NCBI GenBank assembly: GCA_012523295.1
Contig: JAAYIT010000044.1
Span: 1 to 41,056 of the forward strand
Source: Porphyromonadaceae bacterium
GTDB lineage: Bacteria > Bacteroidota > Bacteroidia > Bacteroidales > Paludibacteraceae
Direction of reading: 5' to 3'
DNA: 41,056 nt
Positions 1-41,056 of this stretch are shown here, one piece after another (positions within the stretch are counted from its first letter, which is position 1; each line of letters begins with the position of its first letter). The translations under genes were made by a program, and so were the position numbers. Under the pieces are notes generated by a model. The model worked only from the letters and a program-made list of their open reading frames with translations, did not search any database and was not told the DNA's origin.

Positions 1-31
1 TTACAATTCTAATTTTCATGCTAAAAACATC

Positions 32-101
32 ATTAGTGCGGTAAAATTAGCAAAATAAAACAAATAAGCATTGATTTACAGCAACTTATGACCGCACTAA
101 T
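32..101. repeat. 11-bp perfect inverted repeat at window edge
   Basis: ATTAGTGCGGT at 32-42 is the exact reverse complement of ACCGCACTAAT at 91-101, with 48 AT-rich bases between. No ORF spans it. It lies beyond the 3' end of pgeF. It could be the end of a neighbouring small element or an operator pair; function unknown. Confidence 0.4.
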
Positions 102-117
102 TTCAAAGGGGACAAGT

Positions 118-145
118 CAGGAAAAGTGTCAGCCTCCTTTTCCTG
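118..145 (-). terminator. possible hairpin after pgeF
   Basis: CAGGAAAA (118-125) pairs with TTTTCCTG (138-145), three bases past the pgeF stop. There is no U-run after the stem on the minus strand, so it is a weak terminator candidate or a 3'-end stabilising hairpin. Confidence 0.3.
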
Positions 146-148
146 CCC

Positions 149-952
149 TTACTTTAGCATAACACAATGAATCAGCCTGCCTGAATTAATTCCCAATCGC
201 CTCGCCGAAAAATATTTTTCATTTTCATTAAAGGTGCAAATACCAGAATTTTGTATATTTTCAGTCGGAATTCCGGCATTTTCTAAAATCAACTTATTAG
301 CGTTTTGGAGATCTAAATGATATTTCGCATTTTTCTTGAAGAATATCTTTTCAGTATCAAAATTTTCCTCTTCGAATAGTGCGATTAGCTCTTTCCCAAC
401 ATTATACGCGTCGGGAGAAATAGATACGCCGATTGCGGCAAAGATATTTTTCGGGTTTGTGCCAAATTTTGCTGCCATGGCGGCTACCATTTTCTCCGCA
501 ATCCGACCGCGGGTTCCCCGCCAGCCCGCGTGAGCGGCTCCGACTGATTTTGTCACCGGATCATAAACCAAAATGGGGACACAATCTGCCGTAGTTACGC
601 CAATGAGTTTTTCGGGAAGGCGCGTAATAAGTGCGTCAACTCCGTTTAGCAGCTTATCCTGAGCCTCCTTTGTCTCTTTTGAAAAATCTTCATCGATACA
701 CAAAACCCGATTTTCATGCGATTGAAAAGGGAGGTAAATTTGTTCTCTCCGGACATTGATTTCGGAGCAAAGTCTTTCGAAATTTTCATTAATATTTTTA
801 TTCGAATCGCCCGAATACAAACCAAGATTCAACGATTCGTAGTTTCCTGAACTTACGCCGCCAAATCTTGTCGTAGAAAAATGTGAAATCCCCGTAAATT
901 GACTTAATATCGGATAGTGGGTGAGTTCTACTTTAGTGCTATTCCTGATCAT
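149..952 (-). CDS. pgeF: peptidoglycan editing factor PgeF (YfiH/laccase-domain family)
   Basis: About 267 aa, normal for the family. Family signatures are visible: [12 protein letters not shown], then [11 protein letters not shown], with the Cys and His residues of the putative metal/active site. Members of this family were long called multicopper polyphenol oxidases; in E. coli PgeF removes mis-incorporated residues from peptidoglycan precursors. I chose the ATG at 952 over the upstream TTG at 961, which would only add MAG. The start lies inside the end of obg (14-nt overlap), so translation is probably coupled to obg. A pgeF-obg pairing suggests simple co-transcription rather than a shared pathway. 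The family call is firm; the exact substrate here is inferred. Confidence 0.93.
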
Positions 953-2093
953 CCCAGCCAATTCCTTTGTATTTGCTTAAATCATCATCGTCGTCAGCTT
1001 CATCAATATCTTCATCCCAATCTTCATCTGTCTCCTCATCAGTGTCGAAACGAGTAAGTTCGATTGGATTATGCGAAATCTCTAAAATTTGATTGCTCTC
1101 CTTGTTCAATTCCGTCCAGATTAAATCTTTCAGTTCATTTATTCCTAAACCACTCACGGACGAGATAAAAACTGTTTGTATATCGTCCGGCAGCTCTTTT
1201 TTCATCTGTTTTATCAGTTCTTCATCGAGCATGTCAGATTTTGAGATGGCTAAAATTCGCTGTTTTTCAACTAATTGCGGGTTGTAATTTTTCAACTCAT
1301 TTAACAAGATCTGATATTCTTCCTTTATATCGGGACTGTCGGCCGGAATCATAAAAAGCAATATCGAGTTTCGTTCGATATGGCGCAAGAATCTTAATCC
1401 CAGTCCTTTACCTTCTGATGCTCCTTCTATGATTCCGGGAATATCTGCCATTACAAACGACTGATAATCGTGATAACTCACAATTCCAAGATTTGGGACG
1501 AGCGTGGTAAAGGGATAGTCGGCGATTTCTGGTTTCGCGGCAGAAACTACTGATAGTAAAGTTGATTTTCCCGCATTCGGAAATCCCACCAACCCTACAT
1601 CAGCTAATATCTTCAGCTGTAAAATTACTGTTTTCTCTATCCGAGGTTCACCCGGCTGCGCGTATCGCGGAGCTTGATTTGTCGAAGTGCGGAAATGCCA
1701 GTTCCCTTTCCCGCCTTTTCCGCCGGTAAGCAGCACTACTTCTTGTCCGTCGTCCTTGACATCGCAAAGAAACTCTCCTGTTTCACCATCGTAAACTACC
1801 GTTCCGAGTGGCACTTCAATGATTTGATCGGCGCCATCTTTTCCGGTACTTCTGCTTTTGCTTCCACCTTCACCATCACCGGCGAAGACGTGTTTGGCAT
1901 ATTTTAGATGAATCAGCGTCCATAAATTTCTGTTGCCGCGAAGGATAATATGCCCGCCACGACCTCCATCACCCCCATCGGGGCCACCTTTCGGGATGTA
2001 CTTTGCCCTGTGAAAGTGAGAAGAACCTGCGCCTCCCTTGCCGGAACGGCAGAATATCTTCACATAATCAACAAAATTTGAACCTACAGACAT
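939..2093 (-). CDS. obgE: GTPase ObgE/CgtA
   Basis: 384 aa. The N-terminal Obg fold is glycine-rich ([18 protein letters not shown] and [11 protein letters not shown]), followed from about residue 165 by a G domain with P-loop [10 protein letters not shown], switch region [13 protein letters not shown]3 DIPGIIEGA and G4-like SKSD. Obg proteins bind the 50S subunit and act in ribosome maturation and stress control. The tail (about residues 345-384) is very acidic, with runs of Asp and Glu, and ends in KGIGWDDQE. Such acidic C-termini are common in Obg. It starts at a good ATG and overlaps pgeF at its 3' end. No TAnnTTTG element was found just upstream. Confidence 0.97.
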
Positions 2094-2407
2094 ATTATCT
2101 TTATTTTTGATTTAGAATGAGGTGGTCTTGACTTTTTTACAATTGCAATTAGACGCTTGTAGCGACATTTTGCATTTTAAATCACAACGGTCAATGTCGC
2201 TGAAACGTCAGTGCCCTATTAACTTACAAAAATTTTATAAGTCAACAATTTTAATTGAAAAAGAGTGACTTGATTCCAAGTAAGAGCTATATCTTATGTG
2301 ACGCGAAGATAACTGTAGAGAAACCGTAGAGAATAAAGACTTGTTCGAATAAAGAATGAATGGCTTAGCATTGCATCTATCCGTTCTTTATTCTTCCCGT
2401 TTTTGGT
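2094..2407. other. intergenic region between obgE and adk with two inverted repeats
   Basis: No gene is supported. AGCGACATT (2161-2169) and AATGTCGCT (2193-2201) form a perfect 9-bp inverted repeat. GAATAAAGAATG (2347-2358) pairs with CGTTCTTTATTC (2382-2393) through one G-U pair, 15 bp past the adk stop. The second hairpin may mark the 3' end of the adk transcript, though it lacks a U-run. Confidence 0.45.
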
Positions 2408-3037
2408 TTATTTTATTTCGTCAATAGCCTTTGAAATTCTCTCAAAAATCTCTTCCATTGTTCCCATTCCGTCTATTCCAACGTATTTTCCGAGATTTTT
2501 GTAAAATTCAAGAACCGGTTTCGTTTGCTTGTTATATACATCAAGACGTTTGCGAATTGTTTCAAGATTATCATCGTTTCTGCCGGAAGTTTTTCCTCTA
2601 TTCAGAATCCGTTTTATCAATTCTTCGTCATCAACTTCGAGGTCAATCAAAATGTCAATTTTAGCATTTTTCGTCGAGCAGAGATTTTCCAGCGCTTCGG
2701 CTTGATTGACTGTGCGAGGAAACCCATCTAAAATAATTCCGTTTTTAGGGTGATTCGGCCCAAGCTTATCTATTTTTTTTTCCAATAAATGGATTATCAT
2801 GTCATCCGGTACTAATTGACCGTTAGAAATTAAAGCATCGGCTTTCTTACCCAATTCATTCCCTTTTGCAATCTCTTGTCTTAGCAGTTCGCCTGTCGAA
2901 ACGTGCTGAAGGTTATACTTTTCAATGATAAACGCGCTTTGAGTTCCTTTGCCGCTTCCGGGCGCACCACAAATAATAATATTAATCTTTTTTGAATTTG
3001 ATTCTGATTCCGACAGAATCTCACTTTCCATTTCCAT
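2408..3037 (-). CDS. adk: adenylate kinase
   Basis: Catalyses AMP + ATP to 2 ADP. The P-loop GAPGSGKGTQ lies near residue 24, and the AMP-binding segment STGELLR and the LDGFPRT motif are present. The LID is the short form (NRGKTSGRNDDN), lacking the four-cysteine zinc LID of Gram-positive enzymes. The length is 209 aa from the ATG at 3037. A GTG at 3043 and an ATG at 3031 are alternatives. The roughly 17 residues before the beta-1 strand are Ser/Glu-rich (SEILSESESNSKK), an extension that most bacterial Adk proteins lack. It is monocistronic here, flanked by 200 bp (hpt side) and 314 bp (obg side) without genes. Confidence 0.95.
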   Translation of the reverse strand: MEMESEILSESESNSKKINIIICGAPGSGKGTQSAFIIEKYNLQHVSTGELLRQEIAKGNELGKKADALISNGQLVPDDMIIHLLEKKIDKLGPNHPKNGIILDGFPRTVNQAEALENLCSTKNAKIDILIDLEVDDEELIKRILNRGKTSGRNDDNLETIRKRLDVYNKQTKPVLEFYKNLGKYVGIDGMGTMEEIFERISKAIDEIK

Positions 3038-3243
3038 TTTCACAATAATTATTTATACCATTTACCCAACCAAGGTGGGATAAAGACTAAGAAAAATGGG
3101 ATTAAACGTACACAATAAAGTCTAATCCTCCTAATTTTTTTATAAAATTTTACCTAATTCTGAAACCAATACTTTTTTACATTTCGCTAACAAGTCAGAA
3201 ACGCCATTTCCGGTTAGCTCATACTTTTAAAACAGGAAAATGA

Positions 3244-3783
3244 CTAATCCTCAACAACGGTGTAAATGTCTTTCAGATTTCTGCCGTAGCTGTCATAATC
3301 CAGTCCGTAGCCGACAATAAATTCGTTTGGAATTTTCATGGCCACATAGTCCACTTTGATATCTCTTTTCATTGCGGCCGGTTTTTGGAGAAAAGTCGCC
3401 ACTTTAATGCTTGCAGCGCCTTTTGCTTCGAGCGATTTTATGATTTTCTCCATTGTATTGCCCGTGTCCACTATATCTTCCACTACCACCACATTGCGTC
3501 CTACTACGCTCTCATTCAGTCCCATCACCTCTTTTACGGTGCCGGTGGTGTAAAGTCCTTCGTAGGATGAGAGTTTGATAAAAGTGATTTCACACGGAAT
3601 ATCTACTACTTTCATCAAATCTCCCGCAAACATAAAAGCTCCGTTCAAAACACAAATAAATATTGGATTTTGACCGGCCAAATCACGATTTATGGCTTGC
3701 CCAACTTCATTCACAGCCTTCTGAATTTCTTCACTCTCGATTGAGAGACTGAATTTTTTATCTTTAATAGTGATGATTTTCAT
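3244..3783 (-). CDS. hpt: hypoxanthine phosphoribosyltransferase
   Basis: 179 aa. The PRPP-binding motif VVVVEDIVDTGNTM (about residues 97-110) is typical of purine PRTases, with upstream LNGAFMFAGDL and downstream VGYGLDYD, the purine-contact loop. It salvages hypoxanthine and guanine to IMP and GMP. ATG start at 3783. It is divergent from dnaN, and a TAATTTTG promoter element lies 32 bp upstream. Length and motifs match the bacterial Hpt family; guanine versus hypoxanthine preference cannot be read. Confidence 0.95.
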   Translation of the reverse strand: MKIITIKDKKFSLSIESEEIQKAVNEVGQAINRDLAGQNPIFICVLNGAFMFAGDLMKVVDIPCEITFIKLSSYEGLYTTGTVKEVMGLNESVVGRNVVVVEDIVDTGNTMEKIIKSLEAKGAASIKVATFLQKPAAMKRDIKVDYVAMKIPNEFIVGYGLDYDSYGRNLKDIYTVVED

Positions 3784-3814
3784 CTGTGTTGTGTCTTGTT
3801 TTAAAATTAAGTGT

Positions 3815-3822
3815 CAAAATTA
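3815..3822 (-). promoter_or_regulatory. hpt promoter -7 element TAATTTTG
   Basis: The minus strand reads TAATTTTG, an exact match to the Bacteroidetes -7 consensus TAnnTTTG. It would place the transcription start about 25 nt before the hpt ATG. A clear -33 TTTG is not visible. Confidence 0.6.
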
Positions 3823-3943
3823 GTAAAAAAAAAGCAATTTGGAGATGTTTTTAACAGTTTTGTTTCAAAATTCTTATGTTTCAAATCTATTATGAAAAAT
3901 CAGAAAAAAAGATTTTCCTATTTCATTATTAAAAAATAATACG

Positions 3944-3951
3944 TACATTTG
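3944..3951 (+). promoter_or_regulatory. dnaN leader promoter -7 element TACATTTG
   Basis: Exact match to TAnnTTTG. The predicted start near 3958 gives a roughly 310-nt leader before dnaN, long enough to include all three mini-ORFs and both hairpins. This makes a regulated leader plausible. Confidence 0.6.
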
Positions 3952-4005
3952 CTAAATATTACAAATGCATTCGAAAAAGAATAAAAAATAAGATTTTGAT
4001 AGAGA

Positions 4006-4077
4006 ATGAGCATGTTATTGGGTGAAAACAAATGCCCTGCATGCAAGTTGGATATCGTCCTTTTGAATAAATTTTAA
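4006..4077 (+). CDS. putative leader mini-ORF 1 (23 aa, CPAC motif)
   Basis: ATG at 4006, stop TAA at 4075-4077. The peptide begins MSMLLGENK, contains CPACK and ends LLNKF. It is the first of three small ORFs in series before dnaN, ending 4 nt before the ATG of the next. Cys-x2-Cys is suggestive of a metal knuckle but one pair cannot make a zinc site alone. It is not homologous to the next two peptides. It may be a chance ORF; the tight head-to-tail spacing is the only support. Confidence 0.3.
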   Translation: MSMLLGENKCPACKLDIVLLNKF

Positions 4078-4081
4078 TCGT

Positions 4082-4159
4082 ATGAAACAGCCATTAAAAG
4101 CAAATTTTCACCCAAACGGAATGAAGATGAATGGCGTGTTCCATACGACCATAATATAA
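4082..4159 (+). CDS. putative leader mini-ORF 2 (25 aa, MKQP...NGVFHTT)
   Basis: ATG 4082, TAA 4157-4159. The peptide starts MKQPLKANF and ends MNGVFHTTII. It is homologous to mini-ORF 3 at both ends (MKQP and NGVFHTT identical), while the middle differs. The conserved ends are also the two arms of an RNA/DNA hairpin (4078-4095 with 4130-4148), so conservation may be for structure, peptide or both. The start codon lies inside the 5' arm. No function known to me. Confidence 0.4.
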   Translation: MKQPLKANFHPNGMKMNGVFHTTII

Positions 4160-4177
4160 AAAATAAAATTTAATCGT

Positions 4178-4267
4178 ATGAAACAGCCAATTAAGAAAAA
4201 TCTCAAATCCAAGAGAATGGTTAATGGCGTGTTCCATACGACCTTAGTGTTAAAAAATAAAATATAA
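4178..4267 (+). CDS. putative leader mini-ORF 3 (29 aa, MKQP...NGVFHTT)
   Basis: ATG 4178, TAA 4265-4267, stopping 4 nt before the dnaN ATG. It begins MKQPIKKNLK and contains VNGVFHTTLVL. It is the second copy of the unit seen in mini-ORF 2, 96 nt downstream. A ribosome ending here would sit on the dnaN start, so translational coupling or start-site control is plausible. It is not recognised as a known family. Confidence 0.4.
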   Translation: MKQPIKKNLKSKRMVNGVFHTTLVLKNKI

Positions 4268-4271
4268 TCGT

Positions 4272-5405
4272 ATGAAATTCAAAGTTTCAAGTACCGAATT
4301 ATTGAATCATTTACAAGCGATTAGTCGTGTGATAAACAGCAAAAATTCGCTGCAGATTTTAGACAATTTTCTTTTTAGTCTGGAAGATAATAAGCTGTCA
4401 ATGACTGCATCCGACATTGAAACCACCATGATAACTTCTATGGAAGTAGAAGAGGTGGAAGGCAGCGGAAAAGTGGCAGTGTCAAACAAACTTCTTTTGG
4501 ATACGCTGCGCGAATTTTCTGATATTCCGCTTACGTTTGAGATTGATGATGAGACACTTGCAATGGTGATAAAATCCGAAAACGGTAATTATAATTTCAT
4601 AGGTCAAAGCGGCGATATGTATCCGCAGTTACCCGTTCTGGATGAAAATGTGAAGGATTTGAAAATTTCAGCGCCGGTGCTGTTGAGTGGAATTTCGAAA
4701 ACTTTCTTTTGCATGGCCGATGATGAGCTTCGTCCGGTGATGAACGGAATTTATTTTGATGTAAATGAAGATTTGACAATGGTAGCGACGGATGCTCATA
4801 AGCTGGTCAGATTCAAATCGAATTATATCGAATCTTCTGCGAGTGAAGATGAGTCGTTGAATTTTATTTTGCCTAAAAAGCCGGCGATGATGCTGCGGAG
4901 TATCTTACCGAAGGAAACAGGTGATGTTGAAATAAAATTAGACGCTAAAAATGCTCATTTCCAGTTGAATAACTATGTGATGGTTTGTCGCCAGGTTGAA
5001 GGTCGCTATCCCAACTACAACGGTGTAATTCCAAAAAATAATCCTTTCCAAATAACATTGGATCGTCTGACTTTGCAAAATGCGCTGAAACGAGTTTCTG
5101 TATTTTCGAATCAGGCAAGTAACCTGATAAAACTTGATTTTTCAAGCAATCAGGTTGTGATTTCGGCACAAGATATCGATTTTTCTATTTCTGCAGAGGA
5201 AACAATTGCTTGCGGATACGATGGCGAACCGATTAAAATTGGCTTCAAATCTACATTTTTAATTGAAATGTTGGCAAATGTTGATTCAAATGATGTGATT
5301 TTAGAATTAGCAGATCCATCAAGAGCGGGTATCTTATTGCCTGCAGTGAATGAAGAAGGTGAAGATATATTGATGCTGCTAATGCCAATGCTTTTAAACG
5401 ACTGA
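4272..5405 (+). CDS. dnaN: DNA polymerase III beta subunit (sliding clamp)
   Basis: 377 aa, standard length for the clamp, with three similar domains of about 120 residues. Recognisable segments are MKFKVSSTELLNHLQAISRVI at the start, the ATDAHKLVR motif of domain 2 and the C-terminal LLMPMLLND, which matches the usual ending MPM(R/L)L. Two identical subunits ring DNA and tether polymerase III. The start is fixed by the ATG after TAATCGT. No dnaA or recF is next to it; dnaN stands apart from dnaA in many Bacteroidetes. Its leader is the unusual mini-ORF/hairpin array. A hairpin terminator follows before the exonuclease gene. Confidence 0.97.
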   Translation: MKFKVSSTELLNHLQAISRVINSKNSLQILDNFLFSLEDNKLSMTASDIETTMITSMEVEEVEGSGKVAVSNKLLLDTLREFSDIPLTFEIDDETLAMVIKSENGNYNFIGQSGDMYPQLPVLDENVKDLKISAPVLLSGISKTFFCMADDELRPVMNGIYFDVNEDLTMVATDAHKLVRFKSNYIESSASEDESLNFILPKKPAMMLRSILPKETGDVEIKLDAKNAHFQLNNYVMVCRQVEGRYPNYNGVIPKNNPFQITLDRLTLQNALKRVSVFSNQASNLIKLDFSSNQVVISAQDIDFSISAEETIACGYDGEPIKIGFKSTFLIEMLANVDSNDVILELADPSRAGILLPAVNEEGEDILMLLMPMLLND

Positions 5406-5431
5406 TAATTATTTTCATTTAACACAGTATA

Positions 5432-5511
5432 TTATCTGAACTAACTTTTCAGATAAAATTAGTCTTACTTAGCAGAAAGGTGTAATATTTATGCTTTTCT
5501 GCTTTTATTTT
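5432..5511 (+). terminator. dnaN terminator region
   Basis: There are two successive hairpins. TTATCTGAA (5432-5440) pairs with TTCAGATAA (5448-5456). AGCAGAAAG (5471-5479) pairs with CTTTTCTGCT (5494-5503, one bulge) and is followed by TTTATTTTC. The second has the shape of an intrinsic terminator. It may be leaky, because the exonuclease gene starts 21 bp after the stem. Confidence 0.6.
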
Positions 5512-5523
5512 CAATGATTTTAC

Positions 5524-6291
5524 ATGAAACTGCAACTTAAAAACCCGATTGTTTTTTTCGATTTAGAGACAACCGGTACAAACATTGTAACTGACCGAAT
5601 TGTCGAGATTTCCTATTTAAAGATCTACCCAAACGGACGTGAAGAATCTAAAACCATTCGTATAAATCCTGAAATGCCGATACCGGAATCCGCATCGGCA
5701 ATCCACGGAATTTATAATAAAGATGTGGCCGATTGTCCGACATTCAAAGAGGTGGCTAAGGAAATAATGAGAGATATTGAGGGAAGTGACTTGGCGGGAT
5801 ATAATTCAAACCGGTTTGATATACCGTTACTGGCTGAGGAACTTTTGAGGGCTGAAGTTGATGTGGATTTGATGCGAAGAAAATTTGTGGATGTGCAGGT
5901 TATTTTTCATAAAATGGAGCAAAGAACGCTCTCTGCCGCTTATAAATTTTATTGTGATAAGGATTTGGAAAACGCTCATAGTGCGGAGGCCGATACTATA
6001 GCGACGTATGAAATTCTCCAGGCCCAATTGGATAGATATCCCGAACTGAAAAACGATATCGAGTTTCTTGCAAAATATACGGCGCAAACTAATAACGTTG
6101 ATTTCGCAGGAAGAATCATTTACAATGAAAAAGGGGAAGAAATTATCAACTTCGGGAAATACAAAGGACAGAAAGTTGAAACCGTTTTGAAAAATGACCC
6201 CGGATACTACGGATGGATCATGAGCAGTGATTTTGCTCTGCATACAAAGAAGGTCTTGACCAACATCAAATTAAGGGATTTTCAAAAATAA
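5524..6291 (+). CDS. DnaQ-like 3'-5' exonuclease (DEDDh)
   Basis: 255 aa. The Exo I motif is FFDLETTGT (about residues 11-19). Exo II lies in LAGYNSNRFDIPLL, and Exo III has the DEDDh His and Asp in HSAEADTIATYEIL. The last 45 residues (NFGKYKGQKVETVL...YYGWIM) form the small domain seen at the end of exonuclease X-like proteins (DUF3820-like). It could proofread for Pol III or act as a repair exonuclease. The position right after dnaN suggests a replication role but does not prove it is DnaQ itself. ATG start, with a terminator before and after. Confidence 0.9.
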   Translation: MKLQLKNPIVFFDLETTGTNIVTDRIVEISYLKIYPNGREESKTIRINPEMPIPESASAIHGIYNKDVADCPTFKEVAKEIMRDIEGSDLAGYNSNRFDIPLLAEELLRAEVDVDLMRRKFVDVQVIFHKMEQRTLSAAYKFYCDKDLENAHSAEADTIATYEILQAQLDRYPELKNDIEFLAKYTAQTNNVDFAGRIIYNEKGEEIINFGKYKGQKVETVLKNDPGYYGWIMSSDFALHTKKVLTNIKLRDFQK

Positions 6292-6364
6292 ACGGACTGA
6301 CTCATAATGTTTTCATTTGATGCGTCGATTTGCTGTATATTCCGCTATTATTTGATAGAAATAG

Positions 6365-6393
6365 AAAGGGCATAGAATTTTATGTCTTTTTTT
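6365..6393 (+). terminator. terminator after the exonuclease gene
   Basis: AAAGgGCATA (6366-6374) pairs with TATGTCTTT, followed by a run of Ts to 6393. It is a short stem with a classical U-tract, about 75 bp after the exonuclease stop. Confidence 0.55.
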
Positions 6394-6430
6394 ATGCTTT
6401 AAAGTTAAAAAATTACATATCAGCGAATTA

Positions 6431-6446
6431 GTGCCAAAAGTGGCAC
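6431..6446. repeat. small palindrome GTGCCA-AAAG-TGGCAC
   Basis: Perfect 6-bp inverted repeat with a 4-nt spacer, 48 bp before the 6494 gene. It could be an operator or a leader hairpin for that gene; no further support. Confidence 0.35.
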
Positions 6447-6493
6447 GAACATTGCTCCAGATGCTTCAGAGAATGAAATGTACGAAATGAGGT

Positions 6494-7180
6494 ATGAAAA
6501 TTTTTAGAATTATAGTTGTTGTTTTGATTTTTACGCTAAATCTGTCGTTTTTAGTGTCAGCACAAAGTACATCCGTGACTGACCGAACACCAGAACAAGA
6601 AGCGCTCAAGCAGACTGAGAAGCTGCAAAAAGAGCTGAGTCTCACAGCTGAGCAGGTCAAGCGTATTTATGATATTAATTTGAAATATGCTCGAGAACGC
6701 AAGCAATCGAACAAGCGTACGGAAGCATTAGACAGAATCCGAAAAAAAAATGAAGAAATAAGCTTAGTTTTAAGTGATAAGCAAATTGGAGAACTTAGCT
6801 CTAAAAGGACTTTGCCATCAGTTGAAATCGATGGTGAAAGGAGATACCCTCGAACCGACCAGCGCAATATGACCGAATATCAAAGCAGGAGAGCCACAGA
6901 TAGGCCTATTAGAGTGAATGAAAGACAACCGCTTTCGAATAACCAGACCGCTTCTGTAAATCCCAATAACAGACCAGTCAGAGCGAGTGGCGCTACACAG
7001 GGACGTTCCGGTGTAGGTGTAGATAATAGAAATACACAACCAACTGTTAACAGACCCGTAAGGACTGAAAGAACTGCTCCTTCTGCTGTAAGACCCGCTG
7101 AAAGGAATACAGATCGCTCAGCATCCGGACAATCTGCCGCTCCGTCACGAGAAAATTCGTCCAGACCGGTAAGGAGGTAG
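6494..7180 (+). CDS. secreted Spy/CpxP-like protein with Arg/Pro-rich tail
   Basis: 228 aa. Residues 1-24 are a signal peptide (hydrophobic VVVLIFTLNLSFLVSA, then QS). Residues about 32-95 are helical and charged, with ELSLTAEQVKRIYDINLKY. This resembles the LT-x-EQ repeats of Spy/CpxP and of DUF4890-type Bacteroidetes proteins. The remaining 130 residues are low complexity, rich in Arg, Pro, Asn, Ser and Thr, with RPIR or RPVR occurring four times and ending SRPVRR. It is probably periplasmic; the basic tail might bind nucleic acid or cell wall. Function unknown. Confidence 0.75.
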   Translation: MKIFRIIVVVLIFTLNLSFLVSAQSTSVTDRTPEQEALKQTEKLQKELSLTAEQVKRIYDINLKYARERKQSNKRTEALDRIRKKNEEISLVLSDKQIGELSSKRTLPSVEIDGERRYPRTDQRNMTEYQSRRATDRPIRVNERQPLSNNQTASVNPNNRPVRASGATQGRSGVGVDNRNTQPTVNRPVRTERTAPSAVRPAERNTDRSASGQSAAPSRENSSRPVRR

Positions 7181-7679
7181 CAATGATTGCTGCCAGCTTT
7201 AAATTGTCGGTATTCCGGTATTTGCACGTTTCCGTCGGCTGATGATTTACATGGCGTTTCATTTGTGTTTAGTTCGGATTATAGTGCTACAAATATTTAG
7301 CGACAGCGTCGCTAAAAAAACAGCCACAGGTGAAACATTTCGAAGAGTCGGAAGTGGCTTATATATTATATTTTTATGTCTATCCGCAAAGTGTCCTAAA
7401 ATCCAATTTTCAAATCTGATAAAGGGTCTAACCCCTCCAAGCGGTTTGACCCGTTGTGGAATAAAAAAGCATCAAACGTCTTGAAGTCGTTAGATGCTAT
7501 GTTTGTCATTATCGCAAATTTATTAGGACGGAATGCGGATAATCAATTATGTTTTTGTCGGACAATAGTGACTTATCTGGCTTAATATCAATGCGATGGG
7601 AGTTGCCCGCTAAAAACACGTATCAACATTCAATTTAATCTGCCGCTAAACTGTCAAACCAATCCTTATCCTAACAAAA
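7181..7679. other. gene-free 0.5 kb with hairpins
   Basis: I see no credible gene. TTTAGCGAC (7296-7304) pairs with GTCGCTAAA (7308-7316). AGCATC (7468-7473) pairs with GATGCT (7493-7498) around an inner imperfect stem. Neither has a clear U-run. No TAnnTTTG element was found in front of trmN6. An 80-codon frame at 7242-7484 looks like chance. Confidence 0.4.
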
Positions 7680-8390
7680 ATGCCCAATCCCTATTTCCGG
7701 TTCAAGCAGTTCGCTATTTATCATGATAAATGCGCTATGAAAGTTGGTGTGGATGGTGTTACGCTTGGTGCATGGGCAGATATTGCGGGAGCAAAATCAA
7801 TCTTGGATGTTGGCTGTGGCAGCGGGTTGATTGCGTTGATGCTCGCTCAACGATCAGCTGCAAAAATCACAGCGATAGATATTGATGAGCAAAGCATAGT
7901 TCAAGCCGAGGAAAACGTAAAAAACTCACCTTGGAGGGATCGAATTTCGATTCTTCACCATTCTTTTCAAGATTTCGCCGCAATTACGTCTGAAAGCTTT
8001 GACTTGATTGTGTCAAACCCACCATTTTTTGTGAATTCTCTGAAAACCCCTTCGCAAGCAAGAACGACTGCCCGGCACAATGATTCGCTTTCGCATGCAG
8101 ATATTATTCAAAATGCCAAAAAATGCATGAAAAAATCAGGAAGACTTTGTCTGATTTTGCCGATTTTAGAAGGAAATCAATTTGTTGATTCAGCTGAAAA
8201 AGAAGGACTTTTTTGTTCGAAGAAAATTTCACTTTTCCCAAATCCCACAAAACCTGCAAAGCGATTTCTGTTGGAGTTTCGATTTGAGCAGGCGGCATGT
8301 GAAGAGTCGGATCTGACAATTGAGAAGGAACGCAATGTTTATACTGCTGAATACGAGGATATTGTGAAGGATTTTTATTTGTATCTTTAA
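7680..8390 (+). CDS. trmN6: tRNA1(Val) adenine-37 N6-methyltransferase
   Basis: 236 aa. The family N-terminus FRFKQFAIYHDKCAMKVGVDG is followed by SAM motif I DVGCGSGLIALML, an acidic loop AIDIDE and the catalytic motif NPPFF (VSNPPFFVNSL) of N6-adenine methyltransferases. In E. coli YfiC methylates A37 of tRNA-Val. ATG at 7680. It is convergent with the LysO-like gene, with 3 nt between stops. The substrate is inferred from family membership. Confidence 0.93.
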   Translation: MPNPYFRFKQFAIYHDKCAMKVGVDGVTLGAWADIAGAKSILDVGCGSGLIALMLAQRSAAKITAIDIDEQSIVQAEENVKNSPWRDRISILHHSFQDFAAITSESFDLIVSNPPFFVNSLKTPSQARTTARHNDSLSHADIIQNAKKCMKKSGRLCLILPILEGNQFVDSAEKEGLFCSKKISLFPNPTKPAKRFLLEFRFEQAACEESDLTIEKERNVYTAEYEDIVKDFYLYL

Positions 8391-8393
8391 AAA

Positions 8394-8678
8394 TCACTCC
8401 ACGTTAGAGTCCGCGCTATTCTTTCCAATGTTTCTCCAAAGTAATTTTGCCAGCATCACACTTCCCAAAGTCCCAGCAGATGCAATCATAAATGCCTCTA
8501 ACCCGAGTTTCCCGAACTGAGACACAACTTCTTTATTGGAACCAATTTCCAATCCAAGCAAAAACAATAACAGCCAAATAAGCGTTATAATCAATCCTTG
8601 AATTCCCCGAATTTTTCTTTTGCGAAGCAGAAAACCCATGAGAATCCCTGCCAGCATGCAGCCGATAACAATAAACAT
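8394..8678 (-). CDS. LysO-family membrane protein, N-terminal half (DUF340)
   Basis: 94 aa with three predicted membrane helices: about residues 1-17, 28-48 and 60-80. The pattern GxLLRK, then LLFLLGLEIG, then GTLGSVMLA is that of the first domain of LysO/YbjE lysine exporters. In many Bacteroidetes LysO is encoded as two adjacent short genes. Here only the N-terminal half is present: no C-terminal partner lies within 200 bp upstream, and trmN6 follows immediately. The other half may be elsewhere or lost. Confidence 0.7.
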   Translation of the reverse strand: MFIVIGCMLAGILMGFLLRKRKIRGIQGLIITLIWLLLFLLGLEIGSNKEVVSQFGKLGLEAFMIASAGTLGSVMLAKLLWRNIGKNSADSNVE

Positions 8679-8846
8679 TTATAAGAAGATTTTTCAGCAT
8701 GCAAAGATAAATCAAAAAGCTTGAAAACGGAAGCCTGATGTCGGCAGAAAAATCAGGAGTAAATCAGATATTCTTAACCGCAGAAGTCTGTAGCGGCAAG
8801 AAAAATAATTTCAATGAAAAAATAAGGATAAGTGCCAAAAAATGAG

Positions 8847-8854
8847 TAATTTTG
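8847..8854 (+). promoter_or_regulatory. gpmI promoter -7 element TAATTTTG
   Basis: Exact TAnnTTTG followed by CA, as is common at Bacteroidetes starts. The predicted transcription start is about 30 nt before the gpmI ATG. Confidence 0.65.
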
Positions 8855-8891
8855 CACCCCGAAACAGAATATAAAATAAACTAAATAAAAA

Positions 8892-10418
8892 ATGAGAAAA
8901 AAAGCATTATTAATGATTTTAGACGGTTGGGGAATTGGTAACCAATCGGAAGCAGACTTAATTTACAACACCCCGACTCCGTATTGGGATAAATTGATGG
9001 CTACTTATCAAAACTCTTACCTGCTCGCTTCGGGCGAAAATGTAGGATTGCCGGACGGACAAATGGGAAACTCCGAAGTGGGACACTTAAATATCGGTGC
9101 CGGACGCGTAGTATATCAAGACTTGGTGAAAATAAACCTTGCAATCCGCGACAACAGTATTCTCCAAAATCCCGAAATTATCAACGCTTTTTCGTACGCT
9201 CGTGACAATAAGAAAAAAATCCACTTATTGGGTTTGGTTTCCGATGGTGGAGTGCACAGCTCTCAAGATCATTTGCATAAATTAATTGATATTGCCAAAG
9301 AATATGGTGTCTCAGACACATATGTTCATGCCTTTATGGACGGTCGGGATACCGATCCGAAAAGCGGGAAAGGCTTTATCGAACAACTTCAAAATCACAT
9401 TGACAAAACTACAGGAAAAATAGCTTCCGTAATCGGACGTTACTATTCGATGGATCGCGACAGACGTTGGGAGCGGGTGAAATTAGCCTATGACTTAATG
9501 GTAAATGGAGTTGGAACTCCTTCAACTGATATGGTTCAGGCGATTCAAAATTCCTATGATGATGGAGTTACAGATGAATTTATCAAACCAATCGTTCATG
9601 TGGATGCCGCGGGAAATCCGGTCGCAAAAATTGAAAAAGACGACGTGGTGATTTTCTTTAATTTCAGAAATGACCGTGCGAAAGAACTGACTATCGTTCT
9701 GACTCAGGAAGATATGCCTGATTTCGGGATGAGTACAATTCCATTGAAGTATTTCACAATGACGCCATACGACAGCACTTTCAAAGGACTGAACGTTTTA
9801 TTTGGAAAAAACAATGTGGATAACACGATGGGTGAATATGTTTCCAATCTTGGATTAAAACAACTTCGAGTGGCGGAAACAGAAAAATTCCCACACGTAA
9901 CTTTCTTTTTCTCAGGGGGTCGTGAGGCAGAATTTCCGGGCGAAGACCGTATTTTAATTCCTTCGCCAAAGGTTGCAACTTATGATTTGCAGCCGGAAAT
10001 GAGTGCTCCTGAAATTACAGATAGAATGGTTGAAGCGCTTAATTCCCAAAAATACGATTTTATTGTTCTGAATTTCGCGAATGGCGACATGGTAGGGCAT
10101 ACGGGAGTGAAAGAAGCAATTGTGAAAGCGATAAAAACGGTCGATAAATGCGTGGAAAGAGTAACCGAAGCAGCTATCGCCAATGATTATGAGACGATTA
10201 TCATTGCCGATCATGGAAATGCCGATAACGCGATTAATCCGGACGGATCGCCCAATACAGCTCACTCGCTGAATCCCGTGCCGATTGTATATGTGACTAA
10301 AGATAAAAACGCTAAGATCGGGAACGGAATTTTAGCCGATGTTTCACCTACGATGTGTCAGATTATGGGAATTGAAAAACCGGAAGAGATGACAGGCAAC
10401 GGTTTAATTACGTTTTAA
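8892..10418 (+). CDS. gpmI: 2,3-bisphosphoglycerate-independent phosphoglycerate mutase
   Basis: 508 aa, the usual size. It interconverts 3- and 2-phosphoglycerate in glycolysis with a Ser phosphoenzyme and two Mn ions. The metal site 2 segment LILDGWGIG is at the N-terminus, and the catalytic Ser is in [30 protein letters not shown] and [13 protein letters not shown] bind substrate. The C-terminal metal ligands are in DHGNADNAI and [11 protein letters not shown] start; own promoter; strong terminator downstream. Monocistronic. Confidence 0.97.
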
Positions 10419-10458
10419 AGGATTACATTTTGTGAAATAAATAACCTGTTAAAAATCA

Positions 10459-10498
10459 CAAAACGCTGTAAGCCGCCTGACTTGCAGCGTTTTGTTTT
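10459..10498 (+). terminator. gpmI intrinsic terminator
   Basis: CAAAACGCTGTAAG (10459-10472) pairs with CTTGCAGCGTTTTG (10481-10494) over 14 bp with one G-U pair, followed by TTTTT. Confidence 0.85.
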
Positions 10499-10765
10499 TC
10501 ATTTTTAAAATTCCGTGAAACCACGAAACAATAGAGAAAATTAGTTTTTTTCAACCCTAAAACTTCTATCGAAAACAAGAAAACAAGTAGGGGCTGCTGA
10601 AAAGAAACGAATTTTTGATTTCAACAAATGTTTTCTGCTGTTTATAAAAACGTCAAGATAACTTCATGAAATTTTCAAGCTTAGCCGCTTCAATACAGTA
10701 AGTTATTCTATTAAACCCAAAACCAATTTAATTTGTTTCATAATGATTTGCAAAGAAATTTAGAC
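10499..10765. other. gene-free region before metH
   Basis: No ORF. I looked for a cobalamin riboswitch, expected for metH in many bacteria, and saw no B12-box (GCCACTG-like) sequence. Nothing else stands out. Confidence 0.4.
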
Positions 10766-10773
10766 TAACTTTG
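10766..10773 (+). promoter_or_regulatory. metH promoter -7 element TAACTTTG
   Basis: Exact TAnnTTTG followed by CAC, with TTTG at 10747-10750 as a possible -33 element (spacing 15, a little short). The predicted start is around 10780, giving a very short leader to the ATG at 10794. This argues against the TTG at 10782 as start. Confidence 0.6.
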
Positions 10774-10793
10774 CACAAAACTTGACATATATT

Positions 10794-13526
10794 ATGACAT
10801 TACGTAATGAACTATCTGATCGTATCCTTGTGCTTGATGGCGCCATGGGCACGATGATTCAGCGATATAAATTAGATGAAAATGCATATCGTGGTCAGCG
10901 ATTTAAAGATACGGAAAAACTCCAAAAAGGCAATAATGATTTGCTCGTCTTGACGAAGCCTGAAGTGATTGAGGAGATTCACAGTCAGTTCCTTGAGGTA
11001 GGAGCGGACATTATAGAAACTAATACATTCAATGCTCAACGAATTTCGATGGAAGATTACGGAATGAGCGATATAGTTTATGAAATGAATCTTGCGGCGG
11101 CTCGATTGGCTCGAAAGGCTGCAGATAAATATACGGCAAAAGATCCCTCTAAACCGCGTTTTGTGGCCGGTGCCATCGGACCAACCAACAAAACCGCCTC
11201 GCTTTCTCCGGATGTTAACAATCCCGCATTCCGTGCAGTTACTTTTGATGATTTGGTAGAAGCGTACAAAGAACAGATGTTGGCGCTGATTGAGGGTGGA
11301 GTAGATGCACTGCTGATTGAGACGATTTTTGATACTCTCAATGCAAAAGCTGCACTTTTCGCAGCAGAAGAAGCAATGAAAGAATCGGGGAAAAGGGTGG
11401 AAATCATGATTTCCGTTACCGTAACGGACAGAAGCGGAAGGACTCTTTCCGGTCAGACAATCGGCGCTTTTTTAACGTCAATTTCTCACGCCGATTTGCT
11501 TTCCATTGGACTGAATTGTTCATTTGGAGCAAAGGATTTGAAGCCCTATCTGCAAGAAATAGCGAAGCGGGTGCCGTTTTACGTAAGTGTTTATCCGAAT
11601 GCGGGGCTGCCAAATCAGTTTGGGGAATATGACGAAACTCCTGAAAAAATGGCTGAACAAGTCAAAGAGTTTTTTGATGAAGAGTTGGTAAATATCGTTG
11701 GTGGTTGTTGTGGAACTACACCGGAGCACATTGCGAAATACGTTGATTTTGTTAAAAACGCCAAGGTAAGGCAACCTGCCGAGAAAGACTTCAATATGCA
11801 CTTGAGTGGGTTGGAAGAGGTGATTTATACTAAAGACTCCCTTTTTCTCAATATAGGCGAACGCTGCAACGTAGCCGGTTCCAAGCGTTTTCTCCGGTTA
11901 ATTAATGAGAAAAAATACGAAGAATCACTCTCTGTTGCACGCAAACAAGTAGAAGACGGTGCTCAAGTAATCGATATAAATATGGATGACGCGATGCTTG
12001 ACAGCAAAAAGGAAATGGTGACATTTCTTAATTATTTGGTGTCAGAGCCTGAAATTTCGCGCGTTCCGATTATGCTCGACAGCTCAAAATGGGATGTGAT
12101 TGAAGCGGGTTTGAAGTGTTTGCAAGGAAAATGTATTGTCAATTCGATTAGCTTGAAAGATGGTGAAGAGGATTTTTTGGAAAAAGCAAGGAAAATCAAA
12201 CAATACGGTGCAGCTGTTGTGGTGATGGGGTTTGATGAAAAAGGACAAGCGGATAATTTTGAAAGAAGGGTAGAAATCACTTCGAGAGCTTACCGGTTAC
12301 TGACAGAAGTTGTGAAATTTCCGCCACAGGATATCATTTTTGACCCGAATGTGTTGGCAATCGCAACCGGAATTGAAGAGCATAATAATTACGCCGTTGA
12401 TTTCATCAAAGCCACAAAATGGATAAAGGAAAATCTGCCTTACGCGAAAATCAGCGGCGGTGTGAGCAATCTTTCATTCTCATTCCGTGGAAACGATCCG
12501 GTACGTGAAGCGATTCACTCCGTATTCTTGTATTACGCCATTCAAGCAGGAATGGACATGGGGATTGTAAATGCAGGAATGCTTCAGATCTATGAAGATA
12601 TTCCTGCCGATATGTTGGAGCATGTAGAAGATATCGTGTTGAATCGTCGTCCTGATGCTACAGAGCGGATGGTTGAATTTGCTGAGAAAATCAAAGGAAC
12701 TTCTACTGATGAGAAAAAAGTGCAAGAGGACGCTTGGCGTTCCGAGCCATTGGACAAACGTTTGGAATATGCGTTGATAAAGGGAATCAGCGATTTCATG
12801 GAGCAAGATATTGCAGAGGCGCTGACCGTTTATCCATCAGCTATTTCCATTATCGAGGAGCCGCTTATGAGCGGAATGAATATCGTTGGGGATTTATTCG
12901 GAGCGGGAAAAATGTTTCTGCCGCAAGTGGTGAAAACTGCACGTACCATGAAAAAAGCAGTTGCCATTCTTCAGCCGGAGATTGAAAAGACAAAAGTTGC
13001 CGGACAAAGTTCATCGGCAGGTAAATTCTTGATTTGTACCGTGAAAGGTGATGTTCATGATATCGGAAAGAACATTGTAGCGGTAGTTTTGGGCTGTAAT
13101 AATTTTGAAGTGATTGATTTGGGAGTGATGACTCCAACTGAAAAAATTATTCAAACAGCAATCGAGGAAAATGTTGATATTGTAGGCTTGAGTGGCTTGA
13201 TTACACCTTCTCTTGAAGAAATGTGTATCGTTGCCTCCGAAATGGAAAAAGCAGGATTGACAATGCCGTTGCTTATCGGTGGCGCCACCACTTCCAAGCT
13301 CCATACGGCAGTCAAGATAGCTCCCAACTACAGTAATCCGGTCATTTACGTAAAAGATGCTTCGCTTAATACAGCAATCGTTGCCAAGCTGATGAACCCA
13401 AACACAAAAGGTGAATTTGTAGAAGAGATTCGTCAGGAATACAATGCCTTACGCGAAAAACAAGCGCCGAAGACGGAATTACTCTCGTTGCAAGAAGCGA
13501 GGAAACTCAAACCGAAATTGTTCTAA
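10794..13526 (+). CDS. metH: cobalamin-dependent methionine synthase, without reactivation domain
   Basis: 910 aa. The order is the homocysteine-binding barrel ([12 protein letters not shown] at the N-terminus; zinc Cys residues in GLNCSFGA and [13 protein letters not shown]), then the pterin-binding domain (about 345-620, from [16 protein letters not shown]), a helical cap and the B12 domain. The cobalt-ligand motif is [10 protein letters not shown], and the B12 domain continues [13 protein letters not shown] and IGGATTS. E. coli MetH has about 1227 residues. The C-terminal AdoMet-binding activation domain is absent and the protein ends KLKPKLF, followed by a strong terminator. So this looks like a natural short form whose reactivation needs a protein encoded elsewhere. 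ATG 10794 preferred to TTG 10782. Confidence 0.95.
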
Positions 13527-13609
13527 AAACCAAATCTGCAATTTTATCGGGCTACTTCTTGTTGGGAAAGCGGATTTAGTCTCAACAGACAAGTCATTTT
13601 ATTAATCAG

Positions 13610-13651
13610 ACACCTTCATTCTCTTTTCTGAGTTGAGGGTGTTTTTTTTTT
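13610..13651 (+). terminator. metH intrinsic terminator
   Basis: ACACCTTCA (13610-13618) pairs with TGAGGGTGT (13634-13642, one G-U pair) and runs straight into about nine Ts. Confidence 0.8.
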
Positions 13652-13773
13652 ATATTATTATTCTCAAATTGTAATTTCATTAAGCGTGATTTAAATAAAT
13701 TAGAAATTAAAAGAACAATTTTTGTATCTAAATGTTATTAATAAGGAATATTAAAAAACAAAAAGACAGTTTA

Positions 13774-15681
13774 ATGATGGATACATTAATTGATATTTTA
13801 GAAAGCAAAGAGATTGCAATCCCGGAAGACTTGAAGATATTGTTGAAATCTTGTAAAAGTTATACGGTATATGACACTGTAGATCAGTTAAATATAGTTT
13901 CTACAGATGGTTTAGAAAATAGTTCATATGAAGTGAAATACGATATCCCGGGGAAAGGAGAAGTCACCGAGGCGATTGTTCACAGAGTCAGGAATGGTAT
14001 TTCGGTAAACTATCCTGATCCGTATATGCGTCGTCGCGATCCGGATACGATGCTTATTGCTGATCATTTACCTACAGATAAAGAAGCATTTGAAGACAGA
14101 TTTGGATATGAATTTGATCTATTGAAAAAAGAGACTTTTCATTGGTTGAAAGGGCAAGATTTAGCTGTGTTTCTCTATTTTGCCGGACATGGCAATGTTG
14201 GGGTAGGTGGGATTGCGGTTTGTCCTGCCAATGCGGGCTTTTTTGCTATGGCTCTTGCAATGCTTCAAGTTATGATTTCTACGAAAGAGATCCCTGAAAA
14301 ATTCCAGCTCGATTCAGTAATTTACGTAGCTCCAACATTTCGTCACACCCATTTTAACGGGAATCAAATCGTTGTCCACAATCGCTCGGAAGAACGTCAC
14401 GAGATATTTTCCTACAATCTTTATCCCGGTCCGAGCGCCAAAAAAGGTCTATACGGCGCATTGCTTACAAAGGGCGAACATGAAGGCTGGATTACGGCGC
14501 ATTGCTCTACGGTTCAGGTAGTTAGCCCTTATGACAATATCACAACTTTTATGCATGAAGGTGCAAGCGGCGGCGGTAAAAGTGAAATGCACCAACACAT
14601 TATAAAAGAGCCTGATGGACAGGTGTTGATTGGCAGAAATACGATTACAGGCGATACGAGATTGATTACGCTGCCACTTTTCTGTACTTTTAATCCCGTA
14701 ACTGATGATATGGCTCTTTGTCACCCTTCGTATCAGAATAAAAGTGGAAAATTACGAGTGAATGATGCTGAAAATTCGTGGTTTGTCCGTGTGGACAGTG
14801 TAAATCAATACGGTGATGATCCTTCGTTAGAGAAAATAACCGTGAATCCGAAAAAGCCGCTTTTATTTCTAAATATTGATTCAACACCGAATTCCACGGC
14901 GTTACTATGGGAACACACGTTGGATGCCCCGGGCAAACCATGTCCGAATCCGCGTGTAATTTTGCCCAGAGAGATAGTTCCAAATGTAATAAGTCACCCT
15001 GTTTCCGTAGATGTTAGAAGTTTTGGTGTACGTACTCCGCCAAGTTCGAGAGAGAATCCAAACTATGGAATTATCGGGCTTTTTCACGTTTTACCGCCTG
15101 CTCTGGCTTGGCTTTGGAGACTTGTAGCTCCGCGCGGACACGCGAATCCGAGTATTACATCTTCCGGTGGAAAAATGGAGTCTGAAGGCGTTGGTTCCTA
15201 TTGGCCTTTTGCTACCGGCAAGAGAATTGACCACGCGAATATGCTTTTGAAGCAAATCATGGAGACGCCCGAAACAAGGTACAAACTTGTTCCAAATCAG
15301 TATATTGGTGTATGGAAAGTTGGATTTAAGCCGCAACTGCTGATGCGTGAATATCTGACACGCCGAGGAAACTCCCGGTTAAGACCGGATCAGTTCAAGC
15401 AGGCGCGTTGTCCGCTTTTGGGATATGAGCTGAATTATTTGACGATTGAAGGCGCAAAAATTCCTACTCGTCTTCTTCAAGTTTACAAACAAGATGAAGT
15501 TGGGACGGATGGTTACGATGCGGGAGCAGAGATTCTTTATGAGTTTTTTAAACGAGAAATAAAGCAGTATTTAACGAACGAACTTCATCCGGTAGGACAG
15601 CAGATTGTAGAAGCTTGTCTTCACGGCGCGAATGTGGAAGATTATGAGAATTTATTGCGATTGTCTTTCGCAACTCCTTAA
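13774..15681 (+). CDS. DUF4914 family protein with PEPCK/HPr-kinase-like P-loop
   Basis: 635 aa from ATG 13774; an upstream ATG at 13732 would add 14 residues but sits very close to a weak promoter-like TTTTTG. I recognise the family as DUF4914, function unknown. A phosphate-binding loop EGASGGGKSEMHQ lies near residue 262. The order of other blocks recalls phosphoenolpyruvate carboxykinase: VYVAPTFRHTHF-like and AHCST before the loop, TFNPVTDD after it, then NPRVILPREIVPN and a GLFHVLPP segment. A kinase or carboxykinase-like nucleotide-binding enzyme is therefore plausible, with no proof of the reaction. It is monocistronic between metH and the convergent hisS. Confidence 0.75.
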   Translation: MMDTLIDILESKEIAIPEDLKILLKSCKSYTVYDTVDQLNIVSTDGLENSSYEVKYDIPGKGEVTEAIVHRVRNGISVNYPDPYMRRRDPDTMLIADHLPTDKEAFEDRFGYEFDLLKKETFHWLKGQDLAVFLYFAGHGNVGVGGIAVCPANAGFFAMALAMLQVMISTKEIPEKFQLDSVIYVAPTFRHTHFNGNQIVVHNRSEERHEIFSYNLYPGPSAKKGLYGALLTKGEHEGWITAHCSTVQVVSPYDNITTFMHEGASGGGKSEMHQHIIKEPDGQVLIGRNTITGDTRLITLPLFCTFNPVTDDMALCHPSYQNKSGKLRVNDAENSWFVRVDSVNQYGDDPSLEKITVNPKKPLLFLNIDSTPNSTALLWEHTLDAPGKPCPNPRVILPREIVPNVISHPVSVDVRSFGVRTPPSSRENPNYGIIGLFHVLPPALAWLWRLVAPRGHANPSITSSGGKMESEGVGSYWPFATGKRIDHANMLLKQIMETPETRYKLVPNQYIGVWKVGFKPQLLMREYLTRRGNSRLRPDQFKQARCPLLGYELNYLTIEGAKIPTRLLQVYKQDEVGTDGYDAGAEILYEFFKREIKQYLTNELHPVGQQIVEACLHGANVEDYENLLRLSFATP

Positions 15682-15704
15682 ATTACTTGATAAAATTTAA
15701 ATGC

Positions 15705-15758
15705 AACTTAACTTCTAAGTGGGGTTTGAAAATAGTAAGATAATCAAGGAGTTAAGTT
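15705..15758. repeat. inverted repeat between DUF4914 gene and hisS
   Basis: AACTTAACT (15705-15713) is the reverse complement of AGTTAAGTT (15750-15758), with a 36-nt loop, between two convergent stops. It could be part of a shared 3'-end structure; no U-tract. Confidence 0.3.
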
Positions 15759-15783
15759 AATTAATAAATCTTGTGATACCCTT

Positions 15784-17154
15784 TTATTTTGTTTCTTCAT
15801 TGGAAATGGCCTGCAGGAGTTCATCTATCCCCACCAACTTCTGCTCGCCCGTTTTCATGTTTTTCAGCATGACTTTATTTTCATTCATTTCTGTTTCGCC
15901 CACGATTGCCACGAAAGGTATGTTCTTATTATCGGCATACGTCATTTGCTTTTTCATTTTAGCGGGTTCAGGGTAAATTTCCACGTTAATGCCTTGATTA
16001 CGAAGCGAGTTTGCCCATGGCAGGCAGTACGCCAATTCTTTCTCGCCGAACGAAACGAACAAAATCCGCGTTTGCTCTTCCGAGGTTTCGGGATAGAGAT
16101 TCAACTGGTTCAGCACGTCGTAAATGCGGTCGGCGCCAAACGAAATACCCACACCTGACACGCCCGGCATGCCGAAAACGCCTGTCAGATTGTCGTAGCG
16201 TCCGCCACCGGTGATGCTCCCGATTTCCACGTCCAATGCTTTCACTTCGAAAATCGCTCCCGTGTAATAATTCAGTCCGCGCGCCAACGTCAAATCCAAG
16301 TCTACTTCGGTTTGTATATTCACGCTTTCACAAAGGTTGAAAATCGTTTCCAACTCGTCCACGCCTTTCAGTCCTGTTTCCGAACTTGCCAAAATCGTTT
16401 TCAGTTGGTTCAGTTTCTCTTGATTACTTCCGGAAAGCTTCAAAATCGGTTGAATCTTCTCAATCGCTTCGGCGGAAATTCCTTTTTCAGCCAATTCCTT
16501 GTTGACATTTTCCAAGCCGATTTTATCTAACTTGTCGATTGCGACGGTAATGTCGATAATTCGTTCCGCTTCACCCACAATTTCTGCTATGCCGGAAAGC
16601 ACTTTGCGGTTGTTAATCTTGAGAACAACATTGATTTTCAGCCGTCTATATACTTCGTCAACGATCTGTATCAGCTCCAATTCGTTCAACAGCGAATCAC
16701 TTCCCACCACGTCCACGTCGCATTGGTAGAACTCGCGGTAACGCCCTTTTTGCGGGCGGTCGGCACGCCAAACAGGCTGAATTTGATAGCGCTTAAACGG
16801 AAACGAAATCTCATTCCGATGCTGAACCACGAAACGGGCGAAAGGCACCGTAAGGTCGTACCGAAGCCCTTTGTCGGAAATTTTTTGGGTCAGTTTTATG
16901 CTGTTCTTCTCTTCCAATTCAGCCTCGGAAACTCTTGAAAGATAATCACCTGAATTAAGAATTTTGAAAAGCAACTTATCGCCTTCTTCGCCGTACTTTC
17001 CCATCAGCGTTGAAAGATTTTCCATTGCCGGCGTTTCGATTTGCTGAAATCCGTACAGGCGAAAAACGTCCTTAATTGTATTGAAGATGTAGTTGCGGTT
17101 CGCCATTTCTTGTGGCGAAAAATCACGCGTTCCTTTTGGTATGGATGGTTTCAT
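15784..17154 (-). CDS. hisS: histidyl-tRNA synthetase
   Basis: 456 aa class II synthetase. Motif 1 region [13 protein letters not shown], motif 2 [15 protein letters not shown] with the Arg of RPQKGRYR, and the histidine-binding [15 protein letters not shown] are present. Motif 3 falls within [12 protein letters not shown]. An anticodon-binding domain occupies the last 100 residues. The N-terminus [14 protein letters not shown] is diagnostic. ATG 17154. An REP-like repeat begins directly before the start codon. The rpsO terminator lies in the gap, so hisS probably has its own transcription start, though no TAnnTTTG was found close to it. Confidence 0.96.
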
Positions 17155-17157
17155 AGA

Positions 17158-17325
17158 CCCCTAACCCCTAAAGGGGAATTATTATACTGTAAATGAAAAA
17201 TTAACTAAAAAAGGCATTTCAATACTGAAACGCCTTTTATAAGATTGAAAATGAAAAACTCCCTCTTGTTTTTTTGTAAGCTTAAATAAACTTTTAGAAA
17301 ACTCCCCTTTTAGGGGCTGGAGGCT
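17158..17325. repeat. inverted pair of REP-like palindromes (copy A)
   Basis: The left half, CCCCTAACCCCTAAAGGGGA from 17158, is a CCCC-TAAA-GGGG palindrome with a CCCCTAA tail. The right half at 17302-17323 (CTCCCCTTTTAGGGGCTGGAGG) is the same in reverse orientation. The pair flanks the rpsO terminator. A second pair of the same design lies between frdA and frdB. Confidence 0.6.
17207..17238 (-). terminator. rpsO intrinsic terminator
   Basis: On the minus strand AAAAGGCGTTTCA pairs with TGAAATGCCTTTT across a 4-nt loop (one G-U pair), continuing TTTTTTAG. It lies 95 bp after the rpsO stop. Confidence 0.75.
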
Positions 17326-17332
17326 TCCTTTT

Positions 17333-17608
17333 TTATTTTCTAATACCTAATTCTTTGATAATAGCACGGTAGCGGTTAATGTCTTTTTTGATTAGATAAT
17401 CAAGCATACGACGGCGTTTACCTACCAACATAACCAAAGCGCGTTCCGTAGAAAAATCTTTTTTGTTTTTTTTCAAGTGCTCGGTTAAGTGATTGATACG
17501 ATACGTAAAAAGAGCAATTTGTGATTCGGCAGAACCGGTGTCGGTCGCTGATTTTTGGATTCCGTGCTCTTTGAATAATTCTTGTTTCTTCTCAGAAGTT
17601 AAATACAT
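17333..17608 (-). CDS. rpsO: 30S ribosomal protein S15
   Basis: 91 aa (family about 89). Contains DTGSAESQIALFTYRINHLTEHL and the basic LVGKRRRMLDYLIKKD segment that binds the 16S central domain. ATG 17608 with a 65-nt leader from the TATCTTTG promoter; S15 controls its own mRNA in several bacteria, but no recognisable leader fold was checked here. It is monocistronic with its own terminator. Confidence 0.97.
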   Translation of the reverse strand: MYLTSEKKQELFKEHGIQKSATDTGSAESQIALFTYRINHLTEHLKKNKKDFSTERALVMLVGKRRRMLDYLIKKDINRYRAIIKELGIRK

Positions 17609-17679
17609 AATAATGAATTTGTTAGGTTGTACATTAAGAACAGCGCCGAAACGCTATGTTCCAATAATTTTAGGGACTG

Positions 17680-17687
17680 CAAAGATA
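17680..17687 (-). promoter_or_regulatory. rpsO promoter -7 element TATCTTTG
   Basis: Minus-strand match to TAnnTTTG followed by CAG, about 72 bp before the rpsO ATG and just beyond the PAP2 gene stop. Confidence 0.6.
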
Positions 17688-17713
17688 ATACATTTATTTT
17701 TAATCACCGAATC

Positions 17714-18376
17714 TCAGCTGTTTTTTTTTCTAAGAATTACATCAGAAAGTGATTTTTTATCCCATTTTTGCTCCATTTTAACCAAAAACGGATAGCATGC
17801 CCACGCCGATAAGATACCGATTGCCGAGCCGACGAAAATATCAATGGCAAAATGTTGCGAAAGGTACACGCGCGAATAACCTACAAGTCCTGCCATAAGG
17901 AAAAACAGGAGTTTCAACCACTTGTTTTTCACAATCAGCGCCAATCCGAAAAACAGCGCGAATCCGGTAATCGTATGTCCCGAGGGGAAACTGTGAACTT
18001 TGTACATTCTCACTCCCTCAACCAATGGAAGTGCTATGTCAGAGAAATTTTCCTGAAAATAAAGTAGGGGGCGCGGTTCGTCGAAAATCCGCTTGGCAAT
18101 CAACGAGACAATTCCGCCTGCAACTTGCGCTGAAAGCAGGTACAGCGCGTAACTATAACGATACAACAGCAACAAACCGATAAATACAAAAGGCAACCAA
18201 CCGCCGCCAAACTCCGTCCAAAATCGGAAAAAGAAATCCCCAAACTCCGTATGGTTGGCGTTCATCAGCAAATGTAGTTCTGCTTTTGGATATTGAACCA
18301 GAGCCCCAAAAAGCACGATAAAAAATAAGAAGTAGGGTGTTAAGAAAAACCCTAAACTCTTTGTATTTGGTTTCAT
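17714..18376 (-). CDS. PAP2-family membrane phosphatase
   Basis: 220 aa with six predicted membrane helices. The three phosphatase motifs are present: KRIFDEPRP (KxxxxxxRP), SFPSGHT (PSGH) and SRVYLSQHFAIDIFVG (SRxxxxxHxxxD), with the catalytic His residues. The active site should face the periplasm. Substrates in the family include undecaprenyl pyrophosphate, phosphatidylglycerol phosphate and lipid A 1-phosphate; which one applies cannot be told. It ends KKSLSDVILRKKNS. The start ATG is 22 nt after the mnmD stop, so the two are likely co-transcribed. Confidence 0.88.
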   Translation of the reverse strand: MKPNTKSLGFFLTPYFLFFIVLFGALVQYPKAELHLLMNANHTEFGDFFFRFWTEFGGGWLPFVFIGLLLLYRYSYALYLLSAQVAGGIVSLIAKRIFDEPRPLLYFQENFSDIALPLVEGVRMYKVHSFPSGHTITGFALFFGLALIVKNKWLKLLFFLMAGLVGYSRVYLSQHFAIDIFVGSAIGILSAWACYPFLVKMEQKWDKKSLSDVILRKKNS

Positions 18377-18398
18377 ACTGTAGACTGTTGACTATAAA

Positions 18399-19133
18399 CT
18401 AAAAACTGTATTTTCTCCCTCTCAAAATCTCCCTTTTGCCCGGTGGTCCCGGCAATCTCTCAACCAAAAATCCTGCAGATTTCATGGCTCTTCTTACAGC
18501 TCCTTTGGCACTGTATGTCGTAATTACCGCATTTTCAGCTGATATGGAAAATAATTTTTCAAACATCTCTTCACGCCACATTTCCGGTTGTTTTTCAGGT
18601 GAAAAAGCATCGAAATATAGCACATCGAATTTTGATTCAGGTAAAAGCTTCATCAAATCATATGTCGTGAAATCTGAATGAATTTTTGTCAATGCAAAAT
18701 TGTCTGTAATTTGAACTGATTTATTCCATTCACTTGTATGTATTTTATCAAAAATTTCTCTACATTCTTCATCAATAATTTCAGGATAATTCAACCTCAG
18801 CGCTTGCTGAATAGTAATCGGAAAAAGCTCAATAGAAATATAGTTGACAAATTTTGATGTTGACTTAAGAGGCTCAATATACTGGTTTTTTCCTTTTTTT
18901 GGAGGTTGCGAGGAAATTTGGAGTGCAGTTAACAATGCATTCAGTCCTGTTCCAAACCCAATTTCAAGTAAATTTATTTCAGATTTTTGCTGTTGTTTGA
19001 ATCCGGCTTCAATAAAAATGAAACTGCTTTCTTGGATGGCACCTTTTGTAGAATGATAGCATTCGTCAATTTCAGGTACAAAAAGCGTATACGAACCATC
19101 GTCAGTAATTTTTATCTCGGAGTTTTGATGCAT
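18399..19133 (-). CDS. mnmD: tRNA (mnm5s2U34) methyltransferase MnmD
   Basis: 244 aa, matching the DUF752 methyltransferase half of E. coli MnmC. The SAM-binding motif is LLEIGFGTGLNALLT, and the family motif YFDAFSPEKQPEMW lies around residue 178, with AVRRAMKSAGF and GPPGKREILRGR at the C-terminus. It methylates the aminomethyl group at the wobble uridine. The FAD oxidase half (MnmC1) is absent, as in organisms that make nm5s2U by another route. ATG 19133. Confidence 0.9.
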   Translation of the reverse strand: MHQNSEIKITDDGSYTLFVPEIDECYHSTKGAIQESSFIFIEAGFKQQQKSEINLLEIGFGTGLNALLTALQISSQPPKKGKNQYIEPLKSTSKFVNYISIELFPITIQQALRLNYPEIIDEECREIFDKIHTSEWNKSVQITDNFALTKIHSDFTTYDLMKLLPESKFDVLYFDAFSPEKQPEMWREEMFEKLFSISAENAVITTYSAKGAVRRAMKSAGFLVERLPGPPGKREILRGRKYSF

Positions 19134-19150
19134 TGTTATGTTATTGAAAC

Positions 19151-19178
19151 AAAAATCTCGAAAAAAGTCGAGATTTTT
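19151..19178 (-). terminator. terminator after deoC
   Basis: AAAAATCTCG (19151-19160) pairs with CGAGATTTTT (19169-19178), a perfect 10-bp stem with an 8-nt loop; the arms supply a U-run in both directions. It ends the psd-mazG-deoC transcript, 26 bp past the deoC stop. Confidence 0.75.
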
Positions 19179-19203
19179 ACAAAAAACAGGTAAAAATATT
19201 TTC

Positions 19204-20088
19204 TTAAAAGTATTTTTCTTCTTTTCCTTTGATGCTTGTCAATAAATTATTGGCGAGCCTGCTTGCTCCGATTCTAAAGAGTTTGTTGTTAAGCCATTCA
19301 TCGCCAAGGATTTCTTTGACTAATGTGTAATGCTTCACGGCATCTTCCGTAGTTACAATGCCGCCGGCTGGTTTATAACCCACTTTCGCGCCTACTTTTT
19401 CGTTCCACTCTTTGATTGCCGAGCACATGATGTAAGTTGCTTCGGGAGTAGCGGCCACAGGGATTTTCCCGGTTGAAGTCTTGATAAAATCTGCTCCGGC
19501 GGCCATGGCAAGGATGGACGCTTTTTTAATGTTTTTAGCTGTTTTCAGTGCTCCGGTTTCAATGATTACCTTCAAATGCGCATTTTTACATGCCGATTTG
19601 AGCTCAGAAATTTCCTCAAAAACTTCTTCGTATTTCCCATCTAAGAACTTCCCGACAGAAATAACAATGTCAATCTCTGAAGCGCCTTCCATAACACACA
19701 TGGCTGTTTCTGCTACTTTCACTTCGATAAAAGTTTGGGAAGCAGGGAATCCGGCTGCAACTGATGCAATCCCGACCGGTTCGGTCAATGTGTTTTTCAC
19801 CGTTGAAACCATAGATGGAAAAACACAAATAGCTCCCACATTCGGAATCTCCGGGTAGTTTTCTTCAAATTCATTGACTTTTTGAACCATCGTTCGGATT
19901 TCTTCTTCCGTGTCAGTCTCTTTCAGCGAAGTCAAATCGATCAGACTTACACACTTTTTGTAAACTTGCTCATTGTTGTTTTCCGCAAAATGCTTTGAAA
20001 GCATCTTCTCCACATCTTTATCTACCTGCTCATCTGTAATCGAATCACATTCGTATTTCTCAAAAAGTTCTTCAAATTTTGTTGCCAT
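19204..20088 (-). CDS. deoC: deoxyribose-phosphate aldolase
   Basis: 294 aa from ATG 20088 (the TTG at 20118 would only add MKIKNYKINT). A class I aldolase of deoxynucleoside breakdown: deoxyribose 5-phosphate to glyceraldehyde 3-phosphate and acetaldehyde. Motifs are VCVFPSMV, GASEIDIVISVGKF, KVIIETGALK, the Schiff-base lysine in ADFIKTSTGK and VGYKPAGGI. The size matches the longer DeoC subfamily. It lies 10 bp after the MazG-like gene and is probably in the psd-mazG-deoC operon. Confidence 0.94.
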   Translation of the reverse strand: MATKFEELFEKYECDSITDEQVDKDVEKMLSKHFAENNNEQVYKKCVSLIDLTSLKETDTEEEIRTMVQKVNEFEENYPEIPNVGAICVFPSMVSTVKNTLTEPVGIASVAAGFPASQTFIEVKVAETAMCVMEGASEIDIVISVGKFLDGKYEEVFEEISELKSACKNAHLKVIIETGALKTAKNIKKASILAMAAGADFIKTSTGKIPVAATPEATYIMCSAIKEWNEKVGAKVGYKPAGGIVTTEDAVKHYTLVKEILGDEWLNNKLFRIGASRLANNLLTSIKGKEEKYF

Positions 20089-20098
20089 AGTATTTATC

Positions 20099-20431
20099 TT
20101 ATAATTTTTTATTTTCAAAATGACGCTTAGAGTCTCGTTCTGTTTTTTTCTTAATATTTTTCTCCAATGCTTCTGTTAAATTCACTCCTGTTTGATTGGC
20201 AAGACAGAGTAAAACCCAAAGTACATCTGCCATCTCATCGGCTAAGTTAAACTTTTCATCAGAATCCTTGAATGATTGATCGCCGTATTTTCGTGCAATG
20301 ATTCGAGCCAATTCACCTACTTCTTCAGTTAGAATCGCCATATTGGTCAATTCGCTGAAATAGCGTACGCCATAGGTTTTAATCCACTCATCCACTCGTA
20401 TTTGTGCTTCTTTGATAGTCATTTTACTCAT
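20099..20431 (-). CDS. MazG-like nucleotide pyrophosphohydrolase
   Basis: 110 aa. The MazG fold is shown by LTEEVGELARIIARKYGD (E-x2-E metal ligands) and DEMADVLWVLLCLAN (E-x2-D), a four-helix bundle that hydrolyses NTPs or dNTPs to monophosphates. ATG at 20431 overlaps the psd stop by 8 nt, so translation is likely coupled. The C-terminus is basic (KKKTERDSKRHFENKKL). The single short domain is typical of house-cleaning dNTPases; exact substrate unknown. Confidence 0.88.
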   Translation of the reverse strand: MSKMTIKEAQIRVDEWIKTYGVRYFSELTNMAILTEEVGELARIIARKYGDQSFKDSDEKFNLADEMADVLWVLLCLANQTGVNLTEALEKNIKKKTERDSKRHFENKKL

Positions 20432-21092
20432 TCAATCTCGCAATTATCGTCTCATTCCCGGTCGTCGATTCACCGATTGCTACAAATACTTCAGCATCCA
20501 TTGGCAAAAAGATATCCACACGTGAGCCGAATTTTATAAATCCGATTTGCTCGTTCAGATGACAGTTTATCCCTACGTGAGCGTAAGTTACGATTCTTCT
20601 GGCAAGTGCTCCGGCAATTTGACGGACTAAAACCTGTGTTTTGCTCGGAGTCTCGATTACGATGGTTGATCTTTCGTTGTCGATGCTCGCTTTCGGAGAA
20701 TAGGCTACGCGGTGATTTCCATCATGATGCTCCACTTTTATAACTTTACCTCCGACGGGATACCAGTTCGCGTGAACATTAAAAATAGACATAAAAATAG
20801 ATATCTGAATCCGTTTATCTCCAAAATATTCATGCTCTTCGGTCGGTTCAATCACCACCACAGTTCCGTCTGCAGGCGCCACAACTAAGCTTGGGTCATC
20901 GATTTCCACGACACGACTCGGGTTTCTGAAAAAGAAAGTCACAAAAACAAACAAAAATCCTGAACCGATAATATTGACTGCGAGTATTGGTCTTGGAAAC
21001 TGCAGATAGATTATTACATTTATTGCTAAAAGAAGTAGCAACGTAAATGCGATAATCCATTTTCCTTCTTTGTGAATTTTTATAAATTTCAT
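20424..21092 (-). CDS. psd: phosphatidylserine decarboxylase proenzyme
   Basis: 222 aa, short PSD-A-type. Two N-terminal membrane helices (residues about 13-30 and 35-51) precede the domain with SIFMSIFNVHANWYPVGG and the self-cleavage site KFGSRVDIFLP, where the Ser becomes the pyruvoyl group. It makes phosphatidylethanolamine at the inner membrane. pssA, often next to psd in this phylum, is not adjacent; MazG-like and deoC follow instead. A TACTTTTG promoter lies 44 bp upstream. Confidence 0.94.
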   Translation of the reverse strand: MKFIKIHKEGKWIIAFTLLLLLAINVIIYLQFPRPILAVNIIGSGFLFVFVTFFFRNPSRVVEIDDPSLVVAPADGTVVVIEPTEEHEYFGDKRIQISIFMSIFNVHANWYPVGGKVIKVEHHDGNHRVAYSPKASIDNERSTIVIETPSKTQVLVRQIAGALARRIVTYAHVGINCHLNEQIGFIKFGSRVDIFLPMDAEVFVAIGESTTGNETIIARLNE

Positions 21093-21135
21093 TTTCGTCC
21101 TAAATCAAAGTGGCTACCGTGGTTTTTTTGATTAA

Positions 21136-21143
21136 CAAAAGTA
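21136..21143 (-). promoter_or_regulatory. psd operon promoter -7 element TACTTTTG
   Basis: Minus-strand TAnnTTTG match placing the start about 35 nt before the psd ATG. Confidence 0.6.
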
Positions 21144-21250
21144 ATTATTTATCTTTAATGTAACAAATTGTAACTGATATTTTCCGGGCAATGTAGAGAC
21201 CGGATTTTTATTCGTAATTTTGTGAAAAATAATATCAAAGATTGAAAAAA

Positions 21251-21477
21251 ATGCATGAAGAGCGATGCGAAAAGCTTTTCGAGCGGTTTGAATTAGTGAA
21301 TTCTTAAAGCGTGAACGTAAAATAGATTGGGAGTGTCGTACGTGTGAATTTGTTCATCATGGGAAAGCAGTTAGTGGTGATTGCTCCGTCTGCTTGTGTT
21401 TTCAAGCGTGTATTGAGGAGAGAAAACAGGCTGTAGAGTTGATTTTCAATTCTAAACTAAAAAAAATGATTTTGTAG
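21251..21477 (+). pseudogene. decayed rubrerythrin C-terminal fragment (frameshifted)
   Basis: Frame 1 reads MHEERCEKLFERFELVNS then stops. From about 21300 the +1 frame continues EFLKRERKIDWECRTCEFVH, then HGKAVSGDCSVC, and goes on to TAG 21475. Together this follows the end of rubrerythrin: the last helix (HEERYxKLL...), FKR, and the rubredoxin-like knuckle W-x-C-x2-C-x-(Y/F)-(V/I)-H-x-G-K ... C-x2-C. All four knuckle cysteines remain, but the Pro of the usual APxxCPxC is gone, and the ferritin-like diiron domain is missing upstream. It appears to be a remnant of an oxidative-stress gene. No homology search was run. Confidence 0.6.
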
Positions 21478-21519
21478 TTTCTACTTTTTACCGATATTTG
21501 TAATCTAAAAAAACAGAAA

Positions 21520-22095
21520 ATGAATACATTTGATCTATTTATATTTATTCCGGTTGCGCTGGGACTCATCTTCGGCCTTTTCAAAGGATTTGTAAAAGAG
21601 GTAGTTTCACTTTTAGCTATAATTATTGCTATTGTTGTTGCCGAATTTTTAAGTGGAAGATTCGCGCCGGTCCTTGGAAATTGGTTTAATCTTTCTGACA
21701 AAATGGCTACCACAGTGAGTTATGCATTGATTTTTATTTTTACTGTTTTGGTCGCCTTCTTATTGTCAAATCTAACTGACAAAATGATCAAAAACATTAG
21801 TTTGGGTTGGTTGAATTCGATTCTTGGTGGAGTTTTTGGAGCGCTGAAAATTGCAATTATCGTAAGTGTCTTGATGAATGTTTTTGATGCGCTTGATTCA
21901 AAGTTTCAGTTTGCGGATCCGGCCAAAAAAGAGGCTTCTTACGGATATTATCCCGTGTTGAAATTGGCTCCCAAACTGTGGAAAAGTGCTAAAGAAACGT
22001 ATGAGGTGAATAAAAATAAATATTTTGATAACCCTACCGAAGAGCCGGACAGTTTAAAATCGAATGAAAAAAGCAGAGAGAAAATCTACCTTTAA
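21520..22095 (+). CDS. CvpA family membrane protein
   Basis: 191 aa. Four predicted helices lie in the first 125 residues, with family features [27 protein letters not shown] at the start and the [16 protein letters not shown] segment about residue 95. CvpA relatives are linked to colicin V production and envelope homeostasis in E. coli. The last 50 residues are charged and soluble. The rnhB ATG lies 32 nt inside its 3' end. ATG start; a near-match promoter (GATATTTG) lies about 25 bp upstream. Confidence 0.88.
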
Positions 22096-22702
22096 CAATA
22101 AATTAGCAGAAAAATATTCCGGTTACTTTCCCGAATGTGGTTGTGATGAAGCGGGTCGGGGTTGTCTGGCGGGTCCTGTAGTGGCAGCAGCCGTAATTTT
22201 ACCTGACGGTTTTGTCTGCGATGCGTTGAATGACTCTAAGCAACTCTCGGAGAAAATGAGAATAAAAATACGTGAAATCATAGAAAAAGAGGCTGTTTCG
22301 TGGAGTGTCGCATATGTAGATGAAAAGGAAATTGACAAGATAAACATCCTGAATGCGTCCATTCTGGCTATGCACAAAGCAATAAGCGGACTGAAAGAAA
22401 GACCAAAGTTTATTATTGTAGATGGAAATAAATTCAAAAATTTTGAGAATATCCCTCATGAAACTATCGTAAAAGGGGATGGGAAATACCTTTCGATAGC
22501 TGCGGCTTCCGTTTTAGCCAAAACCTACAGAGATGAATATATGGAGAAAATTCATCAAGAGTTTCCACAATATAAATGGAATAAAAACAAAGCCTACCCT
22601 ACCAAAGAACATAGAAAAGCTATTCTTGAGACCGGAGTATCGCCTTATCACAGGATGAGTTACAGGCTGCTGAAAGAGAATGAATTGCCTTTGGAATTTT
22701 AA
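22064..22702 (+). CDS. rnhB: ribonuclease HII
   Basis: 212 aa. Removes ribonucleotides and RNA-DNA hybrids. The family start motif [22 protein letters not shown] (catalytic Asp and Glu), [10 protein letters not shown], the third acidic residue in IIVDGNKF, and [15 protein letters not shown] with the C-terminal HRMSYR are all present. Start ATG at 22064 overlaps cvpA by 32 nt; a later in-frame start would cut off useful sequence. It converges with the DUF3078 gene, with 4 nt overlapping at the stops. Confidence 0.95.
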
Positions 22703-24156
22703 AAGAATCGGTATGAAAATCCGACGCTTAGCAATTCCTTGAATTGAATTTCTGCCTTTTCTCCTCCTTTTAAGATTACCGTATTGTCATAACGCGGATT
22801 CAACAGCAATCGTGCTGTAAGGTATCTGTTGATAGTGAAATTATTTACGATTTCCCAGTCAACAGAATATTTCTTGTAATCCGTATAGGCAGAAAGTTTG
22901 GAGGAGACTCCCCAATTCATCATTGGTGAGTAGTTAAATTGCGCCAAGAGTGAACTACCAAACTGCTTGAGCTGATTTTTGCCTTTTTTAATCCCGAATT
23001 GATTCGGATTCATATTTACCGTATCATTCATGTATATGTATTTATACGTCAAAGGCGCAATCATCAAAGATAGTATTTTCTTGTACTTAAAGTCCATTCC
23101 CACACCAATAGTAGCTCTTACGGGAGTTAACAGTTTTGTTTTCAGTACATTGGAGTTTATTCCCTTGTAGCTGTTCATTACGTGTGTAGAAAATTCACCC
23201 GCAATTGAATAGTACCAATTTCCTCCTGCTTTTACACCAAACTTAGATATAAGTCTCACCAAATCGTCGTTTGTGCTTATTTTTCGCAACGTGTCGCCAT
23301 CTACCGAATTAAATCCGGCGCGCCACTCAATTTTATTGTCCCACTGTAGGTTTTTACGGTTGTCATAATTGAATTCTCCTAAGAAAATACTAAGGAATGC
23401 CAAATTACTATGTCCGCCCTGATGCCAGTTTTTGGAAACATAATTTTGCGAAAACTGAAGCATTGCATTTGCTTTTTTTATCCAGTAAAGCTGAGGAACT
23501 TTCTCGTATTCAATTTTTGTATCGCCAAGTACAATTTCGTCGCTGTGAACATCTATCCGGCCTATGCTGGTTCTTATTATCGGGCGAGACATAAACGTTT
23601 CTAAACTGGGTAGCTCGTCCAACATTTTTGTGTAAAGTTCGGCATGATTATTCACGAAATATCTTCTTGCATCCGTTCTGAGGTCAGAAACTAACTTCTC
23701 TGAAGTTGAGGTTTTAGGAGTTTTGAAATAAAAAATATCTTTCTTCTCCGGATATAAATATTTATTGATACTTATCTTTCTGTCCCAGACCTCATTGATA
23801 TCTCTTCCTAAGTAAACCAGAGGCAGTAAGAGTGAGTTTGAAGCATAAAGCAACGAGTCTGAGCGACTGATTGGAATGTCCATCAACGAATCGATACGCT
23901 GGCTTAGCGTGAATGGGTCAGCAAAAACAATCGTATTCTCTCCCGCGGGTGATGCGGCGAAAATAGTGTAATTATAGGGAGGTGTTTTTATCGTGTCAAC
24001 AACTGCAATTGAATCTGAAAAATATTTTTCAATCGGAGATTGTAGTTTTGAAATCGAATCGTTAAAATTTTGATTTTGTTCTACAGCCTGTAGTGTGTGA
24101 TAATTCAAAATAAAAAACAACGCCACAGCTAATACTTTAAACAAATATCTCATCAT
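22699..24156 (-). CDS. DUF3078 outer-membrane beta-barrel protein
   Basis: 485 aa from ATG 24156, which follows AAGGAAAAG. The TTG at 24183 is unlikely because it falls inside the promoter. A signal peptide is visible ([23 protein letters not shown]). The second half is a series of alternating beta strands typical of barrels, with [20 protein letters not shown], the DUF3078 hallmark, and [18 protein letters not shown]. It ends in Phe (SVGFSYRFF), the usual BAM signal. Function unknown; this family is widespread in Bacteroidetes. It is co-oriented with rmuC but has its own promoter. Confidence 0.85.
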
Positions 24157-24180
24157 CTTTTCCTTTTTTATTTTAACATG

Positions 24181-24188
24181 CAAAGTTA
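24181..24188 (-). promoter_or_regulatory. DUF3078 gene promoter -7 element TAACTTTG
   Basis: Minus-strand TAACTTTGCA lies 25 bp before the ATG at 24156 and fits the phylum consensus. Confidence 0.6.
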
Positions 24189-24211
24189 CTAAGTTTTAGT
24201 GTTTAGAAAAG

Positions 24212-25561
24212 TCAAAAATTCTGAAAATCCGTTGGTAGGGTCTTTTGGCTGTCTATTCCGGCCAGTTCCTGAATACGTTCGGCAGTCCTCAGAATATTTC
24301 CGCGTCCATCCTTCATTTTTTTCAAAGCCTCGTTATAAGCACCAGATGCTTTGTCCAAATTTGTCTTAATCCGATCCATATCTTCGGCGAATGCAACAAA
24401 TTTATCGTACATAGCTTTACTGAGTCGTGCAATTTCTTGTGCGTTTTTAGTCTGATTTTCTTGCTTCCAAATGGATGAAACGGTCTTCAGTGTAGCCAAA
24501 AGTGTTGTCGGACTTACAATTACAACTTTCCTCTCCCATGCATAAGCATACAGATCACTGTCGTTTTGGACGGCGACTGAAAATGATGCTTCGATGGGCA
24601 AAAACATCAGTACAAAATCAGGAGTATTTATATTTACAGCTTGTTGGTAATTTTTCTCATTCAGACTTTTCACGTGCAATCGAAGTGATTGGATATGTTT
24701 TCTAAGAAAATTTAGCTGATCCTCTTGATTTTCCGCAGAAATATACTGTTCGTAAGCCAATAAAGAAACTTTCGAATCGATTATAATGTGCTTGTCATCA
24801 GGTAGATGTACTATCACATCAGGACGTTGACGCTGCTCACTATAAGACTTGACTTCTTCCTGGGTCGTGTATTCTTGACCTTTCGTTAGTCCTGATCTCT
24901 CCAAAACTCGTTCCAAAATTACTTCACCCCAGTTTCCTTGCTTTTTTACATCACCTTTCAGAGCCTGTGTTAAGTTTTTTGCGTCATCGCTTACCTGTGT
25001 GTTTAGTTTTGTAAGAGTCTCTATTTCAGCCTTTAAGCTTATTTTGTCGCGCAGCTCTTTATCGTAAGCTTCTTCCACTCTTTTTTCAAAAGAGGAAATC
25101 TTTTCTTTTAGAGGATTTAAAATTTGGGTTATGTTTTTTTGATTCGATTCTGAAAAATCATCTGCACGCTCTTTTAGTATTTTAGAAGCGATATTCTCAA
25201 ATTCAGTTGTCAATCTTTTTTGCATCTCTTCTATTTCAACTTTCTGATTTTGTAGTTTTTCTCGAAGATTTGCATTCGCTATTTCTAATCCGGCAAACTC
25301 TTTTCCTAAGTCTATGAAATTTCGATTTGTTTCTTCAAATTCCTGCTTAAGAATCTGATAATCTGTGATTTTATTTGTTAAATTTTCGTTTGTAATTGAA
25401 TATTGTTTAACCGATTCATTTAGTTTATTTTGAATTAGTTGCAGTTCATCTGTATGTTCGTTTTTGATACGATTAATTTTTCCGGATTGGTAAAACCAGG
25501 CAACAATAAATCCTAACAACAAGACTAATAAAAGCAGTAATATAATGGTCAAATTGTCCAT
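24212..25561 (-). CDS. rmuC: DNA recombination protein RmuC
   Basis: 449 aa. An N-terminal membrane helix (residues about 5-23) is followed by a long coiled coil (about 28-200) and the RmuC domain (about 205-420), with GNWGEVILERVLERSGL, RPDVIVHLPDDKHIIIDSKVSL and FLPIEASFSVAV. The DSK segment is reminiscent of a PD-(D/E)xK nuclease core. RmuC limits inversions between repeats in E. coli. The ATG is 2 nt after the stop of the small gene before it, so the two are translationally coupled. Confidence 0.94.
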   Translation of the reverse strand: MDNLTIILLLLLVLLLGFIVAWFYQSGKINRIKNEHTDELQLIQNKLNESVKQYSITNENLTNKITDYQILKQEFEETNRNFIDLGKEFAGLEIANANLREKLQNQKVEIEEMQKRLTTEFENIASKILKERADDFSESNQKNITQILNPLKEKISSFEKRVEEAYDKELRDKISLKAEIETLTKLNTQVSDDAKNLTQALKGDVKKQGNWGEVILERVLERSGLTKGQEYTTQEEVKSYSEQRQRPDVIVHLPDDKHIIIDSKVSLLAYEQYISAENQEDQLNFLRKHIQSLRLHVKSLNEKNYQQAVNINTPDFVLMFLPIEASFSVAVQNDSDLYAYAWERKVVIVSPTTLLATLKTVSSIWKQENQTKNAQEIARLSKAMYDKFVAFAEDMDRIKTNLDKASGAYNEALKKMKDGRGNILRTAERIQELAGIDSQKTLPTDFQNF

Positions 25562-25563
25562 AT

Positions 25564-25791
25564 TCAGTCGGTTGTAATATTATCGAAAAGTGTTGGGGAG
25601 TCTTGTTCAGTGCGTTGTATGATTTCTTTCATCAATGTCTCGCGAATCAATTTGGACTTGTTCTTTATCTTATATGTATCCAGATAACGATTCAAAGCCT
25701 TGTTTTCTAAGTCATTAAGGGTGAAAACATGCTTGTGTGTTCGAAGTGATACCCGATTTTGAGGGTTTTTAAATGTTTTTTTCTTTGGCAT
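25564..25791 (-). CDS. small RHH-like DNA-binding protein upstream of rmuC
   Basis: 75 aa from ATG 25791 (an upstream alternative start in the same frame would precede the promoter). The N-terminus is basic (MPKKKTFKNPQNRVSLRTHK). The core VFTLNDLENKALNRYLDTYKIKNKSKLIRETLM has one strand and two helices in the spacing of ribbon-helix-helix proteins. The stop lies 2 nt before rmuC. It may be a transcriptional regulator of the pair or a partner of RmuC; this is inferred from context only. Confidence 0.65.
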   Translation of the reverse strand: MPKKKTFKNPQNRVSLRTHKHVFTLNDLENKALNRYLDTYKIKNKSKLIRETLMKEIIQRTEQDSPTLFDNITTD

Positions 25792-25809
25792 GGAATAGTA
25801 TTGAATATG

Positions 25810-25817
25810 CAAAAATA
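25810..25817 (-). promoter_or_regulatory. promoter -7 element TATTTTTG for the RHH-rmuC pair
   Basis: Minus-strand TATTTTTGCA lies 19 bp before the ATG at 25791, within the divergent gap to yraN. An RHH protein could bind here; untested. Confidence 0.6.
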
Positions 25818-25860
25818 ACATTATAAGCTTAAACAATCGAAGAAATTGTATAAAAAAGCG

Positions 25861-25868
25861 TATTTTTG
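25861..25868 (+). promoter_or_regulatory. yraN promoter -7 element TATTTTTG
   Basis: Exact TAnnTTTG, 30 bp before the yraN ATG. Confidence 0.55.
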
Positions 25869-25897
25869 TTTTTTTAAGTAAAAATTAATCATAAAAA

Positions 25898-26263
25898 ATG
25901 GCTGAGCACAATAAATTAGGAGAATTAGGCGAACAACGAGCGCAGGCGTATGTTCTTGATAAAGGCTACAAAATCAGACATGTGAATTGGACTTTTGGTA
26001 AATTAGAATTGGATATTATAGCTGAAAAAGATGGCTGGTTGGTTGTAATTGAAGTAAGAACCCGTTCTACAGATACTTTTGAGCATCCGGAAGAGACGAT
26101 TACTTCGAAAAAAATAAGAAATATTGTTAATGCCACACATGAATATATTTTGGAATTTGACTGGCAAGGCGAAACACGATTCGATATTATTTCAGTAATT
26201 CCGCAAGGGCAAAGTTATCGAATTGAGCACATCGAAGATGCTTTTATGCCTCCTTTGAATTGA
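25898..26263 (+). CDS. YraN family protein (UPF0102, nuclease-like)
   Basis: 121 aa, typical size. The N-terminal helix KLGELGEQRAQAYVLDKGY, then NWTFGKLELDIIAEKDGWLVVIEVRTRS, gives the E-x(n)-D-x(n)-ExK-like pattern of the restriction-endonuclease fold, with Arg in place of the usual Lys (EVRTR, commonly EVKTR). Function is undefined in the family. ATG 25898; own promoter; divergent from the RHH-rmuC pair. Confidence 0.9.
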   Translation: MAEHNKLGELGEQRAQAYVLDKGYKIRHVNWTFGKLELDIIAEKDGWLVVIEVRTRSTDTFEHPEETITSKKIRNIVNATHEYILEFDWQGETRFDIISVIPQGQSYRIEHIEDAFMPPLN

Positions 26264-26301
26264 AAACTAAATTTTAACTTTAATACTTTAAATACTTTAG
26301 T

Positions 26302-26309
26302 TACTTTTG
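26302..26309 (+). promoter_or_regulatory. pyrE promoter -7 element TACTTTTG
   Basis: Exact match to TAnnTTTG, predicting a start near 26316 and a 50-nt leader to the ATG at 26367. Confidence 0.6.
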
Positions 26310-26366
26310 TATTTTAATAAAAACATACCGATTTAACCTCTATATTTATTGAATTTACAGAATAAA

Positions 26367-27002
26367 ATGAACAAGTTAGAAAAAAACATAGCCGAGAGAT
26401 TACTAAAAATTAAAGCAGTCAAACTTCAACCCAACAACCCTTTTACTTGGGCATCCGGTTGGAAATCACCAATATATTGCGATAACAGAAAAACTTTATC
26501 ATATCCCGCTATTCGAACTTACATAAAAAACTCTCTGATACACACTATTTTAGAACAATATCCCGATGTGGAAGTTATTGCCGGAGTGGCTACGGGTGCG
26601 ATTGCTCAGGGAGCGTTGATTGCAGATGAGTTGGGTTTACCGTTCATTTATGTTCGTTCAAGTCCGAAAGATCATGGACTTGAAAATCTGATTGAAGGTG
26701 ACTTGAGGCCTAAACAAAAAGTAGTAGTTGTCGAAGATCTGATATCCACCGGAGGAAGTAGTTTGAAAGCAGTGGAGGCCATTAGGAAGGATGGTTCTGA
26801 AGTTTTGGGGATGGTAGCGATTTTTACTTATGGATTTCAGGCAGCAGAAGAGAAATTCACGAATGCAGGTGTTAAGCTCTCTGTATTAAGTAATTATGAA
26901 GCAGTATTAGCCGAAGCGTTAGCAAATAAAAATATCTCTAATGAGGAATTGGAGACATTGAAAGAGTGGCGAAAAAATCCATCAGAATGGAGAAAAGAAT
27001 AG
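26367..27002 (+). CDS. pyrE: orotate phosphoribosyltransferase
   Basis: 211 aa. Makes OMP from orotate and PRPP in pyrimidine synthesis. N-terminal FTWASGWKSPIYCDNRKTL binds orotate, the loop YVRSSPKDHGL carries catalytic Lys and His, and VVVVEDLISTGGSSLKAVEAI is the PRPP loop. The ATG at 26367 is preferred to the TTG at 26349. It is followed by an SRPBCC gene after 125 bp. Confidence 0.96.
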   Translation: MNKLEKNIAERLLKIKAVKLQPNNPFTWASGWKSPIYCDNRKTLSYPAIRTYIKNSLIHTILEQYPDVEVIAGVATGAIAQGALIADELGLPFIYVRSSPKDHGLENLIEGDLRPKQKVVVVEDLISTGGSSLKAVEAIRKDGSEVLGMVAIFTYGFQAAEEKFTNAGVKLSVLSNYEAVLAEALANKNISNEELETLKEWRKNPSEWRKE

Positions 27003-27127
27003 AATCATACTCTTGCAGTTTGGTCATGTGCATGCCTCATAAGCAACTGAAAGATACAGCAAAAAGCTACTTTTCGAATGGCAATGAGTAATAGAATTTC
27101 CTAATTCGCAACCTAATATTCAAATAA

Positions 27128-27568
27128 ATGCAAACTTACGAAAGCGAAATAAAGGTAATATCGAAACCACAAGAGTTGGTTTTCAATATGCTGAGTGATT
27201 TATCAAATTTAGAAAAGGTCAAAACGCTAAACATTGAAGGTCGTGAAAAAGCCGAAGAATTCTTCAAAGAAGTAGAATTTGATTCTGATACTTTACACTT
27301 TACCGTACCGGCTGTAGGTCGTGTCGGTTTTCGCGTTATCGAGCGTGACCCTTTCAAAACCATTAAATTAGAGGCAATTAGCTCACCCGTTGCAGCAAAT
27401 GGATGGATTCAATTGGTGAAAATCGATGATGAAACATGCAAGATGAAACTGACCATCAAAGCCGAACTGCCGATGATGATAAAAATGATGGTGGACAGTA
27501 AAATGAAAAAAGGTGTTGATAAAATTGCTGACGCGATAGTAATGGCTGTAAGTGCCGGTGAGCAGTAA
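27128..27568 (+). CDS. SRPBCC (START-like) family protein
   Basis: 146 aa. The arrangement of beta strand, two short helices, then the sheet and a long C-terminal helix fits a Bet v1/SRPBCC fold: YESEIKVISKPQELVFNMLSDLSNLEKV at the start and KGVDKIADAIVMAV at the end. These domains bind hydrophobic ligands; no ligand can be read. Lies between pyrE and argH in the same direction; probably co-transcribed with pyrE. Confidence 0.8.
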   Translation: MQTYESEIKVISKPQELVFNMLSDLSNLEKVKTLNIEGREKAEEFFKEVEFDSDTLHFTVPAVGRVGFRVIERDPFKTIKLEAISSPVAANGWIQLVKIDDETCKMKLTIKAELPMMIKMMVDSKMKKGVDKIADAIVMAVSAGEQ

Positions 27569-27611
27569 GTTTTCTATTTCAAATATTTTAATTTCAAATT
27601 TCAACCATTAA

Positions 27612-28943
27612 ATGAAACTTTGGGAAAAATCGACTCAGGTAAACGAAAAAATTGAGAAATTCACAGTCGGTCTCGATCGTGAGATGGATTTGTATTTGGC
27701 AAAATATGATGTACTTGGCTCAATTGCTCACGTGCAGATGCTTGAAAACGTAGGTTTAATGGAGCAAAATGAGAAAAGTATTTTGATCGAAGAGCTAAAG
27801 AATATTTATCAACAGATAGAAAGCGGAGCATTCAGAATCGAAGAAGGAGTCGAAGATGTCCATTCTCAAGTTGAGTTTTTACTCACCAAAAAACTTGGAG
27901 ATATTGGTAAAAAAATTCACAGCGGACGCTCTCGAAATGATCAGGTTTTGCTTGATTTGAAGCTATTCACGCGTGCCGAAATTGAGAAAACCGCGCGAGC
28001 GGTCAATTCACTTTTCGAAGTGCTTCTGGAGCAAAGCGAAACTTACAAAGATATATTTCTTCCGGGTTACACTCATTTGCAGGTGGCGATGCCTTCGTCG
28101 TTTGGGCTTTGGTTTGGAGCGTATGCTGAGAGTCTTGCGGATGACTTGCAGCAACTTCTTTCTGCTTGGAAAATCACGAATCGTAATCCACTCGGATCAG
28201 CAGCAGGCTATGGGTCTTCATTTCCATTGAACAGACAAATGACAACTGACTTATTAGGTTTTGATTCAATGAATTACAACGTTGTCTATGCACAAATGGG
28301 ACGAGGGAAAATGGAGCGAATGGTTTCTACTGCATTGGCAGGAATTGCCGCGACAATCTCGAAACTTGCATTCGATGCCTGCTTGTTTACTTCTCAGAAT
28401 TTTGGATTTGTCAAATTGGCTGACGAATTTACAACAGGTTCGAGTATTATGCCTCATAAGAAAAACCCGGATGTGTTTGAGCTGACTCGCGCAAAATGCA
28501 ATAAGATACAAGCTATTCCACACCAAATTTCTCTAATCACAAACAACCTTCCTTCCGGTTATTTTCGTGATTTACAGATTATTAAAGAGATATTTATTCC
28601 TGCTTTTGAAGATTTGCGTGATTGCTTGGAAATGACCGAAATGATGATGAGCCGGATAGAAGTGAACAAAAATATCTTAGACGACAAAAAGTACGACTAT
28701 TTATTTAGCGTAGAAGAGGTAAATCGATTAGTGCTGGAAGGAGTGCCATTTCGCGATGCCTATAAAAGGGTAGGTGAGCGTATTGAAAAAGGTGAGTTCA
28801 AACCCGACAAAAATATTTCACATACTCACGAAGGCAGCATTGGAAATTTGATGAATAGTGAAATCAAAAAGTACAAGGATGAGATTTTAGCGGAATTCAA
28901 ATTTTCGGTAGTTAACCAGGCTTTGGAAGAATTAGTAAAATAG
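27612..28943 (+). CDS. argH: argininosuccinate lyase
   Basis: 443 aa. Last step of arginine synthesis, argininosuccinate to arginine and fumarate. Fumarase/aspartase superfamily signatures: DVHSQVEFLLTKKLGD, the SGRSRNDQVLLDLKLF segment, GYTHLQVAMPSS and the signature loop FTTGSSIMPHKKNPDVFELTRAK with the catalytic Ser. ATG at 27612. No other arg genes are adjacent. The gap to the convergent comF is 44 bp. Confidence 0.96.
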   Translation: MKLWEKSTQVNEKIEKFTVGLDREMDLYLAKYDVLGSIAHVQMLENVGLMEQNEKSILIEELKNIYQQIESGAFRIEEGVEDVHSQVEFLLTKKLGDIGKKIHSGRSRNDQVLLDLKLFTRAEIEKTARAVNSLFEVLLEQSETYKDIFLPGYTHLQVAMPSSFGLWFGAYAESLADDLQQLLSAWKITNRNPLGSAAGYGSSFPLNRQMTTDLLGFDSMNYNVVYAQMGRGKMERMVSTALAGIAATISKLAFDACLFTSQNFGFVKLADEFTTGSSIMPHKKNPDVFELTRAKCNKIQAIPHQISLITNNLPSGYFRDLQIIKEIFIPAFEDLRDCLEMTEMMMSRIEVNKNILDDKKYDYLFSVEEVNRLVLEGVPFRDAYKRVGERIEKGEFKPDKNISHTHEGSIGNLMNSEIKKYKDEILAEFKFSVVNQALEELVK

Positions 28944-28987
28944 CAACTATAGTTACAACGCCATTAATTTTTCACGCATAGAAGTTC

Positions 28988-29686
28988 CTAAATCGCCACT
29001 GCCAAAGTGAATACACTTATTTTCACATCTTCGCATTCTTCTGCTAATGCTTGAGCGCATGCTTCCAAAGTTGAACCGGTAGTGAGCACATCGTCAACGA
29101 GCAGTATGTGTTTTCCGTTGAATTTTTCCGGACTCCTCACGCCAAAGATTCCCCGAGTATTTTCATATCGTTCATATACCGACTTTCGGGTTTGGGTAGT
29201 ACTTTCTGTTTTTCGATAAAGATTTCTCAAATCATATGGTTTAGACATGATTTCTGCCATTCCTTTTACCAATAAATCGCTCTGATTGTATCCTCGTTTT
29301 GCTTTTTTCTTGAAATGCAACGGCACAGGGACAATCAAATCTACTGACATAAATTCTTCGGAGTTCAGCAACTCTACAGCCGACATTTTTCCCATTTCTA
29401 CACCAACTTCCTGATTTCCCCGATATTTCAATTCGTGAATTAATTTTTGAAAATCAGAACCTTTCTGAAAAAACAAAAACGAACTCGCCCGCTCAATTTT
29501 TACTTTACCCCAAAATCGTTTTTCTACTAAATTGTTTTTTTGCAAATGGTAATTTGTTTTTGGAAAATTATTTATACAGAGCAGGCAAACCTGTTTTTCG
29601 TGTTGAAGCAAATTCTCATCACAAACCAAACACAAATTTGGATACAATAAATCGATAAAATGATTGAAAATATCTTTGAGCTTCAT
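28988..29686 (-). CDS. ComF family phosphoribosyltransferase-like protein
   Basis: 232 aa. An N-terminal four-Cys zinc finger (LCLVCDE ... VCLLCINNFP) is followed by the PRTase fold with VDLIVPVPLHFKKKAKRGYNQS and the PRPP-type loop HILLVDDVLTTGSTLEAC. ComF is needed for natural transformation in some bacteria (ssDNA uptake with ComFA/DprA); no other com genes are here. Its ATG lies 26 bp after the dgkA stop. Confidence 0.92.
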   Translation of the reverse strand: MKLKDIFNHFIDLLYPNLCLVCDENLLQHEKQVCLLCINNFPKTNYHLQKNNLVEKRFWGKVKIERASSFLFFQKGSDFQKLIHELKYRGNQEVGVEMGKMSAVELLNSEEFMSVDLIVPVPLHFKKKAKRGYNQSDLLVKGMAEIMSKPYDLRNLYRKTESTTQTRKSVYERYENTRGIFGVRSPEKFNGKHILLVDDVLTTGSTLEACAQALAEECEDVKISVFTLAVAI

Positions 29687-29711
29687 GTTTTTTTCGTCAG
29701 AATTAAGTAAA

Positions 29712-30071
29712 CTACATAATCATTACCAGCACTTTAGGCACAAATATGATTAATCCAACTACTGCTGAAATTATTGCTGAAATTAAAACTGCACCCGCGG
29801 CAATGTCTTTTGTCTTGCCCAAGAGCGGGTCTTTTTCGGCTGAGATTTTATCAGCCAACGTTTCCACAGCCGTGTTGAACATTTCTGAAGTTAATACGAG
29901 TCCAATGCTCAACACCACAGCAATCCATTCGTAAATTGAAATTTTAAATAAAATTCCAAATAAAACTACTAAAACTGTGATACTTATATGGATTTTCATA
30001 TTCGGCTCAGACTCGAAGACTGACCGGATTCCTTTCCAAGCGTAACCAAAACTTTTTAGAAATCTATTCAT
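29712..30071 (-). CDS. DgkA-type diacylglycerol/undecaprenol kinase
   Basis: 119 aa with an N-terminal amphipathic helix and three membrane helices. Family motif SEMFNTAVETLADKIS (catalytic Glu and Asn) and DIAAGAVLISAI are present. Phosphorylates diacylglycerol or, in many non-E. coli members, undecaprenol; lipid specificity cannot be read. The C-terminal helix is somewhat extended (FVPKVLVMIM). First gene of a likely dgkA-comF unit. Confidence 0.9.
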   Translation of the reverse strand: MNRFLKSFGYAWKGIRSVFESEPNMKIHISITVLVVLFGILFKISIYEWIAVVLSIGLVLTSEMFNTAVETLADKISAEKDPLLGKTKDIAAGAVLISAIISAVVGLIIFVPKVLVMIM

Positions 30072-30087
30072 CTTTCATTATTTTTTA

Positions 30088-30095
30088 CAAATATA
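30088..30095 (-). promoter_or_regulatory. dgkA-comF promoter -7 element TATATTTG
   Basis: Minus-strand TATATTTG lies 17 bp before the ATG at 30071, implying a very short leader. Confidence 0.5.
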
Positions 30096-30179
30096 AAGAA
30101 AAAAACGTCTTGGGTGATAAATTTACTTTGTTGAACTGTTATTTTCGGATAAAAGGAAAGTAACTTCATTCAATTTAAG

Positions 30180-30187
30180 TATATTTG
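30180..30187 (+). promoter_or_regulatory. SGNH hydrolase promoter -7 element TATATTTG
   Basis: Exact consensus match, about 43 bp upstream of the ATG at 30230. Confidence 0.6.
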
Positions 30188-30229
30188 TAGCATAATTCAA
30201 TTAAAAAACAAATCTAACATCAGAAAATC

Positions 30230-30946
30230 ATGAACTTCAAACTAAGAACAACCAATATTCTGCTATTTTTCTTATTAGTTACAATTTTTACTCAGGCACA
30301 AGAAAAAAACCAGGATTGGGCTAATCTGAAGCGTTATCAAAAAGAGAATGAAGCCATTCTGAAACTTCCTTTCGATAAAAACAGGGTGGTTTTTATGGGA
30401 AATTCCATCACTCAGGGCTGGATAAAGGCAAATCCCGAATTTTTTTCAGCAAATCCTTACCTGTGTAGAGGAATAAGTGGGCAAACCACACCGCAAATGC
30501 TGATTCGTTTCCGCCAAGATGTGATTGCATTGAAACCGAAGGTTGTAGTTATTTTAGCCGGGACCAATGACATAGCGGGGAATACCGGTCCTTCGACGTT
30601 GGAAATGATTATGGACAATCTCGCTTCAATGGCCGAAATTGCCGTAGCAAACGGTATTCACCCCATTCTTTGCTCTGTTCTGCCGGCATACGATTATCCT
30701 TGGCGGAAAGGGCAAGAACCGCATGTTAAGATTCCGCAACTGAATGTGATGATTAAGGAATACGCGAAAAAGAAAAAAATTACTTATGTGGATTATTTTA
30801 GCGTGATGGCGGATGAGCGAAACGGACTAATCGCAGCATATACAAATGACGGTGTACATTGTACGCCTGAAGGGTACGCGGTAATGGAAAAAATGATTGT
30901 TCCGGAAATTAACAAGTTGCTGAAGAAAAAGGTGAAGTACAGGTGA
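30230..30946 (+). CDS. secreted SGNH/GDSL hydrolase
   Basis: 238 aa. A signal peptide covers about residues 1-23 (ILLFFLLVTIFTQAQ). All blocks are visible: block I VVFMGNSITQGW (nucleophile Ser), block II GISGQTT, block III AGTNDIAGN, block V DGVHCTPEGY with the Asp and His. Probably a periplasmic or secreted carbohydrate or lipid esterase/acetylesterase. It has its own promoter and a shared terminator with frdB. Not next to a polysaccharide locus, so substrate unclear. Confidence 0.9.
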   Translation: MNFKLRTTNILLFFLLVTIFTQAQEKNQDWANLKRYQKENEAILKLPFDKNRVVFMGNSITQGWIKANPEFFSANPYLCRGISGQTTPQMLIRFRQDVIALKPKVVVILAGTNDIAGNTGPSTLEMIMDNLASMAEIAVANGIHPILCSVLPAYDYPWRKGQEPHVKIPQLNVMIKEYAKKKKITYVDYFSVMADERNGLIAAYTNDGVHCTPEGYAVMEKMIVPEINKLLKKKVKYR

Positions 30947-31062
30947 TTTTTATGAGGAGTTGTTTAGTAGAAGAAATTCTTAGAATAGAAATATGCTCAG
31001 TCTAACAAATTCTATGCCTGTTTCGTTTGCAGCCAAAGCACAACTTGAGACAAGTCCAATTA

Positions 31063-31097
31063 AAAAAGTCCGCTGCAAAATTTGCAGCCGACTTTTT
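31063..31097. terminator. bidirectional terminator between SGNH hydrolase and frdB
   Basis: AAAAAGTC-c-GCTGC, loop AAAATTT, GCAGC-c-GACTTTTT is symmetric, with A/T runs at both ends, between two convergent genes. Confidence 0.8.
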
Positions 31098-31121
31098 ACC
31101 AATTAACTTGATTACCAATCG

Positions 31122-31877
31122 TTAATCTATAAACTTCGCCCCAATAAACTCTCTGTTCAATCTTGCAATATGCGTGATAGAGATATTTTTTGGACATTCT
31201 GCTTCGCAGGCACCTGTATTGGTACAGTTCCCAAATCCAAGTTCGTCCATTTTCGATAGCATTTTTTTAGCCCGTTGAGAGGCTTCTATCTTTCCTTGCG
31301 GCAGAAGTGACAGTTGGCTCACTTTCGCAGCTACGAACAGCATAGCCGAGCCGTTTTTACAAGTTGCTACACATGCTCCGCAACCAATACAAGATGCGGC
31401 ATCCATAGCTTCATCGGCATGCCATTTTGAAATTGGTATAGCATTTCCGTCAGGAATTCCTCCGGTATTAACGGAAATGTAACCACCGGCTTGGATTATT
31501 TTGTCGAACGCGCTTCGGTCAACCATCAGGTCTTTGATAATTGGGAAAGCGGCAGATCTCCAAGGTTCTACGGTAATGGTTTCGCCATCCTTAAAGGAAC
31601 GCATGTGCAATTGGCACGTGGTAATTCCACTGTCAGGTCCATGTGGATGTCCGTTGATGTACATGCTGCAAGTTCCGCAGATTCCTTCACGGCAGTCGTG
31701 ATCAAAAGCTATCGGATCTTTGTGCTCATTAATTAATTGATCATTCAGGATATCCATCATTTCCAGAAATGAACTGTCCGGAGATATCCCATTTAGTTTA
31801 TATGTCTCAAAAGCACCTTTCGCTTTCGGACCGTCTTGACGCCAAACTTTTAGCGTGAGATTTAATAATTTTTCCAT
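31122..31877 (-). CDS. frdB: fumarate reductase/succinate dehydrogenase iron-sulfur subunit
   Basis: 251 aa. The 2Fe-2S ligands lie in [20 protein letters not shown] plus the Cys in TTCQLH. The 4Fe-4S and 3Fe-4S ligands are in [16 protein letters not shown] and [15 protein letters not shown]. It carries electrons between the FrdA flavin and the FrdC haems/quinone. It is the last gene of frdC-frdA-frdB; a 113-bp gap with an REP-like pair separates it from frdA. Direction (fumarate reduction, as usual in Bacteroidales, or succinate oxidation) is inferred, not read. Confidence 0.95.
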
Positions 31878-31884
31878 TATGTTA

Positions 31885-31980
31885 GCCCCCTAACTCCTTA
31901 AAGGGAGAATTTAGAAGTTTATAAATGATTTAATTTTGATTAATACCCACCTTGATTTCCCTTATCAGGGCATGGAGGGC
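31885..31980. repeat. inverted pair of REP-like palindromes (copy B)
   Basis: The left half is CCCCCTAACTCCTTAAAGGG from 31886. The right half, near 31957-31979 (TTTCCCTTATCAGGGCATGG then AGGG), is the same design reversed. Spacing between halves is shorter than in copy A. It lies between the co-transcribed frdA and frdB, so its hairpins would sit in the mRNA. Confidence 0.55.
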
Positions 31981-31990
31981 ATTGCTAATA

Positions 31991-34186
31991 TTACGCTTTA
32001 TAGTTTCTTTGCTGTCTTTCAACAAATTCATAATCAAGCGGTTCCTTAATCAGTTCCGGCTCGTTGCCTTCTCCGGTATATTTCCAGCAAGCGACATAGG
32101 AGAAATCCTCGTCGTTTCGAAGCGCTTCACCTTCGGGTGTTTGATATTCTTCGCGGAAATGACCACCGCAACTCTCTTCACGAAGAAGAGCATCGCGAGC
32201 CATTAATTCACCTATATCAATAAAGTCTGCTAAACGTAATGCTTTTTCAAGCTCCATATTCAGACTATCGGCTTTACCGGGCACATATACATTGGACCAA
32301 AATTCCTTGCGAATCGCTATAATTTTATCAAGAGCAGTTTTCAATCCTTCGGCAGTTCGACCCATACCAACGAAATCCCACATAATTAATCCAAGTTCTT
32401 TGTGAATACTATCCACTGAACGTTTGCCTTGAATGTTCATTATTTTTTGGATTTTATCGTTTACAGCTTTTTCTGCTTCTACAAATTCTTCTTTATCAAC
32501 GCTCATTCTCGGTACACGAATTTGATCTGCTAAGTAATTCTGAATTGTATAAGGAAGAACGAAATATCCATCTGCCAATCCTTGCATCAGAGCTGAAGCT
32601 CCAAGTCGGTTTGCGCCGTGATCGGAGAAGTTAGCTTCACCGATACAGAACAGTCCGGGTATGTTTGTCATCAATTCATAATCTACCCACATTCCACCCA
32701 TTGTATAGTGAATGGCCGGATAAATCATCATCGGAGTTTCATATGGGTTATCATCAACAATTTTTTCGTACATCTGGAATAAATTGCCGTAACGTGCTTC
32801 AACCACATCTTTTCCTAATCGGTTTATCGCATCGGAAAAGTCAAGATAAACTGCCAAACCTGTACTTCCTACACCAAATCCGGCATCACAGCGTTCTTTC
32901 GCGGCACGAGAAGCCACATCACGAGGCACTAAATTCCCGAAAGCAGGATAGCGACGTTCCAAATAGTAATCGCGATCTTCTTCCTTGATATCAGTCGGTT
33001 TCAGCTTTCTGGCGCGAATAGCTTCGGCATCTTCTTTTTTCTTTGGTACCCAAATGCGTCCGTCATTTCTCAAGCTTTCAGACATCAAAGTCAGTTTTGA
33101 CTGGAATTTTCCATGTACCGGAATACATGTCGGGTGTATTTGAGCAAATGCCGGGTTAGCGAAGTAAGCTCCTTTTTTATACATTTGTAAGGCTGCCGAG
33201 CCATTGGAGCCCATTGCATTGGTTGACAGGAAAAATGCATTTCCGTAACCACCTGTTCCGACTACTACAGCGTGAGCAAAGAATCGCTCAACTTTACCGG
33301 TGACCAAATTGCGGGCAATAATTCCACGCGCTCTTCCTTCTACAATCACTACATCAAGCATATCGTAGCGGGTATAAAGTTTTACCGCACCTTTACCAAC
33401 TTGACGGCTCAACGCGGAATATGCTCCGAGTAGCAGTTGCTGGCCTGTTTGACCACGTGCATAGAATGTACGTGATACCTGTGCTCCACCGAATGAACGG
33501 TTGTCAAGCAATCCGCCGTACTCACGCGCAAAAGGCACTCCTTGAGCTACACATTGGTCAATTATGCTGTTTGAAACTTCGGCGAGACGGTACACATTTG
33601 CTTCACGAGCACGGTAGTCGCCGCCTTTGATAGTATCATAGAATAAACGATATACGCTGTCACCATCGTTTGGATAGTTTTTCGCGGCATTGATACCACC
33701 TTGAGCAGCAATGGAGTGTGCGCGGCGCGGACTGTCTTGAATACAGAAATTCAATACATTGAAGCCCATCTCTGCCAATGAAGCTGCTGCAGAAGCACCT
33801 GCAAGTCCCGTCCCAACAACGATTACATCCAAACGACGTTTGTTTGCAGGATTGACTAATTTTTGCTGATTTTTATAGTTTGTCCATTTATCAGCTAATG
33901 GTCCTTCCGGAATTTTAGCATCTTTCGGAGTGATGGTTTTTCCTCCGTTTTTCACTTCTGAAGCTACTTGCTTAGCAGAAGATTTTACGGTTTCAGAAAC
34001 TTTTGAATCAGTTCCTTTCACTTTGTCCGCTACTTTTGTCGCTTTGTCTTTTTCTGTGTTTTTTTTCACGTCTTCTACTACTTCCTGAACATCTTCTACC
34101 AAATCTTCGGCTTTGTCTTTGATAACATCTGTTTTTTTACTAACAGTGTCTTTAGCCTTGTCGAATATATTTTCTTTCTTTGCCAT
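31991..34186 (-). CDS. frdA: fumarate reductase/succinate dehydrogenase flavoprotein subunit with N-terminal extension
   Basis: 731 aa. The FAD-binding [22 protein letters not shown] is at about residue 122, the covalent-flavin His is in [18 protein letters not shown], and the active-site segments [19 protein letters not shown] and [21 protein letters not shown] are present. Bacteroidales homologues normally start near DSKIPAGPIADKW, which matches [11 protein letters not shown] here at residue 91. The 86 residues before it are unusual: rich in Lys, Glu, Asp, Val and Ala, no predicted membrane helix, LEA- or apolipoprotein-like ([21 protein letters not shown]). No other in-frame ATG could serve as start. 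The catalytic part is complete; the extension's role is unknown. Confidence 0.95.
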
Positions 34187-34217
34187 AATTCTTAATTTTA
34201 AAAGTTAAACACGGACA

Positions 34218-34904
34218 TTACAGCACCCGGAAACCTAATAAAAAGTAAACCGGAATAGCTATAAACAGTAGAATAATGATGGTAGAATATACATTGGAAA
34301 TACATTTTACACGATTTATCCAGGTTTTGTTGTTCACTCCGATAGAGTGTAGTGAACTCCAAACGCCATGTGTCAAGTGGAACCAAAGCGCTACCAACCA
34401 AACAATGTATATGATACTGAATATCGGATTGCTGAATGAGGCATTGATAAAGTATGCGCCATCTTGCGGATTTTGAAATCCTGCAGCTTCCCAGCCGTGT
34501 CCATACTGTAATTCAACTAATTGCATCTTAGCCCAGAAGTGGAATAAGTGAAGGACTAAAAAGCCAAATACAATTATCCCAAGTACCAGCATATTTTTGG
34601 ATGACCAACTCACACCTTCTTGGCGTTTTGTCACAGCATAGCGGTCTTTCCCGCGAGCTTTCAGATTTAGCCAAGACAGGTATAAGGCGTACAAAATATG
34701 CAATACGAAACCTAATGCAAGTACTCCTGTGCCAATGACGGCATACCAATTGGCTCCCAATGCACTTGCCACCGAGTTGTACGCTTCTGCGCTGAACAGC
34801 ACAATCACGTTCATCACACTGTGGAAAGTGAGGAACAGAACGAGAAAAATTCCGGTAACACTCATTATTACCTTTCTCCCTACAGAAGAATGAATTAACC
34901 ACAT
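34218..34904 (-). CDS. frdC: succinate dehydrogenase/fumarate reductase cytochrome b subunit
   Basis: 228 aa, five predicted helices, the di-haem b558 type. Haem-ligand His candidates lie in FLTFHSVMN, LHILYALYL, VLHLFHFWAKM and WFHLTHGVWSSLHSIG. Anchors FrdAB to the membrane and exchanges electrons with menaquinone. First gene of the operon, with the promoter element TACCTTTG 162 bp upstream and a leader holding short tandem repeats. The frdA ATG is 31 bp downstream of its stop. Confidence 0.94.
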   Translation of the reverse strand: MWLIHSSVGRKVIMSVTGIFLVLFLTFHSVMNVIVLFSAEAYNSVASALGANWYAVIGTGVLALGFVLHILYALYLSWLNLKARGKDRYAVTKRQEGVSWSSKNMLVLGIIVFGFLVLHLFHFWAKMQLVELQYGHGWEAAGFQNPQDGAYFINASFSNPIFSIIYIVWLVALWFHLTHGVWSSLHSIGVNNKTWINRVKCISNVYSTIIILLFIAIPVYFLLGFRVL

Positions 34905-34955
34905 AATTTTTTTAGTTTTTAGTTTTGAAATATAGTTTGTATTTAATTGATTTTT

Positions 34956-35010
34956 GAGTTGAGGAGTAAATCGGCAAACGAGTTGACGACTAAACGCGTT
35001 GACAAGTAAC
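34956..35010. repeat. three imperfect ~15-bp repeats in the frdC leader
   Basis: GAGTTGAGGAGTAAA (34956-34970), CGAGTTGACGACTAAA (34979-34994) and CGCGTTGACAAGTAAC (34995-35010) are versions of one unit. They lie in the 5' untranslated region of frdC. Confidence 0.6.
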
Positions 35011-35065
35011 TCCTTACTTTTTATTTCGTGCTTTTCGCTTCTCTCATTTCCCGAAAATTAAAGCA

Positions 35066-35073
35066 CAAAGGTA
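35066..35073 (-). promoter_or_regulatory. frdCAB promoter -7 element TACCTTTG
   Basis: Minus-strand TAnnTTTG match followed by TGC. Predicted start near 35059, giving an approximately 155-nt leader with the short tandem repeats. Confidence 0.6.
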
Positions 35074-35143
35074 CTCATTTTCACTTGAAAAGACAAGTAA
35101 ATAACGATAATTTGCAGAATTTAATCGATGGTGGAAAAATGAA

Positions 35144-35181
35144 AAACTTCACTAACGGAATTATTCCCGAAAGTGAAGTTT
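35144..35181 (-). terminator. possible minus-strand terminator hairpin
   Basis: AAACTTCACT (35144-35153) pairs with AGTGAAGTTT (35172-35181), a perfect 10-bp stem with an 18-nt loop. On the minus strand the stem is followed by TTCATTTTTCC. It may end the TonB-receptor transcript or isolate frdC. Confidence 0.5.
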
Positions 35182-35208
35182 ACGAAATGTTTTGAGTAGT
35201 AGATTTGA

Positions 35209-35335
35209 GAGGGTTTCAACTACTTCGAGGGTTTTCAACCACTCTAAGAGTTGAAAAGTCAATTTTCCACGAGGGTTTTCAACTACTGCTTCGAAGGTTT
35301 TCAACCACTCTAAGAGTTGAAAAGTCAACTTTCCA
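35209..35335. repeat. tandem duplication of a 62-65 bp palindromic unit
   Basis: Unit 1 (35209-35270) and unit 2 (35271-35335) share nearly all bases. Each starts GAGGGTTT(T)CAACTACT and holds GGTTTTCAACCACTC-TAA-GAGTTGAAAAG, a hairpin with a short bulge. Not coding as far as I can tell. The surrounding 640 bp between frdC and the TonB receptor hold no supported gene. Confidence 0.7.
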
Positions 35336-35545
35336 ATTAGTCGCTGACCTTTGGTGTAGTTGTAAAGGCGAATTAAAAATTAGAATTCAGCAGCCTGTCT
35401 CTTGGCAAGTCCCAACAGGGAAAGGGGGCTTTTTATAGTAAAAGGGCTGAGACTTCTATTGAATTCTTCATTCGCGTAAGTTTTTGAATTCATTAAAAAG
35501 TATAATGTCGTCCCCCTCTCAAAGCCGTTTCGAGTAAAGCAGACC

Positions 35546-37462
35546 CTAAATACTTAACTTAATGCCTAAATTAAAATTAACACCCGGTTGCCTTATTCCG
35601 CCAAATTCCACGTATTCTTGATTCAAAATATTGTTGATTTCTCCGAAAAGCATCAGATTTTCCTCTTTCCAGATTAATTTTGAATTAAGCATCCAATAAG
35701 GGTCATAATCGGTCAATGCTCCGGACACAAAATCGGTAAAATTCCCACTTCTGTCGAATGCGCCCAATTGCCAATTCGCGGATAATTTTGACCAGACAGA
35801 GTGTTTTACATTGAGTGTAAATTTGTGTTTAAGATAATCCAAAGCATATTTTGAATCCAGTCCGGCAGCATCTTTATCTAAATGCAGAAAAGAATAACTT
35901 GTCCCGATTGATTTAATAAAAATATCGGCGAATCGGTATTCGTAGCTAACGTCAAATCCGAGTGCGTTTACTTTTGTCAAGTTTCTGCTTTCTGATTTTT
36001 CCGCGCCTTCCGGCCGTACCCAGTCGATAATGTTATTCCCCAACCTATAATAACCAACCGCAGTAAATGTCCAGTATATTGGATTTATTTTACTTCCAAT
36101 TTCGAAAGTCATCGATTTTTCAGGTTGGAGATTCAGATTGCTTATATGGGTTGCACTTTGGTAATACAAGTCGGTGAAGGTAGGTAAGCGGACGGCAGAA
36201 TTGGCGGCTGTATAGATGCGTGCTACATCAGAAAACCGATAAGCGATATCGGCGCCACCATTGAAATGTGTACCGAATTTTGTGCTGTGAGTTGCCGCTG
36301 CTCCTAATGAAAAGTACCAGTTGTTCAGATTCAGACTGTGATCAGCAAAGGCCGTCGAGATAAATCGATTTGTTTCTTTAGTAAATAATTTGTTGGCGTG
36401 AAATGGAATTGCTTTTGTTTTTTCAATGTTTTCTCCTAAAACCGTACTGAAAATATGCTCGTTGCGAATATCGGCGCCTATTGAAGTTTTTCCCATTTTC
36501 CATAGATTTGAAACTACAATTTTGCTTCCCGTTACGTCTGTCTGATGGTAGTTGTGGTCGGTGTACCAGGGGAAACTTTCTGCTCCTTCATAGTTTCTGA
36601 ACAATTCAAATCGATCATGGTGCTGCCGCCAATAAGCCTGCGCGTTGAAACTCCATTTGTCGAAAGTATAGTCCCAAGAAAGTGCAGAAAAAAGTGTTTT
36701 AGTATGTTCAAATTGGTTTGGATAGGTCAGAGAATAAAAGCTGTTCGCGCCAAAAGATTTTTGCTGATAGGAGAGTTGCAAGTTGAAATTTCCCGCGTTT
36801 GCTGTTTTTATTCCTGATTGTACAAATGCATTTGTGATTTTAAAATCTGTGTTATCAATGTATCCATCGCTTTTTCTGTGTGAGACAGAGCCAAAAATAT
36901 TGTATTTTTCGGTAGAATAATTTCCCGAAGTAACATTGGATAAATAGCCGAAACTGCCAGCTGAAATCTGGTTTGAAATTCGGTTTTTACCGTTATCGTT
37001 TGTAATGATATTTATAGCTCCGCTGAATGCGTTTGGTCCGAGAACACGTGCCGCGGAGCCTTGTAGGATTTCAATCCGGCTCACATCCGAAATGTCAATC
37101 GGAATATCAAGATTAAAGTGACCGGTCTGCGGGTCGGTAATATTTATTCCGTTTAAGAGCACAAGAATCTGGTCAAACGACCCTCCGCGAATGCTCACAT
37201 CTGACTGCACACCGTAAATTCCGCGTTGACGAACATCGATGCCGGCTACAAATTCGAGTAGGTCATCAATGCTGCGAACGGCGGCTTGTTCTATTTCCAA
37301 CTTTTCTACTACAGTGACTATGCGTCCCAAACCGGAATACATTTTTGTGCGATCTGCGCTCACTTCAAGCTCGTTAAGTTCAACATTCTCAACTTTTGAT
37401 TGTGAAAAAACACCTGAAAAAAGGCAAATAAAAAGAGATAAAATGCAAATTTTTTGTTTCAT
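35546..37462 (-). CDS. TonB-dependent outer-membrane receptor, BtuB-like
   Basis: 638 aa, size of BtuB-type receptors. The signal peptide is residues 1-20. A plug domain (about 40-150: VNAVRSIDDLL-like region, GVQSDVSIRGGSFDQILVLLNGI, DISDVSRIEILQGSAARVLGPNAFSGAINI) is followed by a 22-strand barrel to the C-terminus (GGIRQPGVNFNLGIKLSI). The overall length and plug resemble vitamin B12 receptors, but the substrate is not proven and no cobalamin riboswitch is visible. It starts 3 nt after the stop of a small ORF, so it is probably translated with it. Confidence 0.9.
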   Translation of the reverse strand: MKQKICILSLFICLFSGVFSQSKVENVELNELEVSADRTKMYSGLGRIVTVVEKLEIEQAAVRSIDDLLEFVAGIDVRQRGIYGVQSDVSIRGGSFDQILVLLNGINITDPQTGHFNLDIPIDISDVSRIEILQGSAARVLGPNAFSGAINIITNDNGKNRISNQISAGSFGYLSNVTSGNYSTEKYNIFGSVSHRKSDGYIDNTDFKITNAFVQSGIKTANAGNFNLQLSYQQKSFGANSFYSLTYPNQFEHTKTLFSALSWDYTFDKWSFNAQAYWRQHHDRFELFRNYEGAESFPWYTDHNYHQTDVTGSKIVVSNLWKMGKTSIGADIRNEHIFSTVLGENIEKTKAIPFHANKLFTKETNRFISTAFADHSLNLNNWYFSLGAAATHSTKFGTHFNGGADIAYRFSDVARIYTAANSAVRLPTFTDLYYQSATHISNLNLQPEKSMTFEIGSKINPIYWTFTAVGYYRLGNNIIDWVRPEGAEKSESRNLTKVNALGFDVSYEYRFADIFIKSIGTSYSFLHLDKDAAGLDSKYALDYLKHKFTLNVKHSVWSKLSANWQLGAFDRSGNFTDFVSGALTDYDPYWMLNSKLIWKEENLMLFGEINNILNQEYVEFGGIRQPGVNFNLGIKLSI

Positions 37463-37465
37463 TTT

Positions 37466-37837
37466 TTAAAAATAAAAAAGTTGGAAAAGAGAACGCGCTC
37501 TAATCCAACTTTGAGTTAATAAATAATATTGTAGTTTACAGCCGACAGGAATGTCAGTTGCTTTAGTTAATGCAAAATTTTGAGAAAATAAATCGTATTC
37601 AAGCTGCTCTTTGTGAGGCTCTTCGTCATAGTAAAAAAGGTCCGAATTGTCAAAAGTGAAAAAGCTTGAAAAAATGGAAGTTCGTTTGTTTTTCAGTAAA
37701 GCTTTGTCGCTGATGCTTGACCCAATCCGCCCAATGGAAATGACCTTGTTCAGCCCGGCAAAAACAGCATATCCTTTCCTGCTCCAGCGACGAAATCGGA
37801 TGGTCTTTATTGAAAGCTTGTAATGATTGGAATTCAT
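37466..37837 (-). CDS. small basic protein preceding the TonB receptor
   Basis: 123 aa. The N-terminal part contains IRFRRWSRKGYAVFAGLNKV then ISIGRIGSS. From memory this type of motif (FRRWSRKxYAVFxSLxKxVxIG) occurs before or at the N-terminus of TonB-dependent cobalamin receptors in Bacteroidetes. The rest is aromatic and polar, without a clear domain. It ends 3 nt before the receptor ATG (TTTTAAAAAATG junction), so a coupled leader protein, or the detached N-terminal part of a longer receptor form, is possible. No frameshift that would join them is obvious. Confidence 0.6.
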   Translation of the reverse strand: MNSNHYKLSIKTIRFRRWSRKGYAVFAGLNKVISIGRIGSSISDKALLKNKRTSIFSSFFTFDNSDLFYYDEEPHKEQLEYDLFSQNFALTKATDIPVGCKLQYYLLTQSWIRARSLFQLFYF

Positions 37838-37930
37838 ATAGTCTCACTGAAATTCTCCCGGAAGGAAGACTGTTAAAGCAATGTGATTTGGTGTTATTTC
37901 GTTAGTGAAGAGGTGTGTGTTTGCTTTAAA

Positions 37931-39328
37931 TTAATACTTGTACGGATTTTCTTTATAATCAGCGAAATTATAGAAATTCACTTTTATTTTCCAAACGTCG
38001 GTAAGCGGACCGAGAGAAGATCTTCCTCCAATTATGAACAAGCTGTTGTCCTTAACATGATGAATCAAAGAGGCATTCGTACGGGGAATAAAATCTTCCG
38101 GAATTCTGTTGATCGTTGTATCCGGCAAAATCCAGTTCATGCCTTCATTGATTGATTGACGGATTTGTGTGGTGTCTATCGGGAGCGTGCTTGTGCTGCC
38201 TCCAAAAAGCAAAAGTTTGCTTCCGTAATGCGCGACAGATACATCGGAAGTAGGAAGTAAATTGCTGTTTGATTTGTACAGGTTTAGCCAATTTAAGGAA
38301 AGCGATTGTGTAATGTCTTCGGCAGTCCAGATGCTGTTTAGTTTCTTCCCGCTTGGTGAAATTCCGCCTACTACGATAACTTTTTTGCTGCCAAAATGCG
38401 GCTCAAAAGCTGTAGTTGCAAAGTCAGATACCGGGAATGAGTCATCGAATGTCCTCTCATCAGAAAATATCCAGTTTATTCCATCATCGGAGTTCGCGAT
38501 TTTTACAATGTTGGAAGTTTTACTTTTTGCAACAGCCCAAAGCTTATCCTTGAATGAAAACAGCAATGTCATGTAATCATAATCGAAATCGCCGGATATC
38601 AGGCTGTTTGTCCATGTCTCGCCATTGTCTGACAGATACACGGTATTTCCATTGTAAAGCAAGAACAATGTGTTGTTGTAAGTTAGAATGTTTTGAAGAT
38701 TCGCGTCGGTAGGTAATCCGTTCACTGGTTTATTCTCCCAGTTTTTAGCATCGGCGGAAGTGAAAAGTGAAACCGTAGCGCCATCGCTAAGATAGTATAG
38801 GAAGTTGTCGTTTAGCAGCACTGCTTTTTGATTATCTGTTTTGATAGCTGATGCGAGTGGTGTAAGCCGGTCCCATACGTGAAGGTATGTTTGTACTTTA
38901 TGCACCCGAACTTCAATAGTATAAACTTTGAAAGTTTTATCGTCTGTAGCGAGGTTTTTGATTTTAATCGGTTTGGTAAGGTCGTATGCTTTACTCGTAA
39001 CTACATCGTTGAATATGTTTGATTCCGGTACAGTGTCATTTATGATATATCCCAGCGAACTTGCAAATCTGAATCCCAGGAAAAGGCTGTCCACTTTCGT
39101 TCCGTAGGGTAAAGAATCTACATTGTAAATTGAATCTTTAACATTGTCTATGGTGAAAAATGCCTTGGAAGCATTTGGAGAATAAGTACTTGCCTTAATG
39201 TATGCATGTAGTATTGAAGCATTGTCAGATGGGTCAGCGATTCTTGGGTCAGTGCCAACCTTACAGCCGATTAGTAATAATGCTAATAGTAGGGTGGAAA
39301 ATATATTTTTAAGTAGGCTAAACTTCAT
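37931..39328 (-). CDS. DUF6242 lipoprotein, beta-propeller-like
   Basis: 465 aa. Lipoprotein signal with lipobox LLIGC (Cys at about 22). The N-terminal domain (30-150) is like the DUF6242 start (TDPRIADPSDNASILHAYI). From about 160 on, repeated strands with W-x-D and F-GG motifs (YLSDGATVSLFTSADAKNWEN, LLFGGST, LFIIGGRSS) suggest a Kelch or sialidase-type propeller. Probably surface or periplasmic, unknown ligand. Has its own promoter; the receptor-side small ORF follows after 93 bp. Confidence 0.8.
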   Translation of the reverse strand: MKFSLLKNIFSTLLLALLLIGCKVGTDPRIADPSDNASILHAYIKASTYSPNASKAFFTIDNVKDSIYNVDSLPYGTKVDSLFLGFRFASSLGYIINDTVPESNIFNDVVTSKAYDLTKPIKIKNLATDDKTFKVYTIEVRVHKVQTYLHVWDRLTPLASAIKTDNQKAVLLNDNFLYYLSDGATVSLFTSADAKNWENKPVNGLPTDANLQNILTYNNTLFLLYNGNTVYLSDNGETWTNSLISGDFDYDYMTLLFSFKDKLWAVAKSKTSNIVKIANSDDGINWIFSDERTFDDSFPVSDFATTAFEPHFGSKKVIVVGGISPSGKKLNSIWTAEDITQSLSLNWLNLYKSNSNLLPTSDVSVAHYGSKLLLFGGSTSTLPIDTTQIRQSINEGMNWILPDTTINRIPEDFIPRTNASLIHHVKDNSLFIIGGRSSLGPLTDVWKIKVNFYNFADYKENPYKY

Positions 39329-39368
39329 TTTTTTACTGAAAATAATTAAGGAAATTTCAAATTGAATG

Positions 39369-39376
39369 CAAAGTTA
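39369..39376 (-). promoter_or_regulatory. DUF6242 gene promoter -7 element TAACTTTG
   Basis: Minus-strand TAACTTTGCA lies 41 bp before the ATG at 39328. Confidence 0.6.
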
Positions 39377-39459
39377 AAAAACTATTTGTACTCTATCTAA
39401 TTTATGCTGAAATGTTTTTGTTTTTTTAGAAATAATTTCTCTCAATTCGTATCAAAACA

Positions 39460-39491
39460 AAAAGAGAAACTCATTTCTGAATTTCTCTTTT
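39460..39491 (-). terminator. terminator behind the duplicated rplS 3' end
   Basis: AAAAGAGAAA (39460-39469) pairs with TTTCTCTTTT (39482-39491), followed on the minus strand by TTGTTTTGAT. It looks like a former or second rplS terminator left behind the duplicated gene end. Confidence 0.65.
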
Positions 39492-39514
39492 CTATTTTTT
39501 GTCTATTGAAAGGA

Positions 39515-39601
39515 TTAGAATCTTCTTTCTCTGATGCGTGCTTTTTTACCTGTTCTTTCACGTAGGTAATATAATTTTGCGCGGCGTACTTTTCCTCTTT
39601 T
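39515..39601 (-). pseudogene. second copy of the rplS 3' end
   Basis: In the rplS frame this reads RGKVRRAKLYYLRERTGKKA then RIRERRF and a TAA stop; the intact gene ends RIRERRM. 81 bp (39521-39601) match 40138-40218 with four mismatches (39533, 39536, 39538, 39593), all synonymous. A 54-bp core (39539-39592) is identical. It has no start and cannot encode L19 on its own. See the finding on the inserted cassette. Confidence 0.85.
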
Positions 39602-39793
39602 CTATTGCTTTTTATTTTTAGAAAATGCAAATAATATTCCAACAAAAGTTCCTATTATGACTGATTGCACTAATTCTTTAATAAAACTATCTCTGTTAAT
39701 TTTAAGGATAGAATCAATTAACCATTCACCCAGAAATAGACCTATAATGAAAATTATAGAATATAAAAGTGCTGTTTTTACTTTATTTCTCAT
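39602..39793 (-). CDS. small two-helix membrane protein, immunity-like
   Basis: 63 aa. Basic N-terminus, helix about 8-27 (ALLYSIIFIIGLFLGEWLI), short polar loop, helix about 42-58 (VQSVIIGTFVGILFAF), basic tail KNKKQ. Its stop abuts the duplicated rplS fragment. It starts 15 nt after the upstream small gene, so the two form one unit. Small membrane proteins of this kind often serve as immunity to a peptide toxin; here that is an inference from context. Confidence 0.65.
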   Translation of the reverse strand: MRNKVKTALLYSIIFIIGLFLGEWLIDSILKINRDSFIKELVQSVIIGTFVGILFAFSKNKKQ

Positions 39794-39808
39794 AGTATTT
39801 ATACTAAA

Positions 39809-39994
39809 TTACCATATGCCTATATGTTCAGCTAAAGCAACAATTTCTCTACCTGCGGAAGCATAGCATGCACCAGAAACTGCTGCACTAAGAGCTGCGC
39901 CAACCTCTCCTTCGATAGCTCTTCCAACTAAATCAGATTTACCCATCGATTTTAAAGTACTACCAAACCATCCCCAGCCCGAATTTGCTTTCAT
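39809..39994 (-). CDS. Gly/Ala/Trp-rich small peptide, bacteriocin-like
   Basis: 61 aa. Begins MKANSGWGWFGSTLKSMGKS, continues with a Gly/Ala-rich amphipathic stretch (GEVGAALSAAVSGACYASAG) and ends with EHIGIW. Composition and size recall class II bacteriocin-like or halocin C8-like peptides, but no double-glycine leader is present and the fold is unknown. It has its own TATTTTTG promoter and a 14-bp palindrome at the predicted start, and is followed at once by a two-helix membrane protein. Alternatively it may be a relic of a larger protein's C-terminus. Confidence 0.6.
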   Translation of the reverse strand: MKANSGWGWFGSTLKSMGKSDLVGRAIEGEVGAALSAAVSGACYASAGREIVALAEHIGIW

Positions 39995-40003
39995 TTTAGT
40001 TGA

Positions 40004-40017
40004 TGCATAATTATGCA
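40004..40017. promoter_or_regulatory. perfect palindrome TGCATAATTATGCA, operator candidate
   Basis: 14-bp perfect palindrome between the -7 element (40021-40028) and the ATG at 39994, overlapping the predicted transcription start. This is the usual place for a repressor operator. Confidence 0.5.
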
Positions 40018-40020
40018 GTG

Positions 40021-40028
40021 CAAAAATA
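40021..40028 (-). promoter_or_regulatory. cassette promoter -7 element TATTTTTG
   Basis: Minus-strand TATTTTTGCA, exact TAnnTTTG, about 26 bp before the ATG of the 61-aa peptide. It lies after the rplS terminator, so the cassette can be expressed alone. Confidence 0.6.
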
Positions 40029-40071
40029 TTTTATAATTACTATGCATTAAAGAAAAATAAGGATATTTGGC

Positions 40072-40104
40072 AAAAAAAAAGGAAAATTCACAATTGAATT
40101 TCCC
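40072..40104 (-). terminator. rplS intrinsic terminator
   Basis: GGAAAATTCA (40081-40090) pairs with TGAATTTCC (40095-40103, one bulge), followed on the minus strand by a run of nine Ts (40072-40080). Confidence 0.8.
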
Positions 40105-40131
40105 TTTCTAATTCTTTTTTTAAGAAAAAAA

Positions 40132-40479
40132 CTACATTCTTCTTTCTCTAATTCTTGCTTTTTTACCTGTTCTTTCACGTAGGTAATATAATTTTGCGCG
40201 GCGTACTTTACCTCTTTTGTTTACAGTGATTGTTTCCACAAACGGTGAATCCATCGGGAAAATACGTTCAACACCAATATTCCCTGACATTTTACGTACT
40301 GTAAAGCGTTTTTTGTTCAAATGACCAACGATTTTGATTACATCGCCTCTAAATTCCTGGATACGCTCTTTGTTACCCTCTTTGATTCGGTAGCCTACAG
40401 TCACTGTATCACCGGCTTTGAAAAGCGGGAAGTTTTTCTCCTGGTCAAATGCTTGTTCTGCAACTTTTATTAAGTCCAT
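40132..40479 (-). CDS. rplS: 50S ribosomal protein L19
   Basis: 115 aa, standard length. Contains FKAGDTVTVGYRIKEGNKERIQEFRGDVIK, FTVRKMSGNIGVERIFP and the basic C-terminus GKVRRAKLYYLRERTGKKARIRERRM. Located at the 30S-50S interface. It has a promoter with a 93-nt leader and a terminator. Unusually, its last 81 bp are repeated 617 bp downstream (39521-39601), and the intact copy ends in Met where the other ends in Phe. Confidence 0.97.
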   Translation of the reverse strand: MDLIKVAEQAFDQEKNFPLFKAGDTVTVGYRIKEGNKERIQEFRGDVIKIVGHLNKKRFTVRKMSGNIGVERIFPMDSPFVETITVNKRGKVRRAKLYYLRERTGKKARIRERRM

Positions 40480-40578
40480 TGTTTAATTTTATTAAAGTTG
40501 ATACTATACGTAATATTCACAGGCTTATAAATTTACTTAAAAATAATGCTGTCAGAGATTACGCTGAATTTTGGTCTG

Positions 40579-40586
40579 CAAAAGTA
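40579..40586 (-). promoter_or_regulatory. rplS promoter -7 element TACTTTTG
   Basis: Minus-strand TACTTTTGCA lies about 100 bp before the rplS ATG. Confidence 0.6.
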
Positions 40587-40599
40587 CAGCTTTTATTTT

Positions 40600-41056
40600 A
40601 AATGAGCAAGTGAATTGCGCCGTTTTTTTGATCTATTTCCTTTCTGGACTTAAAATTATCACAATACTGCTCTTTTAGGAAAAAAAACACATTGCCAATC
40701 TCAGACCTGATGGATTTAGTCAAAACTATGGAGTCAAACTATATTCGGGCTGATTTTCGCTTTTTTTCTAAGTGTTGTCGCAAGTCAATAACTTAACTTT
40801 CGCAAGCTTAACCTGATAGTCTCAAAAGGCTTGCTAACGAGTGACCTCGTCCGGCGAGCCAAAAAATCAGAGAGAACGGCGTTAAGAATCGTCCTTGTTT
40901 GAGCCTGTAAATAGATTTCAAAAACCGATACACTTGGGGCGAGTTTGGACGATTTAGCCGTTCGAACGCCAATTTTTTGAGTGAGGCGGGCGGAGTCTTG
41001 ACTTTTTTTGCTTCGTTTTTTGTGTTAAGTGGTACATCCCGATTCTTTATCGGGAA
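40600..41056. other. gene-free window end, possible dispersed repeat
   Basis: No supported gene. One frame open to the window end (from about 40911) reads ...TWGEFGRFSRSNANFLSEAG then GVLTFFASFF; strings like LTFFASFF recur in translated intergenic repeats of this phylum as I remember them. TCCCGAT (41037-41043) pairs with ATCGGGA (41049-41055). The feature is cut by the window edge. Confidence 0.35.

Follow-up and report, generated by a model that had tools for sequence, protein, structure and literature searches.

Integron attC sites are folded single strands characterized by two boxes, a bulge and a variable loop. The Rickettsia palindromic elements are mobile, coding-compatible palindromes which lie in frame inside genes. 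In the IS200/IS605 insertion sequences IS608 and ISDra2, the cleavage sites base-pair with guide sequences and the base that follows the cut is a preferred one; the IS608 guides pair with both the cleavage sites and the target, and here too the next base matters (PMC5934647, in excerpt). The REPs are short, high-copy palindromes of 20-40 bp, tagged by GTAG or CGTC, that are thought to move in trans through RAYT/TnpA-REP: in one system that has been studied, the site of the cut is set by the GTAG motif (PMC8266576, in excerpt), and the CGTC REPs apparently have no dedicated transposase (PMC3733652, in excerpt). To such small, guide-using palindromic mobile elements the Bacteroidales hairpins reported here probably add a variant with an unusual target, the start codon of genes, and an unusually compact recognition scheme.

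The window, i.e. the whole 41,056-nt stretch of DNA that was analyzed, comes from a Porphyromonadaceae bacterium (contig JAAYIT010000044.1) and contains the leader of dnaN. Direct reading of this leader agrees with what a first-pass annotation had reported from the letters alone: two tandem units with mini-ORFs precede dnaN, with starts 96 nt apart (Table 1). Both begin with ATGAAACAGCC, carry AATGGCGTGTTCCATACGACC as the other arm and end in a TAATCGT that abuts the next ATGAAA, the second such ATGAAA being the dnaN start. The same annotation had correctly seen that the start block TAATCGTATGAAA occurs three times in the leader, with its third copy at 4272 as the dnaN start, that the last mini-ORF stops just before dnaN, and that the last 3' arm can pair with its own 5' arm or with the dnaN start: TTCCATACGA (4232-4241) is complementary to TCGTATGAAA (4268-4277) at 9 of 10 positions. 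The dnaN call is sound (TIGR00663 at 254.9 bits against a cut-off of 137.65; Pfam PF00712, PF02767 and PF02768). Another DnaN-like protein, with 28% identity to this one, is found at G000:C248:27557-28666.

Table 1. Features of the dnaN leader (positions in the window)
Feature	Position	Strand	Basis or remark
Promoter-like TACATTTG, kept from the native dnaN leader	3944..3951	+	seen in sequence; similar block before dnaN in element-free relatives
Probable third unit, oldest, decayed	4006..4081	+	by eye; GCATG/CATGC hairpin, TAATCGT end, reads MSMLLGENKCPACKLDIVLLNKF-stop
Unit 1, older subfamily	4082..4177	+	profile E 1.2e-19 (profile built from 108 own-genome copies, both dnaN-leader units probably among them)
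Unit 2, younger subfamily	4178..4271	+	same profile, E 1.1e-24
Unit 1 mini-ORF, 24 codons	4082-4153, stop 4154-4156	+	
Unit 2 mini-ORF, 29 codons	4178-4264, stop 4265-4267	+	4 nt before dnaN ATG
5' end box ATGAAAC	unit 2: 4178..4184; unit 1: 4082-4088	+	read from sequence
Internal splint GTTCCATACG	unit 2: 4231..4240; unit 1: 4138-4147	+	sequence; covaries with end triplet in relatives
3' end triplet CGT, complementary to splint ACG	unit 2: 4269..4271; unit 1: 4175-4177	+	
dnaN, DNA polymerase III beta clamp; ATGAAA start as proposed insertion target	4272..5405	+	

Two things had been overlooked: the number of copies across the genome and a probable third, decayed unit upstream of the other two. 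The distance of the ATG of the latter from TACATTTG, a block which we take to be of the Bacteroidetes TAnnTTTG promoter type, is approximately that of the native start in element-free relatives, and its hairpin appears in the fold of the leader RNA. We grade this unit as probable because the profile detects just its tail, without significance (E 83). As RNA the leader has a more stable fold than any of 100 shuffles (z -3.45). The DNA of a single unit, folded on its own, does not stand out in this way (z -0.6 to -1.4); hence, the case for structure rests on covariation.

In the genome of this bacterium (4.0 Mb in 417 contigs) the 21-nt arm is matched 183 times at up to 3 mismatches, as against none for the reversed control, and the 5' end of the unit 184 times, as against 5 for its control; the shared hairpin arms pointed out by the first-pass annotation are therefore not a matter of chance. 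From the stretches fetched from this genome we catalogued 169 distinct profile hits, some of them weak, with 139 at full length. These include 122 arrays with enough downstream flank to be considered, those with too little being excluded: 92 single, 29 double and one triple. As many as 106 of them end exactly at a start-type codon, always at offset 0, which in 100 cases is ATGAA. An ORF of at least 60 codons follows 82 arrays and a shorter ORF 24, some of these arrays continuing into other hairpin families; the remaining 16, some of which are truncated units, lack a start codon at the junction. All 20 downstream proteins tested, chosen from 48 candidates, possess Pfam domains, and these are of so many kinds that there is no tie to one gene or pathway. 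The element is mostly 87-97 nt long, the commonest length being 87-93 nt (179 non-tandem elements). Dispersed copies with exact junctions support the second of the two explanations in the first-pass annotation, namely that a small palindromic element landed in the leader and multiplied there.

The order within the arrays and the state of the site in relatives are consistent with this. In 27 of 30 tandem arrays the gene-proximal unit is nearer the consensus than the first unit (p 8e-6): tandems grow such that the unit nearest the gene is usually the youngest, as expected if the element end CGT/ATGAA (the slash marks the junction) is a preferred next target. At dnaN, the one gene at which empty sites were compared, all six resolved leaders of genus relatives are element-free (a further one, L324 from G001, was left out of the resolved set). 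One of the six (L320) ends in aatcgt/ATGAA, which is either chance or a footprint.

The target of these insertions is short and fixed. Of 235 unoccupied non-coding ATGAA sites in these stretches 58 are gene starts, versus 82 of the 122 arrays (Fisher p 1e-14), the gene starts here resting on simple ORF calls; in the window alone starts make up a larger part of the non-coding ATGAA sites (16 of 41), and thus the excess of start codons may be smaller than the pooled control indicates. Selection against landing within genes does not seem enough to explain the placement. The preferred site extends on either side of ATGAA: ATGAAA is present at 73 of 82 element-bearing starts versus 21 of 77 without an element, and position -1 holds a T in 85 of 104 insertions versus 10 of 31 element-free ATGAA starts (p 5e-7). 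This T is still found in 74 of 93 insertions when those preceded by CGT, possibly the end of an old unit, are left out. Outside this genome the -1 base tracks the splint weakly (75 of 172 versus 65.0 expected; 126 of 5000 shuffles as high), and the flank bases at -2 and -3 give no covariation signal with the splint. No duplication of the target is seen at the insertions: units keep ATGAAAC where the genes start with GTGAA, ATGCA, ATGAG or ATGAT (L018, L116, L062 and L065), though with four such cases later mutation is possible. A fixed short target that is not duplicated (100 of 122 arrays at ATGAA) is a feature of the IS200/IS605 type. The terminal inverted repeats and target-site duplication that define MITEs are absent: the element begins with ATGAAAC, ends in an AT-rich tail and a triplet, and its pairing arm is internal.

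Across the family the order of parts is the same: the 5' end ATGAAAC, an inner box, a variable loop, the second inner box, an internal 10-mer GTTCCATnnn, an AT-rich tail and the end n'n'n'/ATGAA. Seven bases of the 10-mer are complementary to the 5' end and its triplet to the 3' end; hence, both ends abut on one splint. We listed 146 places (at most 10 per genome), from which removal of two overlapping alternative reads left 144 elements, about six of them kept although they look like chance matches. The splint triplet is the exact complement of the end triplet in 86 of these 144 (58 have no full match), whereas shuffles average 20.9 such matches and never exceed 32; shuffles confined to single genomes average 56 and reach 68 at most, and shifted frames yield 0 or 1. 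Counted once per genome and combination the match holds in 39 of 90 cases, and at least one exact pair is present in 24 of 39 genomes. There are 10 complementary triplet types, of which TTT/AAA derives from a probable chance row; a listing of genus relatives made regardless of the triplet has by eye a full match in 6 of 9. The inner boxes likewise covary, with 98 of 204 elements perfectly paired against a shuffled mean of 54 and maximum of 65 (300 shuffles), the 204 being 213 elements minus 9 reverse-strand reads and including some wrongly assigned 5' ends (G351).

One position of the outer pairing is a conserved mismatch. In ATGAAAC/GTTCCAT the base that faces A is almost always C (137 of 144, under a pattern allowing C or T); at other loci the fourth base of the 5' box, A, faces C in 198 of 204 elements, a count that is biased because most loci were fetched with patterns fixing or favoring GTTCCAT. 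On the bottom strand this position becomes a G.T pair, and the centroid folds of that strand place the two ends of both units side by side on the arm/splint. In terms of complementarity the element thereby has the pairing of a guide with its cleavage sites that is known from IS200/IS605, and we infer that the splint pairing would guide cutting. The competing pairing which the first-pass annotation saw at dnaN is real, and its general form is conserved by covariation; a switch specific to dnaN is not supported, and the pairing is most simply read as the pairing by which the element would recognize its ends and its target. Rfam has no match at the gathering score in 11 loci, and none overlapping the element at E up to 10 in positions 3000-6000 of the window.

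The family is spread across the Bacteroidales. The exact pattern with CGT ends is found in 21 of 393 genomes (one hit for the control) and a triplet-free pattern in 39 of 393, the control of the latter having a single hit in each of 7 genomes, whence a few of the 39 are chance. The triplet-free matches per genome run to 179 in G093, 102 in G351, 92 in G220 and 66 in G117; G000 too has over 50 matches, while the relatives G002, G006, G308 and G184 have few or none. Among the matches listed, the named holders include Paludibacter, Proteiniphilum (P. acetatigenes DSM 18083), Parabacteroides (Parabacteroides sp. 52), Marinilabilia (M. rubra), Massilibacteroides, and members of the Dysgonamonadaceae, Prolixibacteraceae and Lentimicrobiaceae. 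At loci from the order scans, 123 elements have a full triplet complement and no ATGAAAC after them, and 101 of these precede an ORF of at least 60 codons; from the genome scan, 80 of 101 loci were analyzed (L213-L292). Plasmid and phage collections searched by blastn, with the units of the own genome as sole queries, gave no match at E up to 0.001; four viral-contig matches were taken as chance, there being by eye no matching 5' end. Literature searches outside subscription papers and preprints returned no description of start-codon elements in Bacteroidales.

The family combines a high copy number, exact junctions, a target preference, element-free dnaN leaders in relatives, growth in tandem and a complementary 10-mer. 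The explanation we favor, and regard as probable, is that the hairpin is a non-autonomous mobile element, about 90 nt long, which inserts precisely before T/ATGAAA, mostly at start codons and in sense orientation, by guide pairing. It would act as a folded single strand, the bottom strand TTTCAT/ACG...GTTTCAT/, in which the 10-mer would hold the two element ends edge to edge; a trans-acting enzyme would cut and join at the abutting ends, probably by way of a circle, and the same 10-mer would then pair with T/ATGAA in a new single-stranded target before insertion. With a unit in place, translation from the native leader would begin at the ATG that the unit carries, while the AT-rich tail of the unit would become the new initiation region of the downstream gene. 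A unit supplying its own ATG and initiation region would explain why landings are tolerated, even before dnaN. This differs from the palindromic elements of Rickettsia, which are inside genes, in that the Bacteroidales element is placed before the start codon and brings a start codon with it. The wider proposal, of Bacteroidales-wide self-guided mini-elements whose internal 10-mer encodes both ends and the target, which find start codons by pairing, bring their own start and initiation region and land before essential genes, is one that we put forward tentatively and hold to be rather less than an even prospect. A mobile element landing on start codons would rewire the translation initiation of many genes at once, that of the replication clamp included; recognition of its ends and target can be put to a direct test through the covarying splint, which, if it works as proposed, adds a minimal guide-based insertion system. 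Parts of these elements may also underlie some of the start contexts and short 'hypothetical' ORFs of Bacteroidales.

What moves the element is the point at which the nearest rival enters: a true REP/IS200-IS605-derived element moved by a Y1 transposase (RAYT or TnpA) of the host. The element resembles IS200/IS605 members such as IS608 and ISDra2 in its insertion beside a fixed short sequence, the hairpin near an end, guide-like pairing and a preferred next base (PMC5934647, in excerpt), and specifically in that insertion takes place 3' of a pentamer that does not vary, TTCAT when read on the bottom strand, with the same sequence at the right end and no target duplication seen. It differs in its size, start-codon target and single outer hairpin, in containing no transposase gene, and in having one shared 10-nt splint in place of two 4-nt guides; we do not claim membership of the class. 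Y1 genes (PF01797) are present, with six in this genome and others in 11 of 12 further element-bearing genomes (12 of 13 overall). However, of the 46 PF01797 matches in 12 genomes none of the 36 loci fetched has arms on both sides (patterns of the ACG type, up to 2 mismatches), and thus no Y1 transposase is tied to the element ends. Single arm-like matches occur at five of these loci (L120, L122, L188, L191 and L200), with a whole unit about 1.2 kb off at L120. By eye the Y1 genes L118-L120 of this genome sit among other palindromes, e.g. CCCCCAGATAAATCTGGGGG, and no Y1 match is found in G387, which is 89% complete and has 18 element matches. In G093, where the element is matched most often, two unusually long Y1-domain ORFs of 278 and 289 aa (L192 and L200, G093:C278) lie about 1.6 kb apart; neither was found to have arms on both sides. 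Nor is the element a REP by form: its ends are ATGAAAC and the nnn before ATG, and it is well over 20-40 bp and has no invariant GTAG or CGTC tag, unlike the REPs as described in the excerpt of PMC3733652. High copy number and a palindrome are shared with REPs; start-codon placement and head-to-tail arrays are not, and no flanking RAYT was found. We consider movement by a host Y1 enzyme as a REP/IS200-IS605 derivative rather unlikely.

The first explanation in the first-pass annotation was a translation-dependent RNA switch: translation of the leader would free the 3' arm to sequester the gene start, and selection on expression would keep the pairing. An arm complementary to both the leader start and the gene start, a splint triplet that covaries with the triplet before the gene ATG, and a structured leader RNA would all suit it. 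The reading frame, which that annotation had proposed to follow through the loop substitutions, bears on it in two ways. In the own family 94 of 98 young units keep it open for 22 codons, and nonsense changes number 4 versus 17.8 expected; in other families the frame from the unit ATG varies widely, stopping at 10 codons or fewer in 72 of 180 (at exactly 4 codons in 63), at 11-20 in 32, and later or never in 76. At the amino-acid level there is no constraint, with 313 nonsynonymous changes versus 283 expected and 90 synonymous versus 106 in the 98 young copies, an expectation that assumes independent copies although subfamilies are not independent. The mini-peptides have no match in Pfam or NCBIfam. 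With unconstrained amino acids and a variable frame, the function is unlikely to lie in the peptide as such. An open frame may be favored in the own family, perhaps because ribosomes starting at the unit ATG would open the hairpin. A switch specific to dnaN is further disfavored by units before many kinds of gene and at non-coding sites, by the want of an Rfam family and by the empty dnaN leaders of relatives, an outcome which the annotation itself had named as telling against it; we regard the switch as improbable.

The mobile hairpin that we prefer may nevertheless place genes incidentally under a leader/start pairing switch, and an effect of the unit on downstream translation is possible. 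In Flavobacterium johnsoniae mRNA structure and upstream adenines tune initiation, and the phylum of the Bacteroidales is naturally without Shine-Dalgarno sequences in its mRNA (PMC6847099, in excerpt). By analogy, the AT-rich tail of the unit could serve this need at initiation, though the C of the tail at -3 is not the favored initiation base.

Similarity to integrons suggests another explanation, in which the hairpin is an attC-like site moved as a folded single strand by a tyrosine recombinase. The folded single strand of the element does have two boxes, a small bulge flanked by AAC/GTT and a variable loop; its inner boxes covary as described above, and a short identical core is present at both junctions. 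Against this, the integron integrase TIGR02249 is over the cut-off in none of 12 element-bearing genomes, and the weaker tyrosine-recombinase matches found in all 12 are likewise found in 14 control genomes. The junction is not at G/TT, and copies are dispersed at start codons rather than collected in one array as integron cassettes are. An integron-like cassette is thus also a poor prospect. Finally, removal of the element from the mRNA after transcription, with the native leader rejoined to ATGAA, would restore that leader exactly by cuts at the two /ATGAA junctions which the splint would align, and is very improbable in view of the missing Rfam match, of the few catalogued copies away from start codons (although a splicing element could live inside genes), and of a length that to our knowledge is too short for any known self-splicing intron.

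Other repeats are seen next to or within the units. At L080, L088, L127, L133, L142 and L140 of this genome the units are followed by what appear to be hairpins of other families, starting with ATGAAACCCACATG or ATGAAACCGACATG, and hence one site may collect members of several families. An inverted-repeat element of about 170 bp, with ends like GATTATCCG and CGGATAATC, lies within the AT-rich tail of the unit at L063, L069, L102 and L109. A palindrome like CCCGATATCTATCGGG is nested in the variable loop at L060, L072 (partly decayed) and L151 of the same genome, and at L408 of G038; this nested palindrome thus occurs in two different genomes.
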